Notes under the pieces: generated by a model
Seen by the model: the letters and a program-made list of their open reading frames with translations, nothing else
Databases searched by the model: none
What the model was told of the DNA's origin: nothing
Program-made: the position numbers and the translations under genes
Assembly (NCBI RefSeq): GCF_026616195.1
Contig: NZ_JANHDH010000001.1
Span: 1,550,001 to 1,614,000, forward strand
Length of the DNA: 64,000 nt
Origin: Haloarchaeobius amylolyticus
GTDB taxonomy: Archaea > Halobacteriota > Halobacteria > Halobacteriales > Natrialbaceae
Direction of reading: 5' to 3'
Shown here: piece by piece, positions 1-64,000 of the stretch
Layout: the number at the start of each line of letters is the position of its first letter
Position numbering within the stretch: the first letter of the stretch is position 1

Positions 1-1696
1 TCGCCTCGCCGTGCATCTGGGCGCGGCCGATGCCGAAGGCCTTCGGGCCCTCGATGACGACCTCGTCGCCGACGCGGATGTCCTCGTCGGCGTCGATAAC
101 GCCGGGCGCGAGGACGCTCCCGTGGGGCACGAAGCCGTCGATCTCGACGCGCTTCGTCGGCACGTCCGACTCGTCCCAGCGCTTCGCACCTTCGAGCGTC
201 AGCGACAGGGTCCCGTAGTTCGGGACCTGCGTGGCGAGCTGGGTCCCCTCCGGGTCGCGGACCTGGATCTTCGGGTAGCGACTCGTCGTCTGGAAGTCGC
301 CGAACACGGTGTCGCCCGCGCCGTCGCCGAACTGGTAGTCCGCGATGGCCCGGACCGTGTTGTGCTCACGCTCGCGCTTGGAGTACTTGAGCTCCCCGTC
401 CAGGGCGTCGCGCAGGTTCGAGAGGCTCGCGGACGTGGTCGGATGGTCCTCGACGGTGTACTCGATGTCCAGCTCCACGTCGTCCTCGACGGCCTCGACG
501 ATGGGGCGGTAGTCCTCGGGCAGGTGGGCGACGACCCGCGGGTAGTCGTTGCGCTGGAGGTACCGGCGGAGGACCGCCGAGACGAACTCGCGCTCGCCGG
601 CGGTCCACGACCCGGTCACGACCGAGTCGTAGTGCTGGGCCGGGTAGGTCGTCTCCAGTTCCTGCGGGACGACGCCGATGGGCGAGGTCATCGACACCAT
701 GTGCCCGCGGAAGTTCACCGCCTCCATGTACTGGCGGTGGCTCTGGGACTCGCTGTAGGGCTTGCGGGCCGAACACGGCACGAGCACGAGCGGGTGCCCG
801 TCGAAGCGGTTGGTGTACCGGGAGGTCACGCGGTCCGCGAAGCGCTGGATCTCGACGCGCTTGAGCGTGTCCTCGGTGGTCGCGTCGAGGTCGGCCTCGC
901 GGTAGATGGGCGTGCGCGCCTCGAGGTAGCCGTACTGCTGGTCGAGTTCGCGGAACAGCGCCGTGAGCCACTGGTCCTGGCGGGCCTGCCCCTCGACGTA
1001 GTCGCGCAGGCGACCGTCGCGGATGCGCCGGCGGACCCGCGAGAGTTCGGCCGCGAGCGCGTTCGCGTTGTGCTCGGCGCAGGCGGCCCGGTCGAACTCC
1101 TCGCGGGTGGTCTGACACGCCGGGCAGGCACAGGGGAGTTCGTCGAGGTCCTCGAGGAAGTACCGGTCGTCGGTCGTCAGGTACTCGCCCTTCAGGCCCT
1201 TCGCGCGGGCCTGCTTCTCGTCGAACATGTCCACGCCAGCGTAGGCCAGGACGGCGACGTTCCGGGGCGTGGCGACGCCGGAGAGGTAGAGGCCGGTATC
1301 GTCCGGAATCGCGTCCTTGACGGCCAGGATGGCGTCTTTCATGCCCTTCCCGTGGCCGACCGACCCCTGGGCGTCGGAGAGGACGTACACGTCCGCGCCG
1401 TGGTCCTCGGCCGTGTCGGTCGAGACGACGACCGCGCTCGGGAAGTCGACTTCAGGGTAGTCCACCTTGAACGAGTCCTGGACCTCGTCGGCGGTCCCCG
1501 CCGGCAGGCCGCGGTGTGGCAGGATGGTCAGTGTCGACTCGTCGCCCTCCGGCAGCTCGCGCTCGCCGGGCCAGAGGCTCCCGGCGTCCGCGACCACGTC
1601 GTCCACGAGCGCCGGCGTCGTGACCGGCTCGGACAGGCGGAGCTCCGCCCGTCGGGCCGCCCCGTCGCGCTCGTGAACCTCGAAGTACTCGGTCAT
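1..1696 (-). CDS. arcS: Archaeosine synthase ArcS (TgtA2), 3' end outside window
   Basis: Converts the preQ0 base already inserted at tRNA position 15 toward archaeosine; in related archaea a radical-SAM partner is also needed and is not seen here. 565 residues are visible from the ATG at 1694-1696, and the reading frame runs off the left edge. The N-terminal part is TGT-like but has no DSGSFQ motif. Cysteines at 189, 191 and 194 form the family's zinc cluster, the ArcS motif PCSARKPYSES is at 308-318, and a PUA-type RNA-binding region starts near residue 480. It lies 318 bases downstream of tgtA on the same strand, so two successive steps of one modification are adjacent. The family call is firm. 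Confidence 0.93.
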   Translation of the reverse strand, partial: MTEYFEVHERDGAARRAELRLSEPVTTPALVDDVVADAGSLWPGERELPEGDESTLTILPHRGLPAGTADEVQDSFKVDYPEVDFPSAVVVSTDTAEDHGADVYVLSDAQGSVGHGKGMKDAILAVKDAIPDDTGLYLSGVATPRNVAVLAYAGVDMFDEKQARAKGLKGEYLTTDDRYFLEDLDELPCACPACQTTREEFDRAACAEHNANALAAELSRVRRRIRDGRLRDYVEGQARQDQWLTALFRELDQQYGYLEARTPIYREADLDATTEDTLKRVEIQRFADRVTSRYTNRFDGHPLVLVPCSARKPYSESQSHRQYMEAVNFRGHMVSMTSPIGVVPQELETTYPAQHYDSVVTGSWTAGEREFVSAVLRRYLQRNDYPRVVAHLPEDYRPIVEAVEDDVELDIEYTVEDHPTTSASLSNLRDALDGELKYSKREREHNTVRAIADYQFGDGAGDTVFGDFQTTSRYPKIQVRDPEGTQLATQVPNYGTLSLTLEGAKRWDESDVPTKRVEIDGFVPHGSVLAPGVIDADEDIRVGDEVVIEGPKAFGIGRAQMHGEA

Positions 1697-2014
1697 GGGA
1701 CGTTCTCGGAGACCGGCGGACTACAGTCTTGCCTTCCGTCCCTACGTAAAGGGTGGCTGGCTGAAGGTGACACCTGATTCCCCTCCCCCGGATAGGACGT
1801 GATGGGTGCAAGCGGGATGGATGCACCCCGGGCGACGACTGCTGGTCGCTGGCGGCCACGACAGAGGGCACTCCCACAGACGACATCGTTGGCACGCTCG
1901 CAGGCTGGCTGATTCCCTCGCCGGTGGGTCGACGCTGGGCGTCGGCCCTCCACTCCTCGATTCCCCCTCCCCCTTTCGCGAACCACTCCCCCTTCTTTCG
2001 ATACCTGACGGTTC
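1697..2014. other. Intergenic region tgtA-arcS, no gene seen
   Basis: 318 bases between two genes on the minus strand. I see no acidic reading frame, tRNA or clear hairpin. The open frames here on the plus strand have a composition unlike haloarchaeal proteins. The length leaves room for a separate arcS promoter, but I cannot point to a convincing TATA box. Confidence 0.5.
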
Positions 2015-3493
2015 CTACGGCAGTCGCTCGGTCGTGGTGTCGAGCGTCTCGACAGACGCAGGCACCAGCTCCAGCGCCGACTCTGGCCAGTCGTCGTGCG
2101 CGAGGGTGAAGTCGGTGTCCGGGTTCAGGTCCACGAGCCGAGCCACGCCCCTCGCGGCCTGCTCGTAGGCGTCGCGGTCGAGCCGGTCCGGGATCTCCGC
2201 GGTCAGCGGGTAGGTGTTGCGCAACGCCTTCGGGAACGGTCCGAACGGCGCCACGACCTTCCAGGACTCGTCGAAGGCCGTCGAGTGCTCGCCGGTCGTC
2301 AGGAGCACCTCGTCCGCGGGCGAGAGCCGGTCCAGGCGCTCCTGGTGACGCAGCACCTCGGGCCGGTAGGCGCTCTCGTTCGAGAGGTAGAAGAACGCGC
2401 CCTTCGACACCGGGTCGGTCTCCTCCAGTTGCGCGGCGTGGTCGGTCATCGCCCGCAGCCCGTCGAGCATCGCCGGGTGCGGCCGGGCGCGCTCCTCGAC
2501 GAGTTCGAGCAGGTTCCCCTGCCGGATGGCCTGCTTGATGCGGCGGATCTCCTCGAAGGTGACGTGCAGGTTGTGCGCGGCGAGTTCCTCCTCCTGCTCG
2601 CGCTCGGGCAGGTCGCGCAGGTCGGCCGGCGTGTACTCGGTACACACCGGGCAGGAGCACGGGAAGTAGTCGAGGTCTGCCAGATGTTCGGTGCCCCGGA
2701 CCGTGAGGTAGCGACCGTCGCGGGCGTACAGCGCGTAGGCGGCGCTGTCGAAGAGGTCACAGCCCATGGCGACCGCGAGCGCGAACATCATCGGGTGGCC
2801 GGCGCCGAACAGGTGGACCGGACAGTCCTGGTCGAGGCCGCGCTTCGCCCCGGCGACCACGTCGACCATGTCGCCGTAGCGGTAGTCGTTCATCAGGGGG
2901 ACGACCGCGCCGACCGGGAACACGTCGAGGTCGGTCGCGGCGGCGTGCTCACCCGCCTGCTCGCGCAGGTCGGGGTAGGTCGACCCCTGTACCGGCGCGT
3001 TGACGAGCATGTCGCCCACCTCGACCGACTCCGCGATCTCGAGGCGCTCCTGCGTGGTCGCGAGTTCCTCTTCGGCCCGCTCGCGGGAGACATCCGGCGG
3101 CGTCGGGATGTCCACGGGCGTCCCGATGTCGCTCCCGATGTCGTGCTGGAACTGGAGGATCTCCTCGGTCGTGGTGTCGATCTCGCCGTACTCGGCGAGC
3201 TGGAAGCTCCCCGAGTCGGTCATGATGGCACCGTCGAAGTCCAGCAGGTCGTGCAGGCCGTCCTCCAGCGCCTGCTCGCGGATGTCCTCGGTCGTCTTGA
3301 TGATGTAGGAGTTGGTGATGAGGATCTCCGCGCCGAACTCCTCCTCGAGCCGCTTCGGCGAGATGGTGATGATGTTCGGGTTGATGACCGGCAACAGCGC
3401 CGGCGTCTCGACGGTGACGCCCGCCCGGGGGACGGTCAACTCCCCGATGCGGCCGCCCGCGTCGGCGTCCCGAAGCTCGAAGTGCTCTCTCAT
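2015..3493 (-). CDS. tgtA: tRNA-guanine(15) transglycosylase TgtA
   Basis: Replaces guanine 15 of archaeal tRNAs with preQ0, the first tRNA-bound step of archaeosine synthesis. The 492 residues include DSGSFQ at 93-98 (general acid/base Asp93), the nucleophile Asp249 in the DLFDSAAY stretch, and zinc ligands Cys279, Cys281 and Cys284 in CSCPVC followed by a His. These are the expected catalytic and zinc sites of archaeal TGT. The start is the ATG at 3491-3493, and the N-terminus (MREHFELRD) fits the family. It precedes arcS on the same strand. Confidence 0.97.
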
Positions 3494-3567
3494 TGGGGCC
3501 GGCTACCCGGGGAGTTCGGGTAAGGGTGTCGTTTAGCCGCGGCTCTCCGGGAGTACAGACCGCCGAC

Positions 3568-3786
3568 TCACCGACGCCGTCGCTCGTCGCGGCCGGGCCA
3601 GAGGACGCCGGGCCGGCGCATCTCGAGGTAGACCGACGCCGCGGCGGCGACCGCGAACCAGAGGCCGCCCCCGGCGACGAAGCCGTAGCCGAGCAGGACG
3701 AGGAAGCCGAGGAACCGGATGGTGGCCTGCTGGCGGAACGAGAGGAACGAGTCGGTCACGAGCAGGTCTAGGCGCCGGGGCGACAT
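3568..3786 (-). CDS. Small membrane protein, 72 aa
   Basis: I do not recognise a named family. The 72-residue frame starts at the ATG at 3784-3786. It has a short polar N-terminus (MSPRRLDLLV), two hydrophobic stretches of about 20 residues (around 25-42 and 43-57) and an Arg-rich end (DERRRR), so it is probably a two-helix inner-membrane protein with both ends on the cytoplasmic side. It stands alone between tgtA and the Nudix gene on the same strand. Confidence 0.7.
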   Translation of the reverse strand: MSPRRLDLLVTDSFLSFRQQATIRFLGFLVLLGYGFVAGGGLWFAVAAAASVYLEMRRPGVLWPGRDERRRR

Positions 3787-3953
3787 AACCACTGTGCCAC
3801 CGGCTACCACGGTGTCGGCCGGATTGCTGGCGAACAGGCGACGCGAGGCTCGAAGGTGAGGGCACCGGGCGGGGCGTCGCACACCCGCGGACCGCCCGGT
3901 GGCGAGGGTCAGACCACGCCGGGGCTGGCCGCCCTCTCGTATTTGAACCCTGC

Positions 3954-4544
3954 CTACGCGTCGTCGCCGAACAGTTCGTAGTAACAGAGGGCGGTGACGG
4001 CGCGGCCGTCGCGGAGGTCGCCGTCCTGGACCGCCGCCAGCAGGTCGTCGTAGCTCGTCGTGTCGACCCGGATGGACTCGTTGAAGTCGAGGTCCTGCCC
4101 GTCGACGTCCTCGCAGCCGTGGGCGACGTAGTAGTGGTGGACCGAGTTGGCGATGCCGTTGGCCGGCTCGACCGTCGTGAGGTGTTCGACCCGGTCGGCC
4201 TCGTAGCCGGTCTCCTCGGTGAGTTCTCGGTGGGCCGCGAGCGCGAGGTCGTCGTCGTGGTCCTCGACCCCGCCGGCTGGCAGGCCGCGGTTGACCCGGC
4301 CGACGGCGTGACGCCACTCCTCGATGACGACCACGTCGCCGTCACGGGTGAAGGGCAGGACGACCACGGCGTGGGGTTCGTCGAGGTAGTCGAAGTCCGT
4401 CTCGGTGCCGTCGGGGAGTCGGACCTCGTCGTGGACGATGTCGAAGCCGGGACATTCGTAGCCGACCCGGGAGTCGGTGGTCTCCCAGGCCAGCGGGTCG
4501 TCGCGCTCTGTGTCGTCGGCGCGCTCGTCGTGCTCGTCGCTCAT
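3954..4544 (-). CDS. Nudix hydrolase, ADP-ribose pyrophosphatase-like
   Basis: Probably hydrolyses ADP-ribose or a similar nucleoside-diphosphate sugar in the cytoplasm. The Nudix box is present (G-x5-D-x7-REL-x-EE-x-GY), with Asp in place of the first Glu of the consensus. A GLPAGG loop precedes it, as in ADP-ribose pyrophosphatases. I start it at the ATG at 4542-4544 (MSDEHDERADD), giving 196 residues with an acidic N-terminus; the 29 extra residues of the longer frame (to 4631) are not acidic and look untranslated. Substrate is inferred from the family only. Confidence 0.88.
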   Translation of the reverse strand: MSDEHDERADDTERDDPLAWETTDSRVGYECPGFDIVHDEVRLPDGTETDFDYLDEPHAVVVLPFTRDGDVVVIEEWRHAVGRVNRGLPAGGVEDHDDDLALAAHRELTEETGYEADRVEHLTTVEPANGIANSVHHYYVAHGCEDVDGQDLDFNESIRVDTTSYDDLLAAVQDGDLRDGRAVTALCYYELFGDDA

Positions 4545-4579
4545 GCCCGAGTGCTCGGCCGTGGCGTAGAAAAAGTCCC

Positions 4580-4735
4580 CTATCGGCCCTCGAACTGGAG
4601 TTCCTTCTCCGGGTTCTCGGCGACGACCCACCAGTGGACGTCCTCCTTGGGATGGCGGCGCTTCACGTGCTCCTTGAGGCTCCCGCCCTCGTCGAAGTCC
4701 TTCCCACAGATGTTGCAGCGGTTGTGGCGTGCCAT
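4580..4735 (-). CDS. C2H2 zinc-finger small protein, 51 aa
   Basis: A complete 51-residue frame from the ATG at 4733-4735. It carries one classical finger, CNICGKDF followed by HVKRRH (Cys7, Cys10, His23, His28), then an aromatic/acidic tail with a WW pair. One-finger proteins of this kind are common in haloarchaea and are thought to bind DNA or RNA or a partner; no target is visible here. It lies between the Nudix gene and the alpha/beta hydrolase, all on the minus strand. Confidence 0.85.
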   Translation of the reverse strand: MARHNRCNICGKDFDEGGSLKEHVKRRHPKEDVHWWVVAENPEKELQFEGR

Positions 4736-4759
4736 ACCCTCTCTAGGGCCGCGTCGCGT

Positions 4760-5653
4760 TTAGCGATGTGCCCCGATGAATCCGAGGAGTTCCTCGGTGA
4801 CGCGCTCTGGGGCGTCGAACTGCACCCAGTGGCTCGCGTCGGGGAGCCGGACGACCTCGAGGTCGGGAACCCAGCGTTCCAGCCCCTCGGTCAGTTCGAG
4901 TGCCAGTGCGGCGTCCTGCTCCCCCCAGAGCAGCAGGGTCGGCACGTCCACGTCCGCCTCGGCGGTCGCTGCGGAGACGAACGGAATCCTGTCCTTCGCG
5001 CCCTCGCGGAACACCGACCGGTAGTAGTTGATGGCCGAGGTCGCGGCGCCGGGACGCTGGAACGCCTCCCTGTACCGGGCCACGTCCTCCTCGGTGAACG
5101 CGCCGGGCGTGACGGTCCCCTCGCGGAGCATCCGGTCGATGGGCCGGCAGTTCAGCGCGGTCACGACCCGCTCGGGGAGCCACGGGAGCTGGAAGAAGAG
5201 CATGTACCACGAGCGCTTGCGCTGGTCCGCACTGCTGCGAAGGACCTCCTCGAACCGGGCCGGGTGCGGGGCGTTCATCACGGTCAGCGTCTCGACGACC
5301 TCGGGCGTCCGGGCCGCCACGTCCCAGACCACGCCACCGCCCCAGTCGTGGCCGACGAGGTGGACCGGCGCGTCGAACTCGCGGCAGAGGTCGGCGACGT
5401 CGGCCGAGAGTTCGGTGATGCGGTAGGCCGCCACGCCATGGGGCTTCTCCGAGCGGTTGTAGCCCCGCATGTCCGGCGCGACGACGTGGTAGCCCGCCTC
5501 GGCGAGCGCGGGGAGCTGGTTGCGCCAAGAGTACCAGAACTCGGGGAAGCCGTGGACGAGGACGACGGTCGGGTCGGCGGGGTCCCCGGCTTCGACGTAG
5601 TGGAGGCGCACGTCGTTCACGATGGTCTGGCCGTGGGTCCAGTCGGCGGTCAT
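4760..5653 (-). CDS. Alpha/beta hydrolase, epoxide hydrolase-like
   Basis: Soluble hydrolase of the epoxide hydrolase/haloalkane dehalogenase branch. The 297 residues from the ATG at 5651-5653 (MTADWTHGQTIVND) show the oxyanion motif HGFPEFW (34-40), the nucleophile elbow GHDWGG (101-106) with Asp103 rather than Ser, and a late catalytic His in DASHWVQ near 275. An Asp nucleophile points to epoxides or haloalkanes rather than esters. Longer frames upstream have untypical composition and were not used. It is likely a single-gene unit. Confidence 0.88.
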   Translation of the reverse strand: MTADWTHGQTIVNDVRLHYVEAGDPADPTVVLVHGFPEFWYSWRNQLPALAEAGYHVVAPDMRGYNRSEKPHGVAAYRITELSADVADLCREFDAPVHLVGHDWGGGVVWDVAARTPEVVETLTVMNAPHPARFEEVLRSSADQRKRSWYMLFFQLPWLPERVVTALNCRPIDRMLREGTVTPGAFTEEDVARYREAFQRPGAATSAINYYRSVFREGAKDRIPFVSAATAEADVDVPTLLLWGEQDAALALELTEGLERWVPDLEVVRLPDASHWVQFDAPERVTEELLGFIGAHR

Positions 5654-5781
5654 ACGGTGGACTGACGCCGGGCGGAAGAAAAGTCGGGTGGTACACACGC
5701 CCGGTCCCGGCCGGTAAGACGGCGCCACCACCACCGGTAGATTCATCCGCTACCAGACAGCAATCTTTCAAGAAGGAGACC

Positions 5782-6084
5782 GTGAAGACGAGCCAGCTCG
5801 AGACCGCGGCCGGGGTCTGTATCGCCGTCAGCCTCCTCTTCGCCGGCCTGAGCGTCCTGCTAGCGGCAGACCAGACCGGCATGCTCTCCGTCGGACTGCT
5901 CTTCGTCGGTCTGTCGCCGGTCTTCGCGGGCATCGTGTGGCGACACTGGCGGACCCGGGAACCGGCACTGAACCCCTTCGTCAGGCGGGCGCGGGGCGTC
6001 CTCGCGTACGTCATGCTCGGACTGGGGGTACTCGTGGTGGCCCTCACGACGTGGCTGCTCTCCCTGTCGCTCACAGCCAGCTAG
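5782..6084 (+). CDS. Small multi-spanning membrane protein, 100 aa
   Basis: Unknown function. The frame starts at the GTG at 5782-5784, just after a good Shine-Dalgarno sequence (AAGGAG, 5773-5778), which decides the start. Three hydrophobic segments (about 10-30, 34-52 and 72-95) are separated by a short basic loop, WRHWRTRE. It is flanked by genes on the opposite strand, so it has its own transcript. Confidence 0.75.
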   Translation: MKTSQLETAAGVCIAVSLLFAGLSVLLAADQTGMLSVGLLFVGLSPVFAGIVWRHWRTREPALNPFVRRARGVLAYVMLGLGVLVVALTTWLLSLSLTAS

Positions 6085-6109
6085 CGGGCAGCGACCCCGA
6101 CCGTGCCCG

Positions 6110-6907
6110 CTAGTCCATCAGGCCGTACCCGCGCTTGAGCAACAGCACGTCGACCGTGAAGACGACGGCCGTGATGGCCAGCAGGACGCCGAGCGAGAGG
6201 GCGGGGTCGACCTCGGCGAAGTCGAGGAAGCCGAAGCGGACCGCGTTCACCATGTAGACCATCGGGTTCAGGAACGAGAGGTCGTACCAGATGCCGGTCC
6301 CCTCCAGCGCGGCGAGCGGGTAGAAGACGCCGCCGAAGAACACCAGCGGCCGGATGATGAACTGGTTGAGGACGGTGAGGTAGTCGAAGTCACGCGCCCA
6401 GAGCCCGCCGAGGATGCCGAAGCAGGCGAACAGTGCGGCAACCGTGATGAGGGAGACCACGAGGTAGGCCGGGTGGGCGACCGTGACCATCCCGTAGTTC
6501 GGATTCGCGATGGTGAACACGACGCCGATGACGGCGATGATGACGCCGACGAGGACGCCGCGGAGAGCGCTGGCGGCGACGTAGGCGAACGCCAGTTGTC
6601 TGTACGAGAGTGGTGAGGTCAGCACCTCGTGGATGTACTCGTTCCAGCGCCCGTGGAAGATGCTGAACGAGGCGTTCTCGAAGCCGTTCGAGATGGCCCC
6701 GAGCACGACCAGCCCCGGCAGGACGAACGTGATGTAGGGGATACCGCCGGCGTACTCGCCGATGCGACTGCCGAGGATGACCCCGAACACCGCGAAGTAG
6801 AGCACGTTGTTGATGAAGGGCGGGAGGAACGTGTTGCGCGGCCGGCGGACGTACCGGAGGATCTCGCGCTTCGTGAGCGCCCACGTCCCGGTTTCGAGGC
6901 CGATCAT
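6110..6907 (-). CDS. ABC-2 type transporter permease
   Basis: Membrane half of an ABC exporter. The 265 residues have a cytoplasmic start followed by about six hydrophobic segments and match the ABC-2 permease pattern, including the FENASFSIF/FHGRWNEYIHEVL coupling-helix region and a late loop with NPMVYMVNAVRFG. The start ATG (6905-6907) overlaps the stop of the upstream ATPase gene as ATGA, so the two are translationally coupled. The exported substrate is unknown; relatives export drugs, lipids or polysaccharide. Confidence 0.93.
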   Translation of the reverse strand: MIGLETGTWALTKREILRYVRRPRNTFLPPFINNVLYFAVFGVILGSRIGEYAGGIPYITFVLPGLVVLGAISNGFENASFSIFHGRWNEYIHEVLTSPLSYRQLAFAYVAASALRGVLVGVIIAVIGVVFTIANPNYGMVTVAHPAYLVVSLITVAALFACFGILGGLWARDFDYLTVLNQFIIRPLVFFGGVFYPLAALEGTGIWYDLSFLNPMVYMVNAVRFGFLDFAEVDPALSLGVLLAITAVVFTVDVLLLKRGYGLMD

Positions 6908-7884
6908 CGGGCATCACCCGTGGCGGCGTCGGCCGATTCGCGGTCGCCCCTGCCGCGTTCGCGCCCCTCTCCGGTCATCTCGACGAAGATCTCCTCCAGC
7001 GAGGTCCGCGAGATGTCGAGGTTCACGATGTCGTGGCCCATCGCCTCCAGTTCGTTCAGCAGGGCGGGTGTCACGGCGCCGCCGTTGGTGGCCCGGACGA
7101 GCAGCCGGTCGCCGTCCAGTTCCACGGACTCGACGCGGTCGAGCGTCCCGTTGAGTTCTGGAGCCACCGCGGGCGGGTCACGCAGCGTGACGGTGATGGT
7201 GTCGGTCCCCCGGCGCATGAGTTCGTCCGGCGTCGACACCTCGACCTTCGAGCCCTCGTTGACGATGGCGACCCGGTCACAGAGGCGTTCGGCCTCCTCG
7301 ATGTAGTGGGTCGTCAGCAGGACGGTCGTCCCGTTGTCGTTCAGCTCGGAGACGACCTCCCAGAGGTCGTGGCGCAACTGCACGTCGACCCCGGCCGTCG
7401 GCTCGTCGAGGATGAGCAGGTCCGGGTCGGTGACGAGCGCCCGGGCGAGCAACAGCCGGCGCTTCATCCCGCCCGAGAGCCAGTCGAAGCGCTCCTTGCG
7501 CTTGTCGTAGATGCCGACCCGCTTCAGGGCCTCGTGGGCCCGGTCGAGCGCCTCGTCCTCGGGGATGCCGTGGTAGCCCGCCTTGTGGACCAGCACCTCC
7601 TCGATGGGGAAGAAGCGGTCGACGTTGAACTCCTGTGGAGCCAGCCCGATGGCGTCGCGGGCCTGCCGGTAGTCCTCGACCACGTCGTAGCCGAACACCC
7701 GCGCCTCGCCCGAGGTCTTCCGGGCGAGGCCGACGAGGATGTTGATGAACGTGGTCTTGCCGGCCCCGTTCGGCCCGAGCAGCCCGAAGAACTCACCCTC
7801 CTCGACCTGCAGGGAGAGGCCGTCGAGGGCGCGCAACGACCCGTACTCCTTCACGAGGTCGGTGACCTCGATGGCGTGTGTCAT
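6904..7884 (-). CDS. ABC transporter ATP-binding protein
   Basis: ATPase subunit for the adjoining permease. The 326 residues contain Walker A GPNGAGKTT, signature LSGGMKRR, Walker B LLILDEPTAGVD and the switch His in LLTTHYIEEAE. A C-terminal domain of the daunorubicin-exporter (DrrA) type follows, then an acidic tail. First gene of a two-gene operon. Confidence 0.95.
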   Translation of the reverse strand: MTHAIEVTDLVKEYGSLRALDGLSLQVEEGEFFGLLGPNGAGKTTFINILVGLARKTSGEARVFGYDVVEDYRQARDAIGLAPQEFNVDRFFPIEEVLVHKAGYHGIPEDEALDRAHEALKRVGIYDKRKERFDWLSGGMKRRLLLARALVTDPDLLILDEPTAGVDVQLRHDLWEVVSELNDNGTTVLLTTHYIEEAERLCDRVAIVNEGSKVEVSTPDELMRRGTDTITVTLRDPPAVAPELNGTLDRVESVELDGDRLLVRATNGGAVTPALLNELEAMGHDIVNLDISRTSLEEIFVEMTGEGRERGRGDRESADAATGDAR

Positions 7885-8046
7885 CGGTGAAGGGTCGGCC
7901 GAGTCGCCGGTTAAGGGTGTTGCATCCGGCGACGTACTCGCGCGCCCGACAGTCCGGCCGGCCGAGGTGTTGCGATACAGCCATGAGAGATAAAGCCCTG
8001 TGTCATAAACGTCGCGTCGAGAGGGGGAGAGAGAGACAGACCCACG

Positions 8047-9825
8047 ATGGTCATCGAGTTACACCCGTACACGCTCGCCCTCGTCCTCGGAGCAGTGGCA
8101 GCCGCCGGCGTCGCGGTCCGTGCCTGGCAGTACCGACCAGCGGCGGGTGCGACCCCACTGGCGGTGATGATGACCGGGGTGACCGAGTGGCTGGTCTTCC
8201 ACGCGCTGGAGGTCGAGGCGACCGTCGGATGGCGGAAACTCCTCTGGGCGGACCTCCAGTGGCTCGGCGTCGTCGTCATCCCGGTCGCGTGGCTCGCGTT
8301 CGCCCTGGAGTTCACCGGCCGGGACGACGACCGGACCCAGCGGGTCCTCGCCGCCCTGCTGCTCGAACCGCTGCTCGCCATGCTCCTGCTCGTGACGAAC
8401 CGGAGCCACGAGCTCCTCTGGGGCGAGCCACGGCTCGTCTCGGTCGAGGTCCTCGGGCTGGCACCGATGACCGTCGCGACCGCGACCCCGCACGCCGGCG
8501 CGTTCGCCCACGCACTGTTCAGTTACGCGCTCCTGTTCGTCGGGACCGTCCTGCTCGTCCAGCTCCTGCTCCAGACCCGGTCGCTGTACCGCCTCCAGGG
8601 GTTCGTGGTGCTTGTCGGCGTCGGCCTCCCCTGGGTCACGAACGTCCTCGCGCTGTTCTCGGTGACGCCGCTCGACCTGACGCCACTGGCGTTCGTGCTC
8701 ACAGGGGTCGCGTTCACGGCCGGGCTCTACCGCTTCCGGCTGCTCGACCTGGTACCCGTCGCCCACGACCGGGTCGTGGCGAACCTCGACGATGCCGTAC
8801 TGGTCGTCGACCGGGGTGAGCGCATCGTGGACGCGAACGACGCGGCCCACGACCTGTTCGGGCGCGAGGACGCCGCCCTCATCGGTGCGGCCGTCACCGA
8901 CGTCTTCCCCGGGTACGAGCGCCTGGTCGGGGAGGCCAACCGCGACGGCCGGGTCGGCGAGGTCGAACTCGACACGGACGGCGAGCGCCGCCACTTCGCG
9001 CTCCGACTCTCCGGGCTCACCGGCGGCCGGGGCCAGCCGGTGGGGACCATCGCGATGTTCCACGACATCACCCGGCAGAAGGCGCGCGAGCGCGACCTCG
9101 AACGGGCGAACGCCGAGCTCCAGCGGACCAACGACCGCCTCGACGAGTTCGCGAGCGTCGTCAGTCACGACCTGCGCAACCCGCTGAACGTCGCCAGCGG
9201 CCGGCTGGAACTCGCCCGGGAGACCGGCGACGACGAGCACTTCGTCGCCATCGAGGAGTCCCACGACCGGATGGAACGCATCGTCGACGACCTGCTCACG
9301 CTCGCCCGGGAGGGTGCGAACACCGGCGCGATTCGACCCGTCGCCCTCGACGGGGTGGCGACCGACGCCTGGGCCGTCGTCGACACCGGCGACTCCACCG
9401 TCGAGGTCGAGCCGGCCGGGACCATCCGGGCGGACCGCCAGCGACTCCAGCAACTGTTCGAGAACCTCTTCCGCAACGCCGTCGAGCACAACGACGGCCC
9501 CGTCACCGTCCGGGTCGGCTCCCTCTCACGGGCGCTGACGGACGGGGATGGGGGAGACGGAGGGGACGGAGACACGGCGGGGACCGGTCGGTTCGCCGGG
9601 TTCTACGTCGAGGACGACGGTGCTGGCATCCCCGCCGACGAGCGCGAGTCGGTGTTCGACTCTGGCTACTCCGGCGGCAACGGCACGGGCCTCGGGCTGG
9701 CCATCGTCGAGAAGGTCGCCGAGGCCCACGGCTGGACGGTCACGGTCACGGACACCGGGGCGACGGACTCGCCCGCCACCTCGGGTGCCCGCTTCGAGTT
9801 CGTCGTCAACCCGTCCCGTCGCTGA
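8047..9825 (+). CDS. Membrane histidine kinase (7TM-PAS-HisKA-HATPase)
   Basis: Signal-transducing kinase of 592 residues. Residues 1-215 hold seven hydrophobic segments of the HisKA-7TM sensor type, about 240-340 form a PAS domain, and a HisKA dimerisation helix has the phospho-acceptor His near 374 in SVVSHDLRNPL. The HATPase domain has the N-box (NLFRNAVEHN), DDGAGIP and GTGLGLAIV. A Gly/Asp-rich insert (DGDGGDGGDGD) breaks the HATPase near 500. No response regulator is next to it, which is usual in haloarchaea. Its last 20 bases overlap the convergent gene. Confidence 0.95.
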   Translation: MVIELHPYTLALVLGAVAAAGVAVRAWQYRPAAGATPLAVMMTGVTEWLVFHALEVEATVGWRKLLWADLQWLGVVVIPVAWLAFALEFTGRDDDRTQRVLAALLLEPLLAMLLLVTNRSHELLWGEPRLVSVEVLGLAPMTVATATPHAGAFAHALFSYALLFVGTVLLVQLLLQTRSLYRLQGFVVLVGVGLPWVTNVLALFSVTPLDLTPLAFVLTGVAFTAGLYRFRLLDLVPVAHDRVVANLDDAVLVVDRGERIVDANDAAHDLFGREDAALIGAAVTDVFPGYERLVGEANRDGRVGEVELDTDGERRHFALRLSGLTGGRGQPVGTIAMFHDITRQKARERDLERANAELQRTNDRLDEFASVVSHDLRNPLNVASGRLELARETGDDEHFVAIEESHDRMERIVDDLLTLAREGANTGAIRPVALDGVATDAWAVVDTGDSTVEVEPAGTIRADRQRLQQLFENLFRNAVEHNDGPVTVRVGSLSRALTDGDGGDGGDGDTAGTGRFAGFYVEDDGAGIPADERESVFDSGYSGGNGTGLGLAIVEKVAEAHGWTVTVTDTGATDSPATSGARFEFVVNPSRR

Positions 9826-10114
9826 CGAGGTCCTCGCAGGCGAGTTCGACGTACGTCCCCACGTCCTCGATGTCCTGCTGGTGGTAGACGTGGGCGTCGT
9901 ACCCGTGGTGGCGCCGGGCGTCGGTCGCCTCGATGTACTTCACGGCGTCCGCACCGACGACGAACTTCGTCGGTCGGTCGAGGTCGTCGTGGTCCGACTC
10001 GGCACGGAACGCCGCCAGCCAGTCCGCGCCGGCGACGCGGACGACCACCAGGAACTCCTCGACGGTCCCGTCCCGGAAGTGGACCCTGACCGGGTACGCT
10101 GACGAGATGTCCAT
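9806..10114 (-). CDS. Conserved hypothetical protein, 102 aa
   Basis: Cytoplasmic small acidic protein of unknown function, read from the ATG at 10112-10114 (MDISSAYPVRVHF). An early beta-rich stretch (VRVHFRDGTVEEFLVVV) resembles small SH3- or PRC-like folds, but I cannot name the family. The 3' end overlaps the histidine-kinase gene by 20 bases on the opposite strand. Confidence 0.7.
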   Translation of the reverse strand: MDISSAYPVRVHFRDGTVEEFLVVVRVAGADWLAAFRAESDHDDLDRPTKFVVGADAVKYIEATDARRHHGYDAHVYHQQDIEDVGTYVELACEDLVSDGTG

Positions 10115-10270
10115 ACGGCAGGTTCGTGCCGCGCCGGGCAAAGCGTTACGGGAAGCCCCCCGCCGACCGGGCACGACGGCGCCCAACCACCCACCGGTTC
10201 GAGGGGTCAGGTCGGCGACGGGTGCCGGAAATCAGGGGGCGCGTTATGCCGGTGGCTGGCCTACCTTCCC

Positions 10271-10285
10271 TGCTAGTAACTAGCA
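10271..10285 (+). promoter_or_regulatory. Palindrome TGCTAGT-A-ACTAGCA before exported-protein gene
   Basis: Perfect 7-base arms around one base, 18 bases before the ATG at 10303 and about 25 bases after a weak TATA-like GCGTTATGCC (10241-10250). It lies near the expected transcription start, so it could be an operator or a short 5' UTR hairpin. No regulator is assigned. Confidence 0.4.
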
Positions 10286-10302
10286 CACCTGGGGGAGAGT
10301 CA

Positions 10303-11070
10303 ATGACACCGACCGACACCACCGCGCCAGAATCGTCGCCACACAGCCGTCATGCCGAAGCCGACCGCCGCCACGCCGCGACCGACAACCGCCGGTCCTG
10401 TGGCCGTCGCACCGTCCTCGCGGGCGTAGCCGCACTCGGTGCAGCCATCCTGCACGCGCCGCTCGCCCGTGCCGCCCCGATATCGCAGTACGGGACACCG
10501 CCGACCGGTGCCAGCGAAGAGCCCTCGGCGTACACCGGCTTCCAGACGGTCTCCGACGACCACGGCGTCATCAGCGCGCAGGTCCCGACAGAGTGGGGGC
10601 AGGCGGTGACCGTCGGGAGCCCGGACACCGAGTTGAGCCTCGTCGTCTCGTCCGAGCTCGCGACGTTCTCCGCGTCCTTCGAATCGGCACAGTCCCAGAT
10701 CACGAAGCCAGGGGCCGTCGTCCTGTACATGCCGACCACCGAGGTCGACCCGGCACAGCTCAGCCAGCAACTCGGTGACTACCCGCTGAACTGTCAGCTC
10801 TCCGGGGAGCAGATCCCGTTCACCAACGACCAGGGGCTCGCGGGCGTCGTCACCATCCACGGGAACTGCGGCGGGACGGACGACCTCGTCCTGAAGTTCA
10901 TCGCGAAGCCGGCGAACGCGCCGGGGACGGTCGCAGCCGCCGTCACCATCGTCGACGACCGCGACGCGGCCGCCGCCAGCATGTTCCTCAACACGCTGGC
11001 GATAACGCCGGAGACGGCAGCACCCGAACCGGCGGACGAACCGGAGTCGCCGCTGGATGGACTGCTCTGA
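10303..11070 (+). CDS. Tat-exported protein of unknown function
   Basis: The 255-residue frame starts at the ATG at 10303, preceded by a purine-rich ribosome-binding site (GGGGGAGA, 10291-10298). A long polar, His/Arg-rich leader (1-32) is followed by a twin-arginine signal (GRRTVLAGVAALGAA) and a cleavage-like LARAAP site, so export is by the Tat route. The mature part is rich in Ser, Thr and Gln, has two Cys (in LNCQLSG and NCGGTD) that could pair, and ends in a Pro/Glu tail. No catalytic motif is recognised. Confidence 0.75.
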   Translation: MTPTDTTAPESSPHSRHAEADRRHAATDNRRSCGRRTVLAGVAALGAAILHAPLARAAPISQYGTPPTGASEEPSAYTGFQTVSDDHGVISAQVPTEWGQAVTVGSPDTELSLVVSSELATFSASFESAQSQITKPGAVVLYMPTTEVDPAQLSQQLGDYPLNCQLSGEQIPFTNDQGLAGVVTIHGNCGGTDDLVLKFIAKPANAPGTVAAAVTIVDDRDAAAASMFLNTLAITPETAAPEPADEPESPLDGLL

Positions 11071-11126
11071 ACCGTCCCCGAGAACTCGATTTTCAGCAGC
11101 GGCCGGTGCCAGGGTCGCGACCCGTC

Positions 11127-11642
11127 CTACGGCTCAACCGCGGGCGTGAACCGCGCCGCGAACACCGCGTCGACCTGGTCCTCGGTCGCCGCGAGCGACC
11201 CCGAGTTGTCGACCCTCGCGTGGTCCATCGTCACCTCGTCGAAGACCTCGCGGAAGTGCTGGTGCACCTCGAAGTCGGCGTCGCTCTCGTCGCCCTCGCG
11301 GGCGGCGATGCGCTCCCGGACGACCGCCTCGTCGCACACGACCCGGACCAGTTCGAAGCGAGCGCCGACCAGCCGGGCGATGGCCTTCGCCCGGACGCGG
11401 TCGCCCCGGCGCTGGAACGTCCCGTCGAGGACGACCGTCTCGCCCTCGTCCAGCAGCGCCTTCGCCCGCTCGAACAGCCCCTCGTACACCATGTAGGACT
11501 CGACCTCGGTGTAGTCCGGGTCCTCGAGCAGGTCCTTGCGCACCACGTCGGTCCGGAGGAGGGTGCCGCCGGTCCGGTCGGCCACGTCCTCCGCCACCGT
11601 CGTCTTGCCTGCACCGGGCAGGCCACAGACCACCGCTAGCAT
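11127..11642 (-). CDS. P-loop kinase (AAA_33 type)
   Basis: Small ATP-binding protein of 171 residues from the ATG at 11640-11642, which puts GLPGAGKTT at residues 7-15. A LID-like region (GTFQRRGDRVRAKAI) and an RERIAAREGDESDAD stretch match zeta-toxin/gluconate-kinase-like small-molecule or nucleic-acid kinases. Substrate unknown. The longer frame to 11723 adds only an untypical N-terminus. Confidence 0.85.
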   Translation of the reverse strand: MLAVVCGLPGAGKTTVAEDVADRTGGTLLRTDVVRKDLLEDPDYTEVESYMVYEGLFERAKALLDEGETVVLDGTFQRRGDRVRAKAIARLVGARFELVRVVCDEAVVRERIAAREGDESDADFEVHQHFREVFDEVTMDHARVDNSGSLAATEDQVDAVFAARFTPAVEP

Positions 11643-11782
11643 GTCTCCACCGCCGGTCGCCGTCGGTGCGGCCCCGTGTCTCGACCGCGCCCTGGTGTCC
11701 GAGCCATCACTGGTTGCCTTCACCGTGGTCCGTCCCCGACATGAATCTACGGAAAACAGGTCGCGGCCGGCGGGCGCCCCGG

Positions 11783-12517
11783 TCAGTCGCTCCCGTCCAG
11801 CGACACCTGCGACAGGTTCGCCTCCAGGTCCGCGACGTGCTCGTTGTACGCCTCCACGAACCCGACGAACGCCTCGGTCAGCTCCCGCACGTCCGGGGCC
11901 GACGGCGCCTCGTACTGCGACAGCAGGTAGATACCGCCCTCGCCGCCCACCCGGAGGTACGACGCCCGGTGCTCCTCGCGCTTGAGTTCCCAGCGCGTCC
12001 CCGAGACGGTCGCCCGGAAGGTCCCGTAGTCGGTCCCGTCGTAGCGGTGCAACTCGCCGCAGATGGTGTCACACACCTCGCGGATGCGTCCGAGGATGCG
12101 GTCGCGCTCGGCCACCACCGACTCCGTCGTCTCGACGGCCGGGAAGTCCGTCTCCACGTCGTCCAGCACCCCGTCGAGGGACCGGACGTGCTCGTTGTAG
12201 GATTCGACGAAGGCGTCGTAGTCCCGCATCGCGGTCGCCAGGTCGCCCGGCTCGGGCGGCTGCTTGGTCGAGACGACGTATATCTCGCCGCCCGACTTCC
12301 CCTTGAAGCGGAGGTACTGCAACCCGCCACCCTCGTACTTCAGCGTCCACTTGCCCTTCCTCGTGGAGAACGTCTCCTGCCCGTAGTCGCCGCCCTGCAG
12401 GAGCGCGAGTTCGCGGGCGATCTGGCCGGCGTGGTCCTTCACCGCGGCGACCACCTCGTCGCGTCGTCTGGTGGTCTCGTCGGCAGAGAGAAGGTCGAAG
12501 TCGAGTTCCTCGGTCAT
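11783..12517 (-). CDS. Two-repeat protein of unknown function, 244 aa
   Basis: Not recognised as a characterised family. Read from the ATG at 12515-12517. The protein is an internal duplication: an N-terminal helix, a DYG-x-F-x5-W-x-LK segment, YLR (68-70 and 187-189), a GG-x-IY strand, then FVE-x-YNEHV (103-111 and 220-228) and a Leu-rich end recur in each half, about 117 residues apart. Both halves are predicted alpha-beta-alpha with coiled-coil edges, and no catalytic residues stand out. It is probably a cytoplasmic binding protein. Confidence 0.8.
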   Translation of the reverse strand: MTEELDFDLLSADETTRRRDEVVAAVKDHAGQIARELALLQGGDYGQETFSTRKGKWTLKYEGGGLQYLRFKGKSGGEIYVVSTKQPPEPGDLATAMRDYDAFVESYNEHVRSLDGVLDDVETDFPAVETTESVVAERDRILGRIREVCDTICGELHRYDGTDYGTFRATVSGTRWELKREEHRASYLRVGGEGGIYLLSQYEAPSAPDVRELTEAFVGFVEAYNEHVADLEANLSQVSLDGSD

Positions 12518-12605
12518 TGGTGGTGCGAGGGACCGGGAGAGGATAAGGGGTGGCATGTCGTGCTGGTGCCACCGATTCGGTCCCCCGACTGCACTCGGGT
12601 CGGCC

Positions 12606-12776
12606 TTACTCCGTCTCGGAGCCCAGAGCGACCTCCCCCGACTGGGCTCCGAAGAACGACCGGAGCGCCATGAGGACGCCCATGTACGTCCCGAACGCGA
12701 CCGTCAGCACCGACACCACCAGGATCAGTGCCAGCTCGATGAGCGGATTGATTCCGAACAGCTGGAGGGGAATCAT
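12606..12776 (-). CDS. Small membrane protein, 56 aa
   Basis: Starts at the ATG at 12774-12776. One long hydrophobic helix (about residues 10-40, PLIELALILVVSVLTVAFG) is followed by a polar acidic tail ending GSETE. Function unknown. It sits between the two-repeat gene and the tRNA-Pro locus. Confidence 0.65.
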   Translation of the reverse strand: MIPLQLFGINPLIELALILVVSVLTVAFGTYMGVLMALRSFFGAQSGEVALGSETE

Positions 12777-12850
12777 GCCTCGCCGTATACGGGGCCGAGT
12801 GATAAGTGACCGGACTGCGTGCCGAGAGCAGGTGCTCACGAAGCGTGAAA

Positions 12851-13040
12851 TGCGGGAGAAGTGGGCCGGCGCGAATACTGAATCGTCGCAAGACGGTCAC
12901 CTCGCTCCGCTCGGTGCTGCGACTTGCTGGATTCAAATTCCCGCGTCCTCCATGTGCCGCACTCGGACGTCGTTCGCACACGCTACGCGGTGCTCACCGG
13001 GTTGAGTGCGGGAGAAGTGGGCCGGCGCGAATTTGAATCG
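12851..13040. repeat. Direct repeat of the tRNA-Pro 3' end (att-like)
   Basis: A 26-base identical block (TGCGGGAGAAGTGGGCCGGC plus GCGAAT) occurs at 12851-12876 and 13007-13032, and both continue with TGAATCG after a small difference. The right copy is the 3' end of tRNA-Pro plus its 11-base downstream flank; the left copy is a fragment. The 156-base spacing contains a T-arm-like TTCAAAT string but no gene. Integrases commonly duplicate a tRNA 3' end, so this may be an att scar. Confidence 0.6.
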
Positions 13041-13090
13041 CGGTTACGGCCACCCGAAGGCCGAAGGATACCAAGCTACCCCACCGGCCC
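13018..13090 (-). tRNA. tRNA-Pro (anticodon CGG)
   Basis: Read on the minus strand, it has a 7-bp acceptor stem (GGGCCGG with CCGGCCC), D arm with AGCUUGGUA, anticodon stem CGGCC/GGCCG around the loop UUCGGGU (anticodon CGG, codon CCG), T stem CGCGA/UCGCG around UUCAAAU, and discriminator A. CCA is not encoded. Seventy-three bases, no intron. All stems pair perfectly in my reading. Confidence 0.95.
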
Positions 13091-13113
13091 GCATGCCAAA
13101 CAACGCCGCGATT

Positions 13114-13122
13114 ACTTTTAAC
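13114..13122 (-). promoter_or_regulatory. TATA-like box of tRNA-Pro
   Basis: GTTAAAAGT on the minus strand, about 24-32 bases before the 5' end of the tRNA, in an otherwise G/C-rich stretch. Spacing fits an archaeal TATA box. Confidence 0.6.
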
Positions 13123-13156
13123 GCTTCCGAATCGGACGACGGTACGCCGACCGTTC

Positions 13157-14116
13157 TCACGCCAGTCGGACGAGGGCGTCGAGGTGACCGCGGAACTCGA
13201 GGTCGTGGCCGTCGACCGTCGAGACGCGGACGGCCTCCGAGGAGAAACTGGATTCGAGGCGGTACTCCGCGCCGTCGTCGCCGTGGACGTAGGCGGTGGA
13301 GCCGCCGATGTAGCTGGTCTCGGCGCGGGTGACGACGCCGTCGACGGTCGATATCTCGGCGTCGCCGTCGCGGGACTCCCGCCGGATGTCGAAGCGGATC
13401 TCGTCGCCCTCCGCAACGTCGTCCAGCCCGGAGTCGAGGACGTTCTTCAGGTCGGAGCCGTCGGCGGCCGCGACCGCCTCGGCGGCCTGCCCGGCGTCGT
13501 GGAGGGCCTCGGGGCCGTCGTCGTCCATCTCGGCCGTGGCGTCGACCTCGGAGGTGGTCTCGTCTGTCGCGTCCGACCCGTCGTCGCCCCCGGCGGTGGC
13601 TCCGACGGTCACGTCCTCGGCCGGGTCGGCTTCCTCACCCGCGTCCGCGCCGGGGTCCTCGGCGTCGGCGTCGTCGACCGCCTCGATGGGGTCGACGTCG
13701 CCACCGTCGCCGGCCGGGACGGGCGTCGCCACGTCGGTTGCCGGTTCGGGTTCGGTCTCTGGGACGTTCGCCACGAACTGGTCGAAGACGCCGGCGCAGT
13801 CCGCACACAGCAGGTAGCAGGTGTCGTCGACGGCCAGCAGTTCGAGGCTGTCGTCGTCGCCGAAGGCGTCGGTGCAGAAGCTACAGGCCTCGACCCCCGC
13901 GAGGGAGTCGGGGTCGGTCACGTCCACGTCGTGGGCGGTCATGTCGTCCGTGAGTTCCGTTATCTCGCCGAAGCAGTGCTCGCAGGCGAGGCGCTCGGTG
14001 ACGGCGTCGGCGTCGGTCGCGAGGTCGACGCGGCGGTGACACAGCGAGTGCAGGTCGTCTCGGGAGACGGGCCGCTCGCAGAAGGTACAGGTCTGGAGGG
14101 AATCGCGTTCGGTCAT
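13157..14116 (-). CDS. Cys-rich zinc-binding protein with acidic linker
   Basis: Unknown function; 319 residues. The N-terminal 115 residues hold four CxxC pairs (CTFC, CEHC, CSFC, CADC) plus single Cys and His residues, enough for two or three zinc sites. Residues about 120-195 form an Asp/Glu/Ala/Thr-rich linker that is probably disordered. The last 110 residues are a beta-rich domain (DEIRFDIRR...EFRGHLDAL). It may be a nucleic-acid or protein adaptor. Separate promoter region from the tRNA gene. Confidence 0.75.
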   Translation of the reverse strand: MTERDSLQTCTFCERPVSRDDLHSLCHRRVDLATDADAVTERLACEHCFGEITELTDDMTAHDVDVTDPDSLAGVEACSFCTDAFGDDDSLELLAVDDTCYLLCADCAGVFDQFVANVPETEPEPATDVATPVPAGDGGDVDPIEAVDDADAEDPGADAGEEADPAEDVTVGATAGGDDGSDATDETTSEVDATAEMDDDGPEALHDAGQAAEAVAAADGSDLKNVLDSGLDDVAEGDEIRFDIRRESRDGDAEISTVDGVVTRAETSYIGGSTAYVHGDDGAEYRLESSFSSEAVRVSTVDGHDLEFRGHLDALVRLA

Positions 14117-14166
14117 CGTCTCTCACCTCCCCCGCCGGCCACTTAATTTCGACCGTTAGTTTCGGG

Positions 14167-14763
14167 TCAGAAGTGTTGGTATCCCTGAGTGTCGAGCCAG
14201 TGGTGGGCGACCGTGATGGCGTGGTCGGCGTGGAGGACCGTCGGGCCGAGGCGCAGGCGCAGGTCGGCCGCGTCGGCGAGGAGGGACACCTCGTCGTCGG
14301 TGAAGTCGGTGTGGTCCGAGAGCACGAAGACGGGGTTCTCGGGGAGGTCGGCGTCGCCCGCCGGCTCGCCGTCCTCGTGGAGCTGGACGACGGTACCGTC
14401 GCGGGCGCACTCCTCGAGGATGGTCTCGAAGCCGAACCGCCGGATGGAGACGCCGGGCGAGGACTCGGCGGGCATGTGGCCGATGGCGTCCTCGCGGTGG
14501 TCGAGGGCGTTCCGGACGAGGGCGGCGATGGAGCGCTCGTCGGGGTGGAGGTTCCGGACCTCGCTCCCGTCGACGGTGACGGTGTACTCGTCGCCGAGCA
14601 CGAGGTGGACGCGCACGTCCTCCCGGAGGCCGTGGCTGGCGAGGAAGGCAGCGTTCAGCGAGCGGGCGAGCAGGTCCATGCGGCCGGCCTCGCTGGCGAG
14701 CGCGTCGAGCGAGAAGTCGGCCGTCGTCGGGACCTCGTGGCCGAGGACGATGAACTGGCGCAT
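14167..14763 (-). CDS. trmY: tRNA pseudouridine(54) N1-methyltransferase TrmY
   Basis: SPOUT-class methyltransferase that methylates N1 of pseudouridine 54 in archaeal tRNAs. The 198 residues from the ATG at 14761-14763 (MRQFIVLGHEVPTT) have the TrmY start, the central VRNLHPDERSIAALVRNAL segment and the SAM-knot end with VFVLSDHTDFT. Length matches the family. Its substrate is made by Pus10, encoded 0.8 kb away on the other strand. Confidence 0.95.
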   Translation of the reverse strand: MRQFIVLGHEVPTTADFSLDALASEAGRMDLLARSLNAAFLASHGLREDVRVHLVLGDEYTVTVDGSEVRNLHPDERSIAALVRNALDHREDAIGHMPAESSPGVSIRRFGFETILEECARDGTVVQLHEDGEPAGDADLPENPVFVLSDHTDFTDDEVSLLADAADLRLRLGPTVLHADHAITVAHHWLDTQGYQHF

Positions 14764-14944
14764 ACGAGATGGTCGTCCGTGGCGGATAAAGACGCGTCGA
14801 ACTACGGGCTCGCGGGAGAGGCCCCGGCGGCGGGCGACCCGTCGAGTTCGCCCTGAACCCGTCGTCTGTCCACGGCGCGTCGAGGCGGCCAGTGGCCCTC
14901 GATATGACGCCATCTTGAAATCCACAGCCACCGTCGGGAACGAC

Positions 14945-15559
14945 ATGGTCTCGTGGCGGGCTCTGGTCGCCGGTACCCTCGTGGAGGTGGTCGCCGTCCT
15001 CGTGCTGGTCCTGCTCGTGACAGCGGTCGGGCTCCCGGGGTTCTACCAGCCCGCGAGTCCGGCCCGGCTCGCCCCGGTGCTTGGCGGACTGGCCGCCGGG
15101 TGGTGGGGGCTCCGCGAGTGGGACGGTCCGGGGCGGGTGGACTCGCTCCAGGTCGCCACCAGGAACGGGGCCGCGCTCGCCGTCCTCACCGGCGGCGGCG
15201 CGGTGGTCGGACTCCTCCTCCAGAGCCGCCTCTGGGCCGCCGTGACCCTGACGGCACTCGTCGTGTTCGGAGCGGCCTGGCGCGACGGCGACGCCCGGCT
15301 GGCCGCCACGGCCGCCTTCGTGGCGGTCCTCACCATCCTGCCGCGGCTCCGGGTCGGTCTGGGCACCCTGCTGACGGCCGCCTCGCTCTGGCCCCGGATG
15401 GGTGCCTACGCCTTCCTCGCCCCGCGGCCCGGCCTCGACGGCTGGCTCCTGCTCGCGCTGGCGCTCGTCGGCCACGTCCTCGGCGGCGTCATCGCGGGCG
15501 TCTGGGCGAGACGCCGAGATGGCAAGGCACTAAGCCGGCCGGCGTCTGGCAACCGGTAA
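14945..15559 (+). CDS. Multi-spanning membrane protein, 204 aa
   Basis: Not recognised with certainty. About six hydrophobic segments are separated by short Arg-rich loops, with a Gly-rich last helix (LVGHVLGGVIAGVWARRR). The start is the ATG at 14945. Its stop codon overlaps the start of pus10 (TAATG), so it is the first gene of a two-gene operon; whether the link is functional is unclear. Confidence 0.75.
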   Translation: MVSWRALVAGTLVEVVAVLVLVLLVTAVGLPGFYQPASPARLAPVLGGLAAGWWGLREWDGPGRVDSLQVATRNGAALAVLTGGGAVVGLLLQSRLWAAVTLTALVVFGAAWRDGDARLAATAAFVAVLTILPRLRVGLGTLLTAASLWPRMGAYAFLAPRPGLDGWLLLALALVGHVLGGVIAGVWARRRDGKALSRPASGNR

Positions 15560-16875
15560 TGGACGTACTCGACACCGCCCGGAAGCTGGTCGCCACCGGG
15601 CCCGTCTGCGACCCCTGTCTCGGTCGCCCCTTCGCCGACCGGAGCTTCGGCCTGACCAACGCCGAGCGCGGGAAGGCCCTGCGCGTCAGCATCGCCCTCG
15701 AAGACGACGAGCCCTACGAGTCGCCCGAGCGCGAGGACTGCTGGGTGTGCGAGGGCCACACCGCCCGCTTCGACACCTACGCCGAACTCATCGCCGAGGG
15801 GCTGGCAGGCGTCAGTTTCGAGACCTACCAGGTCGGCACCCGTGCCCCACCGCTGGTCGAGGAGAACGAGATGCTGTTCCGCGAGGACGCCGGGATGGCG
15901 CCCGACGCGGGCGAACTCTTCAAGTCGGAGTTCAACCGCGAGGTCGGCAAGCGCGTCGGCCGCCTCACCGACACCGACGTGGACTTCGACCGGCCGGACG
16001 TGCTCGCGGTCATCGACCTCGAACGCGCCGGCGAGGACCCCTCGACCCACGCGGTCGACGTGCAGGTCAACCCCGCGTTCGTCTTCGGGCACTACCGCAA
16101 GCTCGAACGCGACATCCCCCAGACGGAGTGGCCCTGCCGCGAGTGCGGCGGCACCGGCGTCCAGCTCTCGACCGACGAGGGCGAGGAACCCTGTGACTAC
16201 TGCGGCGGCTCGGGCTACCTCTACGACGACAGCGTCGAGGGCTTCGTCGCCCCGCACGTCCTCGAGGCGATGGACGGCTCCGAGGCGGTGTTCCACGGGG
16301 CCGGCCGCGAGGACGTCGACGCCCTGATGCTCGGGACGGGGCGGCCCTTCGTCGTCGAGGTGAAGGACCCGCAGGTGCGCGCACCCGACGTCGAGGCACT
16401 GGAGGCCGACATCAACGCGGCCGCCGACGGCTCGGTCGAGGTGGAGGACCTGCGCCTCGCCACCCACGAGATGGTCGAGCGCGTCAAGGAACTCGACGCC
16501 TCGAAGACCTACCGCGCCGAGGTCGAGTTCGGCGACGACGTGAGCGAGGAGTCGCTCGCGGCCGCGGTCGACGAACTCCGGGGCACCACCGTCACGCAGC
16601 ACACGCCCCAGCGCGTCGACCACCGGCGCGCCAGCCTCGACCGGACCCGCACCGTCTACGACATCTCGGCCGACCGGGCTGACGCGCGCCACGCGACCGT
16701 CGAGATCCACGGCGAGGGCGGCCTCTACATCAAGGAGCTCATCAGCGGCGACGACGGCCGGACCGAGCCCTCGCTGGCGGGCCTGCTCGGGACCACGGCG
16801 ACCGTGACCGCGCTCGACGTGCTGGCGGTCGAGGGCGAGGACGAGGCCTTCGACGACCCGGACTACCTTCGCTGA
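15559..16875 (+). CDS. pus10: tRNA pseudouridine synthase Pus10
   Basis: Forms pseudouridine at tRNA positions 54 and 55 in archaea. The 438 residues carry the N-terminal zinc cysteines (17/20 and 61/64), a THUMP-like RNA-binding part, and the catalytic motif GREDVDALMLGTGRPF with Asp252 as the expected nucleophile. Between them are two further cysteine pairs in CRECGGTG (193-200) and CDYCGGSG (212-219), the DnaJ-type CxxCxGxG pattern. The ATG at 15559 overlaps the preceding stop codon. Confidence 0.95.
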   Translation: MDVLDTARKLVATGPVCDPCLGRPFADRSFGLTNAERGKALRVSIALEDDEPYESPEREDCWVCEGHTARFDTYAELIAEGLAGVSFETYQVGTRAPPLVEENEMLFREDAGMAPDAGELFKSEFNREVGKRVGRLTDTDVDFDRPDVLAVIDLERAGEDPSTHAVDVQVNPAFVFGHYRKLERDIPQTEWPCRECGGTGVQLSTDEGEEPCDYCGGSGYLYDDSVEGFVAPHVLEAMDGSEAVFHGAGREDVDALMLGTGRPFVVEVKDPQVRAPDVEALEADINAAADGSVEVEDLRLATHEMVERVKELDASKTYRAEVEFGDDVSEESLAAAVDELRGTTVTQHTPQRVDHRRASLDRTRTVYDISADRADARHATVEIHGEGGLYIKELISGDDGRTEPSLAGLLGTTATVTALDVLAVEGEDEAFDDPDYLR

Positions 16876-16950
16876 CAGACATCTCGGGCAGCCGAGACGC
16901 GCCACGCTTTTCATCGTGGGGTACGTCAACACGTGTCGAGGGGATACCCC

Positions 16951-17070
16951 ATGTGTCATCATGTAGCAGGAGAGAACACCACCCACGAACTCGAGGCAGA
17001 GGACGACACGGCGGACGAGCACGAGGTCGACGACGAGCCGGAACTCGCCGAACCGCCAGCCGACGACTGA
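16951..17070 (+). CDS. Small acidic protein, 39 aa
   Basis: Frame from the ATG at 16951 to the TGA at 17068-17070. MCHHVAGE is followed by a run rich in Glu and Asp and ends PPADD. The strong acid bias and codon use fit a real haloarchaeal coding sequence. The Cys-His-His start could hold a metal, but this is speculation. A TATA-like CTTTTCAT lies near 16910. Confidence 0.55.
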   Translation: MCHHVAGENTTHELEAEDDTADEHEVDDEPELAEPPADD

Positions 17071-17127
17071 GTACACCTTCGACGTTCTTTCGACCGGTTC
17101 ACCGACCGCCAGCGACCGCTGTCGCGG

Positions 17128-17955
17128 TCACCCTGACGTGTCCGAGACGGCCTGTGGCGCACCCTCCGCCCCGTCGTCCTCGCGGAGGTGGGGCGCGAAC
17201 TCGCCGATGGGGGTGGCCGCCCCCCAGCACGACTCGAACAGCCGCCGGCCCCACGCCAGTGCCGCGTCGCTCCGTGCGACGAGTTTCGTCTGGGCGTCGT
17301 AGCTCCCGTCCTCGCGGGGGAGCGAGAGCATCACGGCGTCGTGGGTCACGGTCAGCGCGAAGTCGTGGTCGTGGATGCGGACCGTGGGGTTCTCGTGGTC
17401 CCAGTCGTCGGCCTCCTGTGACTCGACCTCGGAGAGGATGGAGGCGTCGAGCCCCAGCCGTATCTGTGTCCGGTCGGTCACCGAGCGGATGGCGTCGGCG
17501 TAGCGGTCGTGGTAGATGGGCGTGAGCACGTCGAGCGACTCCGCCTCCTCGATGACGGTCGCCGTCCGCCGGACCACCCGGTAGGGGTCCGACGACGGCG
17601 CGGTCAGGTGCTCGCAGCCGGCGAGCGCGCCCAGCGACTGGCGGAACCACCGGGGGAGCGCCGCGGCGTCGTGGCTCGCGAAGTAGTCGCCGTGGTCGTC
17701 GAGGACCCGTGCCGTGCGCTCGCGGTCGTCGACCTGGTCGGCCACGAGGTCGCCCAGCCCGGTCGTCTCCCAGACCCGGTCGTCGCGCTCGGCCACGAGC
17801 CGCCGGTCGCGCAGCTCGTTCAGCGCGTTGTACACCGCCGACTTGCTCGCGTCGACCTCGTCGAGGATGTGTCGTCGTGTCTGGGGGTCGTCTCGCAGGG
17901 TACGCAGGACGGCCTGCCTGACCGACGAGGTGTACACTGTATCGAGGATGGCCAT
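17128..17955 (-). CDS. HTH transcriptional regulator with C-terminal FilR1/DUF1724-like domain
   Basis: The 275 residues start with a winged-helix DNA-binding domain (about 10-75; recognition part DASKSAVYNALNELRDRRLV). They continue into the domain found in methanogen and haloarchaeal FilR1/DUF1724 regulators, which may sense a ligand. It is divergent from rnhB across a 113-base A/T-rich gap (CTCTAAAAAATTAG near 17984), a likely shared promoter region. Target genes are unknown. Confidence 0.85.
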   Translation of the reverse strand: MAILDTVYTSSVRQAVLRTLRDDPQTRRHILDEVDASKSAVYNALNELRDRRLVAERDDRVWETTGLGDLVADQVDDRERTARVLDDHGDYFASHDAAALPRWFRQSLGALAGCEHLTAPSSDPYRVVRRTATVIEEAESLDVLTPIYHDRYADAIRSVTDRTQIRLGLDASILSEVESQEADDWDHENPTVRIHDHDFALTVTHDAVMLSLPREDGSYDAQTKLVARSDAALAWGRRLFESCWGAATPIGEFAPHLREDDGAEGAPQAVSDTSG

Positions 17956-18068
17956 TACTGTTGGCTATCGTCTTCAGTCTCTAAAAAATTAGCCCAACGT
18001 GTAAGGGTAAAAATCGGTGCGGGCCGGACCACCAAGGTAGAAGTCGGCCTGTGGAGAAGGAATCGAAC

Positions 18069-18710
18069 ATGCACTTCGGCGTGGACGAGGCGGGGAAGGG
18101 ACCGGTGCTCGGGTCGATGTGGGCCGCGGCCGTCGTGGTCCCCGACGACGACGTGCTCCCCGACGACGTGGACGACTCGAAGCGGGTCCAGCCCGCCCGC
18201 CGCGAGGAACTGGCGGCCGCCCTCCGTGCCGACGACCGGGTCCGCCTCGGGGTCGCCGAGATCACCCCCGACCGCATCGACGCCCCCGAGACGGACATGA
18301 ACACCCTCACCGTCTGCGCCCACGCCGAGGCGCTCTCCGACGCGGGCGTCGACGGCCTCGCGGGGTACGTCGACGCCGGCGACACCAGCGAGGACCGCTT
18401 CGCCCGCCGCGTCACCGACCACTGTCCCTGCGAGGTCGACGTGACGGCCGAACACGGCGCCGACGAGACCTACCCGGTCGTCGCGGCCGCCAGCATCGTC
18501 GCCAAGGTCGCCCGCGACGACCAGATGACCCGCCTCGGTGAGGAGTACGGGTCGGTCGGCTCCGGCTACCCCAGCGACCCGACGACCCGCGAGTTCCTCG
18601 CGGACTACGTCGCCGACACTGGCGAGTTACCGCCGTTCGCCCGCGCCTCCTGGTCGACCTGTGCGGACGTGCTGGCGGCACACGAACAGGCCGGCCTCGG
18701 CGACTTCTGA
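18069..18710 (+). CDS. rnhB: Ribonuclease HII
   Basis: Removes RNA from RNA-DNA hybrids and single ribonucleotides from DNA. The 213 residues from the ATG at 18069 carry FGVDEAGKGPVLGSMW with catalytic Asp5 and Glu6, a central Asp in GYVDAGD, and DETYPVVAAASIVAKVARD with the later acidic residue. The in-frame GTG at 18051 is less likely because the motif would move away from the N-terminus. It ends one base before the convergent lipoprotein gene. Confidence 0.96.
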   Translation: MHFGVDEAGKGPVLGSMWAAAVVVPDDDVLPDDVDDSKRVQPARREELAAALRADDRVRLGVAEITPDRIDAPETDMNTLTVCAHAEALSDAGVDGLAGYVDAGDTSEDRFARRVTDHCPCEVDVTAEHGADETYPVVAAASIVAKVARDDQMTRLGEEYGSVGSGYPSDPTTREFLADYVADTGELPPFARASWSTCADVLAAHEQAGLGDF

Positions 18711-18711
18711 C

Positions 18712-19110
18712 TCAGGGGAGCCGCGTCCCCGTCACCGTGACGGGGATCCTGTCGACGACCGTCCCGCTCCCGTCGGTCGCGAGTATCGCCACCGAGCCGG
18801 TGGTCGGCATCGCCAGCGTCGCGGTCGTCGCGTGGGGCTGCAGCGTGGCCGCGTCGTAGCCGCTCCCGTCGGTCAGCACGACCAGTTTCGACACGCCGAG
18901 CTTCCGGGTCGCCCGCTCCGTCAGCGAGACGTCGACGCGCGTGCTGGAGGTCGCCCACGATTCGGTCCGGCTGACCCCGGTGAACACCTTCGACTGGGCG
19001 ACGCCATCGGTGCTGACCGAGAGCCCCGTCGTGAGACAGCCACCGAGCACGGGGAGCGCCGCGGTCGCGAGCACGCCCGCGAGGTGTCGACGAGAGATGT
19101 CACTGCGCAT
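18712..19110 (-). CDS. Tat-type lipoprotein of unknown function, 132 aa
   Basis: The N-terminus has twin arginines and a lipobox (SRRHLAGVLATAALPVLGGC, Cys25), the usual pattern for haloarchaeal lipoproteins exported folded by Tat. The mature 107 residues are Thr/Ser/Val-rich and probably all-beta. No enzymatic motif. The start is the ATG at 19108-19110. Confidence 0.75.
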   Translation of the reverse strand: MRSDISRRHLAGVLATAALPVLGGCLTTGLSVSTDGVAQSKVFTGVSRTESWATSSTRVDVSLTERATRKLGVSKLVVLTDGSGYDAATLQPHATTATLAMPTTGSVAILATDGSGTVVDRIPVTVTGTRLP

Positions 19111-19180
19111 CGAGAGACACGACGACTGCCACGCAGAAGGGGTCCCGGCCTAATCGTCGAGCACGAAAGGCGTGCCGCGG

Positions 19181-20767
19181 TCAGTGCTCGCCGGTCGTCA
19201 GCGACCGGAGGATGTCACCGTACGCCGGCCGCGTGATGAGCACCCCGATGAGCACGCCGAGGATGGTCACGATGGCGAACCCGCGCAGGTCACCGAGCGA
19301 GAGCACCGCCAGCGGCGACATCGCGATGATGGTCGTCGCCGCGGCCGCGCCGATGACCCAGAACGCCTTGCGGAAGCGCGACTGGAAGACGCGGGTGGAA
19401 CTCACCCCGCCCTCGTCCATCACCTCGTCGGCGATGATGATGAGGTCGTCCACCCCGGTCCCGATGACCGCGATGAACCCGGCGATGTGCGAGAGGTCGA
19501 GCGGGAGCCGCACCGCCGCGACGAAGCCGAGCAACAGCACGACCTCGGCGAGCGCGGTGAGTATCATCGGCAGTGCGACCTTCGGGTCACCGTAGCGCAG
19601 GTAGACGACGCCGCTGACCGCCAGCACCGCCACGATACCGGTCAGCAGCGAGTTGAGCTTGAAGCGCTCGGCCAGTGCCGGTTCGAGCGTGAACACCTGG
19701 GACTCCTGGAAGTCGAGCGGGGCACGGAGCGCACCGGCCTGCAGGTCGACCGAGACCTCGCGGGCCTTCTCGCGGGCGTCCGGACCGGCACCCGTGGTCA
19801 TGACGAACCGCGGGTCCTCGGCGAACTGCCCCGACTCGATGGTGTTCGCGAGGCTCGGGGCGACCGAGAACGTACTGGTCACGTTGCCCTCGGAGACGAG
19901 GACCAGACAGTGGCCCTCCTGGTTGCGCTGGTCGCCGCCACAGGCCCGCGACCCGGCGCCCTCACCGGTGAAGCCGGTCTCCTGCATGACGCGGGCGAAC
20001 TGCTGGGCGCCCTGCTGGTTCAGGACGACCGGCACCTGCCAGGTGTCCGCCGAGCCGCTGGTGGTGGCAGGGTCCGGCTGCTCGGGCGCGCCGACGTTCT
20101 TCAGGTCCTCGTAGGTGATGACCGCCTGCTCCTGCATCGTCCCGTTCGGGCCGGGATAGCGGGCGTAGACGGTCACGACACCACGGTCGCTGATGAGCTC
20201 GCGCAGCTCCTCGGGCTCCTGGTTCGGCGCCTCGACGACGATGTAGTTCGTCCCGTCGACGGTCGTCGCGGTCGTCACGGACCCGGCCGTCAGCCCGGTC
20301 GCCTCGAGCTTGCGCTCCAGGACGCGGGTGATCTGGTTCCGGGTCGCCTCCGTGACGCCCTCGCGCACGTCGTCGGCCGTCACCTGGCCGCCGCCGGCCG
20401 CCTGGATGCCGTTCTGGTTGAGCGCGGAGACGAACTCCGACTCGCCGACGGACCGGTTGAAGACCTCCGCGGTCCCGGCGCCGGGGCGCAGGTAGACGTC
20501 ACGCAGCGGGACGCCGAGGTCGTCCGCGATCCCCTGGCGAGCCTGGCTGATCTCGCTCGACTGGCCGAAGTTCTCGTAGCTCACGTCCTCGGCGGTCATC
20601 CCGACGACCGGGGCGCGGATGCGCGTCCCGCCGTCGAGTTCGAGACCGTACTGGAGGTTCGAGGGACCGGTCGCGCCGGCGATGAGGCCGGGCGTGAACA
20701 GCACCGTCCCGCTCCCGACGAGCAACACGACGAGCGCGATGACACGCCAGTTCTCGCGGACGTTCAT
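19181..20767 (-). CDS. secD: Protein-export membrane protein SecD
   Basis: With SecF it uses the ion gradient to help proteins leave the SecYE channel on the outer face. The 528 residues have one N-terminal helix, a long extracellular P1 region, and five C-terminal helices with the family's TGxDD-like stretch (IGTGVDDLIIIADE). The large periplasm-like domain contains paired Cys, which can form disulfides outside the cell. Its ATG overlaps the end of secF (ATGA at 20764-20767). Confidence 0.96.
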   Translation of the reverse strand: MNVRENWRVIALVVLLVGSGTVLFTPGLIAGATGPSNLQYGLELDGGTRIRAPVVGMTAEDVSYENFGQSSEISQARQGIADDLGVPLRDVYLRPGAGTAEVFNRSVGESEFVSALNQNGIQAAGGGQVTADDVREGVTEATRNQITRVLERKLEATGLTAGSVTTATTVDGTNYIVVEAPNQEPEELRELISDRGVVTVYARYPGPNGTMQEQAVITYEDLKNVGAPEQPDPATTSGSADTWQVPVVLNQQGAQQFARVMQETGFTGEGAGSRACGGDQRNQEGHCLVLVSEGNVTSTFSVAPSLANTIESGQFAEDPRFVMTTGAGPDAREKAREVSVDLQAGALRAPLDFQESQVFTLEPALAERFKLNSLLTGIVAVLAVSGVVYLRYGDPKVALPMILTALAEVVLLLGFVAAVRLPLDLSHIAGFIAVIGTGVDDLIIIADEVMDEGGVSSTRVFQSRFRKAFWVIGAAAATTIIAMSPLAVLSLGDLRGFAIVTILGVLIGVLITRPAYGDILRSLTTGEH

Positions 20768-21669
20768 TGCGGGTTCACCTCCCCGAGCTTGTACCAGCGA
20801 AGCAGGCTGAGGTTGAGCATGTAGGTGTTGACGAGGTCCGCCGCGAGGCCGAGGACGAGCACGAGGCCGATGGAGGCCATCAGCTCGATACCGAACAGCG
20901 TCGCGACGACGGTCATCACGGCCATCGCGGCCATGGAGGTGATGGTCATCGTCACACCGGTCTGCATCGCGCGGTTGACGCTGTCGTAGAACCCACCGGA
21001 GCGCCGGAGGACGTGGTTGTTCAGCAGGATGTCCGAGTCCACCGAGTACCCGATGAGCATCAGGAGTGCCGCGACCGTCCCCAGCGAGAGCTTGATGCCG
21101 AGGAGGTTCATCGCGGCCAGCGGGATGACGATGTCCGAGAACGCCGAGACGACGATGGCGATGGACGGGATGAACGAGCGGAAGAAGACGAACGCCAGGA
21201 TGCTCATGCCGAGGAACGCAGCGAACAGGCCCTGTGCGGCGGTCGTCCGGGCGCTGCTACCGAAGCTCGGCGAGGTCGTCTGGCGCGACTGGATTATCTC
21301 GCACTCGTCGGGGTTCGAACAGGTGGCCTGCAGGTTGGCCTGCGCCTGGTCGGCGAGGTCGGTCCCTTCGCTCTCGGGGCCGAACGTCAGGATGTAGGTC
21401 GGCTCCGTGATGGACGGGCCCTGCACCCGCTGTTTCGAGATGATGTCCTCCTCGAAGGCCGCGTCGAGTTCGCTCCGCGGCGTATCCGTCTGTACCGTGA
21501 GTTCGGTCCCACCGGTGAAGTCGGTGCTCAGACCGACCGGTGTCCCGAACATGACGTACCACCCGAGTATGACCACCAGGGCGACGGCGAGTAACGCGAG
21601 GGGAACTGCCGCCAGCTGGCGGTTCGAGTACCGGGTGTAGTCTACTTCCGGTACCTCGAACTTGCTCAT
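20764..21669 (-). CDS. secF: Protein-export membrane protein SecF
   Basis: Partner of SecD. The 301 residues from the ATG at 21667-21669 (MSKFEVPEVDYTRYSNRQL) have six hydrophobic helices, the conserved DFTGGTEL stretch after TM1, and the late GYSVDSDILLNNHVLR motif. The longer frame to 21744 is rejected because the start shown matches the family and follows an A/T-rich box. It leads the secF-secD operon. Confidence 0.96.
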   Translation of the reverse strand: MSKFEVPEVDYTRYSNRQLAAVPLALLAVALVVILGWYVMFGTPVGLSTDFTGGTELTVQTDTPRSELDAAFEEDIISKQRVQGPSITEPTYILTFGPESEGTDLADQAQANLQATCSNPDECEIIQSRQTTSPSFGSSARTTAAQGLFAAFLGMSILAFVFFRSFIPSIAIVVSAFSDIVIPLAAMNLLGIKLSLGTVAALLMLIGYSVDSDILLNNHVLRRSGGFYDSVNRAMQTGVTMTITSMAAMAVMTVVATLFGIELMASIGLVLVLGLAADLVNTYMLNLSLLRWYKLGEVNPQ

Positions 21670-21782
21670 GGAGGGCGGTCCGGTATCGGCCCACCTAAGC
21701 CTTCTTATCTCCGCCCCCGGGACGTGTAGAATCCACGCACTCACGGGGGACCCTTTTGGGCGGTGGCACCGTATCCCCCGAT

Positions 21783-22100
21783 ATGAGCCAGTACGCCACC
21801 CGAGTCGTGCTCTCGTACCCCGCCGACCTGTCGAGCTGGAGCCGCGACCAGGTCGCCACGTCGCACTTCAGGGCGTGGCTGCGCCGGACCCGCGAGACCG
21901 CCACCGTCGGCGACATCTGGGAGGAGTTCGTCGACGTTGGCTGCTGTGGCAGCACCTACGACGTGCCCCTCAAGGTCGAGGCGGTCGAGGGCGGCGCAGC
22001 GATGGGGCCCGACACCGACATCGAGTACACGGTGCGCGAGCAGTGTGACATCGGCGGCGGCTGGGAGGTCCAGAGTCAGGCCGGGCCGGCGACGGAGTGA
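21783..22100 (+). CDS. Conserved hypothetical protein, 105 aa
   Basis: Starts at the ATG at 21783. Soluble, acidic, with a VGCCGSTYDVP segment and one further Cys in EQCDIGGGWE, suggesting a possible metal or disulfide site. I cannot name a family. Divergent from secF. Confidence 0.7.
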   Translation: MSQYATRVVLSYPADLSSWSRDQVATSHFRAWLRRTRETATVGDIWEEFVDVGCCGSTYDVPLKVEAVEGGAAMGPDTDIEYTVREQCDIGGGWEVQSQAGPATE

Positions 22101-22127
22101 CCAGCGTGCGACGGAATAAGGAGTGAC

Positions 22128-22601
22128 TCAGTCCGGCAGGTAGCGCACGTTCAACACGCCCTCCTCGACGGAGCGCCGGACCTCGACCCGGACGGCCTGC
22201 ACGCGCGCCGCGCGGGCGATGGTCTCCGGGTCCTCCAGGACGTCGGCGGCGGCCTGCTCGGTGTCCTCCGGCGGGACCGAGAGCACGTGGATCTCGCCGG
22301 TCCCGGCGCGCTCGACGCGTTCGACCTCGCCGACCGACTGGTCCGCGGCGATGTCCATCGCCTGCGTGGTCGGGGAGAGGTCGCTGTCGACCAGTTCGAC
22401 GGTCCGGCGGAAGTCCTCCTCGACGACCTCCCAGACGACCTCCATCGGCGGGACGGGCGCGATGGTCGCGCCGACGACCTGGTGGCGCTCGTAGCCGTCG
22501 TTCTCGTCGATGGTGTGTATCTGGCCGGTGTCCACGTCGCGCAGGACGACCGACCCCTCGTCGGCTTCGGTCACGAGGAACGTCGCGGTCTTCTCGCTCA
22601 T
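22128..22601 (-). CDS. Haloarchaeal conserved protein (DUF5812-like), 157 aa
   Basis: Soluble acidic protein. Residues 1-50 look like a small beta-barrel (TFLVTEADEGSVVLRDVDTGQIHTI) and the rest is helical with many charged residues, ending VLNVRYLPD. I associate it with DUF5812 from memory, so the name is tentative. It is followed 16 bases beyond its start by the membrane-protein gene on the same strand. Confidence 0.7.
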   Translation of the reverse strand: MSEKTATFLVTEADEGSVVLRDVDTGQIHTIDENDGYERHQVVGATIAPVPPMEVVWEVVEEDFRRTVELVDSDLSPTTQAMDIAADQSVGEVERVERAGTGEIHVLSVPPEDTEQAAADVLEDPETIARAARVQAVRVEVRRSVEEGVLNVRYLPD

Positions 22602-22617
22602 GTGCCGAGGCTAGCGG

Positions 22618-23172
22618 TCAGGCCTTTTCCGGGTTTCGTCGTCGCCCGAGCAGCAGCATCACGACGCCGACGACCAGCGGCGGGAGCGGACTGGAGAGCG
22701 GCGGCATCTCGTAGAGGAGGCTGACGACGGGCGCGAACAGGCCGCTGGGGGTGGGCCGGGTGACCGTCTCGCCGTCGAGGGTGAACTCGGCCGGCATCGA
22801 GATGACCAGCGCGAGGTAGAGCGAGAGCAGGAAGACGAAGCCGGTCACGGCCATCAGCAGGTCGTACCGGGTGTCGCCGCCCTCGCGGCGGTGGCGACGG
22901 GCGACGAACAGGACCGGCGCGAGGATGGGCGCGACCACCAGCAGGCCGAAGAAGATGTAGAACGACCGCAGGAAGGTGAACGTCCCGCCGGCCGTGCCGA
23001 GGGTGTTCGCGACCTGGACGGCCAGTGCGGCCCCGAAGTAGAACGTGAGGACGACGCCGAGCAGGCCACCGAGGAGCGCGTAGAGCTTGAACAGTCGCGA
23101 GTCGCTGGCCCGGAGGGCGTACGGGAAGGCCCCGATGACCCCGTCGTAGGTGTTCTCGCCGTCGGCTGTCAT
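22618..23172 (-). CDS. Multi-spanning membrane protein, 184 aa
   Basis: Five hydrophobic segments with a central basic loop (ARRHRREGGDTRYDLL) and an Arg-rich C-terminus (GRRRNPEKA). Start at the ATG at 23170-23172. No family recognised. It probably forms an operon with the downstream DUF5812-like gene. Confidence 0.75.
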   Translation of the reverse strand: MTADGENTYDGVIGAFPYALRASDSRLFKLYALLGGLLGVVLTFYFGAALAVQVANTLGTAGGTFTFLRSFYIFFGLLVVAPILAPVLFVARRHRREGGDTRYDLLMAVTGFVFLLSLYLALVISMPAEFTLDGETVTRPTPSGLFAPVVSLLYEMPPLSSPLPPLVVGVVMLLLGRRRNPEKA

Positions 23173-23292
23173 CGGGTGGACTTGGGCCGAGAGGGGCAAA
23201 AGCGGCGCGGTCCACGGTCGGTTCCCGGCGGGCGCGCGACCGAGTCGGCACCCATCACCAGCGTTTTGTCGTTGCCCCGAGCGAGACTCGAT

Positions 23293-24585
23293 ATGTACGT
23301 CGACATCGGGAACGCGCTGGCCGAGGAGGCGTCGCCGGGTATCTCCCGGGACGCGCTGGAGCGCCTGGACACACAGGTCGCCGCGGCGCACGAGCGAATC
23401 GAGGCAGGCATCGCGGACCACGAGCACGGGTACGCCGCGCTCGACCTGCCCCGGACCGTGGACACCGACGCCATCGAGAACGCGGTCGCGCCCTTCGACG
23501 ACAGCGAGGCGGTCCTGAACGTCGGCATCGGCGGGAGCGCGCTCGGCGCGGCGACCGTCGCCGACGCCCTGGAGAGCGACGTGGACGCCTACTTCCTCGA
23601 CAACGTCGACCCCGAGCACGTCTCGGCGCTGCTGGCGGACCTGCCCCTCGAGAAGACGACCGTGAACGTCGTCTCCCGCTCGGGCACCACCGCGGAGACG
23701 CTGGCGAACTTCCTCGTCGTGCAGGACGCGATGGAGTCCGCGGGCGTGGACTGGACCGACCGGACCTTCGTCACGACCGGCGAGTCGGGGCCCCTCCGGA
23801 CGCTCTCGGACCGCCACGACCTGCCCTCGCTCCCTGTCCCGGACGGCGTTCCGGGGCGGTTCTCGGCACTCTCGACGGTCGGGCTGGCCTGTGCGGCCAT
23901 CCAGGGCCACGACCTGGACGCGCTCGTCGCCGGTGCCGCCGACCAGCAGGCGAAGCTCTCGGGCTCGCTGTTCGACTCGCCCGCCTACGCCTACGGCGCC
24001 ATCTCCTACGCCCTGGACGTCCGGGGCGCGTCGGTCAACGCGATGATGCCCTACGCCGAGTCGCTGGAGACCTACGCCGAGTGGTTCGCCCAGCTGTGGG
24101 CCGAGAGCCTGGGCAAGGACGGCCTCGGACAGACGCCAGCCCGGGCGCTCGGCGCGACCGACCAGCACTCCCAGCTCCAGCTCTACCGCGCCGGCCCCCG
24201 CGACAAGATGGTGACCCTCGTCCGCCCCCGCGAGTACGACGACACCACCATCCCCGAGACCGAGTTCGACGACCTCGCGTACCTCGGCGGGAAGGGCCTC
24301 GGCACCCTGCTCGACGCCGAGTTCGAGGCCACCGAGGCCAGCCTCGCCGCCGCGGGCCGCCCGAACGTCCGGGTCGAACTCGACCGCGTGGACGAACGCG
24401 GCGTCGGGTCGCTCCTGTACGGCATGGAGGCCGCCTGCGTCATGGCCGGCGAACTCTACGGCGTCGACACGTTCGTCCAGCCCGCCGTCGAGTGGGGCAA
24501 GAAGGCCGCCCGCGGCCTGCTCGGGGGCGGCGACTTCGAGGAAGCCGACGCCGTCGCCGCGAAGACCGAACTGCGCATCGAGTGA
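23293..24585 (+). CDS. pgi: Glucose-6-phosphate isomerase
   Basis: Interconverts glucose 6-phosphate and fructose 6-phosphate, here for gluconeogenesis or semi-phosphorylative sugar use. The 430 residues contain GIGGSALG, the phosphate-binding SRSGTTAET, the catalytic GATDQHSQLQL (His) and VEWGKKAARG (Lys), all expected for the bacterial-type PGI superfamily. The start ATG at 23293 lies about 30 bases after a TATA-like GCGTTTTGTCG. Confidence 0.97.
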   Translation: MYVDIGNALAEEASPGISRDALERLDTQVAAAHERIEAGIADHEHGYAALDLPRTVDTDAIENAVAPFDDSEAVLNVGIGGSALGAATVADALESDVDAYFLDNVDPEHVSALLADLPLEKTTVNVVSRSGTTAETLANFLVVQDAMESAGVDWTDRTFVTTGESGPLRTLSDRHDLPSLPVPDGVPGRFSALSTVGLACAAIQGHDLDALVAGAADQQAKLSGSLFDSPAYAYGAISYALDVRGASVNAMMPYAESLETYAEWFAQLWAESLGKDGLGQTPARALGATDQHSQLQLYRAGPRDKMVTLVRPREYDDTTIPETEFDDLAYLGGKGLGTLLDAEFEATEASLAAAGRPNVRVELDRVDERGVGSLLYGMEAACVMAGELYGVDTFVQPAVEWGKKAARGLLGGGDFEEADAVAAKTELRIE

Positions 24586-24669
24586 GGGCTGTCTCGGCCC
24601 CAGATTCGGCCCTGTGCGGCCTATCCACCATAGCAGAGAGCCTATAGTTCTCCGTTCGCTACCACCGGT

Positions 24670-25491
24670 ATGGACGATTCGCTCGTCGACCGCTCCGGGT
24701 CCCCCTCGCCACCGAAGGTGACGCCGGCCATGACGGCGAAGACCGTGTTCCGGTTCGCCCTGCTCGGGTTCGCCTCCCTGCCGGTCCTCGTCGCGTACCA
24801 GCTGGTGCTCTACGTGGGCGCCGTCTCCGTGTTCGGCCCCATCCCGACGACCGGGCCGCGGGCACAGATCATCTCCGTGCTCAGCCTCGGCCTCGGGACG
24901 CTCACGCTGGCCGTCGCCTACCTGAAGTACTCCGACCGGGAGTGGTCGTTCGTCGACCTCCGGTTCCCGACGCTCCGTGACGTGGGCTGGGCCCTCGGTG
25001 GGTTCGTCATCCTGCTGCTCGGGTTCGTCGCCATCACCTCGCTCATCAACGCGCTCGGGCTCTCGACCGCCCAGCACAGCACCGCCCAGCAGGCCCAGCA
25101 GGGCGACCCCGCGCTGTTGCTCCCGCTCATCCCGCTCTCGCTGCTCGTCATCGGGCCGGGCGAGGAACTGCTCTACCGCAACGTCATCCAGAAGTCGCTG
25201 TACGACCACTTCAGCCGGGTCGGCGCGGTCGTCGTCGCCAGCGCCATCTTCGCGCTGGTCCACATCCCGGCCTACGCGACCGGCGGCGGTGTCGGGGCGA
25301 TGGCGACCTCGCTCGCGGTCATCTTCGTGCTCGCGCTGGTGCTCGGCGGGGTCTACGCCCGGACCGACAACGTGCTCGTCCCGGCGTTCATCCACGGCGC
25401 CTACAACGCGCTGTCGTTCGCCGCCACCTACGTCGACCTCACGAACACGCCGGTCGAGAACGCCATCGTCACCCTCGCGACGCTGGTCTGA
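24670..25491 (+). CDS. CPBP family intramembrane metalloprotease
   Basis: Polytopic membrane protein of 273 residues, about seven helices. It has the family's three motifs: GEELLYRNVIQK (Glu-Glu and Arg), FALVHIPAY and FIHGAYNAL, which supply metal-binding Glu and His in the membrane. Family members cleave prenylated or small membrane proteins, or protect against bacteriocins; the substrate is unknown here. A Gln-rich loop (AQHSTAQQAQQG) interrupts the middle. Confidence 0.93.
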   Translation: MDDSLVDRSGSPSPPKVTPAMTAKTVFRFALLGFASLPVLVAYQLVLYVGAVSVFGPIPTTGPRAQIISVLSLGLGTLTLAVAYLKYSDREWSFVDLRFPTLRDVGWALGGFVILLLGFVAITSLINALGLSTAQHSTAQQAQQGDPALLLPLIPLSLLVIGPGEELLYRNVIQKSLYDHFSRVGAVVVASAIFALVHIPAYATGGGVGAMATSLAVIFVLALVLGGVYARTDNVLVPAFIHGAYNALSFAATYVDLTNTPVENAIVTLATLV

Positions 25492-25557
25492 GGAGTTCTC
25501 CGTCTTACGGCCGTCTGACGAACCTTTTTCGACGTTCACTCCGTTACGTACTGGTGT

Positions 25558-25695
25558 ATGACGAAGCGGTACTCCGTCGTCTGCGGTGAGGACGTGAGCG
25601 ACCAGATCGAGGCTCTCGCCCGGGAGTACGACCTCACCGAGCAGGCGGTGCTCCGACAGCTCATCGAGCGCGGCCTCGAACAGGTCGAGAACTAG
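25558..25695 (+). CDS. Ribbon-helix-helix (CopG-like) small protein, 45 aa
   Basis: The frame starts at the ATG at 25558. A short N-terminal strand (KRYSVVCGE) is followed by two helices (DVSDQIEALAREYDL and TEQAVLRQLIERGLEQ), the layout of a minimal ribbon-helix-helix DNA-binding protein. It could be an autoregulator or orphan antitoxin, but no toxin gene adjoins it; the neighbour on the other strand is Nob1, not a VapC toxin. Confidence 0.7.
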   Translation: MTKRYSVVCGEDVSDQIEALAREYDLTEQAVLRQLIERGLEQVEN

Positions 25696-25713
25696 GGGGC
25701 GGTTCGAGGGCGG

Positions 25714-26175
25714 TCAGTTCGAGGGGTTCTTGCGGGACAGTTCGCTCCCGCAGATGGGGCACCGGTCCTTGTTCTCGTCGAATTCGCGGCCACAGCCGGC
25801 ACACTGGAAGCGCCAGTCGCGGCGCTCGTCGATGCCCTCGCGGGCGATGACCTCGACGGCGAGGTTGAGCTTCTCGGCGACGTTCTGCATGGCGTAGTCG
25901 TCGGTGACGAGCGTCCCGTCGAGTTCGAACGTCGCGGCGACGAGCCGAACGTCGGTGTCCGAGAGTACGTCGAGGTCGCCGGTCTCCCGGGCGGCCCGGC
26001 GCACGCGCTCCGTGGTCTCCTCGTCCGGGATGTGGACGTGCATCCCGGCGCCCTCCATGGCGTCGTACCGGTAGACGCTCTCGTCCTGGAGTTCCTCCCG
26101 GACCATGGGGATGGTGGCGGTGTCGTTGGACGTGTGATACTCGTTGATGAACGCGGAGGAGTCGAGAACGTACAT
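25714..26175 (-). CDS. nob1: rRNA maturation endonuclease Nob1 (PIN + zinc ribbon)
   Basis: Cleaves precursor 16S rRNA at its 3' end. The 153 residues have a PIN domain (MYVLDSSAFINEY with Asp5, then Asp/Glu residues in LSDTDVRLVA and GTLVTDDYAM) and a C-terminal zinc ribbon (CAGCGREF...CPICGSEL). The ribbon separates it from VapC toxins. It begins directly after the stop of the PRC-barrel gene, so the two form an operon. Confidence 0.93.
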   Translation of the reverse strand: MYVLDSSAFINEYHTSNDTATIPMVREELQDESVYRYDAMEGAGMHVHIPDEETTERVRRAARETGDLDVLSDTDVRLVAATFELDGTLVTDDYAMQNVAEKLNLAVEVIAREGIDERRDWRFQCAGCGREFDENKDRCPICGSELSRKNPSN

Positions 26176-26421
26176 TTACCGCTGGACGACGATGTAATCC
26201 TTCACGGCCTGCACACGGTCGACGGGGACGCGAAAGCGCCCGCTCTCGTCGCGGTCGTAGTCGATGGCGCGGGTCGGTGTCTCCTCGCCCGGCTCGACGA
26301 CGAGGTCGTTCAGTCGGCCGCTCTTCAGGTCCATCGTGATGTTGTACAGCATCCCGAGTTCCGTTCCGTCAGACCCCATGACGGACTTCCCCGAGAGGTT
26401 CTCCGCGAGTATGTCGGACAT
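26176..26421 (-). CDS. PRC-barrel domain protein, 81 aa
   Basis: A single PRC-barrel fold (about residues 8-78, with SVMGSDGTELGMLYNI and the late VDRVQAVKDYIVV). In archaea such proteins are linked to RNA metabolism, RimM-like ribosome maturation, or cell division. Immediate linkage to nob1 favours a ribosome role, which is inference. Start at the ATG at 26419-26421; TATA-like GTTTATTAG upstream on the minus strand. Confidence 0.88.
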   Translation of the reverse strand: MSDILAENLSGKSVMGSDGTELGMLYNITMDLKSGRLNDLVVEPGEETPTRAIDYDRDESGRFRVPVDRVQAVKDYIVVQR

Positions 26422-26616
26422 ACCACCTTCTTCCCGACGGGTGCTAATAAACGCCACGGGGACCAGCCGATGCGACCGTGGGCAGGGGAACGGAAGCGAC
26501 AACTGCCAGATAGCTCGTGTACCGTGACCCCTGTTCACAGAGGCTTGACGACCGTGACGATGGAATTAAATGCCGTCCTGAGTACTCTCAGATAAGAACC
26601 TTCTAGGGTGTTCGCC

Positions 26617-28428
26617 ATGTCTGATACAGATTCTTCCGAAACCGACTCAGCATCCAACACGCTCAGGACACCCATCGTGGCTGTCCTCGGCCACGTGGAC
26701 CACGGCAAGACCAGCCTCCTCGACAAGATCCGCGGCTCCGCCGTCATCGAGGGCGAGGCGGGCGCCATCACCCAGCACATCGGCGCGACCGCGGTTCCCC
26801 TCGACGTCGTCTCGCGCATGGCCGGCTCGCTCGTCGACCCCGACGACTTCGACCTCCCCGGCCTGCTGTTCATCGACACGCCCGGGCACCACTCGTTCAC
26901 CACGCTTCGCTCGCGCGGTGGTGCGCTGGCCGACATCGCCGTCCTCGTCGTGGACGTGAACGACGGCTTCCAGCCCCAGACGCTGGAGGCCATCGACATC
27001 CTGCAGAACACCCAGACCCCGTTCATCGTCGCCGCCAACAAGGTCGACACCGTCCCCGGCTGGAACGCCAACGAGAACGCGCCCATCCAGCAGACCTACG
27101 AGGCCCAGTCCGACCGCGTCCGCGGCGACCTCGACGAACGGCTCTACTCCATCATCGGCGAACTCTCGGACAACGGCTTCTCCGCCGACATGTACTGGCG
27201 GGTCCAGGACTTCCAGAAGAACGTCGGCGTCGTCCCCGTCTCGGCGATGACCGGCGAGGGCATCCCGGACCTCCTGGCCGTGATGATGGGCCTCTCCCAG
27301 CGCTACATGAAGGAGGCCATGGCCATCGACGTGACCGGCCCCGGCGTCGGGACCGTCCTCGAGGTCAAGGAGGAACGCGGCTTCGGCGCGACCATCGACC
27401 TCGTCCTCTACGACGGCATCGTCCGCGAGGACGACACCATCGTCGTCGGCGGCGAGAACGAACCCATCGTCACCGAGGTCCGGGCGCTCCTGCAGCCCCG
27501 ACCCCTCGCCGAGATACGCACCGAGTCGCGCTTCGAGCGCGTCGACGAGGTGAAGGCCGCGGCGGGTATCAAGGTCGCCGCACCCGACCTCGACGAGGCG
27601 ATGGCCGGCGCGCCGGTCCGGGTCGTCCGCGACCGCGACCTCGACGACGTCATCGCCGAGGTGCAGGCCGAACTCGCCGACGTGGCCGTCTCCACCGGCG
27701 AGGAGGGCGTGGTCGTCAAGGCCGACACCCTCGGCTCGCTCGAGGCCATGGCGAACGCCCTCGAGGAGGCCGAGATTCCCATCGTCCGCGCCGAGGTCGG
27801 CGACATCGCCCCGCGCGACGTGAGCGTCGCCTCCACGGCGGACGACGACCTCCACCGGACCATCCTCGGCTTCAACGTCGACGTGCTGAAGGACGCCGAG
27901 AACCGCGCCGACATCGACGACGTGCGCATCTACACGGACGACGTCATCTACCAGCTCATCGAGGAGTACGAGGAGTACGTCGAGAGCACGAAGCAGGCCC
28001 AGCAGGACACCGTCCTCCAGAACATCGCCCGGCCGTGCCGGTTCCAGATCCTGCCGGACCACACGTTCCGCCAGAACAACCCGGCCGTCGTCGGCGTCGA
28101 GATCCTCTCGGGCACCCTCCGCAAGAACCAGAACGTCGTGAAGTTCGAGGGCAACGAGCCGAAGCGCGTCGGCGAGGTCAAGGGCATCCAGGAGCAGGGC
28201 GAGGACGTCGACGAGGCCCGCGCGGGCAACCGCGTCTCGGTCGCCATCGACGGCCCCACCGTCGGCCGGCAGATCGAGGAGAACGACGAACTGTGGATCG
28301 AACTCCCCGAGAAGCACGCGAAGATCCTGGAGCAGGAGCTCAAAGAGGAGATCCCGATGGACGAGCGCGAGGCGCTCTCGTTCTACCTCGAGAAACGCCG
28401 CAAGGTCGACCCGTTCTGGGGCAAGTAG
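26617..28428 (+). CDS. infB: Translation initiation factor IF-2 (aIF5B)
   Basis: GTPase that joins the ribosomal subunits at initiation. The 603 residues begin at the ATG at 26617 ([14 protein letters not shown]). G motifs are [16 protein letters not shown] and NKVD, followed by the two beta-barrel domains and the C-terminal tRNA-binding part. There is no intein, although archaeal infB genes sometimes carry one. The GTG at 26608 would add three residues only. A TATA-like GAATTAAATG lies near 26562. Confidence 0.97.
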
Positions 28429-28638
28429 CCCCCTCGGGCCGACACGATTCCGCGCTGTCTCTTCCCCGGCACGTGGGACGACCCACGAGGTCGCAGATAG
28501 GTGACGGCCGATGCACTCCCCCCAGAGGCGGCGCAGCCGACCCGTTGCGACCTACGTGGGGCTTGTGACCGTCCCCGTATCCGCTATCGGCTTTCGCTGT
28601 ACTGGTCTTTATCAGGTGTCGCGCGCGTCTCCCGCCCG

Positions 28639-29178
28639 TCAGCAGTCGATACGGTCCGTCGTCTCGCCGCGGGGTCGGCCGTACCGGGCCGCGAGTTCGT
28701 CGAGTTCTCGCGCGAACGCCGCGTCGAGCCGTTCGACCTCCCTGCGGCCCGCGTCGGTGAGGATCCAGTCGGTGACGCGGGCGTCGTCGGACGTGCGAGA
28801 GTAGTCGCCCGGGTCGGTCGGGTCGCCGTCGTCGGCCAGCGTCCCGAGGTCGTACCGTGGGTCCCGGAGTTGTGCCGGGGTGAGGTCGGCGACGCGCTGG
28901 ATCAGTCCCTTCTCGGCGAGCTGTGAGAACGTCCGCCGGATGGACGATTGCTGGACCAGCGGGCCAGCGTCGCCAGCACGGGGTCCGACGTTCCCGTAGT
29001 TCCCGCGCTCGATGACGGCGGTGAGCGGGTCGAGCACCCCACCGACGGTCGTCGGAACGTATCGTTCGGGGGTTTCGCCCACCATGCAGTGCAGGATGGT
29101 GCGCTCGATGTGCCCGCGTGTCATCGGGTCGTCCGGGGTCGATTCGCCTGGGTCGACAGTTTCCGTATCGTCTGTCAT
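28639..29178 (-). CDS. Winged-helix transcriptional regulator (candidate), 179 aa
   Basis: A DNA-binding region is suggested by QQSSIRRTFSQLAEKGLIQRV (about 76-95) and a later ARVTDWILTDAGRREVERL stretch typical of PadR/MarR-like winged helices. The C-terminus is charged and helical. It starts at the ATG at 29176-29178, inside one of two palindromic sites, which suggests autoregulation. It is the gene next after the ABC/CPBP operon on the same strand and may control it. Confidence 0.7.
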   Translation of the reverse strand: MTDDTETVDPGESTPDDPMTRGHIERTILHCMVGETPERYVPTTVGGVLDPLTAVIERGNYGNVGPRAGDAGPLVQQSSIRRTFSQLAEKGLIQRVADLTPAQLRDPRYDLGTLADDGDPTDPGDYSRTSDDARVTDWILTDAGRREVERLDAAFARELDELAARYGRPRGETTDRIDC

Positions 29179-29230
29179 ACCAGATGGTACGGAGTTGCGT
29201 TACATTAAGTGTGTTTGATGGTACGTACCA
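29178..29230 (-). promoter_or_regulatory. Paired palindromic sites around promoter
   Basis: TGGTACGTACCA (29219-29230) is a perfect 12-base palindrome. TACCA-GA-TGGTA (29178-29189) uses the same half-site and covers the start codon. Between them, a TATA-like ACTTAATGTA on the minus strand sits about 25-34 bases before the ATG. This layout suits a repressor of its own leaderless promoter. Confidence 0.55.
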
Positions 29231-29245
29231 CCCCACACGAGGAGT

Positions 29246-31588
29246 TCACAGCAACAGCAGGGCGACCGCGAGCGCGTTGCTCACGCCGTGACAGAGCATC
29301 GGCACCGCGAGGTTGTGGGTGCGGGCGTACACCGTCCCCCAGACGATGGAGATGGCGAAGAGCTGGGCGAGCGCCATCCCGACGGCGGCGGGGGTCCCGG
29401 AGTACATCGGCAGGTGCGCGAGCGCGAAGACGGCCGAGCCGACCATCACCGCGCCGGCCGTGGTGAACGAACGGTCGAGGTTGCGCTGGATGACGCCGCG
29501 GAACATCAGCTCCTCGATGGGACCGTTGACGAGCAACACCAGCGGGAGGATGGAGAGCAGGAGGCCGGTGCCGCCGACGGCGGCGTAGGCGGTCAGCGTC
29601 TCCTCGGCCACCGGGAGCTCGAAGTACCACGCCATCGCGACCACGCCCATCTCGACGGTCCCGGTCGCCGCGATGCCGAGGATGACGTGCCTGATGTCCG
29701 AGTCCGAGAGCCAGTAGAGGTCCATCCCGCGGATGCCGTCGCCGAACCCCTCGAGGATCAAGAGCGCGACGAGCAGGTAGCCGAGGTAGCCCGCGACGAA
29801 CAGCAGGACGAGGTCGGTGACGGCCTGCCCGGGCAGGAGGACGAGGACGGCCAGTCCGACCGCCGAGGAGACAAGCGACCCGATGACCGCGACGCCGACC
29901 GCGAGGTGGACCGCGAGCCGGCGCGACCAGCGGACGCGCCCGGGGTCGCGGCCGGTGGCCTCGAACGATTCGAGGGCGTAGCGGTACGAACCGTCGGTCA
30001 CGAGCACCAGCAGGCCGAGCAGGAAGCCGCCGACGAGCAGCAGGTCGAAGCCGGTGAGCACCAGCGCCGGGCCGGCCGCGACGAGCACCGTCGTGACGAC
30101 GAGGTGGTAGACGATGGCGGTCACCGAGGGCGCGACGCTCTCGACCCGGGCGAACAGCCGGACCGGGGTGTACCGGGGCGCGAGCGACCCGACGCCGAGG
30201 GCGAAGGCCGCGCTGGCGAGCGTGAGCGCCAGCCAGTAGCCCCCGAGCGCCGCGGCGTCGACCAGCGACAGCGGCCCCAGCGCGAGCAACAGCGTCCCGA
30301 CCAGCACGAGGGGGACCCCGACGACCACGCCGAGGAGCAGCCGCGCCCGGAGGACGACCGCGGTCGGCAGCGTCGCCAGCAGGTGCTGGGCGAGCATCTC
30401 CTCCTCCTCGCCGAGGGGGTTCAGGCAGAACAGCGCCCCGGCGAGCCAGACCCCGAGGAGGACGAACGACGCGCCCACGAGCGCCAGCGCGAGCGACGGG
30501 TACACCACGGCCGGGACGACCAGCGTCCCGAGCGCGAACAGGTAGTAGAACACGAACCCGTGGCGGTGCGGGGCGCGGACGGCGCGCCACCAGAGCCGGG
30601 TTGCGACCCGCCGGGTGGGAGAGGCCGCCGTCACCGACTGCGAACCGGCACGCGTCCGGGTGTCGCCCGACAGCGGCGCGTCACCGTACCAGAAGCTCGG
30701 CGAGAACACCGAGATGACCGTCAGGCTGCCGGGGATGGTCAGCACGACGGCCACGGCCGCGACCAGCGTCGCGGTCGTCAGGGTCTCCACCGCGGGCGTG
30801 CCCACGAACAGCAGGTCGGCGTACCACGAGAGCCGCGAGAGTGGGTCGCCCGCGGGCAGCGTCGCGACGGGGATGGAGACCGGTGCGAAGGTCTCGCCGC
30901 CCCCGCTGCCGGCGGTGGCGGTCGGGGCCGGACCGTGGACCGCGATGCTGCCGGCGAACGCGACGAGGCCGCCCGCGACGACCGCCGCGGTCACGCCGCC
31001 CAGTGCGCCCAGCAGGGACCGGAAGGTGGTCGGCAACGGGACGTGGCGCAGGCCCAGCCGGACCAGCAGGCCCAGCGCGTAGCCGAACAGGATGGCCGCG
31101 ACGAACAGCACCGCGACCGCGACCGTCCCGACGACGGCGAGGACCGGCGACCCGGCGCCGACGGCGACCGCCAGCACCAGCACCGTCGCCGGCACGAGGA
31201 AGACCACGGTCCACTCGAACAGGTCGGCGAGCAGGAGCCCGCGGACGAGCGTCCGCACCGGGACCGCGGTCAGCATCATCTCTCTGGCGTCGAGCGAGAG
31301 CACCCGCCGCCCGGCCTGGATGGCGCCCAGCACGACCACGAAGACGACCACGCCGGGCAGGTAGTACCGGGCGGCGCTGACCGTCGCCGGGTCGCCGGCC
31401 GCCAGCGACCGCCCGACCGCCATGGCGCCCTGCACGAACAGGACGAACACCGGCGCGAGCAGCACGAGCGCGAGCACGAGCAGCGCCTCGTGGTGGCGAC
31501 TCCCGACGTACCGGCGGCCGTGCCGGCGGACCTCCGCGCCAGCGATACGCCAGGCGACGCCCGCCACCCGCCGACCGCGGACGCTCAT
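29246..31588 (-). CDS. ABC permease fused to CPBP intramembrane protease
   Basis: 780 residues. The first half is an ABC-2-like permease with a cytoplasmic start, several hydrophobic blocks and a long outer loop near 215-260. The last 200 residues are a CPBP metalloprotease-like domain with PIEELMFRGVIQRN, FALAHLPMY and LCHGVSNAL, the residues needed to bind metal. Such fusions occur in other prokaryotes next to an ABC ATPase. The cognate ATPase starts 19 bases upstream of this gene's start. Function may be export of, or immunity to, a membrane-active substrate; this is inference. Confidence 0.88.
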   Translation of the reverse strand: MSVRGRRVAGVAWRIAGAEVRRHGRRYVGSRHHEALLVLALVLLAPVFVLFVQGAMAVGRSLAAGDPATVSAARYYLPGVVVFVVVLGAIQAGRRVLSLDAREMMLTAVPVRTLVRGLLLADLFEWTVVFLVPATVLVLAVAVGAGSPVLAVVGTVAVAVLFVAAILFGYALGLLVRLGLRHVPLPTTFRSLLGALGGVTAAVVAGGLVAFAGSIAVHGPAPTATAGSGGGETFAPVSIPVATLPAGDPLSRLSWYADLLFVGTPAVETLTTATLVAAVAVVLTIPGSLTVISVFSPSFWYGDAPLSGDTRTRAGSQSVTAASPTRRVATRLWWRAVRAPHRHGFVFYYLFALGTLVVPAVVYPSLALALVGASFVLLGVWLAGALFCLNPLGEEEEMLAQHLLATLPTAVVLRARLLLGVVVGVPLVLVGTLLLALGPLSLVDAAALGGYWLALTLASAAFALGVGSLAPRYTPVRLFARVESVAPSVTAIVYHLVVTTVLVAAGPALVLTGFDLLLVGGFLLGLLVLVTDGSYRYALESFEATGRDPGRVRWSRRLAVHLAVGVAVIGSLVSSAVGLAVLVLLPGQAVTDLVLLFVAGYLGYLLVALLILEGFGDGIRGMDLYWLSDSDIRHVILGIAATGTVEMGVVAMAWYFELPVAEETLTAYAAVGGTGLLLSILPLVLLVNGPIEELMFRGVIQRNLDRSFTTAGAVMVGSAVFALAHLPMYSGTPAAVGMALAQLFAISIVWGTVYARTHNLAVPMLCHGVSNALAVALLLL

Positions 31589-31607
31589 CCCACCGCCTCC
31601 CGCGGCG

Positions 31608-32369
31608 TCATACCGGTGCCTCCGACTGGTCCGCCGTCAGGTCGAGGAAGACGCGTTCCAGCGAGCGCTCGCCGTCGGCGACGCGCTGGGTCAGCTCTGC
31701 CGGCGTCCCCTCGGCGACCAGTCGCCCCTGGTGGAGTACGCCGACCACGTCCGCCAGCTCCTCGACGACCGAGAGGGCGTGCGAGGAGAGGAAGACGGTG
31801 GTCCCGCCGTCGGCCAGCCCGTCGATGAGGTCGAGCACCTCGCGGGCCGCCCGCGGGTCCAGCCCGCTGGTCGGCTCGTCGAGGAACAGCACGTTGGGCT
31901 CGTGCAGCATCGCCTGCACCAGCCCGACCTTCTGGCGCGTCCCCCGCGAGTAGGACTCGATGCGCTCGTCGGCCACGTCCGCCAGCCCGACCTGGTCGAG
32001 CAGCGCGTCGATGCGCGTCGCGGCCGCCGCCGGCTCCAGCTGGCGCAGGTCCGCCACGAACCCGAGTTGCTCCCGGGCCGTGAACTCGTCGTACAGCGGC
32101 GGCTCGTCCGGCAGGTAGCCGACGTGCGGTTTGACACCCTCGCGGTCCGCGATGGACACGCCGGCGATCGAGGCCGTCCCCGCCGTCGGCGGGACCAGCG
32201 TGGTCAACATCCCCATCGTCGTGGTCTTGCCCGCCCCGTTCGGCCCGAGGAACCCGTAGACGGTCCCCCGGGGCACGGCGAGGTCGAGCCCCTCGACGGC
32301 GACGACCGACCCGTACACCTTCCGGAGGCCGGACGCTGCTATCGCCAGTTGCTCATCCCCCCGTATCAT
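31608..32369 (-). CDS. ABC transporter ATP-binding protein
   Basis: The 253-residue ATPase for the neighbouring permease/CPBP fusion. Walker A is GPNGAGKTTT, the signature is the variant YSRGTRQKVGL rather than LSGGQ, Walker B is VLFLDEPTSGLD, and the switch is LSSHALSVVEEL. The SRG signature is common in ABC-2/NatA-like ATPases. First gene of the operon, ATG at 32367-32369. Confidence 0.94.
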   Translation of the reverse strand: MIRGDEQLAIAASGLRKVYGSVVAVEGLDLAVPRGTVYGFLGPNGAGKTTTMGMLTTLVPPTAGTASIAGVSIADREGVKPHVGYLPDEPPLYDEFTAREQLGFVADLRQLEPAAAATRIDALLDQVGLADVADERIESYSRGTRQKVGLVQAMLHEPNVLFLDEPTSGLDPRAAREVLDLIDGLADGGTTVFLSSHALSVVEELADVVGVLHQGRLVAEGTPAELTQRVADGERSLERVFLDLTADQSEAPV

Positions 32370-32507
32370 ACCCAGAGACTAGCGACGGGCAGAAATAGTC
32401 CATATGCTCCTACACGTTGCTACGCGAGGGTGAGGACACTTCGAGAGCCGAGAACGCGACCTAACGTCGAAGTGAATCGGTTCGCCGAGAGGTCCGGGAA
32501 AGGCCGA

Positions 32508-32903
32508 CTATCGCGCCGTGGGCGTGACGGAGTCCTGGACGGCCTGCTTGACCTGCAGGGCCGCAGAGGCCGCGAGCCCCCGGGCGACCTCCGCCTGCTC
32601 GTCGGGGTCGATGCAGTAGTCGTCTCCCGCCTCCTCGAGGTTCGGCGTGAAGCCGGCGCTGACGGGGTGGCCCGCCGGCGGCCGGACCGCCACCGTCGCC
32701 TGCGGCCCGCCGACGCCCTGGGTCACGTCGCCGTTGACGACGTACTCGTCCGGGAGGAACGCCCGGGTCTGGGCCGCGATGGCCGTCACGTCACGGCGAA
32801 GGGCCCGTGTCTGGTCGGGAGAGAGCTCCGGGACGTCCGCGTCTGCGCGTTTCCCGGCCTGCGTACTGCCCGGGAGTCCGGCGTACGGGTTGTTTCCGTT
32901 CAT
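32508..32903 (-). CDS. Haloarchaeal conserved protein (DUF5811-like), 131 aa
   Basis: Soluble protein with an Asn/Gly/Pro-rich start (MNGNNPYAGLPG), a helical middle and a C-terminal ALQVKQAVQDSVTPTAR. The name DUF5811 is from memory and tentative. No catalytic motif. It lies between the ABC operon and pdaD, all on the minus strand. Confidence 0.72.
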   Translation of the reverse strand: MNGNNPYAGLPGSTQAGKRADADVPELSPDQTRALRRDVTAIAAQTRAFLPDEYVVNGDVTQGVGGPQATVAVRPPAGHPVSAGFTPNLEEAGDDYCIDPDEQAEVARGLAASAALQVKQAVQDSVTPTAR

Positions 32904-32967
32904 AAGAAGTCGCTACCGTCCGTAGTGGTAGAACGGATAAAAAGGGTTCGGCTACCGTACCTCCCGC

Positions 32968-33441
32968 TCAGAGCAGCGGCTCGCTCCCGCCGTAGACCGC
33001 CAGCACGACCGCCGTCGTGTAGGTCCCCGGTTCGACCGACGCGCTCTCGACCTTGACGTGTGGGTCGCCGAAGTCCCAGTCGCGCAGTGCCTGCCCGGCC
33101 GCGAGGCCGCGGCGGACGCGCTCGTCCACGTCCGCGGCGTCGGTGTCGCCCGACGCCTCGTAGAACAGCCCGCCCTCGGGCGACTGCGCCCAGCCCAGGC
33201 CCGCGCTCACGTGGCCGGGTTCGGTCGACGTCGCCCGGGCCTGCACGACGGTCAGGCGCTCGCCCACCGGTCCGAGGTCGGCCGCGGTGCCGACGATCTC
33301 GACCTCGGCGTCCCGCGGAATCACCGAGGAGACGGCGACCAGATTGTAGTTCTCCACGCCGGCATCGGCGAGCGCCGCGTCGTAGGAGGACATCTCGGTC
33401 GGGCCGGTCGCGTGGCCCCAGACGATGCGGATCGGCTCCAT
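32968..33441 (-). CDS. pdaD: Pyruvoyl-dependent arginine decarboxylase
   Basis: Makes agmatine from arginine, used in archaea for polyamines and for agmatidine in tRNA-Ile. The 157-residue proenzyme should cut itself between Ser38 and Ser39 in VAVSSVIP; Ser39 becomes the pyruvoyl group. The N-terminal SYDAALADAGVENYNL and the later EPGHVSAGLGWAQS are typical. Start at the ATG at 33439-33441. Confidence 0.95.
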   Translation of the reverse strand: MEPIRIVWGHATGPTEMSSYDAALADAGVENYNLVAVSSVIPRDAEVEIVGTAADLGPVGERLTVVQARATSTEPGHVSAGLGWAQSPEGGLFYEASGDTDAADVDERVRRGLAAGQALRDWDFGDPHVKVESASVEPGTYTTAVVLAVYGGSEPLL

Positions 33442-33501
33442 GGCTGGGGGGAAACGCTACGCAGAAAAGGGGATTGCGATTGCGCGGTCGGAGTCCTCTG
33501 G

Positions 33502-34743
33502 TCAGTAGTGGTACGTCGCGTGCCCGGCCGACGGGACGTACTCGCTGCCGTCGTCGCGCTCGATCTTGTCGAGCGCCTCCTGGAAGTCCACCTCGCGGAC
33601 CTCGGTGCGGCCCTCGCGGATGGCGAACATCCCGGCCTCGGTGCAGACGCTCTCGATCTCCGCACCGGAGTAGCCGCTGGTGCGGTCCGCGAGCGCCCCG
33701 AAGTCCACGTCGTCGGCGACGTTCATGTGCCGCGTGTGGATGGCGAAGATCTGCTCGCGGCCCTCGCCGTTCGGCTCGGGCACCTCGATGAGGCGGTCGA
33801 ACCGGCCCGGCCGGAGGATAGCGCGGTCGAGCATGTCGTAGCGGTTCGTCGCCGCGATGATGCGGATGTTCCCGCGCGCCTCGAAGCCGTCCATCTCGGA
33901 GAGCAGCTGCATCATCGTGCGCTGGACCTCGGCGTCGCCGGAGGTCTTGGACTCGGTGCGCTTGCTCGCGATGGCGTCGATCTCGTCGATGAAGATGATG
34001 GCGGGCTCGCGCTCGTTCGCGAGTTCGAACAGGTCACGGACCAGCCGGGACCCCTCGCCGATGAACTTCCGGACGAGTTCGGAGCCGGCCATCTTGATGA
34101 ACGTCGCGTCGGTCTCGTTGGCGACCGCCTTCGCGAGCATCGTCTTCCCGGTGCCCGGCGGCCCGTAGAGCAGCACGCCCGACGGCGGCTCGATGCCGAC
34201 CTCGGCGAACTTCTCGGGGTCGATCAGCGGCTCCTCGACGGCCTCGCGCACCTCGCGCACCTGCTCGTCGATGCCGCCGATGTCGTCGTAGACGACGTCC
34301 GGGCTGGCGTCGACCTCCATCGCCTGCGCCCGCGCGTCGGTCTCGTTGTCGAGGATGGTCTGGATGGAGAACGAGTCGTTCACGGCCACGCGGTCGCCGG
34401 CCTGCAGCTCCTCGGCCATGCGCCGCGAGACGTCCGTGAGGACCTCCTGATTGTTTCCGTGCTGCTTGACGACCGCCTCCTGGTCGTCCTCTTCGAGCTC
34501 CTCGACCGTCGCGATGTAGAGCGACGAGGTCTTCAGCGCCTCGTTCTCGCGCTCGGTCTGGTCGACCTCCTCCTTGAGGTCCTCCCGACGGCTGTGCGCC
34601 GAATCGAGCTGGGAGGAGAGTTGCTCGTGCACCTGCGACACCTCGGCGAGGTGCTTCTTGAGAGCCATCAGACGCTCGTCGTCCGACATCTCCGGGTCGA
34701 GGTCGAGCCGGGGGCGGTCGGGCAACGAAGGACTCCGGGACAT
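33502..34743 (-). CDS. pan: Proteasome-activating nucleotidase PAN
   Basis: Hexameric AAA+ ATPase that unfolds proteins and feeds them to the 20S proteasome. The 413 residues have an N-terminal coiled coil (about 22-75), an OB domain, Walker A GPPGTGKT (194-201), Walker B IIFIDE (249-254) and Arg fingers (311 and 314). The C-terminus is ATYHY. Gate opening by PAN normally uses a hydrophobic-Tyr-any ending; here the penultimate residue is His and Tyr occupies the third-last and last places. A TATA-like CTATTTTAC lies about 30 bases upstream. Confidence 0.97.
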   Translation of the reverse strand: MSRSPSLPDRPRLDLDPEMSDDERLMALKKHLAEVSQVHEQLSSQLDSAHSRREDLKEEVDQTERENEALKTSSLYIATVEELEEDDQEAVVKQHGNNQEVLTDVSRRMAEELQAGDRVAVNDSFSIQTILDNETDARAQAMEVDASPDVVYDDIGGIDEQVREVREAVEEPLIDPEKFAEVGIEPPSGVLLYGPPGTGKTMLAKAVANETDATFIKMAGSELVRKFIGEGSRLVRDLFELANEREPAIIFIDEIDAIASKRTESKTSGDAEVQRTMMQLLSEMDGFEARGNIRIIAATNRYDMLDRAILRPGRFDRLIEVPEPNGEGREQIFAIHTRHMNVADDVDFGALADRTSGYSGAEIESVCTEAGMFAIREGRTEVREVDFQEALDKIERDDGSEYVPSAGHATYHY

Positions 34744-35157
34744 GAGTTATCGGTCGTATGCGTGGCGCGTAAAATAGCCTTTGGGTTGGGGAGAGTCCGC
34801 TGTCCAAAAGGTTGATTTTCGTTCGTCTGCTGGTGGTGTGGGGTCGGCGGTCGTTCGGTAGTGGGTGAGGTCACCACCCCTCGATTTCAGTTCTCACAAC
34901 CCGGCGAGCCGTGTGGCGCGCGGCGGAGTCGGCCGAGGGAAGATGCGAGTGCGGTGCTGTGCGGAGCGGGTTCCATCTGCATCGGCGCGAGCGATATGCT
35001 CGCCAGCCAGGTACCCACGATCGACTGCCACGAAGGTCAGCCCACGGAACCCGCAACGCGACCCTGTTGTAGCCCTCAGCAGGGTCTTTCTCCCGAGTGA
35101 TACCGGCGATATAGTACCGCCCACAGTATTTTATCGCTTGCTGAGAGGCACACCAGT
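34744..35157. other. Intergenic region pan-FkbM with repeat fragment
   Basis: 414 bases with no convincing gene. It holds the pan promoter and, at 34916-35010, a partial copy of the dispersed intergenic repeat, sharing 17 identical bases (GCGGTGCTGTGCGGAGC) with the copy near 51970 and a CATCGGCGCGAG block with the copy near 58650. An A/T-rich box (AGTATTTTATCG, about 35126-35137) is a likely promoter of the FkbM gene. Confidence 0.55.
34768..34779 (-). promoter_or_regulatory. pan: TATA-like box of pan
   Basis: GGCTATTTTACG on the minus strand, 25-36 bases before the ATG at 34743. Spacing fits a leaderless haloarchaeal transcript. Confidence 0.6.
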
Positions 35158-35799
35158 ATGTCGCCGAGAGAAGACGACAGCGACCCACGAACCGTCGTCT
35201 ACAACGGTGTTGCTGTTCCGACCACCGCTCCCGAGGAAGGACGCGACTACCGGCCGGCGTTCGAGGAGGGGACGAGTGGGGAGTTACGGCGCGAGGTGCG
35301 TCGAGGTGACGACGTCGTCGTGGTCGGCGGTGGGAGAGGGATCACGACTGTCGTCGGTGCACGGATGACACAGTCAGACGGGTCTGTCACGACGTTCGAG
35401 GCGAACTCCGAGATGCTGGAGACGCTTCGACGGACGGTTCGGGTGAACCGTGTCGCCGATTCCGTGACGCTCGAACACGCCGCCGTCGGCCCCATCTCCG
35501 AACAGGCCGAGTCCACGTTCGGGCCGGGCGATGGTGAACGGCTGGACCCGTCCGCCCTCCCTTCGTGTGATGTGTTGGAGCTCGATTGTGAGGGAAGCGA
35601 GATCGAAATCCTCGAAGGGATGAACTGCCGCCCGAGGGTGGTCATCGTCGAAACACACGAACCGATCGGGGTCCCACCGGAAGACGTCGCACCGATACTG
35701 GAGGCGCGAGGCTACGAGATTACGAATCGAACGCCTGCGGGAATGCACGGTGAGCTCACGGTACTCACCGCCGTTCGACAGGAGGACGGAGCCCGGTAG
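35158..35799 (+). CDS. FkbM family methyltransferase
   Basis: SAM-dependent methyltransferase of 213 residues, likely cytoplasmic. SAM motif I is VVVVGGGRGITTVV, with an acidic residue in FEAN after the next strand and the family hallmark LELDCEGSEIEIL. FkbM proteins methylate hydroxyl groups of sugars, lipids or natural products; the substrate is unknown. Leaderless start at the ATG at 35158. Base composition is visibly lower in G+C than the housekeeping genes around it. Confidence 0.9.
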   Translation: MSPREDDSDPRTVVYNGVAVPTTAPEEGRDYRPAFEEGTSGELRREVRRGDDVVVVGGGRGITTVVGARMTQSDGSVTTFEANSEMLETLRRTVRVNRVADSVTLEHAAVGPISEQAESTFGPGDGERLDPSALPSCDVLELDCEGSEIEILEGMNCRPRVVIVETHEPIGVPPEDVAPILEARGYEITNRTPAGMHGELTVLTAVRQEDGAR

Positions 35800-35828
35800 A
35801 CGCTGGAAAAGATAGGTTGCGGGGACGT

Positions 35829-36899
35829 TCAGAGATACGATTCGAGGTCTGTTCGAATCGCAGCGGCAGCACCTTCGACCTGTTCCGGTGATGCGTCTTT
35901 GACTTCAGGCCACATCTGTAGCAGATGCATCGACCGACAGCGCGAGAGAAGTTCGTAGAGTTCTCGGTTCTCCTCGAGTTGGTCGAGGACGTCAGACGAC
36001 CCTGCTTGCGAGTACCCGTCGAGCAGTGCGTTCCGGATCAACTCGGCGTTGTCCGGAGCCGACGGGACGAACTGCCACTGGCCACCGTTCAAACTCTCTT
36101 CGATCAACACGAGGTCGTACGCTGGCGTCGCAGCGAGGGTGAACGCCCAGTCCAGCATCGCAGTGACCTCGCCAGTTTCCGGGTCGTGGAGCACGTTCTC
36201 CAGCGAGTTGTCGATGTGGCAGAGGACTGGTTCGAACGTCCCATCCAGCTCGTCGAGGTGCTCGTCGAGTACCGGCCGAAGTTCGGGCACGAGGTCTGCA
36301 AACCGGGTGTCGCGCCCTTTCCGGAGTGCGTCGTCTGCCCAGTTCCGAACCTGTACTGGCCACGAGGACTCCGGTTCGGCGACGACGATCTGGTCGAAGC
36401 TAGCAGGCGGCTGCTCCCCTCGAAGTGTGGTCTCCGGGTTCCGCGTGAGGAACCCATAGCTGTCGACGGCGTCTAACCCGTGCAATTCGGCGAGGTATCG
36501 CCCTGAAGTGCGGGCGACGGTCTCGAGTGTCTCCAGCGAGACAGTGTCCAACTCCGTTCGTTCGACGGTGCGTCCAGGGACGTGCTCCATGATGTAGAAC
36601 GGGGCAGAGAGGTGGTCGTGTGTATCGACGGCCCCGTAGACGGTGGGGACTGGAATCGAGGTGTGAGCGTCCAGAATCCGAAGCAGTCGAGCCTCGGTGT
36701 CGATACCGTGGCTGTCACCGTCGGGGCTGGCCTTGAGGACGACTCTCTGTGTTCCAGTTTCGGTGTCGACCGAGAGGTGGTACACGGCGAGGTAACCTCC
36801 CGTCGCCAGTTCGTGGTCGCAGAGCGTCCAGTTCGGGTCGATGGCGTGAACCATCTGTTCGATCGTTTCGCGCGGAATCGTTCTGTCTGGTGCGGTCAT
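35829..36899 (-). CDS. Aminoglycoside phosphotransferase (APH) family kinase
   Basis: Protein-kinase-like fold, 356 residues from the ATG at 36897-36899 (MTAPDRTIPRETIEQMV). The ATP-binding part includes RVVLKAS (Lys). The catalytic loop is LCHIDNSLENVL, in which His-Ile-Asp replaces the usual His-Gly-Asp, and the metal-binding Asp is in MLDWAFT. Family members phosphorylate antibiotics, choline, sugars or other small molecules. It converges with the FkbM gene, and both lie in A/T-richer DNA. The frame could start at 36956, but the extra residues lack support. Confidence 0.88.
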   Translation of the reverse strand: MTAPDRTIPRETIEQMVHAIDPNWTLCDHELATGGYLAVYHLSVDTETGTQRVVLKASPDGDSHGIDTEARLLRILDAHTSIPVPTVYGAVDTHDHLSAPFYIMEHVPGRTVERTELDTVSLETLETVARTSGRYLAELHGLDAVDSYGFLTRNPETTLRGEQPPASFDQIVVAEPESSWPVQVRNWADDALRKGRDTRFADLVPELRPVLDEHLDELDGTFEPVLCHIDNSLENVLHDPETGEVTAMLDWAFTLAATPAYDLVLIEESLNGGQWQFVPSAPDNAELIRNALLDGYSQAGSSDVLDQLEENRELYELLSRCRSMHLLQMWPEVKDASPEQVEGAAAAIRTDLESYL

Positions 36900-37281
36900 T
36901 ATCGTATCGGCTGCGTGGTTGACTGCTCTTCGATGCGTCTCTCCCGTCCCGGACACAGGTACGCTGAGGGCGTCCCTGTTCGGTCTGGCAGAATGGGTCT
37001 TCAGAAGTTGCTCCCGATGGGATAGCCCCGTCGAGAGCAGCGGATCAGAAAGATCCGGTCAGAAGCAGCCGTTCATCGTTCCTGTACACTCGATTACAAC
37101 GGGACTCGTATAAATATTCACCCCCAGAAACTGATTCGACGGGCTACTCGAAACGGGACCAGTGAAGCGAGTAGCCCCCGGAACCTCGTGCAAGCGATTC
37201 GCCTCGATTCAGCACGACCGGCGAGGGATATCACTGAATAACGACGAACGCGGAGGAAACTGGAGTCGGAAGGCGACCGCC
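36900..37281. other. Intergenic region APH-pepF, no gene seen
   Basis: 382 bases, A/T-richer than average, with no acidic reading frame. A TATA-like TCGTATAAATATTC at about 37106-37119 could drive the APH gene with a long leader, or an unseen transcript. A hairpin is listed separately. Confidence 0.5.
37141..37177 (-). terminator. Hairpin downstream of pepF
   Basis: GGGCTACTCG (37141-37150) pairs perfectly with CGAGTAGCCC (37168-37177) across a 17-base loop, about 105 bases past the pepF stop. It may mark a 3' end or protect the mRNA; no clear U-run follows on the minus strand. Confidence 0.4.
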
Positions 37282-39075
37282 CTATATCAGCTCGGCCATC
37301 TCGTCGAGGTACTCGTCGTACACGTCGAGGGCGGTCTGGACGGGTTCCTTCGTGCTCATGTCGACGCCGGCACCCTGCAGCAGTTCGAGCGGGTACTCGC
37401 GCGAGCCCTTCGAGAGGAACTCGAGGTACCGGTCCTCGGCGTCCTCGGCGTCGGGGTCGAGGATCTGCTGGCTGAGCGCGACGGCCGCGGAGATGCCAGT
37501 GGCGTACTGGTACACGTAGAAGTTGTAGTAGAAGTGCGGGATGCGCATCCACTCGCGGGTTATGTGCTCGTCGACGTTCGCGGGCTCGTAGAACTCGCGC
37601 TTGAGGTCGCCGTACACCTGGTCGACCGCGTCGGGGGTGAGCGCCTCGCCCTCCTCGACCAGCCTGTGGGTCTGGTGCTCGAAGTCCGCGAACATGGTCT
37701 GGCGGTACAGCGTCGACCGGAAGCGTTCGAGGTACTCGTTGAGGACGTGCCGGCGGAATTTCTCGTCCTCGACGGTGTCGAGCAGGTGCTGGGTGAGCAG
37801 CGCCTCGTTGACCGTGCTGGCCACCTCCGCCACGAAGATCTCGTAGCCGGAGTAGACGTAGGGCTGTTCCTGCTTGGTGTACTGGCTGTGCATGGAGTGG
37901 CCCAGCTCGTGGGCGAGGGTGAACATCGAGGAGATGTCGTCCTGCCAGTTCATCAGGATGAACGGCTGGGTGTCGTAGGTGCCGCCGGAGTACGCACCGG
38001 ACTGCTTGCCCTTGTTCTCGTAGACGTCGACCCAGCGGGAGTCGAGCCCTTCCTGGACGCGCTGCTGGTACTCCTCGCCGAGGGCGCCGAGGGCCTCGAC
38101 GGTCCACTCACACGCCTGCTCGTAGGAGACGTCGGGGCTCTCGGTCTCGGTCATCGGCATGTAGAGGTCCCACATCTCGACCTCGTCGACGCCGAGGGCC
38201 TCGCCCTTCAGCTCGGTGTGGCGGTGGAGCTTGTCGAGGTTCTCGCGCACCGATTCGAGGAGGTTGTCGTACACCTCGACCGGGACGTTCGGGCCGTCGA
38301 GGGCGGCCTCCCGGGCGGTGTCGTAGTGGCGGGCCTGCGCCGTCTTCACGTCGGCCTTCACCGCGTTCTTGTACGCCGCGGCGACCGTGTTGCGCACGTC
38401 CGCCCAGTCCTCGTAGAAGGACTCGTGGACGGTCTGGCGGAACTCGCGGTCCTGGTTCTTCAGCAGGGTCGTGAAGTTGTTCTGGGTGATCTGGACCGAG
38501 CTCCCGTCGGGCTTCTCGACGGTCGGGAACTCCATGTCGGCGTTGGCGAGCATGTTGTACACCTCGCTGGTGCCGCCGGTGACCTCGCTGAGGTCGGCGA
38601 GCAGCTCCTCGACCTCGGCCGAGCGCGTGTGTTCTTTCATCCGGAGCACGTCGTCGAGGTAGTGCTCGTAGGTCTCGAGCCCCTCGGTCTCCTCGACCAT
38701 CGCCCAGATCTCGTCACGGCTCGCGGCCTGGATCTCGGGGTCGATGAACGAGGCGGCGCTGGAGGCGTCCGAGGAGAGCGACTGGGCGCGGGCGGTGAAC
38801 GCCTGGTACTGCTGGTTCGTGGTGTCCTCGTCCTTGCGCATGCGGGCGTAGGAGTACACCATGGACACCTCGCGCATGATCTCGTCGCGCAACTGGAGGA
38901 CCGACAGCAGCGTCTCGCCGTCGTCGGTGACCTGCCCTTCGTACTGCTCGAGGTCCGCGAGCCGGTCCTGCACCGTCTCGAACGCCTCCTCCCACTCCTC
39001 GTCGGTCGCGTAGATAGACTCGAGGTCCCACGTGTACTCTGTGTCTATCTCGGACCGTTCGGGGACTGAACTCAT
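37282..39075 (-). CDS. pepF: Oligoendopeptidase F (M3 family)
   Basis: Cytoplasmic zinc peptidase that trims short peptides, for example proteasome products. The 597 residues carry the HEXXH site HELGHSMHS (about 386-394) with the downstream Glu in FVAEVASTVNEALL. Length and end match PepF. The start is the ATG at 39073-39075 (MSSVPERSEIDTEYTWDL); the longer frame to 39129 has untypical composition. Confidence 0.96.
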   Translation of the reverse strand: MSSVPERSEIDTEYTWDLESIYATDEEWEEAFETVQDRLADLEQYEGQVTDDGETLLSVLQLRDEIMREVSMVYSYARMRKDEDTTNQQYQAFTARAQSLSSDASSAASFIDPEIQAASRDEIWAMVEETEGLETYEHYLDDVLRMKEHTRSAEVEELLADLSEVTGGTSEVYNMLANADMEFPTVEKPDGSSVQITQNNFTTLLKNQDREFRQTVHESFYEDWADVRNTVAAAYKNAVKADVKTAQARHYDTAREAALDGPNVPVEVYDNLLESVRENLDKLHRHTELKGEALGVDEVEMWDLYMPMTETESPDVSYEQACEWTVEALGALGEEYQQRVQEGLDSRWVDVYENKGKQSGAYSGGTYDTQPFILMNWQDDISSMFTLAHELGHSMHSQYTKQEQPYVYSGYEIFVAEVASTVNEALLTQHLLDTVEDEKFRRHVLNEYLERFRSTLYRQTMFADFEHQTHRLVEEGEALTPDAVDQVYGDLKREFYEPANVDEHITREWMRIPHFYYNFYVYQYATGISAAVALSQQILDPDAEDAEDRYLEFLSKGSREYPLELLQGAGVDMSTKEPVQTALDVYDEYLDEMAELI

Positions 39076-39408
39076 GGCACGGGCTTCGAATCGAATCGAG
39101 GTAAGCCTTGCCAACTGGGCAGCACACACCGGTCACTGACGGGGGTGGTCGGGTCGACCGGACGAAGCTACGAAGAGGGGGTCGGGGGCGGAGCGCCGAC
39201 GTGGCACGATGCCGCATCGACCGCGTGGGTCCTGCCTGCTACGACGCCGAACGGAACTGGTGTCGAGAGCGAATGGTGGGGTTCGGGAGTGGGTGCCTCT
39301 GCTCGACAGTGGGGTGCTGGGTGGGGGTGGGTGGGTGGTGGGTGGTGGTGGGTGGTGGGTGAGGGGTCGGATGTGCGTGAGTGAGTCGCACGGTGGGATG
39401 ACGCGATG
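39076..39408. other. Intergenic region with G-rich tract
   Basis: 333 bases without a gene. At 39310-39366 the plus strand is almost only G and T, with about nine runs of three or more G separated by one to three bases, the pattern of a G-quadruplex. It lies upstream of pepF and downstream of the zinc-ribbon gene, both read on the other strand. Confidence 0.6.
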
Positions 39409-39579
39409 TCAGCTGCTCTCGAACCAGGACCGGATTCCGCACTCGGGACAGCTGAGCGTGTCGACGGTGGGCTCGTCGGACTCGAAACTGGTCCCGCAGA
39501 CCCGACAGTCGTAGTGGTAGTGGCGCTCCTCGGTGTCGGACGCGAACGCGGTCTTCAGGGACTGGAGTACGGTCATCAT
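39409..39579 (-). CDS. Zinc-ribbon small protein, 56 aa
   Basis: One zinc ribbon (CRVCGTSF...CPECG) after a short helical start; the end is IRSWFESS. Possible starts are the ATG at 39577-39579 or the upstream ATG at 39592-39594, which would add five residues (MDRRG); the sequence does not decide. Function unknown; such proteins may bind RNA or partner proteins. Confidence 0.75.
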   Translation of the reverse strand: MMTVLQSLKTAFASDTEERHYHYDCRVCGTSFESDEPTVDTLSCPECGIRSWFESS

Positions 39580-39827
39580 GCCACGTCTATCCATGTGGGC
39601 TGGGGGAGTATGAACCCCCGAATCCGTTCGCGGAGTTCATGCAGTTACGCTGGGTTGTCAACCACTGTTGCATTCCCTTTCACGCACCCGAACAGCAGGT
39701 AGCAACCGTCTACGCCTGTTTTGAACGTCCCGAATTTCCCATACGTTCTCCCGACAGTTCCAGTTTCTCCACTCGGTTCACGGGACCGACACCCACAGTT
39801 TTCCCGTCGGCCCGCGCACCACCAGCC

Positions 39828-41132
39828 ATGACCCAGCTCGACGCGACCCTCGGGCGGCTCTGGCGGGACGACACCCCCTGGGAGTTCCTGACCGCGCTCT
39901 GTGAACTGGAGGACAGACTCGCGGGCCATCCCGGCGAGGCCCGTGCCGCCGACCTCGTCGCTGACGCCTTCGAGACGGCGGGTGTGAACGACCTCGCCCA
40001 CGAGACCGCGCCCATCACGCGCTGGTCCCGGGGCGACACGAGGCTCCGCGTGGTCGACCCCGTCACCCGCGGGTTCGAGGCGGTCGCGCTCCCGTACTCC
40101 CCCGCGGGCGAGGCCGAGGCCCGGCTGGTCGACGTGGGCCACGGGACGCCCGACGAGATCGCCGAGGCCGACCTCGACGGGGCGGTCGCGCTGGCGAGCA
40201 CGGACACCCCCGGCGACCAGCGCTTCGTCCACCGGATGGAGAAGTACGGCCACGCGCTGGACGCGGGCGCCGAGGCGTTCGTCTTCGCCAACCACAAGCC
40301 CGGCCAGCTGCCCCCGACCGGCTCGCTGCGGTTCGACGAGGCGGGCGCCATCCCGGGCGTCGGCGTCTCCTACGAGACCGGCGAGTGGCTCCGCGAGTAC
40401 GCCGAGCGCGACGGCACGGTGTCCCTCTCGGTCGACGCGACGACCCAACCCGGCGAGACCCACGTCGTCCACGGCACCGTCGGCCCCGACACCGACGAGG
40501 AACTGCTGGTGCTCGCACACTTCGACGCCCACGACGTGGGCGAGGGCGCGCTCGACAACGGCTGTGGCATCGCGGTCGTGGTCGCGCTCGCCCGGGCGCT
40601 GGCCGACGTGGACCTCGACCGCCGGGTCCGGGTCGCCGGCGTCGGCGGCGAGGAGGTCGGCCTGCTCGGGAGCGAGGCGCTCGCCGCCGACCTCGACACC
40701 GACCGCATCGAGGCCGTGGTCAACGTCGACGGGGCGGGTCGCCACCGCGACCTCGTCGCCTACACCCACGCACACGAGGAACTGGCGGACGTCGCAGCCG
40801 ACCTCGCGGCCGAGGCCGACCACCCGGTCCACGTCCGGCCCGACCCGCACCCCTGGAGCGACCACTGGCCGTTCTTGCGCGCTGGTGTGCCATCCCTGCA
40901 ACTCCACTCGGACAGCGGGGAACGTGGCCGGGGCGTCACCCACACGCGAGCCGACACGAGAGACAAGGCAGATTCCCGAACGTTACGGGAGCACGCCATG
41001 CTCACCTGCTTACTTGTACGTTCCCTGGCGTGTCGAAACTTCAGTCGACTGGGGACCGACACCCTGCTCGAGTCCCTCCGGGAGCAGTCCTTCGAACCCG
41101 GCATGCGGGCGGCAGGCATCTGGCCGCAGTAA
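39828..41132 (+). CDS. M28 family zinc peptidase
   Basis: Di-zinc aminopeptidase-like protein, 434 residues from the ATG at 39828. Metal ligands appear in order: HFDAHD (about 231), LDNG bridging Asp, GGEEVGLLGS (Glu pair), NVDGAG and SDHWPFLRAGVPS (His). A PA-domain-like region precedes them. No signal peptide, so it is probably cytoplasmic. The longer upstream frame starts at 39639 in A/T-rich untranslated-looking DNA. Confidence 0.9.
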   Translation: MTQLDATLGRLWRDDTPWEFLTALCELEDRLAGHPGEARAADLVADAFETAGVNDLAHETAPITRWSRGDTRLRVVDPVTRGFEAVALPYSPAGEAEARLVDVGHGTPDEIAEADLDGAVALASTDTPGDQRFVHRMEKYGHALDAGAEAFVFANHKPGQLPPTGSLRFDEAGAIPGVGVSYETGEWLREYAERDGTVSLSVDATTQPGETHVVHGTVGPDTDEELLVLAHFDAHDVGEGALDNGCGIAVVVALARALADVDLDRRVRVAGVGGEEVGLLGSEALAADLDTDRIEAVVNVDGAGRHRDLVAYTHAHEELADVAADLAAEADHPVHVRPDPHPWSDHWPFLRAGVPSLQLHSDSGERGRGVTHTRADTRDKADSRTLREHAMLTCLLVRSLACRNFSRLGTDTLLESLREQSFEPGMRAAGIWPQ

Positions 41133-41380
41133 GTCGGTTTCTGGTTGGTTACGTTACTGCGCGCGAGACAGTAACCTACCGACCCCTCATGCACTTTCTG
41201 CGAATCCCCTCAAGGTTTTTATCGTTTATCTACTTGACGACTTACAACAACCACACAGGTCTGTTAAGTTATCCTTACTATCTAACCCCGCCGTAGTTAC
41301 TGGTGCGAAACGACAACTTGCCCACGTGCAGGGGGGTGCACGGTAATGCGTTGTCGATACACGACAGCGCGACACATATA
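41133..41380 (+). promoter_or_regulatory. A/T-rich leader of spondin-domain gene
   Basis: 248 bases between the M28 and spondin genes. A strong A/T box (GGTTTTTATCGTTTATC, 41214-41230) is followed by a second (CTGTTAAGTTATCC, about 41261-41274) and by ATATAATG overlapping the start codon at 41381. A start from the first box would leave a leader of roughly 130 bases, long for a haloarchaeon. Confidence 0.5.
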
Positions 41381-42466
41381 ATGAGCAAACACACCAACGC
41401 TGTAAACAGACGTACTGTTCTGACGACACTCGGAATCGGGGGGGCGATGCTGGTCGGCGGTGTCGGGACCGCCTCCGCGCGCGGTGGCTACCGCCGCGGC
41501 TTCTACGGTCCCACCGCGGACCCCTGTGGCACCTGTGCCCCAGCGCCCGTGTGTGAACCGCTGTGCGAGCCCGAACCCGTGTGCGAGCCCACGGTGACCT
41601 ACATCGTGGACATCTGCAACAACACGTGCGGGCAGGCCTGGACGCCGCCCGCGCTGGCCGTCCACAGCCGCTTCGCCAAGCTGTTCCAGGTGGGCACCGA
41701 GGCGTGCCCCGAACTCGCCGCGCTCGCGAAGAACGCGGACCTCGGCCCGATGATCAACACGCTGAGCACCAGCGTCGAGGACGGCGTCGACATCTTCGCC
41801 TTCGAGCTGGGCGACGACGTGGTCATGTCGACCACCGACCCGCTCAACACCGGGCTGTCGAACAAGACCACCATCGCGATCGAGGCGCCCGCGCGCTACT
41901 CGGTCCTCTCGATGGCGGCGATGATGCTCGCCACGAACGACGGGTTCGCCGGCGTCGACGCGCTCCGCCTGCCCCGCGGGCCGGGTGAGGTCGTCACCGC
42001 ACCCATCTTCGCGTACGACGCGGGTGTGGAGTGCAACAGCGAGAAGGCAGCCGACCTCGTGCAGGAGGCGTTCCTGTTCACCGACGTCGTCTCCAGTGGC
42101 AGCCAGGCCACCTCGGAGCAGGACCTCACCTGCAACGCCGAGGGCGTCGTCGACTACCACCCGGGCATCGCGGGCTGGGGCGACCTCGACTGCGTCAAGC
42201 ACGGCTTCGACGAGGTCGTCGGGACCATCACCATCACGATGGAGGCGCCCGACCCGTGCGCCGAGGTCGACCCGTGTGCCGACCCGTGTGCCGATATCGA
42301 CCCGTGCGCGCCCGTCGACCCCTGTGCGGTCGACCCCTGCGCGGACGTGGACCCGTGCGCGCCCGTCGACCCCTGTGCGGTCGCCGACCCGTGCGCCGGT
42401 GGTCTCCAGAAGACCTCGAAGAAGGGCATGCGCCGCAAGAGCACCATGCGGCGTGGCATCTACTAG
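41381..42466 (+). CDS. Tat-exported spondin-domain protein with DPCA repeats
   Basis: Secreted or surface protein of 361 residues. A twin-arginine signal (NRRTVLTTLGIGGAML, RR at 10-11) ends near TASARG. A Cys/Pro-rich stretch (about 48-71) is followed by a spondin_N-like domain (about 72-285), recognisable from WTPPALAVHSR, LAKNADLGPM, LATNDGFAGVDAL and IFAYDAGVECN. Residues 291-339 are nine DPCA units spaced by V, D, E, P or I. The last 22 residues are basic (KTSKKGMRRKSTMRR). High Cys is rare in haloarchaeal proteins. It may bind metal, cross-link, or form matrix; not established. Confidence 0.82.
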   Translation: MSKHTNAVNRRTVLTTLGIGGAMLVGGVGTASARGGYRRGFYGPTADPCGTCAPAPVCEPLCEPEPVCEPTVTYIVDICNNTCGQAWTPPALAVHSRFAKLFQVGTEACPELAALAKNADLGPMINTLSTSVEDGVDIFAFELGDDVVMSTTDPLNTGLSNKTTIAIEAPARYSVLSMAAMMLATNDGFAGVDALRLPRGPGEVVTAPIFAYDAGVECNSEKAADLVQEAFLFTDVVSSGSQATSEQDLTCNAEGVVDYHPGIAGWGDLDCVKHGFDEVVGTITITMEAPDPCAEVDPCADPCADIDPCAPVDPCAVDPCADVDPCAPVDPCAVADPCAGGLQKTSKKGMRRKSTMRRGIY

Positions 42467-42486
42467 CCTGACCTGACGACCGGTCG

Positions 42487-42518
42487 GGCCACGGTCGGCC
42501 CGTCGTCCGACCGTGGCC
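42487..42518 (+). terminator. Strong hairpin after spondin gene
   Basis: GGCCACGGTCGG (42487-42498) pairs perfectly with CCGACCGTGGCC (42507-42518) over an 8-base loop, 20 bases after the stop codon. A 3'-end stem that protects or terminates the mRNA is likely; no U-run follows. Confidence 0.55.
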
Positions 42519-42628
42519 TCGATGGGCCGGAACCCACAAGCCAGTCTGCCATTCGGGACACTCGACTGCTGTCCGGGTGACCCACCTCCGGGAGACCGGC
42601 CCGTCGCGGTCGCTGTCGTCTCCGTACG

Positions 42629-43462
42629 TCATTTTACGTCCGTCTCATGCGTTCTGCCGACCCAGTTCTCCACACAGCCGCTAGCCCTGGCTACCGTCGC
42701 CGCCTCCGCACGCTTGGTCTCGAAGACCTCGCGGACGCTCGCGACGCCGCGGGCGTCGGACTCGAACGTCACGCCGGGGTAGGTCGCGTCCACGAGCACC
42801 AGCCCGGTCGGCGCGGCCGGCGGGACGCCCTCGTGGCCCGGCACGGGCGCCGGGTCGAGCACGCGGTCGACCTTCCCGATCGGTGCCTCGCCCGTGGCGA
42901 CCGCCCGCACCAGCGAGCCGAGGCGCCGGACGAGTTCCCAGAGGAAGCCGTCGGCCCGGACCGAGAACACGAGGAAGTCGCCGGCCTGCTCGACCCGGGC
43001 CGTCTGCAGGGTCCGGACGGTGTCGTCCACCGAGGCCGCCGTCAGGTTCGCGAAGTCGTGGGTACCCTCGAGTCGCGCCATCGCCTCGGCGGCGAGGTCG
43101 GGGTCGGCCCCCGGCGCGTAGAGGTGGTACTCGTACGCCCGGCTGGTCGCGTCGTAGGTCGCGTGGAAGTCCGCGGGCACGTCGGCGCTGGCCCACGCCC
43201 GCACGTGGGCTGGGAGCTGACCGTTGAACGCCCGCGGGGTCAGCCACTCCGGGCACTCGAAGGCGACGGACTGGGCGACCGCCGAGACGCCCGCGTCGGT
43301 CCGGCCGGCGGCGGCGTACCCCGGCGGGACCGCGTCGGGGCCGTCGACGACGCCCAGCTCGCAGAGGGCCTCGAACAGCGCGGACTCGACGGTCGGCAGG
43401 TCGGGCTGGCGCTGGAAGCCGTGGTACGGCCGGCCGTCGTAGGCGATGCGGAACGCGCGCAT
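42629..43462 (-). CDS. truA: tRNA pseudouridine(38-40) synthase TruA
   Basis: Makes pseudouridine in the anticodon arm of tRNAs. The 277 residues start at the ATG at 43460-43462. The catalytic motif GRTDAGVSA (53-61) holds Asp56. Further family segments are YEYHLYAPG, FLWELVRRLGSLV and the Gly/Pro-rich PAAPTGLVL. Length is normal. Confidence 0.96.
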   Translation of the reverse strand: MRAFRIAYDGRPYHGFQRQPDLPTVESALFEALCELGVVDGPDAVPPGYAAAGRTDAGVSAVAQSVAFECPEWLTPRAFNGQLPAHVRAWASADVPADFHATYDATSRAYEYHLYAPGADPDLAAEAMARLEGTHDFANLTAASVDDTVRTLQTARVEQAGDFLVFSVRADGFLWELVRRLGSLVRAVATGEAPIGKVDRVLDPAPVPGHEGVPPAAPTGLVLVDATYPGVTFESDARGVASVREVFETKRAEAATVARASGCVENWVGRTHETDVK

Positions 43463-43515
43463 TGGCGGGGATTGGCTGCGGCGTGCTTTGTAGCTGGCGC
43501 GTTCGCGCCGGCACC

Positions 43516-44022
43516 TCACTCCGGCGCCGGGGCCTCGCCCGCGGGCACCGCCCACCGGGCGAGCACCAGCATGCCGGCGTCCAGCAGCGCGAAGCCGACG
43601 CCGATGACCGCGCCGATGGCGAGGGCGAACGCCCCGCCGATGCCGAAGAACAGCAGCAGCGCGAGCGCCTCGCCGAGGAACGTGACCGAGACCGCGAGCA
43701 GGATTCCGAGCAGGAAGACCAGCCCGTTCACCGCGCCCCACTTCGCGCCCGCCGCGAGGAGGCTGGTCGTGGCCGGCCGGTCCGGACCGAACAGGTCGAC
43801 CTCGCGGCACACCCGCGTCGTCGTCCACAGCGTCACCGCCCAGAGGTAGCCGAACGCCGCGAAGCCGACGAACGTGTTCAGGCCGCCGAGCAGGTCGCCG
43901 ACCGCGCCCGAGAGGTGCAATCCAGTGACGCCGGCCGCAGTCAGCGCCGCGGTGTGGAACGTCCCGAGGCACCACGCCGGGAGCGTCGGCTGTTCGCCGG
44001 CGAGGAACCCCGTATCAGCCAT
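43516..44022 (-). CDS. Membrane protein, 168 aa, partner of CopD-like gene
   Basis: Four hydrophobic segments, with one Cys in the first part and an acidic/Pro end (GEAPAPE). Its start ATG (44020-44022) overlaps the stop of the CopD-like gene by eight bases, so they are co-translated. No family recognised. Confidence 0.75.
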   Translation of the reverse strand: MADTGFLAGEQPTLPAWCLGTFHTAALTAAGVTGLHLSGAVGDLLGGLNTFVGFAAFGYLWAVTLWTTTRVCREVDLFGPDRPATTSLLAAGAKWGAVNGLVFLLGILLAVSVTFLGEALALLLFFGIGGAFALAIGAVIGVGFALLDAGMLVLARWAVPAGEAPAPE

Positions 44023-44473
44023 GCGCCAGCACCTCCGCCAGCGTGAGCAGGAGCACCAGCACGCCCGCGGTCAGCCCGTAGGCCCGCCGGAGGACCCCAC
44101 CCGCACCGGCCGGGGCGAGCCGGCGCACCCGCACGAGGACGAGCGACCGGGCGACCGAGAACAGCACGAAGGCGAGCAGTACGCCGAGTTTCAGCGCGAG
44201 GACCGCCCCCCAGCGCGTGTCCGGCTCGGGGACGCCGGGCGCGAGCGCGCCGAGGTTCCCGACACCGGTCATCACGACCACGCCGAGGGCGCCCCAGAAC
44301 AGCCACTCGTAGCTCGCCGCTGTCGCGAGACGTGGGTCGGAGTCGCTGCTCGCGCCCCCGCCCTCACGCCGGAACTGCAGCCACACGACGACCGCGCCGC
44401 CGACGAGGACCGTCACCGCCAGCAGGTGCAACAGTCGGACGAGGAGGGCGGTCGTCTCGTGTGCGAGGACCAT
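44015..44473 (-). CDS. CopD-like integral membrane protein
   Basis: Four-helix membrane protein of 152 residues. An early His in RLLHLLAVTVLVGGAVV and the Gly-rich first helix resemble copper-resistance CopD domains and related putative redox or heme proteins. Copper or heme binding is inferred from the family. First gene of a two-gene unit; start ATG at 44471-44473. Confidence 0.72.
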   Translation of the reverse strand: MVLAHETTALLVRLLHLLAVTVLVGGAVVVWLQFRREGGGASSDSDPRLATAASYEWLFWGALGVVVMTGVGNLGALAPGVPEPDTRWGAVLALKLGVLLAFVLFSVARSLVLVRVRRLAPAGAGGVLRRAYGLTAGVLVLLLTLAEVLAHG

Positions 44474-44564
44474 ACCTCGAATGTGACGGGGTGGTGACAA
44501 AGAGATTGCCTCGGTCGGGCCGGCACCCGGTACGCTTAGACGGCCGGAGCACGAGGAACCGGGT

Positions 44565-45017
44565 ATGACCGACGAGACGGACGAGTCCGACGCGGCGGAG
44601 ACGTTCTCGGGCGCCGAGGTCGCCGACCTCATCGGCCCGAAGTTGGCCGCCGCCCTCGGCATCAGGGGCCAGGAGTTCACGAAAGGCCAGGTGGACGCGC
44701 TGACCAAGACGCTCGCCGAGAGCACCGCCATCGCGGAGGCCGTCGGCGAGGGCGACACCTCGCAGTTGACGCGGCTGTTCTCGCCGGCGTTCCTCGCGGC
44801 CCACACCGAGTTCGACGACTTCGAGGCGTTCCAGGCCGCCAGCCCCTGGGACGAGAACATCGGCGCGGCCTTCGCCGCCCGCGACGCGGGCGAGCCCGAC
44901 GGCCCGGCCACCACGACCAGTTCCTTCCTCTCCCGGACCACCGAGTTCACCACCCCCGGCGCGATGGTGCAGGCCGCGGTCATCGACCGGACGAAGCGCG
45001 AAGTCGACGCGCTGTAG
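44565..45017 (+). CDS. Conserved hypothetical protein, 150 aa
   Basis: Soluble acidic protein with no named family. It is helical, with an N-terminal acidic tail, a KGQVDALTKTLAESTAIAE helix and a Phe-rich middle (FSPAFLAAHTEFDDFEAF). Start at the ATG at 44565. Divergent from the CopD-like gene across 91 bases, so they may share a promoter region. Confidence 0.7.
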   Translation: MTDETDESDAAETFSGAEVADLIGPKLAAALGIRGQEFTKGQVDALTKTLAESTAIAEAVGEGDTSQLTRLFSPAFLAAHTEFDDFEAFQAASPWDENIGAAFAARDAGEPDGPATTTSSFLSRTTEFTTPGAMVQAAVIDRTKREVDAL

Positions 45018-45035
45018 CAGCCGGGACGGACCCCG

Positions 45036-45377
45036 CTACTCCCACTCGTCCGGAATCGCCGCCTCGGCCTCGAACTCGACCTCGTCGGGTGCTTCGTCCA
45101 CCTCGAACTGGACGTTCCGCAGTTTCCCATCCGTCACCTCGGGGAGTGCCTCGATGAACTCCCGGTACTCTTCGGTTCGTGCGTGCGCGTCGACCGCGGC
45201 CTCGTCCCGGTACCGCTCGAAGAACCGGAACGTATTCGGTTCGGTCAGGTCGGCTGCCGCATTGTAGTCGACCGTCCCATCCTGCTCGCGCGAGCGCTCG
45301 ACGAGCGCCTCGGCGAGCCGAACGAACTCGTCACGATGAGCCGGGTCGACCGGAATCGTCGTCTGGATGACGAACAT
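45036..45377 (-). CDS. Antibiotic biosynthesis monooxygenase (ABM) domain protein
   Basis: The 113-residue single-domain protein of the dimeric alpha-beta barrel type (MFVIQTTIPVDPAHRDEF; FRFFERYRDEAAVDAHARTEEYREF). Relatives include quinol monooxygenase YgiN and heme-degrading IsdG. Specific function unknown. Start at the ATG at 45375-45377; an acidic tail follows the fold. Confidence 0.88.
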   Translation of the reverse strand: MFVIQTTIPVDPAHRDEFVRLAEALVERSREQDGTVDYNAAADLTEPNTFRFFERYRDEAAVDAHARTEEYREFIEALPEVTDGKLRNVQFEVDEAPDEVEFEAEAAIPDEWE

Positions 45378-45457
45378 CACATCGGGCAACTCGCCACGGC
45401 AATAAAGTGGTTCGGCTGGGGTGTGAGCGGGTGACAACCGCCGTGAACCACTGCCCC

Positions 45458-46774
45458 CTACTCGAAGTCCGCCAGCGTCGGGTGCGCGCGGTCGCCGGGG
45501 AAGTCGTCGACGGGGGCGGTTGTCTGGTCGCCCGATGCCATGTCCTTGACGGTGACCTCGTCGTTCTCCAGGTCCTGCTCGCCGACGATGACGACGGTCT
45601 CGGCGTTGATGGAGTCGGCGTAGTTCATCTGGGCGCCGAACGAGCGACCGGAGACGTCGGTCTCGACGACGTTGCCCGATTCGCGCAGGTCGCGGGCGAC
45701 GCGGGCCGCGACGGGGCGGGTGTCGCCGACCTGCAGGACGTAGTAGTCGGTCGAGACGGCCTCGTCGGGCCAGACGCCGGCGCGCTGGAGGAGCAGCGGG
45801 AGCGTCGAGTTGACGACGCCGGGGGCGACGCCGACCGCGGGCGTGGGCTGGCCGCCGAAGTCCTCGATGAGGTCGTCGTAGCGGCCGCCGCCGAAGACGG
45901 CGCGGGAGACCTCGCCGGTGGAGTCGAAGCACTCGAAGACGACGCCCGTGTAGTAGTCGAACCCGCGGGCGGTCGTCAGCGAGACCTCGCAGAACTCGCG
46001 CACGCCGAAGTCCTCGGTCGCGGCGAGGACGTTCTGGAGGTTCGCGACGGCGTCGTGGACCTGTTCGCTGTCGGACCACGCGGTGAGTTCGTCGAGGTCG
46101 TCGTCGCCGGCGAGCAGCAGGTCGTCGAACTCGCGGGCCTGGTCGTAGCTCAGCCCGGCCTCGTACAGCAGGTCGAGGTACTCGTTCTCCTCGACCTTCG
46201 CGCGCTTGTCGACCGCGCGGATGGCGTTGCGGACGTCGACCGGCTCGTCGGTGTCGAACTCCCGCAGCAGGCCGCCGAGGATGTCGCGGTGGGAGACGCG
46301 CAGCTCGAAGTCGTCGCCGTCGAGCCCGAAGTTGGTGAGCATGTCGGCGCCGTAGGCGAGAATCTCGGCGTCGGCCTCGGGTTCCGAGGACCCGAAGATG
46401 TCGACGTTGGTCTGGTAGAACTCGCGGAAGCGGCCCTGCTGGACCTGCTCGTAGCGCCAGAACGGCCGCGTCGAGAACCACTTGATTGGCTTCGAGAGCT
46501 CCTGTTGCTTCGCGACGACCATCCGGGCGACCGTCGGCGTCAGCTCCGGCGTGAGCGAGACCTCGCGGCCGCCCTTGTCCTCGAAGGCGTACAGTTCCTC
46601 GACGATCTCCTCGCCCGACTTGTCCACGTACATCTGGGTTCGCTCCATCGCGGGGGTGGCGATCTCGCGGAACCCGTAGCGGCGGGCCGTGTCCTCGACG
46701 GTGTCGATGACCGCCCGGTAGGCGGCCATCTCCGCCGGGTAGATATCACGGAAGCCCTTGAGTCCGTCGTACAT
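45458..46774 (-). CDS. hisS: Histidyl-tRNA synthetase
   Basis: Charges tRNA-His. Class II enzyme with motif 2 in RPFWRYEQVQQGRFREFYQ, His-specific motif LTTARGFDYYTG, AVFGGGRYDDL, and the C-terminal anticodon-binding domain (YYVLQVGD...NAETVVIVGEQDL). 438 residues from the ATG at 46772-46774 (MYDGLKGFRDIYP), the usual start; a longer frame to 46813 is not supported. Confidence 0.97.
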   Translation of the reverse strand: MYDGLKGFRDIYPAEMAAYRAVIDTVEDTARRYGFREIATPAMERTQMYVDKSGEEIVEELYAFEDKGGREVSLTPELTPTVARMVVAKQQELSKPIKWFSTRPFWRYEQVQQGRFREFYQTNVDIFGSSEPEADAEILAYGADMLTNFGLDGDDFELRVSHRDILGGLLREFDTDEPVDVRNAIRAVDKRAKVEENEYLDLLYEAGLSYDQAREFDDLLLAGDDDLDELTAWSDSEQVHDAVANLQNVLAATEDFGVREFCEVSLTTARGFDYYTGVVFECFDSTGEVSRAVFGGGRYDDLIEDFGGQPTPAVGVAPGVVNSTLPLLLQRAGVWPDEAVSTDYYVLQVGDTRPVAARVARDLRESGNVVETDVSGRSFGAQMNYADSINAETVVIVGEQDLENDEVTVKDMASGDQTTAPVDDFPGDRAHPTLADFE

Positions 46775-46857
46775 ACGCCGCGGTTGGGTCACAGCGCGCT
46801 TGAAACCTTTCATCCGGCCCCGAGAGTTATGGTCTCGCGACCGGTATCGCTGCCAAG

Positions 46858-47910
46858 ATGCCCGGGGCGGACCGAGGCGAGCAACGGCCGTGGGTCGACG
46901 AGCTGGCGACGAGCCTGCCGGTCTCGCCGCTCTCCGCGCTCGGGACGCTGCTCGGCGGTGTCATCATGGTCCGGGCCGTGGCCGACGCCAACCCGGTCCT
47001 CCGGGACGTCATCCAGGGGGCGCTGCCCTTCACCGCCTGTGTCGCGGTGGTCGTCGTCGACCGCCAGCTCGTCCGCGAGGGGGTCGGTGCCCGGGACCGG
47101 CTCACGGTGTTCTCCTACGGCCTGTTCGGGTTCCTCGCGGCCGCCATGGTCACCTCGTTGCACCTGCTCATCCTGCTCACCGACGGGGTCGGCGCCGTCC
47201 CCGACCCGCTCTATCTCACGCTCACCGCCGGGACCATCGGGGTCGGTGCCGGCGCCGTGGCCGGGACGGGGAAGGTCAGAGAGCACATCGCGGCCCGCGA
47301 GGCCGAACGCCAGCGCGCCCGGCTCGACGAGTTCGCCAGCGTCGTCAGCCACGACCTGCGGAACCCGCTGTCGGTCGCCCAGGCGGAACTCGAGGAGACC
47401 TTCCGAACCGGCGACCCGGCCCACCTCAAGGACGTCAAGCGGTCGCTGGACCGCATGGACGACCGCATCCAGGACTCGCTCGACCTCGCCCGGCAGGGCC
47501 GGGTGGTCGGCGCCCGCGAACCCGTCGCGCTCGACGGGGCCGCGACCGCGGCCTGGGACGGCGTCCAGACCGGCGACGCCACCCTGCGGGTGGACTACGG
47601 CGGGACCCTCGACGCCGACCGCGCCCGGCTCGTGGAGCTGCTGGAGAACCTCTTCCGCAACGCGGTCGAGCACGGCCGCGAGGACGTGACCGTCACGGTC
47701 GAGCAGACGCCCGAGGGGTTCTCGGTCGCCGACGACGGCCCCGGCATCCCCGAGGACGCCCGCGAGCAGGTCTTCGAGCGCGGCCACACCGGCGCCGACG
47801 GCTCCGGCCTCGGGCTGGCCATCGTCGAGTCCATCGCCGACGCCCACGGCTGGTCGGTCCACGTCGAGGACGGTCGCGAGGGCGGCGCCCGGTTCGTCTT
47901 CGAGACGTGA
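46858..47910 (+). CDS. Membrane histidine kinase, 350 aa
   Basis: A sensor kinase with about four membrane helices (25-140) and no PAS domain, then HisKA with His near 165 in SVVSHDLRNPLSV and a HATPase domain (LFRNAVEHG, DDGPGIP, GSGLGLAIV). Compact layout; the sensed signal may be membrane state. No regulator partner adjoins. Divergent from hisS. Start at the ATG at 46858. Confidence 0.93.
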   Translation: MPGADRGEQRPWVDELATSLPVSPLSALGTLLGGVIMVRAVADANPVLRDVIQGALPFTACVAVVVVDRQLVREGVGARDRLTVFSYGLFGFLAAAMVTSLHLLILLTDGVGAVPDPLYLTLTAGTIGVGAGAVAGTGKVREHIAAREAERQRARLDEFASVVSHDLRNPLSVAQAELEETFRTGDPAHLKDVKRSLDRMDDRIQDSLDLARQGRVVGAREPVALDGAATAAWDGVQTGDATLRVDYGGTLDADRARLVELLENLFRNAVEHGREDVTVTVEQTPEGFSVADDGPGIPEDAREQVFERGHTGADGSGLGLAIVESIADAHGWSVHVEDGREGGARFVFET

Positions 47911-48223
47911 GACGCGGCACCCGACCCGAGACGGGCCGGGACGAAGACCGTGGTGTATCACTTCTTCAATAATACACCCGAAAGTCGAGTGTGAACGGGA
48001 AGAAACCAAGAATCTGTTTATTCGTTTCTCCACCCGAAACAGGGGGGTTCAGACGCCGAGCGCGAGAGTCGGCTCGGCGGCGGGTACCCGACATCGAGAT
48101 ATGAAAGGTAACCAATAACAACGGAGAGCTACCGACGTCTCGGTACCACTCCAGTCGGCTCTGGTCACGACACCGACGGCTCGCTCACGGGTCGAAGACG
48201 CGCCGAGAACAGGACCCGTGCCG
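47911..48223. other. Intergenic region, no gene seen
   Basis: 313 bases, A/T-rich in the middle. A weak hairpin (GGTGTAT 47952-47958 with ATACACC 47972-47978, 13-base loop) follows the kinase stop. A CAACGG/ATAACAACG stretch near 48115 has no reading frame of note. Confidence 0.5.
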
Positions 48224-48814
48224 TCACCGGACCCCGGTGACGTACGTCTGGTCGTGCGCCGGGAAGACCTCCTCGATGGCGTCCGTGCCGCGCTGTTCCG
48301 CCAGCAGCGCCCGGAGTTCGGCCTCGTAGTCGGCCCGGCGGATCTCCTCGCTCGGGCCGATGGTCACGTCGAGTTCGGCCTCGACGAGCCGGTCGACCGC
48401 CCCGCGACCGAACCCGGACAGGGGCGCGATGTAGTCCACGTCGTGGCGGTCCTCGAGGCTCTGTGCCTGCGCCCGCGAGACCGTCGGCACCCGGTCGTCA
48501 CGGCGCGTCCCGTCCGCGATGGCGTCGAAGCCCGACGCTGCGAGCTGTTCGAGCGCGTGCTCGTGGACGTGCTGGATGGCGTTCCGTGGGAAGCCGTCGG
48601 CGACCAGCCGGTCCACGGCCTCCTCGGCGACCTCGCGCTCGAGGTCGAGGCGCTCGTGCTCGAACCCGACCGACTCGGCCGCGTCCCGGGCGTGTTGCCA
48701 GTCGTCGGTGATGCCGAAGCTCCCGGTCACGAGCGTCACGTCGTAGAACTCGGCACACAGAAGCGCGGCCAACGTCGAGTCCTTCCCGCCACTGTAGAGC
48801 AGGCCCAGCCGCAT
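48224..48814 (-). CDS. PP-loop ATP pyrophosphatase family protein
   Basis: N-type ATP pyrophosphatase of 196 residues with the PP-loop SGGKDS at 8-13, the fold used to activate a carbonyl with AMP, as in diphthine-ammonia ligase, NAD synthetase or tRNA thiolation enzymes. It is shorter than TtuA/Ncs6-type and lacks their Cys clusters. Its ATG overlaps the stop of the PDCD5 gene (TGATG), giving an operon with rps19e and PDCD5, so a translation-linked role is possible. Confidence 0.85.
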   Translation of the reverse strand: MRLGLLYSGGKDSTLAALLCAEFYDVTLVTGSFGITDDWQHARDAAESVGFEHERLDLEREVAEEAVDRLVADGFPRNAIQHVHEHALEQLAASGFDAIADGTRRDDRVPTVSRAQAQSLEDRHDVDYIAPLSGFGRGAVDRLVEAELDVTIGPSEEIRRADYEAELRALLAEQRGTDAIEEVFPAHDQTYVTGVR

Positions 48815-49170
48815 CAGCGACGGATGTTGAAGCTCTTCGAGTCGGGCTTGAGTTCGCGGAGGAGGCTCTTCATCTTCTCCTCGTCGATCTTGCCCTGGAC
48901 GCGCCCGGAGCGTGCCAGTGCGATGATCTGCTGTTCGACCTGTTCACCGAACTGTGGCTTGGACATCTTCACCGAGTTGAGGCGCTGGCGCGCGCCGTCG
49001 GTGAGGTACTGCCGGAGCAGCGCCTTCTTCTGGGCCTCGGCCTGCTCCTGCATGGCCTCCTGGGTCTCTGCGTCGGCCTGACCCTGGCCCTGCTGTTGCT
49101 CGCGGAGTTTCTCCATCTTCTCCTGTCGAAGCTTTTCGAGCTCGTCTTCGTCGTTGGGGCTGCCGCTCAT
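48814..49170 (-). CDS. PDCD5-family DNA-binding protein
   Basis: Archaeal homologue of eukaryotic PDCD5 (TFAR19). The 118 residues are almost all helical: a charged N-terminal helix with Gln runs, then the conserved core [19 protein letters not shown] and [19 protein letters not shown]. The role in archaea is unclear; ribosome or chaperone association has been suggested from gene order next to S19e. ATG at 49168-49170. Confidence 0.93.
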
Positions 49171-49262
49171 ACATCTCTGTTGTGGATTGCGCAGGAAAAT
49201 CGTTTCGACTGCGCGAGAGCGCCGCCGCTTCCGAGACGGTCGAAAACCGCGAGAATCAGCGC

Positions 49263-49718
49263 TTACGCGTAGCGTTCGAGTTCGGGGCGGTCGAGGTCCT
49301 GCATGACCTCGTCGGCCGTGTTGTCGAGGAGGCTGCGACCCTCGTCGGTGACGCTGCGGCCGGCGCCCTTCTGGGTCTGGACGAGATCCTCGTCCTCGAG
49401 CTGCTGGAGCAGGGTGCGGATGACCTTCTTCGAGCCGGAGGAGCGCTTCGTCGTGGCGACGCGGTAGCGGTTGGAACCGCCCTTGCCACCGCCGTACTCG
49501 GTTGCGAGGCGCTCGACGCCGACGGGGCCGCTGTCGGCGACCTTGCGGAGGAGCGAGGCGGCGCGGATGGCCCAGAAGTTCTCCTGCTCCGGCGGGAGCT
49601 CCTTGTTCACGCCGGTCTTCGTGAACTGCATCCATTCGGGCTCTTCGAGTCGGTCCTCGAGGTCCTCGGCGAGCGCCTCGATGAGGGCGTCCGCCGGCAC
49701 GTCGTACATCGTTGTCAT
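49263..49718 (-). CDS. rps19e: 30S ribosomal protein S19e
   Basis: Archaeal/eukaryotic small-subunit protein, 151 residues. It starts [17 protein letters not shown] and contains the typical [16 protein letters not shown] and [21 protein letters not shown] segments. The neighbouring PDCD5 gene is a conserved archaeal association. ATG at 49716-49718. Confidence 0.97.
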
Positions 49719-49758
49719 TGCAACTTGGTTCCCTCGCGCGGGTTAAAAGACCATCGTC

Positions 49759-50790
49759 TTAGGCCTGCTCGGACGCCCCCAGTGCCGCCATGGCGCTCCC
49801 CCCGACGAACACCGGGAACCAGTAGGTCGCGAGGCGGTGGAGCAGGATGGCGGCACTAACGGAGGCGGCTTCGATGCCCGTGACGGTCGGCAGCACCATC
49901 AGCAGGACCGTCTCGATGCCGCCGAGGCCGCCGGGAAGCGGGGTGACGCTCGCCACGCTCCCGAGGGGGACCGCGAGCATCGCCGCCACGAACAGGTCCG
50001 GGCCCCGGAACCCGAGGGCGTACAGCGAGAGCCACAGGCAGACCACGAGCATGAGCCAGCCGAACGCGGAGTACGAGAGGGTCGCGAGCAGCGAGAGCCG
50101 GTCGCTGGCGACGCGCTCGATGGTGGCGAAGAACCCCTCGATGCGGCCCCGGATGGCCGCCGGCCCCGGCGGGTTCACCCGGGGGACGACCCGACCGACG
50201 CGACAGACCAGCGGCGAGACGACGCGGACGACGGCCTCCTCGACCCGGTAGCGGTGCTGCCAGGCGAGATAGGCGGCGACGGCGAGCACGACCGTCAGCA
50301 GGACGACCACGACCGCGGCGTTCGCGAGCCGGTCGGTCAGGGTGACCGTCACGGCGTAGTAGCCGAGGGCCATCAGCGCGAACCCGACCGAGGGGACGAA
50401 GTTGATGGCGTCGACGCTCGCGATGGCCGCGAGTCCCGTCTCGTACTCGCTGTCGGCGACCCGCGAGATGAGCAGGGCGCTGAAGGGCTCGCCACCGGCC
50501 TGCCCGAACGGCGTGACGTTGTTGGCGAACGTCGCCGCCGCATAGACGAGGAAGGCGTCCCGGACCGAGAACTCGATGCCGAGGATGCGCAGGACCGACC
50601 GGAGCGCGAGCCCCCAGGCGAGCAGCCAGCCGAGGGCGGCGAGGAAGACGAACGCGTAGACCGTCGGGTCGGCGGCCGTGAGCTGGGCGACGACGGCCTC
50701 GACGCCGACGAACCACAGCAACACGGCCAGTACGACCAGCGCCCCGACGAACCCGGCCACGATGGGGCGAACGTCCCAGTCTCCGGCCAT
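49759..50790 (-). CDS. Flippase-like membrane protein (UPF0104/LPG synthase TM family)
   Basis: 343 residues with about eight hydrophobic helices. It has the family features ATFANNVTPFGQAGGEPF and VTPLPGGLGGIETVLL. The bacterial relatives are the membrane part of lysylphosphatidylglycerol synthases; archaeal proteins of the family may move lipid-linked sugars or polar lipids. No aminoacyl-transfer domain is attached. Start at the ATG at 50788-50790. Confidence 0.88.
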   Translation of the reverse strand: MAGDWDVRPIVAGFVGALVVLAVLLWFVGVEAVVAQLTAADPTVYAFVFLAALGWLLAWGLALRSVLRILGIEFSVRDAFLVYAAATFANNVTPFGQAGGEPFSALLISRVADSEYETGLAAIASVDAINFVPSVGFALMALGYYAVTVTLTDRLANAAVVVVLLTVVLAVAAYLAWQHRYRVEEAVVRVVSPLVCRVGRVVPRVNPPGPAAIRGRIEGFFATIERVASDRLSLLATLSYSAFGWLMLVVCLWLSLYALGFRGPDLFVAAMLAVPLGSVASVTPLPGGLGGIETVLLMVLPTVTGIEAASVSAAILLHRLATYWFPVFVGGSAMAALGASEQA

Positions 50791-50904
50791 GCGACTCCCG
50801 TCGACCGTGGGGCGCTTGAACCCACCGACTCCGTACAGGTGTGGGCCGGTCCCGCGCGCCCGGGACCGGTCCGTTTTTTGGCACCCGGGCGAAACGGCAA
50901 CGAC

Positions 50905-51786
50905 ATGGACGAACGGGCCGCCCTGGACCTGCTCGGTGGCGTCGTCGGCCGCGCCGGCGACGACGCGGCCGTCGTGGACGGGCAGGTCGTCACGACCGAC
51001 ATGCTCCACGAGCGGACGGACTTCCCGGCCGGGACCACCCGGTACACAGCCGGCTGGCGCGCCGTCGGCGCCTCCCTCTCGGACGTGGCGGCCATGGGCG
51101 CCGAGGCGACCGCCGCGGTCGCGGTGTACGCCGCCCCCGAGTTCGCGGAGGCCGACCTGCTGGACTTCGTCCGGGGCGCCCGCGAGGTCTGCGAGGTCGT
51201 CGGCGCCGAGTACGTCGGCGGCGACCTCGACTCGCACTCGGAGTTCACCGTCGCCACCACGGCCCTGGGGACGACAGACGATCCGGTCCCCCGCGACGGC
51301 GCGACCCCCGGCGACCTGGTCTGTGTCACCGGGACGATGGGGCGCTCTGCGGCCGCCCTCCGGCTGTTCGAGCAGGGCGCGACCGACCGCGCCAACGACC
51401 TGTTCCGGTTCGAACCCCGGGTCGCCGCCGGGCGCGCCCTCACCCCGCACGCGACCGCGATGATGGACTCCTCGGACGGCCTGGCGCGCTCGCTCCACCA
51501 GCTCGCCGAGGCCAGCGACTGCGGGTTCGCCGTCGACTACGCCGACGTGCCGGTCGCCGACGTGGTCCGCGAGGTAGCCGAGGACGAGACGGACGAGCGC
51601 GAACTCTCCTGCTTCTTCGGCGAGGACTTCGAACTCGTGTTCACGCTCCCCGAGGACGCCCTCGAACCCGCCCGTGAGGCCTCGCCGACGCCCATCTCGG
51701 TCATCGGGCGGGTCACCGACGCCGACGAGGAGATCACGATGGACGGCGCGGCGCTCCCCGACCGTGGATTCACGCACGGGGAGTGA
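50905..51786 (+). CDS. thiL: Thiamine-monophosphate kinase ThiL
   Basis: Phosphorylates thiamine phosphate to thiamine diphosphate. The 293-residue protein has GDDAAV near 18-23, SDVAAMGAEA, the GGD stretch (VGGDLDSHS) and DSSDGLARSL, the magnesium- and ATP-binding motifs of the ThiL/PurM fold. The N-terminus is shorter than in bacteria but starts well at the ATG at 50905. Confidence 0.95.
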   Translation: MDERAALDLLGGVVGRAGDDAAVVDGQVVTTDMLHERTDFPAGTTRYTAGWRAVGASLSDVAAMGAEATAAVAVYAAPEFAEADLLDFVRGAREVCEVVGAEYVGGDLDSHSEFTVATTALGTTDDPVPRDGATPGDLVCVTGTMGRSAAALRLFEQGATDRANDLFRFEPRVAAGRALTPHATAMMDSSDGLARSLHQLAEASDCGFAVDYADVPVADVVREVAEDETDERELSCFFGEDFELVFTLPEDALEPAREASPTPISVIGRVTDADEEITMDGAALPDRGFTHGE

Positions 51787-51795
51787 GTGCGCTCC

Positions 51796-51999
51796 CTTCT
51801 CGACGATATCCCCGCTTCTCGACGATAGCTGGATTCCCGACTGGCGTGCGCTGGCGAGCGTGCGGAGCGCCAGCGAAGCCGCGAACCCACGTCGCGCGAG
51901 GGGCGAGCACTGGACTGGAGCGAAGCGGAAGGAAGCGCCCAGTCGGCTGGGGAGGCTGTGGTGCGGTCGCGGTGCTGTGCGGAGCAGAATCCAGCTATC
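51796..51999. repeat. Intergenic repeat element with 13-bp inverted ends
   Basis: GATAGCTGGATTC (51824-51836) and its exact reverse complement (51987-51999) bracket 150 bases. Inside (51893-51968) is a copy of the dispersed repeat also seen at 58325-58400 and 58572-58635. Just to the left, CTTCTCGACGATA occurs twice (51796-51808 and 51815-51827). No reading frame. It could be a small non-coding mobile element or a structured RNA. Confidence 0.6.
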
Positions 52000-52056
52000 A
52001 GGCCACAGTCACGGGACTCAAGGGACACCCCTCGAAACCGCCCGAAAACAGCCGAT

Positions 52057-53187
52057 CTACCCGACGATAGCGACGGGCACCGGCATGAAGCAGAGGATAC
52101 CCAGCGCGAACGTCAGCACGCCGAGTGCCTTCCGGCGCACGTCGAGGTCCTCCTCCTCGCTCACCGGCCGGGCCGACCCCGCGGCCGCCACGAACGCCGC
52201 GAGCCCGCCCCAGAAGATCCAGATGAAGACGTTGTTGAGCGAGTAGTGCTCGACGAAGTGCAGGAAGCCGGCGAGGGCGAACAGCACGACCGGCACGACC
52301 GTCGCGACCGCCTCCTGGCGCTCGCCGAACATGGCGCGCATGATGTGCCCGCCGTCGAGCTGGCCGACCGGGATGAGGTTGAGCAGCGTGACGAAACAGC
52401 CCGCCCAGCCGCCGATGACGACCGGGTGGATGTTCACCGTCGGGTCGGTGTAGGTCAGCGGCTGGCCCGTCACTCCCGCGAGGATGCGGATGAGTGGCGG
52501 GAACGCCAGCTGGATGGTCACCGCGTTCGGCCCGGGGTCGAACCCCGGTGGCGCCTGGACCGGCGGGAGGTACAGGCCGACCACGGTGACGGCGACGGTC
52601 GCGACCAGCCCGGCCAGTGGGCCGGCCGCGCCGATGTCGAACAGCGCCTTGCGGTCGGGCATGCGCCCGCGCATGCGGATGACGGCTCCCATGGTGCCGA
52701 TGAGCGTCGGGAACGGGATGAAATAGGGTAACGAGGCGTCCACGTCGTGGTAGCGGCTCATGACGTAGTGGCCGAGTTCGTGCGTGCCGAGGACGACCAG
52801 GATGGCCGCGGAGAACGGCCACGCGGTCGTCACGGCCTCCCAGGGGTTCGCGAAGGGGTCGATGAAGAACCACTGCGCACCCACGAACAGGGTGGAGACC
52901 ACGGTCGCGAGGAACAGCAGGACGTTCTTCCAGGGAATCCCGTCGATGCTGGCCCCGGCGGGCTCGGCCACGATGACGTACCGGCCGCCCCGGGTGGTGA
53001 GCTGTGGCTCGTACCCGGCGTCGCGGAAGGCCTGCCAGACGTTCTGCATGACCACGTCGGGCTGCCGGAGTGGCATCCCGTAGTAGTACAGCGTGTCGCC
53101 GTCGCGTTGCACCTCCTCGACGTAGAACTCGTCGTCGAACGCGGCGAGGGGTGGGCCGGCGTCTGGCGACAGGTCGCTGGCAGACAT
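52057..53187 (-). CDS. Site-2 protease (M50 family)
   Basis: Intramembrane zinc protease, 376 residues. A soluble N-terminal domain (1-85) is followed by about six helices carrying HELGH (136-140) and GQLDGGH (near 285), the two parts of the zinc site. Relatives cleave membrane-anchored regulators. Start at the ATG at 53185-53187. Confidence 0.95.
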   Translation of the reverse strand: MSASDLSPDAGPPLAAFDDEFYVEEVQRDGDTLYYYGMPLRQPDVVMQNVWQAFRDAGYEPQLTTRGGRYVIVAEPAGASIDGIPWKNVLLFLATVVSTLFVGAQWFFIDPFANPWEAVTTAWPFSAAILVVLGTHELGHYVMSRYHDVDASLPYFIPFPTLIGTMGAVIRMRGRMPDRKALFDIGAAGPLAGLVATVAVTVVGLYLPPVQAPPGFDPGPNAVTIQLAFPPLIRILAGVTGQPLTYTDPTVNIHPVVIGGWAGCFVTLLNLIPVGQLDGGHIMRAMFGERQEAVATVVPVVLFALAGFLHFVEHYSLNNVFIWIFWGGLAAFVAAAGSARPVSEEEDLDVRRKALGVLTFALGILCFMPVPVAIVG

Positions 53188-53636
53188 CTACCGGGAATAC
53201 GGCTCGGGGCCGTAAAAACCCACGGCGCCGTCAGGTTGGGGTGACGCCCGCACGCCGGGAGTGACGGGACGATGCGGGAGCGTCGGACGAAACCGGGAGA
53301 ACAGAGCCGATTCTGTGGTCGGCCGCCAGGGGAAAGACCGCGGTGGTGGTGGGCCGAAGCGCGGTAGCGTAGCTGTCGCTCACCGGCTGGTGAACGCGAG
53401 GAACTGGGGCCGCGTCAGGGCGACACGGGCCCAGCGGGAGTGTGTGCTCGCAGGGGTGTGGGTGCCCTGCGGCGGTGGCGGGAGTGGGGTGACAGTGGTT
53501 CGCGACCGTGGTGGGGCGGTCGCGGGCGGTGCGGGAGCGGTCTGCGGGCGATGCGGGGACGGGGTGGTTCAGGACGACTCGAGGTGCGAGGCACGGGGAC
53601 CGTCGCGACCGGTGGTGTGGGAGGCCGGTCGCGGGG
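53188..53636. other. Intergenic region, no gene supported
   Basis: 449 bases, strongly G/T-biased on the plus strand around 53330-53580. The long open frame on the plus strand (53261-53716) is Arg/Gly/Cys-rich and not acidic, so I do not call it. Next to the small winged-helix gene is the hairpin 53604-53612/53625-53633. Confidence 0.55.
53604..53633 (-). terminator. Hairpin just after small winged-helix gene
   Basis: CGCGACCGG (53604-53612) pairs perfectly with CCGGTCGCG (53625-53633), loop 12 bases, only three bases after the stop codon of the minus-strand gene. Probably a 3'-end structure. Confidence 0.45.
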
Positions 53637-53888
53637 TCAGGCCTGTGCGACGCGCCACGTGGTCGCACTCGTGTACGACCACTTCTCGATCTCGAGGTCC
53701 GTGGCAGAGTCTCTGAGCTTGACCATGAGTGCGCCGATCTCCTTCGGGGAGAGGCCGACGTCGTCCGCGATGAACTTCGACTTGAAGTACATCTCGCCGT
53801 CGTTCGCCTTCTCGCGCAGGTAGTCGGCAAGACGTGTCTCTTTGCTCACGGGCTCGCTGTCAGTGGAGGGGTTCTGAGTGGCGCTCAT
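53637..53888 (-). CDS. Small winged-helix-like protein (DUF7123-like), 83 aa
   Basis: The 83 residues have a polar start and a helix-rich core (LADYLREKANDGEMYFKSK; DDVGLSPKEIGALMVKLRD) ending with an aromatic strand (WSYTSATTWRVAQ), as in haloarchaeal one-domain regulators. The DUF number is from memory. Start at the ATG at 53886-53888. Confidence 0.75.
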   Translation of the reverse strand: MSATQNPSTDSEPVSKETRLADYLREKANDGEMYFKSKFIADDVGLSPKEIGALMVKLRDSATDLEIEKWSYTSATTWRVAQA

Positions 53889-54155
53889 TCTGTTTCGCCT
53901 CGACCAATCCTATCTCCCGGGAGATGTTATAAAGGGGAGATGCTTCGGGTCGTTTCGAGTCAAATCGACGCGTTTCGCCCCATTGTATTCGTTTTATTAC
54001 CTTTAACGAAGGCACGAGAGACGCTTAGACGTTTTACAATAGCCGCTAACGCTTCGAAGCCGCTTCCGGAATCGGCCGGCGTTCGTTCGCTTTGAGCGAC
54101 AGCAACCGGCACCCATTGCCGGTTTCTGGCGGTGGTTGCCGCCGCGCGCGCCGGC

Positions 54156-54983
54156 TCAACTGCGCTCGTGGACCCAGAACTCCTCGTCGGTCGTCACTTC
54201 CTTCTTGAATATCGGGACCTCGTCCTTGAGCCTGTTGATGCCGTCCTCGACGGTCCGGAAGGCCTCCTCGCGGTGGCCGGCGAGGACGACCACGAAGACG
54301 ATGTCCTCGCCGTACTCGATGACGCCGGTCCGGTGGTGCATGAGCACCTCGTGGACTCCCTCGCGCTCCTCCAGTTCGGCGCCGAGGGCCGCCATGCGCT
54401 CCTCGGCCACGCCCTCGTACTTCTCGAACTCCAGGGACTCGGTGACGGCGTCCTCGTCGTGGTCCTTCGCCCGAACCCGGCCCGTGAAGGTCGCGATGGC
54501 GCCGGCCTTCGGGGCCTCGGGAGACCGTTTCGCGCGTGCCACCAGCGAGTCGAGGCACTCGTAGGGGTCCGTCTCGAACAGCGCGTCACAGACCGCCTCG
54601 ACGTCCACGTCGGCCGCGGTCTCGCCGGTCGCAAGCGCCTCGCCGGCGTGCTCGCGGCCGCCGAGGACGACCTGCGGGACGTCCGCCCAGTGGTAGCCCT
54701 CCAGCACACAGATGTCGTAGTCGGGCGCGAGGTCCGCCAGCGTCTCGTCCAGCGTCCGGTCGTCGCCGGTCGCGAACCACGACCCCTCGGCGATACCGTA
54801 GGTCACGTCCGCCCCGGCCTCGCGATGTCGGGCCGTGTCCCGGCCCTCGGTGTCGATGTCCGGATCGACGGTGCAGTGTTTCACCGTCGCGACGCGCCCA
54901 CGCTCACCGAGCTGTGCCACCAGTCGGCCGACCAGCGTCGTCTTGCCCGAGTCCGACGGACCGACGACACCCAGTACGTACAT
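54156..54983 (-). CDS. MobB-MoaE fusion, molybdenum cofactor synthesis
   Basis: 275 residues. Residues 1-130 are a MobB-like GTP-binding domain with P-loop GPSDSGKTT (8-16). Residues about 135-275 are MoaE, the large subunit of molybdopterin synthase, with HHRTGVIEYGE and the late PIFKKE that supplies the catalytic Lys region. It links sulfur insertion into molybdopterin and attachment of the nucleotide in one chain. ATG at 54981-54983. Confidence 0.93.
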   Translation of the reverse strand: MYVLGVVGPSDSGKTTLVGRLVAQLGERGRVATVKHCTVDPDIDTEGRDTARHREAGADVTYGIAEGSWFATGDDRTLDETLADLAPDYDICVLEGYHWADVPQVVLGGREHAGEALATGETAADVDVEAVCDALFETDPYECLDSLVARAKRSPEAPKAGAIATFTGRVRAKDHDEDAVTESLEFEKYEGVAEERMAALGAELEEREGVHEVLMHHRTGVIEYGEDIVFVVVLAGHREEAFRTVEDGINRLKDEVPIFKKEVTTDEEFWVHERS

Positions 54984-55036
54984 ATCCGTTCGAAGCGCCG
55001 GGACGCGCTTGTAGGTGTCGCCGCGACGGGAGAGAA

Positions 55037-55327
55037 TCAGGGTTCGGGCGGGAGCCGGAACAGCCAGCGGACCCCCTCGAAGAGCGAGTCCTTGGCCACG
55101 ACGAGCGTCAGGAAGAGCAGGAGGATGCCACCCGCACGACCGAACGTCGGCTGGCCGGCCTCCTCGCCGAACGCGAGGACGACCAGCGCGAGCGACCCGA
55201 AGGTCGGTCCGGTGACCCGCCGCAGGTCCGTCGTCGAGAGCGCGCCCGTGCGGTAGCGCCCCACCGCGTACCCGAGGACGGCACAGCAGCCGACGCCGAC
55301 GAGTATCGCGATGAGCGCTCCGAGCAT
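55037..55327 (-). CDS. Small membrane protein, 96 aa
   Basis: Two or three hydrophobic segments (about 1-22, 44-56 and 67-80). Unknown function. Start at the ATG at 55325-55327, with a TATA-like CATAAAAG about 25 bases upstream on the other side of the gap. It is followed by the MobB-MoaE gene on the same strand. Confidence 0.68.
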   Translation of the reverse strand: MLGALIAILVGVGCCAVLGYAVGRYRTGALSTTDLRRVTGPTFGSLALVVLAFGEEAGQPTFGRAGGILLLFLTLVVAKDSLFEGVRWLFRLPPEP

Positions 55328-55580
55328 GGCCTAGTATACGCGACGTTGTCATAAAAGGGGGACGGTTGGTTCACCCGGAAACAGGCGTTTCGAACGGTCG
55401 AGTCGCCGGTTATCGGCGTTTGTGCAGGTAACAGTCTGAGCCTACCGGCAGGCGGTTCCCGCCCCGTGACGAGGTGTCGGCACGGAAATCAGTGCGATAT
55501 CATGACACGCCACCTCGCCGCCGGCGTGCGGTAGGGTCTCCGTGCGCCGGCCGACCGTGTCCCGGCCGACCGGCTCGCGA

Positions 55581-55598
55581 CTTGGCAATCCTTAAGAG
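55581..55598 (+). promoter_or_regulatory. pyrH: Promoter of pyrH
   Basis: CTTGGCAATCCTTAAGAG ends 24 bases before the ATG at 55622; the TTAAG core fits a TATA box for a leaderless transcript. Sixteen of 18 bases match the sequence before the lysS locus at 56386-56403. Confidence 0.6.
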
Positions 55599-55621
55599 AT
55601 GCAGTGGGCTACACGGCGACA

Positions 55622-56338
55622 ATGAAGGTAGTCGTCTCCGTCGGCGGGAGCGTCCTCGCGCCGGAACTCGACGCGGACCGCGTCTCGGCGTTCGCCGACG
55701 TCATCAACGAACTCGTCAGCGACGGGTGCCAGGTGGCAGCCGTCGTCGGCGGCGGCGGCGTCGCCCGGGACTACATCGGGACCGCACGCGAGCTGGGTGC
55801 CAACGAGATCGAGCTCGACCAGCTCGGCATCGACGTGACGCGGCTGAACGCCCGCCTGCTCATCGCGGCACTCGGCGAGAACGTCGTCACCGCGCCCGCG
55901 AAGAACTACGAGGAGGCCGGCGAGGTCATGCGCAACGGCGACGTCTGCGTCATGGGCGGCGTCGCCCCGGCCCAGACGACCGACGCCGTCGGCGCCGCGG
56001 TCGCGGAGTACGTCGGCGCGGACCTGCTGGTGTACGCCACCTCCGTCCCCGGCGTCTTCTCGGCCGACCCGAACGAGGACGAGGACGCCGAGAAGTACGA
56101 CCAGCTCTCCGCCGAGGAACTCGTCGAGGTCATCGCCGGCCTCGAGATGAACGCCGGTTCGTCGGCCCCGGTCGACCTCCTCGCCGCGAAGATCATCCAG
56201 CGCTCGGGCATGCGCACCATCGTCCTCGACGGGAACGATCCGACCCGCGTGCTGGAGGCCGTCCGTCACGGCAAGCACGAGGGCACCGACATCATCCCCG
56301 CGGGCACCGGCGACGAACTCACCTACTGGGCGGAGTGA
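55622..56338 (+). CDS. pyrH: Uridylate (UMP) kinase PyrH
   Basis: Phosphorylates UMP to UDP. Archaeal-type amino-acid-kinase fold, 238 residues: MKVVVSVGGSVL start, GGGGVARDYI, RLNARLLIAAL, and the late GMRTIVLDG with NPTRV-like end. ATG at 55622, leaderless. Confidence 0.96.
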   Translation: MKVVVSVGGSVLAPELDADRVSAFADVINELVSDGCQVAAVVGGGGVARDYIGTARELGANEIELDQLGIDVTRLNARLLIAALGENVVTAPAKNYEEAGEVMRNGDVCVMGGVAPAQTTDAVGAAVAEYVGADLLVYATSVPGVFSADPNEDEDAEKYDQLSAEELVEVIAGLEMNAGSSAPVDLLAAKIIQRSGMRTIVLDGNDPTRVLEAVRHGKHEGTDIIPAGTGDELTYWAE

Positions 56339-56385
56339 CCCGGCCGGAACGCGCCCGCCACCCTCCCTGCGACCCGTTTCCACTG

Positions 56386-56403
56386 CTTGACAACCCTTAA
56401 GAG
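56386..56403 (+). promoter_or_regulatory. Promoter of lysS locus
   Basis: CTTGACAACCCTTAAGAG, nearly the same as the pyrH promoter and at nearly the same distance (40 versus 41 bases) from an ATG, here the ATG at 56426 rather than the lysS start. This places the expected transcript start at the small upstream frame. Confidence 0.6.
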
Positions 56404-56425
56404 CGCGACAGCGGTACGCTCTTCC

Positions 56426-56488
56426 ATGCGACCGATACGCGTTCGGCCACGGCGCCGACCGACAGGATTCGAGGTGAGCGACCGGTGA
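56426..56488 (+). CDS. Possible Arg-rich 20-codon upstream reading frame
   Basis: ATG at 56426 to TGA at 56486-56488 encodes 20 residues, seven of them Arg (MRPIRVRPRRR...). Its stop overlaps the GTG start of lysS (GTGA, 56485-56488). The composition is unlike normal haloarchaeal proteins, so either it is a regulatory leader peptide or it is not translated. Promoter spacing favours leaderless initiation here. Confidence 0.4.
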   Translation: MRPIRVRPRRRPTGFEVSDR

Positions 56489-58155
56489 GCCGCGCGGACG
56501 ACGGCACCAGTCCGTACACCCTCTCGGGCGACGACGAGCGAGACGGCGAGTCGGCCCGCCACGTCTTCTGGGCGGACCGCATCGCCGACGTCGTCGAGGA
56601 CCGCGAGCCCGACGAGCCGATCATCATCAAGGGCGGCATCTCGCCCTCGGGTGTCCCGCACCTCGGCAACGTCAACGAGATCATGCGCGGCTACTTCGTG
56701 GCCGAGGTGCTCCGCGAGCGCGGCCACGAGGTCCGGCAGGTGTTCACCGCCGACGACCGCGACCCCCTGCGCAAGCTCCCCCGGAAGCTCGCGAACCTCG
56801 ACGGCGACATCGTCGACCTCGGCGACGTGAACGCCGGCGCCCTCGGGCGGAACCTCGGGCATCCCTACACCGACATCCCGGACCCGTTCGGCTGCTGTGA
56901 CTCCTACGGCGCGCACTTCTCGAACCTCATCACCCGCAGCGCGGAACTGCTCGACGTGGAGTTCGACATCGAGTCCAACACCGCGATGTACGAGGACGGT
57001 CGGTTCGACGACGTGGTCGAATTCGTCCTGGAGCACGCCGACGAGGCCCGCGAGGTCCTCTCGCACTACCAGGACAAGGTCGACGAGGACTACGTCCCCT
57101 TCAACCCAATCTGTGCGGAGTGCGGGAAGATAACCGAGACGGTGACCGCCATCGACACCGAGGCCGGCACCGTCGACTACGTCTGCACCGACATGGAGGC
57201 CGGCGACAACACCATCTCCGGCTGTGGCCACGAGGGCACCGCCACCTTCCGCGAGGGCAAGCTTCCCTGGCGCTTCGAGTGGCCCGCCCAGTGGCAGGTG
57301 CTCGGTGTTGACTTCGAGCCCTTCGGCAAGGACCACGCCGAGGGCTCGTGGCCCTCCGGCGACGACATCGCCCGGAACGTCCTCGGCATCCAGCCCCCGG
57401 TCCCGATGGTGTACGAGTGGTTCACCCTCGACGGGAAGCCCTTCTCCTCCTCGGAGGGCAACATCATCCTCGTCAGCGAGGTGCTCGAACTCCTCGAACC
57501 CGAGGTCGTCCGGTACTTCTTCGCGAAGGACCCGAAGAAAGCGCGTGACTTCTCCATCGAGCGCCTCGACCAGCTCGTCGACGAGTTCGACCGCTTCGAG
57601 CAGCTCTACTTCGGCGAGGTCGAGGGCACCGAGGACGAGGTCGCGAAGGCCGAACGCGTCTACCCCTTCGTCGTCGAGGACGTCGACGAGGACCGGGTCC
57701 GCCTCCCGTACACCTTCGCGGCGGTCCTCTCGATGTTCCCCGACGAGCAGACCCGCATCGACCACGCGAAGAAGCAGGGCCACATCCCCGGGGACGCCGA
57801 CGACGCGACCATCGAGGCCGCCTTCGAGCGCGTCGAGCGCGCCGCCAACTGGGCCGAGCGCACCGACAACGAGTACAACTACACCGTGCTCGAGGAGCTG
57901 CCCGACGTGGACTTCGACGAGGAGACCGCGGCCGCCCTCGACCAGCTCGCCGACTTCGTCGAAGAAGGCCACGACGGCGAGGCGATACAGGGTGAGATCT
58001 ACGAGTCCGCCAAGCGTCGCGACCTCGACATGGGCTCGTTCTTCGGGGCCGGCTACCAGCTCTTCTTCGGGCAGGACCAGGGCCCGCAACTCGGGCCGTT
58101 CCTGTCGAAGCTTGAGCGCGAGTTCGTCGTGAAGCGGCTGCGGCGAGAGGCCTGA
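56485..58155 (+). CDS. lysS: Lysyl-tRNA synthetase, class I
   Basis: Charges tRNA-Lys with the archaeal class I enzyme. The 556 residues hold the HIGH-like SGVPHLGN (about 52-59), zinc cysteines in CAECGKI...C, and KPFSSSEGN in place of KMSKS. GTG start at 56485-56487, overlapping the preceding small frame. The C-terminus EFVVKRLRREA is typical. Confidence 0.95.
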   Translation: MSRADDGTSPYTLSGDDERDGESARHVFWADRIADVVEDREPDEPIIIKGGISPSGVPHLGNVNEIMRGYFVAEVLRERGHEVRQVFTADDRDPLRKLPRKLANLDGDIVDLGDVNAGALGRNLGHPYTDIPDPFGCCDSYGAHFSNLITRSAELLDVEFDIESNTAMYEDGRFDDVVEFVLEHADEAREVLSHYQDKVDEDYVPFNPICAECGKITETVTAIDTEAGTVDYVCTDMEAGDNTISGCGHEGTATFREGKLPWRFEWPAQWQVLGVDFEPFGKDHAEGSWPSGDDIARNVLGIQPPVPMVYEWFTLDGKPFSSSEGNIILVSEVLELLEPEVVRYFFAKDPKKARDFSIERLDQLVDEFDRFEQLYFGEVEGTEDEVAKAERVYPFVVEDVDEDRVRLPYTFAAVLSMFPDEQTRIDHAKKQGHIPGDADDATIEAAFERVERAANWAERTDNEYNYTVLEELPDVDFDEETAAALDQLADFVEEGHDGEAIQGEIYESAKRRDLDMGSFFGAGYQLFFGQDQGPQLGPFLSKLEREFVVKRLRREA

Positions 58156-58220
58156 GTTTCGGGTTCTGACTGTTTCTGCGGTTTCTCTTCGGTTCGCGTT
58201 TCTGGCGGTTGGCCGTGTCG

Positions 58221-58292
58221 GTGACGTGACCGTAGCTGGTGACGTGACCGTAGCTGGCGACGTGACCGTAGCTGGCGACGTGGGCTACTGGT
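58221..58292 (+). repeat. 18-bp tandem repeat, three full copies plus one decayed
   Basis: Units of the type GYGACGTGACCGTAGCTG at 58221-58238, 58239-58256 and 58257-58274, then a diverged copy. The first two are identical. Not in a reading frame of a recognised gene. Confidence 0.8.
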
Positions 58293-58324
58293 GGCGACGT
58301 GGAGACGACTATCGCTGGCGTCGT

Positions 58325-58635
58325 GACCGCACCACACCCTCCCCAGCCGATTGCGGTACTCCCTCCGCTACGCTCCGGTCCGTTCCGCATCCCTCGCGCG
58401 GTATCACCGGTGGCCTCACTTCGTTCGGACCACCGACCGCACGCGCCTGGTGTCTGTCCCGCTGCTGGCGCCGATGCCTGAAAATCCTGCTGCTGCCGTC
58501 GATACCTGAAAGTACACCCCGGCGCGTGCTGGCGAGCGGGTCGAGTGAAACGAGGCCGCGAGCCGGCGTCACGCGAGGGATGAGGACCGCAGCGTAGCGA
58601 GGACCGCAGTCGGCCGGGGAGGCCGTGGTGCAGTC
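58325..58635. repeat. Imperfect inverted repeat of intergenic element
   Basis: The left arm 58325-58400, read on the other strand, matches the right arm 58572-58635 over the shared core CGCGAGGGATG...GCGTAGCG...CGGGGAGG...GTGGTGC, with several mismatches and a gap. The middle (about 170 bases) has no gene. The same core occurs at 51893-51968. Confidence 0.7.
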
Positions 58636-58787
58636 TCCATCTCCATCGGCGCGAGTCACTTGCTCGCCGCCACAGACTACCGAGCCACACAGCCCACTTC
58701 CCACCACCGCCGAAACCACCCACGAGAACACCACGTACCCTCCCCTAAACCAAACTCCTTTGCCCGTCCCTGCCCGAGTCATCGGTA

Positions 58788-60584
58788 ATGGTCTCCACTC
58801 TGCAGTTGGTGTTCGCCGGCTTCGCCGTCTACTGGATGGCCGTGCTGGCGGTCAAGCGAGCGGGGTTCCTTCCCTCGTACGTCTCCACGCAGGGACCGAT
58901 TCTCCTGGTCCATACGAAGCGTGGGCGGGACTTCCTCGACTGGGCCGCCGGGCCGCGGCGCTTCTGGCGGGCCTGGGCGAACGTCGGTGTGGGTATCGCA
59001 CTCGTCGTGATGTTCGGGGCGTTCGTCTTCCTGCTGGATGCCGCGCTCTCGACCATCCAGAACCCGCCGCCGCCGACCGCGGTGAACCAGCCGAAGAACG
59101 TGCTGGTCATCCCCGGGGTGAACGACTTCCTGCCGCTGTCGGTGGCGCCGGAGATACTGTTCGGGCTCGCCGTCGGCCTCATCGTCCACGAGGGCGGCCA
59201 CGGCCTGCTCTGCCGGGTCGAGAACATCGACATCGAGTCGATGGGTATCGGCCTGCTGGCCATCCTGCCCATCGCGGCGTTCGTCGAACCGAACGAGAAG
59301 GCCCGCCGGAAGGCGTCTCGCGGCGCCCAGACCCGGATGTTCGCCGCCGGCGTGACGAACAACTTCGCCATCACCATCGTCGCGTTCGCCCTGCTGTTCG
59401 GGCCGGTCGCGGGCTCCATCGCGGTCGCCGACGGGGCACTCGTCGGCGGTGTCGCACAGGGCTCGCCCGCCGCACAGGCCGGGCTGGACGGCGGCGACCG
59501 CGTCACCGCGGTCGACGGGACGGCGGTGCAGAACAACTCCCACTTCGTCGACCTGCTCGACGCGAGCAACTCGACGACCGTCGACATAACGGTCAACGGC
59601 GAGGAGACCCGGTCGCTCGAGCGCGCCGTCCTGGTGCAGCAGTCGCTGGTCGACGGACCGACCGGCCTCGACTCGGGCGCGACCATCCACTCGGTGAACG
59701 GGACGGACGTCCACACCGTCTCGGAGTTCCGGGAGGCCGTCGCCGCGACCCCCGGCCCGGTCGAACTCCGGGCCACCACGGCCGACGGTGAGAACGTGAC
59801 GACCACCTTCGTCGCCGGCGCCTACGTCCGCGTCGCCGAGGACGGTGCCCTCGCCGCGGAAGGCCCCGAGCCCGAGACGAACCTCGTCGTCACGCAGTTC
59901 GCCGGCGAGCGCATCGTCACCTGGTCGGACCTCTCCGAGGCCATCGAGACGACCGAACCGGGCCAGCCCGTCGAGGTCGTCGCCTACGACGACGGCCAGC
60001 GGGCGGTCTACAACGTGACCATGGGTGGCAGCGGGAGCGACGCCCAGCTCGGCGTCTTCGCCGGCTCGTTCGGCACGACCGGGCTGGAGGTGACCGACCT
60101 CGGCGTGCAGTTCTACCCGGCCGACCGCTACCTCGCCATCCTCGGCGGGGGCGACCAGAGCAGCCTGAACGCGTTCGCCTCGTCGTTCTTCGGCAAGATG
60201 CTGTTCGTGCTCATCCTGCCGGTCGTCGGCGTGGTCTCCGGGGCCACCGGGGTACTCCCGTACAACTTCGCGGGCTTCACCGGCGAGATAAACAACTTCT
60301 TCGTCGCCACCGGGCCACTCGGGTTCCTCGGTGGGGGCCTGTTCCTGCTCGCGAACCTGCTGTTCTGGACCGGCTGGATCAACATCCAGCTCGGCTTCTT
60401 CAACTGCATCCCCGCGTTCCCGCTCGACGGCGGGCACATCCTGCGGACCTCGACCGAGGCCGTCATGTCCCGGCTGCCCATCCAGGCGACCCGCCGGCGC
60501 GTCCGGCTGGTCACGACGACCGTGGGGCTCACCATGCTGGTGAGCTTCCTCGTGCTCATCCTGGGGCCGCGGCTGCTGGCCTGA
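58788..60584 (+). CDS. Site-2 protease with PDZ domains
   Basis: Intramembrane zinc protease of 598 residues. HEGGH near 134 and FPLDGGH near 543-549 form the metal site; between them two or three PDZ-like modules (for example SPAAQAGLDGGDRVTAVDG) lie outside the membrane core. About seven helices in all. Such enzymes release regulators or degrade damaged envelope proteins. Start at the ATG at 58788. Confidence 0.93.
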   Translation: MVSTLQLVFAGFAVYWMAVLAVKRAGFLPSYVSTQGPILLVHTKRGRDFLDWAAGPRRFWRAWANVGVGIALVVMFGAFVFLLDAALSTIQNPPPPTAVNQPKNVLVIPGVNDFLPLSVAPEILFGLAVGLIVHEGGHGLLCRVENIDIESMGIGLLAILPIAAFVEPNEKARRKASRGAQTRMFAAGVTNNFAITIVAFALLFGPVAGSIAVADGALVGGVAQGSPAAQAGLDGGDRVTAVDGTAVQNNSHFVDLLDASNSTTVDITVNGEETRSLERAVLVQQSLVDGPTGLDSGATIHSVNGTDVHTVSEFREAVAATPGPVELRATTADGENVTTTFVAGAYVRVAEDGALAAEGPEPETNLVVTQFAGERIVTWSDLSEAIETTEPGQPVEVVAYDDGQRAVYNVTMGGSGSDAQLGVFAGSFGTTGLEVTDLGVQFYPADRYLAILGGGDQSSLNAFASSFFGKMLFVLILPVVGVVSGATGVLPYNFAGFTGEINNFFVATGPLGFLGGGLFLLANLLFWTGWINIQLGFFNCIPAFPLDGGHILRTSTEAVMSRLPIQATRRRVRLVTTTVGLTMLVSFLVLILGPRLLA

Positions 60585-60620
60585 CGGCTGCGAGAAGAGT
60601 CCGCCCGTTTTCCGGCTGCT

Positions 60621-61148
60621 TCAGTCCTCGTCTTCGTCGATGTCGTGTCGCTCGTAGAACTCCTCGGGCGTGTCCTCGATCCGGTCGAAGTCGTCGGCGA
60701 AGTAGTGCTCGTGGTGGCGGATCATCTGCTCGACGATCCAGCCCGAGAACTCGTCGTCGAAGCGCCACTCGCCCTCCATCTCGGGGACGTCGAAGCGCTC
60801 GTCGGTCGCGAAGGCCACGTAGACGTGGTAGAAACCGAGGATGACGTCGGCGAACTCGCGGGCCTTCGTCGCGCTGTCCTCCCGGCGGTCGGCGAGTTCC
60901 TCGCGGCCCGCGTCGGTCAGCTCGAAGTACTTGCGGTCGGGTTCGTCCTCGCGCTCGATACGCTCGGCCCAGCCCTTGTCCTCGAACTTGTAGAGGATAG
61001 GGTAGACCGAGCCGTAGGATGGCTCCCAGTGGCCGCCGCTGATGTCCCGAATCTCCTTGAGTATCTCGTACCCGTACCGCGGTTTCTCCTCCAGGAGTTC
61101 CAGCACGAGGTACGCGATGAGTCCTTTCGGCGGGCCGCTTTTCCGCAT
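60621..61148 (-). CDS. PadR family transcriptional regulator
   Basis: Winged-helix repressor-like protein, 175 residues from the ATG at 61146-61148. The N-terminal domain has LIAYLVLELLEEKPRYGYEILKEI and YGSVYPILYKFEDKGW (recognition helix); the C-terminus is a charged coiled-coil dimerisation part. It is divergent from pitA across 115 bases and may control it. Confidence 0.93.
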   Translation of the reverse strand: MRKSGPPKGLIAYLVLELLEEKPRYGYEILKEIRDISGGHWEPSYGSVYPILYKFEDKGWAERIEREDEPDRKYFELTDAGREELADRREDSATKAREFADVILGFYHVYVAFATDERFDVPEMEGEWRFDDEFSGWIVEQMIRHHEHYFADDFDRIEDTPEEFYERHDIDEDED

Positions 61149-61263
61149 CGCGTGAGCCTTTCCCCGGTGGTAGTAATAGGGTTTCGATACACCCGAGCGA
61201 TTGCCAGCACCTCGGAGAACGCGAACCAACACGTCCTTACTCTCGGTCTCCCAAGCCGACGAC

Positions 61264-62814
61264 ATGGAGCGACGCGAACCTCCGATGACGGAGGAGGGCT
61301 GGTACGCACTGCACGACTTCCGAACGGTCGACTGGGACGCGTGGCGCGACGCCCCCGAGCGCGAACGCGAACGCGCCCTGGCCGACGCCCGGTCGTTCTT
61401 CGACGCCCACGACGACCCGGAGACGGGCGGGACGGCCGTCTTCTCCATCGTCGGCCACAAGGCGGACCTGATGGTCCTGCACCTGCGCCCGTCGATGGCG
61501 GACCTCGACCGGCTCGAACGGAGCTTCGAGCAGACCGCGTTCGCGGGGTACACCGAGCAGTCCGGTTCGTACGTCTCCGTCACTGAGGCGTCTGGCTACA
61601 CCGAGCGCGCCCGGGAGTACTTCGAGGGCGAGGTCGACGAGGACTCCGGGCTCGCGCAGTACATCCGGTCCCGGCTCCACCCGGACATCCCGGACATGGA
61701 GTACGTCTCGTTCTACCCGATGGACAAGCGTCGCACGGCCGAGGACAACTGGTACGACCTGCCCCACGAGGAGCGCGCCGAGCACATGGCGAGCCACGGC
61801 GACATCGGCCGCGATTACGCCGGGAAGGTCCAGCAGATGATCACCTCCAGCGTCGGCTTCGACGACCACGAGTGGGGCGTCACCCTCTGGTCGGACGACC
61901 CGACCGAGATCAAGGACCTGCTGTACGAGATGCGCTTCGACCCCTCGTCCAGCCGGTTCGCCGAGTTCGGCACGTTCTACTTCGGCCGCCGGTTCGAGGC
62001 GGCCGACCTCGGGGCCTTCATGGCCGGCGAGGCCGTGCCGGCCGAGGACGGGGCTCCCCACAGTGACTCCGCGGGGCACCCCCACGGCGCGTCCGACCAC
62101 GGCGGCGCAGGGCACGCCCACGGGGGCGGTCACGGCCACGGTGAGGGTGACCACCCGCACAGCGGCGAGACACACGAGCACGGCCACGGCGACGAGGAGG
62201 GCCGCCCGCCGACGGACCACGGCGCCGACGTCCGCGAGGAACTCGAGGACCGCGGCGTCTACGGCGGCAAGCCACACGGCGAGGACGTGTACGCGGTCGT
62301 CCTCTACTCCGAGGCCGACACCGAGGAGCTGTTCGAGGAGGTCGAGGGACTGCGCAAGAACTTCGACCACTACGACTCCCACGTGAAGACCGCGGTGTAC
62401 GAGGCCGAGGGCGACGCCCCGGCGGCCATCGCGAGCGTCTGGGAGACCGAGTCGGCGGCGGACACCGCCAGCGGCTTCCTCACCGACCTGCCCGGCATCG
62501 TCCGGCAGGCCGGCGACGACGCCGACAGCGACACCTGGGGCACGATGGGGATGTTCTACACCGTCAAGCCCGAGCATCGCGACGACTTCGTCGAGAAGTT
62601 CGGGACCGTCGGCGAGGTGCTCGAAGGCATGGACGGCCACATCCAGACCGACCTGCTGTCGAACCGCGAGAACGAGGACGACATGTTCATCGCCTCGCGC
62701 TGGGAGTCCAAGGACGACGCGATGGCGTTCTTCCGGTCGGACGCCTTCTCGGACACCGTCGACTGGGGCCGCGACGTGCTCGCGGACCGCCCGCGCCACG
62801 TCTTCCTGGCGTAG
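61264..62814 (+). CDS. pitA: PitA: chlorite-dismutase/HemQ-like domain fused to ABM domain
   Basis: 516 residues. Residues 1-255 are a chlorite-dismutase-family domain with the HemQ-type stretch FYPMDKRR...NWYDLPHEERAEHMASHG, where the final His region coordinates heme in relatives. Residues about 265-320 form a His/Gly/Asp-rich linker with 14 His. About 335-516 is an antibiotic-biosynthesis-monooxygenase-like domain. Known in haloarchaea as PitA. Coproheme decarboxylation or heme binding is likely from the motif, not proven. Start at the ATG at 61264. Confidence 0.92.
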   Translation: MERREPPMTEEGWYALHDFRTVDWDAWRDAPERERERALADARSFFDAHDDPETGGTAVFSIVGHKADLMVLHLRPSMADLDRLERSFEQTAFAGYTEQSGSYVSVTEASGYTERAREYFEGEVDEDSGLAQYIRSRLHPDIPDMEYVSFYPMDKRRTAEDNWYDLPHEERAEHMASHGDIGRDYAGKVQQMITSSVGFDDHEWGVTLWSDDPTEIKDLLYEMRFDPSSSRFAEFGTFYFGRRFEAADLGAFMAGEAVPAEDGAPHSDSAGHPHGASDHGGAGHAHGGGHGHGEGDHPHSGETHEHGHGDEEGRPPTDHGADVREELEDRGVYGGKPHGEDVYAVVLYSEADTEELFEEVEGLRKNFDHYDSHVKTAVYEAEGDAPAAIASVWETESAADTASGFLTDLPGIVRQAGDDADSDTWGTMGMFYTVKPEHRDDFVEKFGTVGEVLEGMDGHIQTDLLSNRENEDDMFIASRWESKDDAMAFFRSDAFSDTVDWGRDVLADRPRHVFLA

Positions 62815-63325
62815 TCGGCCGCGTCGGTCGGAACCAGTTCTTTTGTCGGGGGAGAAGCCGTGAACAGCCCCGCTGCTCGTCGGGGGCCGAATCGGATGGG
62901 GGGAAAGGGAGCGTCGGGAATGGGGCGCCACGAACCCACCCGGGAGGGGCGGTCGTGGAACGGACGGTCGTAACGGACGGTCGTGGTCGTTCGTGCCCTC
63001 ACCTGCCGGGGCCGCGGGGGGCTGCGGCCCGTCGGTGGCAGATGGCCCCGGCTGCCCGGTGTGGGGGGGTTGTCCGGGGCAACCGGGACGGTGCACCGCG
63101 TCGCACGAGAGTGCGATCGCGACCGATGCATTTCGACACGCTGTCGAGACCGGGGTCGCTCACGCGGTCGTGCGCCGACCGAGACGGATACCAGCGCACT
63201 CTGCCCCGTGTCCCGGTCGGTGGCGAACGTCGTTGCACACTCCTCGCGGGAACGGAAATCGCTCTCGCGAGAAGGGCATATATAAATAGTGCGTCCGAGG
63301 GTATAGCTAATCGGTCGTTTCGTAT
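62815..63325. other. Intergenic region between convergent genes
   Basis: 511 bases. No gene supported; open frames here are Arg/Pro-rich. Near 63277-63290 and 63305-63328 are A/T-rich boxes (GCATATATAAATAGT), odd in a gap between convergent genes and possibly a promoter for a small RNA. Confidence 0.5.
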
Positions 63326-64000
63326 TTAAGCGACACGCTTGTCTATCCCGGCCGTTTCTATGTCCTCGCCGCCGACGGACGACCGGAGCACGTCCATCCC
63401 GTCGTCGCGGTCGACGCCGAAGCCGTCGGCGTAGAGCGACTGGACCTGCTGGAACTCCTCGTCGCTGAGCGGCGGCACGTCGCTGGCGGCGGCCCACTCG
63501 TCGATGTCCTCGCGGGTGCGGAACGTCGGCGTGACCGTCGCCACGGAATCGTGGTAGAGGAGCCACTGGAGGCTCGCCTGTGACATGGTGCGCTCGCCGT
63601 CGCGTTCGAGGAACCGGACCGCGTCGAGCTTGTCCCAGCCCGTCTCGTACCAGGCGTCGGGCCGGTACGAGCGGTGGTCGTCGTCGTCCAGTTCGGTGTC
63701 GCGGGTGACCTGCTCGTTCAGGACGCCCGAGGAGTGCGGGACGCGGGGGATGAGGCTCGTGTTCGAGCCGGTCTCCGCGATGGTCTCGAGGAAGTGGTTG
63801 CCGACCTCCTGTTCGAGCATGTTCCAGACGAGCTGGAGGGAGTCGAACTCCTCGGTGATGGCCCTGTCGCCCTCGGCCAGCCAGCCGATGGAGGGGCCGA
63901 GCGCCCAGCCGACGGCGTTCACGAGCCCTTCCTCCTTCAACTCGTCGAGGGTCTCCAGCACGTCCGCGTCGACCTCGTCGACGTTGGCGTTGTGGAGCTG
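63326..64000 (-). CDS. Aldo/keto reductase, 5' end outside window
   Basis: The visible 225 C-terminal residues belong to an aldo/keto-reductase barrel: LDELKEEGLVNAVGWALG, SLQLVWNMLEQE, the SLIPRVPHSSGVL loop and the late TMSQASLQWLLYHDSVATVTPTFRTREDIDEW, where the nicotinamide cofactor is bound in this family. The catalytic Tyr and Asp lie in the missing N-terminal part. Substrate unknown. Confidence 0.92.
   Translation of the reverse strand, partial: QLHNANVDEVDADVLETLDELKEEGLVNAVGWALGPSIGWLAEGDRAITEEFDSLQLVWNMLEQEVGNHFLETIAETGSNTSLIPRVPHSSGVLNEQVTRDTELDDDDHRSYRPDAWYETGWDKLDAVRFLERDGERTMSQASLQWLLYHDSVATVTPTFRTREDIDEWAAASDVPPLSDEEFQQVQSLYADGFGVDRDDGMDVLRSSVGGEDIETAGIDKRVA

Follow-up and report, generated by a model that had tools for sequence, protein, structure and literature searches.

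The duplicated 3' end of the tRNA-Pro(CGG) gene in the window, which is the whole 64-kb stretch of DNA analysed here, may well be one member of a family of small non-coding cassettes located at the 3' ends of haloarchaeal tRNA genes, a reading that is held tentatively. On the tRNA strand, the tRNA gene is followed by a first hairpin (HP1), an antisense T-arm, a GC-rich mini-hairpin core, and a sense copy of tRNA positions 52-73. The existence of a class-wide repeat family is almost certain, and its units are probably mobile. The sense copy of a unit is specific for the respective tRNA, the joints are sharp at the tRNA 3' terminus, and units with this architecture are spread across the class. 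Gain, loss, and reordering of units occur between congeners, and near-identical cores stand behind different tRNAs. Recombination at tRNA ends is favoured over decay because of the tRNA-specific copy of the T-loop block, the precise joints, the gain and loss of units, and the shared cores.

The only tRNA gene that ARAGORN reports in the 64-kb window is that for tRNA-Pro(CGG) (Table 1). A block of 26 bases comprising its 3' end and flank, which a preliminary description had seen repeated 156 bases away, was recovered as an exact direct repeat (TGCGGGAGAAGTGGGCCGGCGCGAAT, offset 156 nt). If one inserted base is bridged (AATACTGAATCG versus AATTTGAATCG), the alignment reaches a length of about 34 bases, which accounts for the small difference reported for the second copy. 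In tRNA numbering, the block common to both copies consists of positions 52-73 and 11 nt of 3' flank, and CTTCTCCCGCA comes after the distal copy when the tRNA strand is read, just as it comes after tRNA-Pro(CGG) itself. The last 22 bases of the tRNA (52-73, without CCA) are copied with one extra base, which is inserted in the T-loop (GATTCAGTATTCG versus GATTCAAATTCG). The suggested resemblance to an attachment-site pair is borne out by a direct copy of the tRNA 3' end that reaches the gene end. The repeat is beyond chance, since the 22-mer matches once in the 64 kb with up to three mismatches, at the gene itself, and never in 100 shuffles; the distal copy is skipped by this search because it carries an indel. 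Between the copies, no recognizable gene was found, in agreement with the earlier statement that the spacer is gene-free; the ORFs listed across it are mechanical, and integrase-bearing DNA is absent from this 156-nt period. On the tRNA-sense strand, the antisense T-arm is thus the complement of a T-arm. As a single case, the window unit folds with z values of -2.10 versus -1.29 for the two strands.

Table 1. Features of the tRNA-Pro(CGG) gene and of the unit behind it, in window coordinates.
Feature	Position	Strand	Basis or remark
tRNA-Pro(CGG) gene body, positions 1-73	13018..13090	-	ARAGORN gives 13017-13090
Duplicated block, tRNA 52-73 (T-loop, T-stem 3' strand, acceptor 3' strand, discriminator)	13018..13039	-	sequence
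26-nt exact direct repeat, tRNA-side copy	13007..13032	.	repeat search
26-nt exact direct repeat, distal copy	12851..12876	.	repeat search
HP1, hairpin beginning just past the tRNA 3' end	12957..13011	-	sequence, fold
HP1 stem arms	12957-12964 and 13004-13011	-	sequence, fold
HP1 mini-hairpin motif GCGTAGC	12982-12988	minus strand	sequence, fold
Antisense T-arm, 5' arm of HP2	12929..12948	+	reads GGATTCAAATTCCCGCGTCC on +
HP2 core (AAGTCGCAGCACCGAGCGGAGCGAGGTGACCGTCTT...)	12885..12928	-	also present in units at other tRNAs, from different genera and families
HP2 core mini-hairpin GCGGAGC	12904-12910		sequence, fold
Distal sense copy of tRNA-Pro 52-73, 3' arm of HP2	12862..12884	-	sequence

A search with positions 12840-13030 against 125 genomes of the family returned dispersed matches to the middle part of the query. 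ARAGORN found a tRNA gene in 28 of the 30 matching loci that were fetched, the kinds being Pro, Ala, Arg, Gly, Ser, Tyr, Leu, His, and Glu. The common order from the tRNA 3' end is HP1, antisense T-arm (GGATTTGAA...), a core such as AAGTCGCAGCACCGAGCGAAGCGAGGTGACCGTCTT, and the sense copy, which in each unit is the block from T-loop to discriminator of its own tRNA. Where the T-loop reads TTCAAA, the antisense orientation is unambiguous (TTTGAA).

In the genome of the window (G000), a strict core pattern with up to three mismatches recovered the window copy only, and the other units were found only when the tRNAs were compared one by one with their own flanks. Core-based counts therefore understate the family. 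A copy of the tRNA's own 3'-terminal 23-mer (at least 16/23, at most 300 nt downstream) follows 24 of the 48 tRNA genes of G000, as compared to 1/48 upstream. At a threshold of at least 18/23, the own tRNA is matched in 16/48 cases versus 53/2246 cross comparisons with the ends of other tRNAs. The unbiased figures come from three complete tRNA sets, in which indels were permitted and all other tRNAs were masked: copies of the T-arm class (52-73) stand behind 21/47 tRNA genes in G000, 24/48 in the congener G005, and 9/46 in G139 from another family, with upstream controls of 0/47, 0/48, and 0/46 (0/141 in total). These figures supersede an unmasked count in which a tRNA cluster inflated both sides (19/58 downstream, 7/58 upstream). 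Acceptor-only copies (61-73) were found at 4, 5, and 5 tRNA genes in G000, G005, and G139, respectively. Copies of this class, with an antisense acceptor and a hairpin ahead of them, were observed at L094, L179, L240 (tRNA-Arg GCG), L205 (Gly-TCC), L199 (Arg-CCG), and L208 (Arg-CCT). Outside the usual tRNA set, a dozen or more tRNA genes lie within about 2 kb at L226 (G139:C1:1153325-1155000) and at L214, a cluster that resembles the tRNA array of a mobile element.

Across the class, the strict three-T-loop pattern TTCRAATC-(60-90)-TTYGAA-(20-50)-TTCRAATC is present in 340/391 genomes and 80/86 genera, and the reversed-pattern control gave 0 in every row. In a draw from the phylum, the pattern occurred in 71/81 genomes inside the class versus 16/311 outside, a split counted by hand from the result rows; here the reversed control also matched in three of the genomes outside the class. 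One genome outside the class, G676, has three forward matches and one reverse match, which is above the chance level of its neighbours. Viral contigs gave 0 matches to the core-A pattern. A looser HP2 pattern matched eight viral contigs, all of which looked bacterial and unrelated except L187 (L187:13744-13909; IMGVR_UViG_3300000875_000004). This metagenomic viral contig carries tRNA-Glu(TTC) and a typical unit beside tailed-virus genes, with no integrase in the part examined, and represents either a provirus border or a virus-borne tRNA.

The boundaries of the units were evaluated for 116 units drawn from 170 tRNA genes, a biased sample since L022-L051 and L102-L131 were picked by similarity or pattern. 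The sense copies start at position 52/53 in 108/116 units and end at 73 in 87/116, so that most units carry, like attL/attR pairs, a direct copy up to the exact end of the tRNA gene. This counts for recombined cassettes because a T-loop-type tRNA integration expects such an identity block. As no copy needs the CCA, the source is the gene and not the mature tRNA. An indel between the arms is found in 56/116 units, usually one base near 57-64, and the extra base in the window is of the same kind. Arrays of two to five copies occur at 30 of the 90 copy-bearing tRNAs, and the remaining units are single. Units mostly have 50-200 nt between copies; spacings are below 250 nt in 125/132 cases, a set that includes the bacterial-like L192, tandem tRNA-Asp genes (L079, L156), and a hit to the next tRNA (L065). 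A gene-bearing unit was not noticed in any of the 179 tRNA loci scanned. The tRNA-Met genes of G005 (L160) and G326 (L118) are followed by four to five copies of their own 3' end, and these arrays include one interval of 392 nt, which leaves room for a larger unit.

Orthologous tRNAs of G000 and G005 have conserved upstream flanks and differ in their downstream units. Units are found in G005 only, for example, behind the Ile, Phe, Arg-TCG, and His tRNAs, and in G000 only behind Pro-CGG, Gly-TCC, and Ser-TGA. Behind Val(TAC), one extra G005 unit is located exactly between the tRNA end and the shared (older) unit, and the Lys(TTT) array is permuted, reading A-B-A in G000 and B-A in G005. Cores are also shared by non-orthologous tRNAs. 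A core of about 50 nt is common to Glu(TTC) of G000 and Leu(TAA) of G005, and the G000 Gly-TCC and Leu-TAA cores agree at 36/38 positions. The core of the window unit is found again at Leu(TAA) in the other family (G139, L231), with 33/36 nt and one change from an A-T to a G-C pair; both agreements were counted by hand. In the arrays, the first copy is closer to the tRNA in five cases, the last copy in seven, and both are equal in three, and this order does not support the idea that the newest unit stands beside the tRNA.

The units are strand-asymmetric with respect to the motif GCGNAGC. DNA mini-hairpins of this form are described as extraordinarily stable in the sections consulted of a study that gives a Tm of 78 °C for GCGAAGC (PMC4686876). 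On the tRNA-sense strand of 54 units, the motif occurs 57 times versus 6.1 in shuffles (maximum 14), a ninefold excess, and on the opposite strand 5 times versus 2.9, the shuffles being Markov resamplings and not exact dinucleotide shuffles. The N base is A in 27 cases, T in 12, C in 9, and G in 9. The density of the motif is 9.34/kb in units versus 1.08/kb behind copy-less tRNAs, and acceptor-only units are without this sense bias, their GCGNAGC-type motif tending towards the opposite strand (3 sense, 5 antisense, n=14 units). Calculated with nearest-neighbour DNA parameters, the units fold better than shuffled sequences on both strands (mean z -2.07 vs -1.91). A strand preference was not found in these energies, the sense strand being more stable in 31/54 units, and better folding of the tRNA strand was rejected by this measure.

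The antisense arm is a general anti-T-arm. When own tRNA and the best of all other tRNAs were compared, its 16-mer fitted the own tRNA best in 2/24 and 1/25 units, with 3 and 4 ties, and strict copying of the arm from its host tRNA was therefore rejected. Where sense copy and tRNA disagree, the antisense arm agrees 23 times with the tRNA, 12 times with the copy, and 16 times with neither. The arm thus tracks the tRNA more than the copy and the hairpin is not kept perfectly paired, so that co-variation of the arms as a perfect hairpin is ruled out as well.

The tRNA-Pro(CGG) gene is present in each of five congeners, and no unit was seen behind it in any of them; for G002-G004, this result comes from inspection of the flanks and a repeat search with seeds, an approach that could miss a decayed copy. 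The preliminary description had called the locus a likely integration hotspot and had proposed to search relatives for an element between the two copies, and congener G001 agrees with both, since integrase-bearing DNA is found at this place. On its contig C51, a second copy AGTGGGCCGGCGCGA and the flank known from the other congeners (7556-7581) adjoin a 361-aa tyrosine integrase (Phage_integrase 1.7e-09). On contig C69, tRNA-Pro(CGG) is followed by pleolipovirus-like genes, among them a 399-aa NTPase with 49.5% identity to HHPV3 and a 516-aa spike-like protein with ~24-26% identity to several pleolipovirus spikes. C51 and C69 probably carry opposite ends of a single pleolipovirus-like provirus integrated in tRNA-Pro(CGG) (G001:C51:6415-7581, L017; C69:4652-14643, L016). 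These ends share a core of 15 bp only, and the antisense T-arm is absent. A second, shorter integrase-like ORF, a DNA methylase, and a Mrr-like nuclease are also encoded there. In G005, the closest congener, an AT-rich insertion of 3.5 kb lies between tRNA-Pro(CGG) and the next shared gene (L015:6381-9909). It contains a DUF4238 gene and two further ORFs, and no direct repeat pair was found there.

That such copies are ordinary attachment-site scars, left behind when a provirus or plasmid was lost through deletion of its interior, is suggested by the live integration at tRNA-Pro(CGG) in G001 and by two reports, each as far as the parts consulted go: partial tRNAs beside full tRNAs of Hfx. gibbonsii LR2-5 were read as remnants (PMC7921747), and tRNA copies of 22 and 43 nt flank islands of Haloquadratum (PMC3119063). 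Nevertheless, this origin is very unlikely, as random deletions would not yield the same order of HP1, antisense T-arm, and core in many species, and the provirus ends in G001 have their 15-bp core without an antisense T-arm. The one-off scar of a lost element considered in the preliminary description thus did not hold, because the spacer is an ordered unit common to many tRNAs, genera, and families. Its other option, a small non-autonomous element, came nearest and missed the order and wide distribution of the unit. Of the unchanged conservation of copies and spacer in distant haloarchaea, which it had named as an objection to an integration trace, one half was found: copy, spacer, and copy recur at tRNA-Pro(CGG) in other genera (L023, L024, L025, L038, L045, L048) in changed form, and the congeners without a unit at this tRNA speak against unchanged conservation. 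It is also unlikely that the units are passive repeats. In that case, they would have formed as quasi-palindromes when the tRNA end was duplicated locally and the template was switched there, and homologous recombination between the direct copies would multiply, remove, and rearrange them without a dedicated enzyme. The tandem arrays and permutations, which unequal exchange would produce, the imperfect palindromes, and the failure to find an enzyme would fit this origin. It leaves unexplained why nearly the same cores are found at different tRNAs, both in one species and in several, why the copies have a fixed start at 52/53, and why the units are restricted to one class.

A function in the pre-tRNA transcript appears similarly improbable. 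HP1 and HP2 would then form a structured 3' trailer acting in termination or 3'-end processing, or the antisense T-arm would compete with tRNA folding, and gene conversion would keep the copy tRNA-like. The units are indeed always located on the 3' side and on the transcribed strand, they often open with T-runs right behind the tRNA, and the antisense arm tracks the tRNA and not the sense copy. However, about half of the tRNA genes are without a unit and orthologous tRNAs differ within the genus. Moreover, GNRA tetraloops, which RNA hairpins should show, are hardly enriched (4 vs 1.8), whereas the DNA-type GNA triloop is, and a search of five loci with Rfam covariance models gave four tRNA matches and one sub-threshold microRNA match and no other family.

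If the units are recombined cassettes, they would be inserted, shuffled, and deleted by a site-specific recombination whose attachment site is of the T-loop type (block 52-73), with the tRNA gene as fixed landing site and a putative tyrosine recombinase acting in trans as the likely enzyme. The mini-hairpin bias and the pair of antisense and sense T-arms suggest that one DNA strand may fold to present the site. The partner would then probably be a single DNA strand whose antisense and sense T-arms fold into the duplex of the tRNA attachment site, comparable to an integron attC or to the folded single-strand attP of a phage. This folded-strand mechanism is possible, if somewhat doubtful. No recombinase was pinned to the units: the integron integrase model TIGR02249 was over cut-off in 0/59 class genomes and in 0/14 controls, with weak general tyrosine-recombinase matches in 46/59 class genomes. 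The missing enzyme, the loose specificity of the antisense arm, the equal folding energies, the order test, the lack of the core in viral contigs, and the gene-free units count against recombined cassettes. A tRNA-anchored integron-like system intrinsic to haloarchaea, in which tRNA genes would serve as attI-like landing sites and non-coding cassettes would be captured as folded strands, accumulate, permute, and be exchanged between tRNAs and species by a putative recombinase, is rather unlikely; if true, much of the class would have a second, gene-free kind of cassette array.

A description of the unit was not found in the open-access literature, which was the scope of the search, with subscription journals outside it. 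The unit family apparently lacks a description or has been recorded under the remnants called 'partial tRNA'. A survey of tRNA fragments covers, in the parts consulted, Thermococcaceae and integrated elements (PMC9897764), and archaeal integrons have been reported in metagenome-assembled genomes in a study whose main text is without the words Halo and tRNA (PMC9668308). In the three complete sets, between about a fifth and a half of the tRNA genes are followed by this structured element, which spans one archaeal class, and copies of tRNA ends in this class are no reliable evidence of a lost provirus. The units raise the questions which recombinase acts in trans at tRNA ends, whether folded single-strand recombination extends beyond integrons and filamentous phages, and whether units alter tRNA 3' processing or guard the tRNA from viral integration.

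Among known systems, the tRNA attachment sites of archaeal tyrosine integrases (SSV, pNOB8, pT26-2, SNJ2) likewise have a direct copy of the tRNA 3' end. According to the sections consulted of a review, these tRNA 3'-end sites include the 14-nt site of SNJ2 (PMC8371274); the block 52-73 of the units fits the T-loop type, and the acceptor-only copies fit the short SNJ2 type. In contrast to these elements, the units are without integrase or element, have only about 100 nt of structured DNA between the copies, form arrays, and accompany as many as half of the tRNA genes. As far as the consulted parts of two studies go (PMC2727003; PMC9668308), integron cassettes with attC sites likewise form arrays behind a fixed landing site, and each cassette ends in a strand-asymmetric imperfect hairpin with frequent single bulged bases, in which AAC (5' arm) and GTT (3' arm) mark where the outer stem has its inner edge. 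The units have an attC-like topology with the edges GAACC (antisense) and GGTTC (sense) and, in 56/116 cases, an indel between the arms; such edges would also follow from any T-loop, and the folding energies show no strand preference. Unlike integrons, the units land at a tRNA, their outer arms copy the landing site, and no genes stand between their closely spaced copies as cassettes would between attC sites; with IntI over cut-off in none of the 59 genomes, an identity with integrons was rejected. In filamentous phages such as CTXphi, the folded single-strand attP hairpin rebuilds a double-stranded attachment site. In the units, a hairpin of one strand would do likewise, with a tRNA instead of dif and without phage genes. 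MITEs and REP-BIME elements are short, non-coding, palindromic, dispersed repeats with shared cores. In contrast to these, the units have neither a fixed terminal inverted repeat nor a target duplication; they are located strictly at tRNA 3' ends, and their own ends are host-specific copies of the tRNA 3' end.

Follow-up and report, generated by a model that had tools for sequence, protein, structure and literature searches.

What role could a protein play in a haloarchaeon that joins a putative twin-arginine signal to a spondin domain, nine DPCA units, and a basic tail? In the window (the whole stretch of 64,000 nucleotides of Haloarchaeobius amylolyticus DNA that was analyzed), the open reading frame at 41381-42466 on the forward strand codes for such a protein of 361 amino acids, and its translation agrees exactly with the layout described in the first-pass annotation. 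The features of the gene are listed below by their coordinates in the window. The ortholog used for comparison is that of a congener, hereafter G328; the genome studied here is referred to as G000.

41214-41380, forward strand: leader, with a TATA-like GGTTTTTATCG at 41214-41224 (assigned by eye) and then ∼155 nt to the ATG; from alignment with G328.
41381-41482, forward strand: putative twin-arginine signal, residues 1-34 (NRRTVL ... ASA); from the sequence and TIGR01409 (14.6 bits).
41483-41596, forward strand: GGYRRGFYG motif and Cys/Pro/Glu linker with five Cys, residues 35-72; from the sequence, with 95% identity to the G328 ortholog.
41597-42241, forward strand: spondin (F-spondin-type, C2-like) domain, residues 73-287; from NF038123, Foldseek, and conserved residues.
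42251-42397, forward strand: nine DPCA units, residues 291-339; counted in the sequence and predicted to be unstructured.
42398-42463, forward strand: basic tail GGL...MRRGIY, residues 340-361, with a C-terminal Tyr; from the sequence and the same DPCAGGL-basic-Tyr layout in the cluster proteins described below.
42477-42529, forward strand: G/C-rich hairpin at the 3' end, without a T-run; dG of -39.2 kcal/mol for 42467-42530.

The putative Tat signal proposed earlier has an RR motif (NRRTVL), a hydrophobic stretch, and an ASA site, all visible in the sequence; the TIGR01409 score lies just below the cut-off of 16.7 bits. Recalculation of positions and charges likewise upheld the nine DPCA units, which start at residues 291, 297, 301, 307, 313, 318, 324, 330, and 336 (spacing 4-6) and carry a net charge of -12, and the 22-residue tail GGLQKTSKKGMRRKSTMRRGIY, with a net charge of +8. 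In total, the protein contains 20 Cys in 361 residues, and an Asp stands beside each Cys of the array. When the array's own residues were shuffled 20,000 times, DPCA occurred at most three times, compared to nine in the protein. The nine units are written in five codon spellings with zero amino acid replacements, and the G328 ortholog keeps all 20 Cys although the unit number differs (9 versus 10). Since synonymous codons vary without any replacement in DPCA, the peptide appears to be under constraint; judged by this codon variety and by the retained Cys, the array is constrained at the protein level. The structure prediction that had been suggested for the DPCA region was run with a 22-sequence alignment: the AlphaFold model had a good core, while the array and tail were of low confidence, the array being predicted to be unstructured. 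Designed armadillo repeats, which headed a profile search of the PDB, were dismissed, as the matches were short, confined to one helical stretch, and none significant alone.

The domain between linker and array matched NF038123 with 81.2 bits (cut-off, 40; residues 73-286). By Foldseek, the model resembled mindin (3d34; E value, 2.7e-9) and F-spondin (3q13; 1.2e-7) in the PDB, with no other match under E 0.001, and on this model the fold is a C2-like FS fold of the F-spondin type. The earlier label of a spondin_N-like domain is thus borne out by NF038123 and the fold but not by Pfam Spond_N (PF06468) alone, which scored 15.9 bits, under its gathering cut-off of 24. In F-spondin, the FS domain holds Ca2+ through residues of its PSPDW and DAGTD repeats, namely D325, D354, and D358, the last by its main chain (PMC3117680). 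Alignment with mindin placed D187 (TNDGF), D213 (YDAGVE), and E217 at the positions of F-spondin D325, D354, and D358, respectively, and all three residues were invariant in 22 aligned sequences. The third position is a Glu, E217, whose F-spondin counterpart binds by its main chain only. Because the ligand positions align and are invariant, the domain probably still binds Ca2+, with D187, D213, and E217 as likely ligands. F-spondin and mindin (3Q13 and 3D34) are thus the best fold matches, with corresponding Ca2+-ligand positions, but identity to them is only 14 to 15%, and the protein has a Cys-repeat tail in place of reeler or thrombospondin domains.

To place the protein within its family, we searched 391 Halobacteria genomes, one per species and a subset of the class. 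Matches were found in 36 of the 391, nearly all of them limited to the spondin part. The protein shares the motifs TPP, TNDGF, YDAG-E-N, and PG and predicted export with prokaryotic spondin-domain proteins (NF038123; PF06468); however, Cys linker, DPCA array, and basic Tyr tail are all missing from the other haloarchaeal spondin proteins that were compared. The first-pass annotation had made its reading depend on most homologues possessing the DPCA region, and this expectation failed: 28 of 29 homologue open reading frames from other genomes were without the array, being plain, lipobox-type, CHRD-like-extended, or Thr/Glu-stalked. Only the G328 ortholog combined Cys linker, array, and basic tail. 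By this comparison, the DPCA array is not a trait of the spondin family. At three other haloarchaeal loci, the spondin domain apparently shares a chain with a CHRD-like domain (AAHIHCGGPDENGP ... GEIRGQL), as judged by eye rather than by HMM. A scan of named genomes with the protein yielded no relatives, a plasmid protein search returned only remote spondin proteins of Vibrio and Pseudoalteromonas, and none of the papers searched was relevant to spondin domains in archaea. In G328, the spondin gene lies between an M28 peptidase gene and truA, as in the genome studied here. The neighboring M28 peptidase is closest to those of Haloarchaeobius iranensis (75%) and Haloarchaeobius sp. FL176 (73%), in both of which M28 and truA are directly adjacent, with no room for a spondin gene.

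In G000 and G328, the C-terminal 73 residues of the spondin protein recur alone on other open reading frames, which are members of a tandem cluster located on a secondary replicon, with 8 genes in G000 (G000:C3 662577-668337, reverse strand) and 11 genes in G328 (G328:C2 ∼511.2-519.8 kb, forward strand). The encoded proteins are small and predicted to be exported, with closely similar signals (YRRKLLKTVGVGL...SQAVSA), and their mature parts are of low complexity and consist of Arg/Tyr/Gly-rich stretches such as YRRGFYGRRGFYGRR, GYYRGYYRPYY, and RRRRDDDD. Arg reaches 38% and Tyr 31%, Lys is almost absent, and the pI exceeds 9 in most. In one cluster gene of G000 and two of G328, 10 to 12 DPC units are encoded, after which come GGL and a basic, Tyr-ended tail. 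A C-terminal Tyr is present in 16 of 19 cluster proteins (3.2 expected) and in both spondin orthologs, and the GGYRRGFYG motif of the spondin protein also occurs in cluster proteins, so that YRRGFYG, the DPCA array, and the basic Tyr-ended tail are common to both. As far as sequences can tell, the DPCA array is a portable module carried by unrelated predicted exported proteins of both genomes. Its absence from spondin homologues therefore does not make it a nonfeature, and the sharing rules out that we are dealing with just another plain spondin protein.

The distribution of these proteins is narrow. No Pfam family matched any of ten cluster and regulon proteins, and a search of the class Halobacteria with the tail gave only weak matches outside G000 and G328 (E 3.7e-6 or worse). 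A profile of the cluster proteins found arrays in G000 and G328 only among the 391 genomes; its three weak matches elsewhere comprised two unrelated Tat proteins and, in G258, a pair of proteins that are Arg-rich and predicted to be exported. The G258 pair belongs to another haloarchaeal family, and one of its members, Arg-rich with an acidic C-terminal half, is distantly like one cluster protein. DPCA array and cluster were found only in G000 and G328 among the 391 genomes, and as these two are congeneric, the joint presence amounts to roughly one evolutionary event. The cluster proteins constitute a previously unrecognized family of predicted exported Arg/Tyr/Gly-rich proteins.

At -81 to -90, each of the 19 cluster genes has the motif AACTYSGTRGT-N6-GTAAC with ≤2 mismatches. 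Whole-genome searches with this pattern gave no matches in four congeners, and neither did the reversed pattern used as a control. Outside the cluster, the motif occurred four more times in G000 and G328 taken together, always ahead of a gene for a predicted exported repetitive protein. Three of these genes encode CRYNRRLDAYICRR Cys repeats (G000:C1 1202258-1203016; G328:C1 ∼3130.0-3132.3 kb), and one encodes a Pro/Arg-rich protein ending in HTH (G328:C1 1927360; predicted to be exported, with a PRPRPRP stretch and a HTHEPGCEKHTH end). The CRYNRRLDAYICRR-type proteins had no relatives outside G000 and G328 among the 391 genomes, and the one tested was without a Pfam match.

The surroundings of the cluster are conserved as well, with the order TatA, a 622-amino-acid protein, LonB, HdeD-like, cluster, DUF192, and RdfA being the same in both genomes. 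G000 and G328 each possess three TatA-family genes and two LonB genes, compared to two and one, respectively, in four congeners. The extra copies are those beside the cluster (G000:C3 673540-673905 and 669390-671417). A second tandem array (G000:C3 647762-656432, with at least nine paralogous genes; G328:C2 from 527785) encodes predicted exported, acidic proteins starting with MADLSKRQYLKYAGASLAALSLGVGGKLAADG, the one tested being without a Pfam match.

Upstream of the spondin gene itself, the cluster motif is absent (the best candidate had 4 mismatches, at -250), and co-regulation with the cluster was rejected on this ground; without the motif and with a conserved leader of its own, the gene shares modules with the cluster, but co-regulation is unsupported. 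The A/T-rich leader noted earlier was recovered as a relative dip in GC content (42 to 47% at 41150-41299 versus 59 to 69% on both flanks), and over 41140-41380 (241 nt) it is 93% identical to G328. Six congener genomes contained no second copy of the leader, and the cluster regions did not match it locally; the leader is therefore not shared. Within 41303-41380, no stop codon interrupts the frame between the ATG and an upstream GTG (ATG in G328), which would give both species a near-identical extension of 26 residues; because the surrounding DNA is equally conserved, this segment is probably a conserved leader rather than coding sequence. Of the strong 3' hairpin described by the first-pass annotation, the structure itself is present, but no terminator-like T-run site was found downstream of the gene, and the downstream sequence differs in G328. 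For these two reasons, the high or regulated expression that had been suggested is not supported.

We propose that the protein is a secreted Ca2+-binding structural (matricellular-like) protein tied into a coat or matrix of Arg/Tyr/Gly-rich proteins, a reading to which we assign a probability of roughly 0.45. In this reading, the protein would leave the cell through the Tat pathway, and its C2-like spondin domain would bind Ca2+ plus a surface or polymer ligand. Through its Cys-rich flanks, namely linker and DPCA array, and its basic tail with the final Tyr, the protein would become part of a coat or matrix consisting of the same organism's exported Arg/Tyr/Gly-rich proteins, some of which have the same modules. 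Disulfides between DPCA arrays may cross-link it to the cluster proteins, and Arg-Tyr contacts, surviving high salt, could add to the attachment. Against a link to the matrix speaks that the spondin gene is without the cluster motif and on another replicon than the cluster.

Linker, array, and tail might instead do no more than retain the spondin domain at the acidic surface (S-layer glycans), with no matrix involved. The opposite charges of array and tail would suit such a retention device, and as a lipobox or a Thr/Glu stalk serves for attachment in other haloarchaeal spondin proteins, it could be a lineage-specific substitute. We nevertheless consider this rather unlikely, since it leaves unexplained why the same module is found on a whole Arg/Tyr/Gly-rich family with a common promoter motif, and since plain charge attraction is weak at molar salt. 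The tandem duplications visible in the array DNA (periods of 18 to 36 nt) and the unequal unit numbers of the orthologs would also fit a functionless low-complexity sequence that recombination of GC-rich repeats has carried from one exported gene to another; conservation of all 20 Cys and the varied synonymous codons of a never-replaced DPCA are what selection on the protein would produce, and they make such neutral expansion improbable.

Even less probable is that the array acts as an extracellular, metallothionein-like metal buffer. Abundant Cys, each of those in the array with an adjacent Asp, would favor metal binding; however, the array lacks the CXC or CX2C clustering of metallothioneins, its Cys being 4 to 6 residues apart, no metal-binding family in Pfam or NCBIfam matched, and reduced thiols would probably not last in an oxidizing exterior. 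Because the module is common to an exported low-complexity family, cross-linking into a coat fits better than a stand-alone chelator. Finally, the Cys-rich C-terminal part might be cleaved off and act against other haloarchaea. Haloarchaeal antagonists are made by cleavage of exported precursors, as reported for halocin C8, where a C-terminal fragment that can act outside the cell is released (PMC12893001), and cationic and Cys-rich pieces are present here too. Yet here the array is repetitive, acidic, and predicted to be unstructured, the spondin domain would be left without a role, and no halocin family model in Pfam or NCBIfam matched up to E 1, which renders a halocin-like precursor very improbable.

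Returning to the spondin protein as part of a coat or matrix, we tentatively suggest, as a bolder and less probable extension, that two related haloarchaea have an undescribed secreted coat/matrix system. It would comprise co-regulated Lys-poor Arg/Tyr/Gly-rich and Cys-repeat proteins, a common promoter element, extra TatA and LonB, and the spondin protein docking via its DPCA/Tyr-tail module. Eukaryotic cuticle, byssus, and eggshell proteins offer a parallel, with secreted Gly/Tyr-rich families, Cys-repeat members, and tandem paralog clusters; this is an analogy only, as no sequence relationship is apparent and the proteins described here are Arg-rich, have Tat-type signals, and belong to a high-salt archaeon. 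The sharply defined promoter motif and the two sequenced species make the system directly testable. If it exists, it would represent the archaeal equivalent of extracellular matrices cross-linked through disulfides and aromatics, and the spondin domain, known from animal extracellular matrix, would find its place in a plausible archaeal one. Haloarchaeal proteins are normally acidic and Cys-poor, and an exported set of basic Arg/Tyr/Gly-rich and Cys-repeat proteins runs counter to this norm. Since very high salt screens plain charge contacts but neither Arg-Tyr contacts nor disulfides, such a set suggests a route to a stable extracellular material under these conditions.
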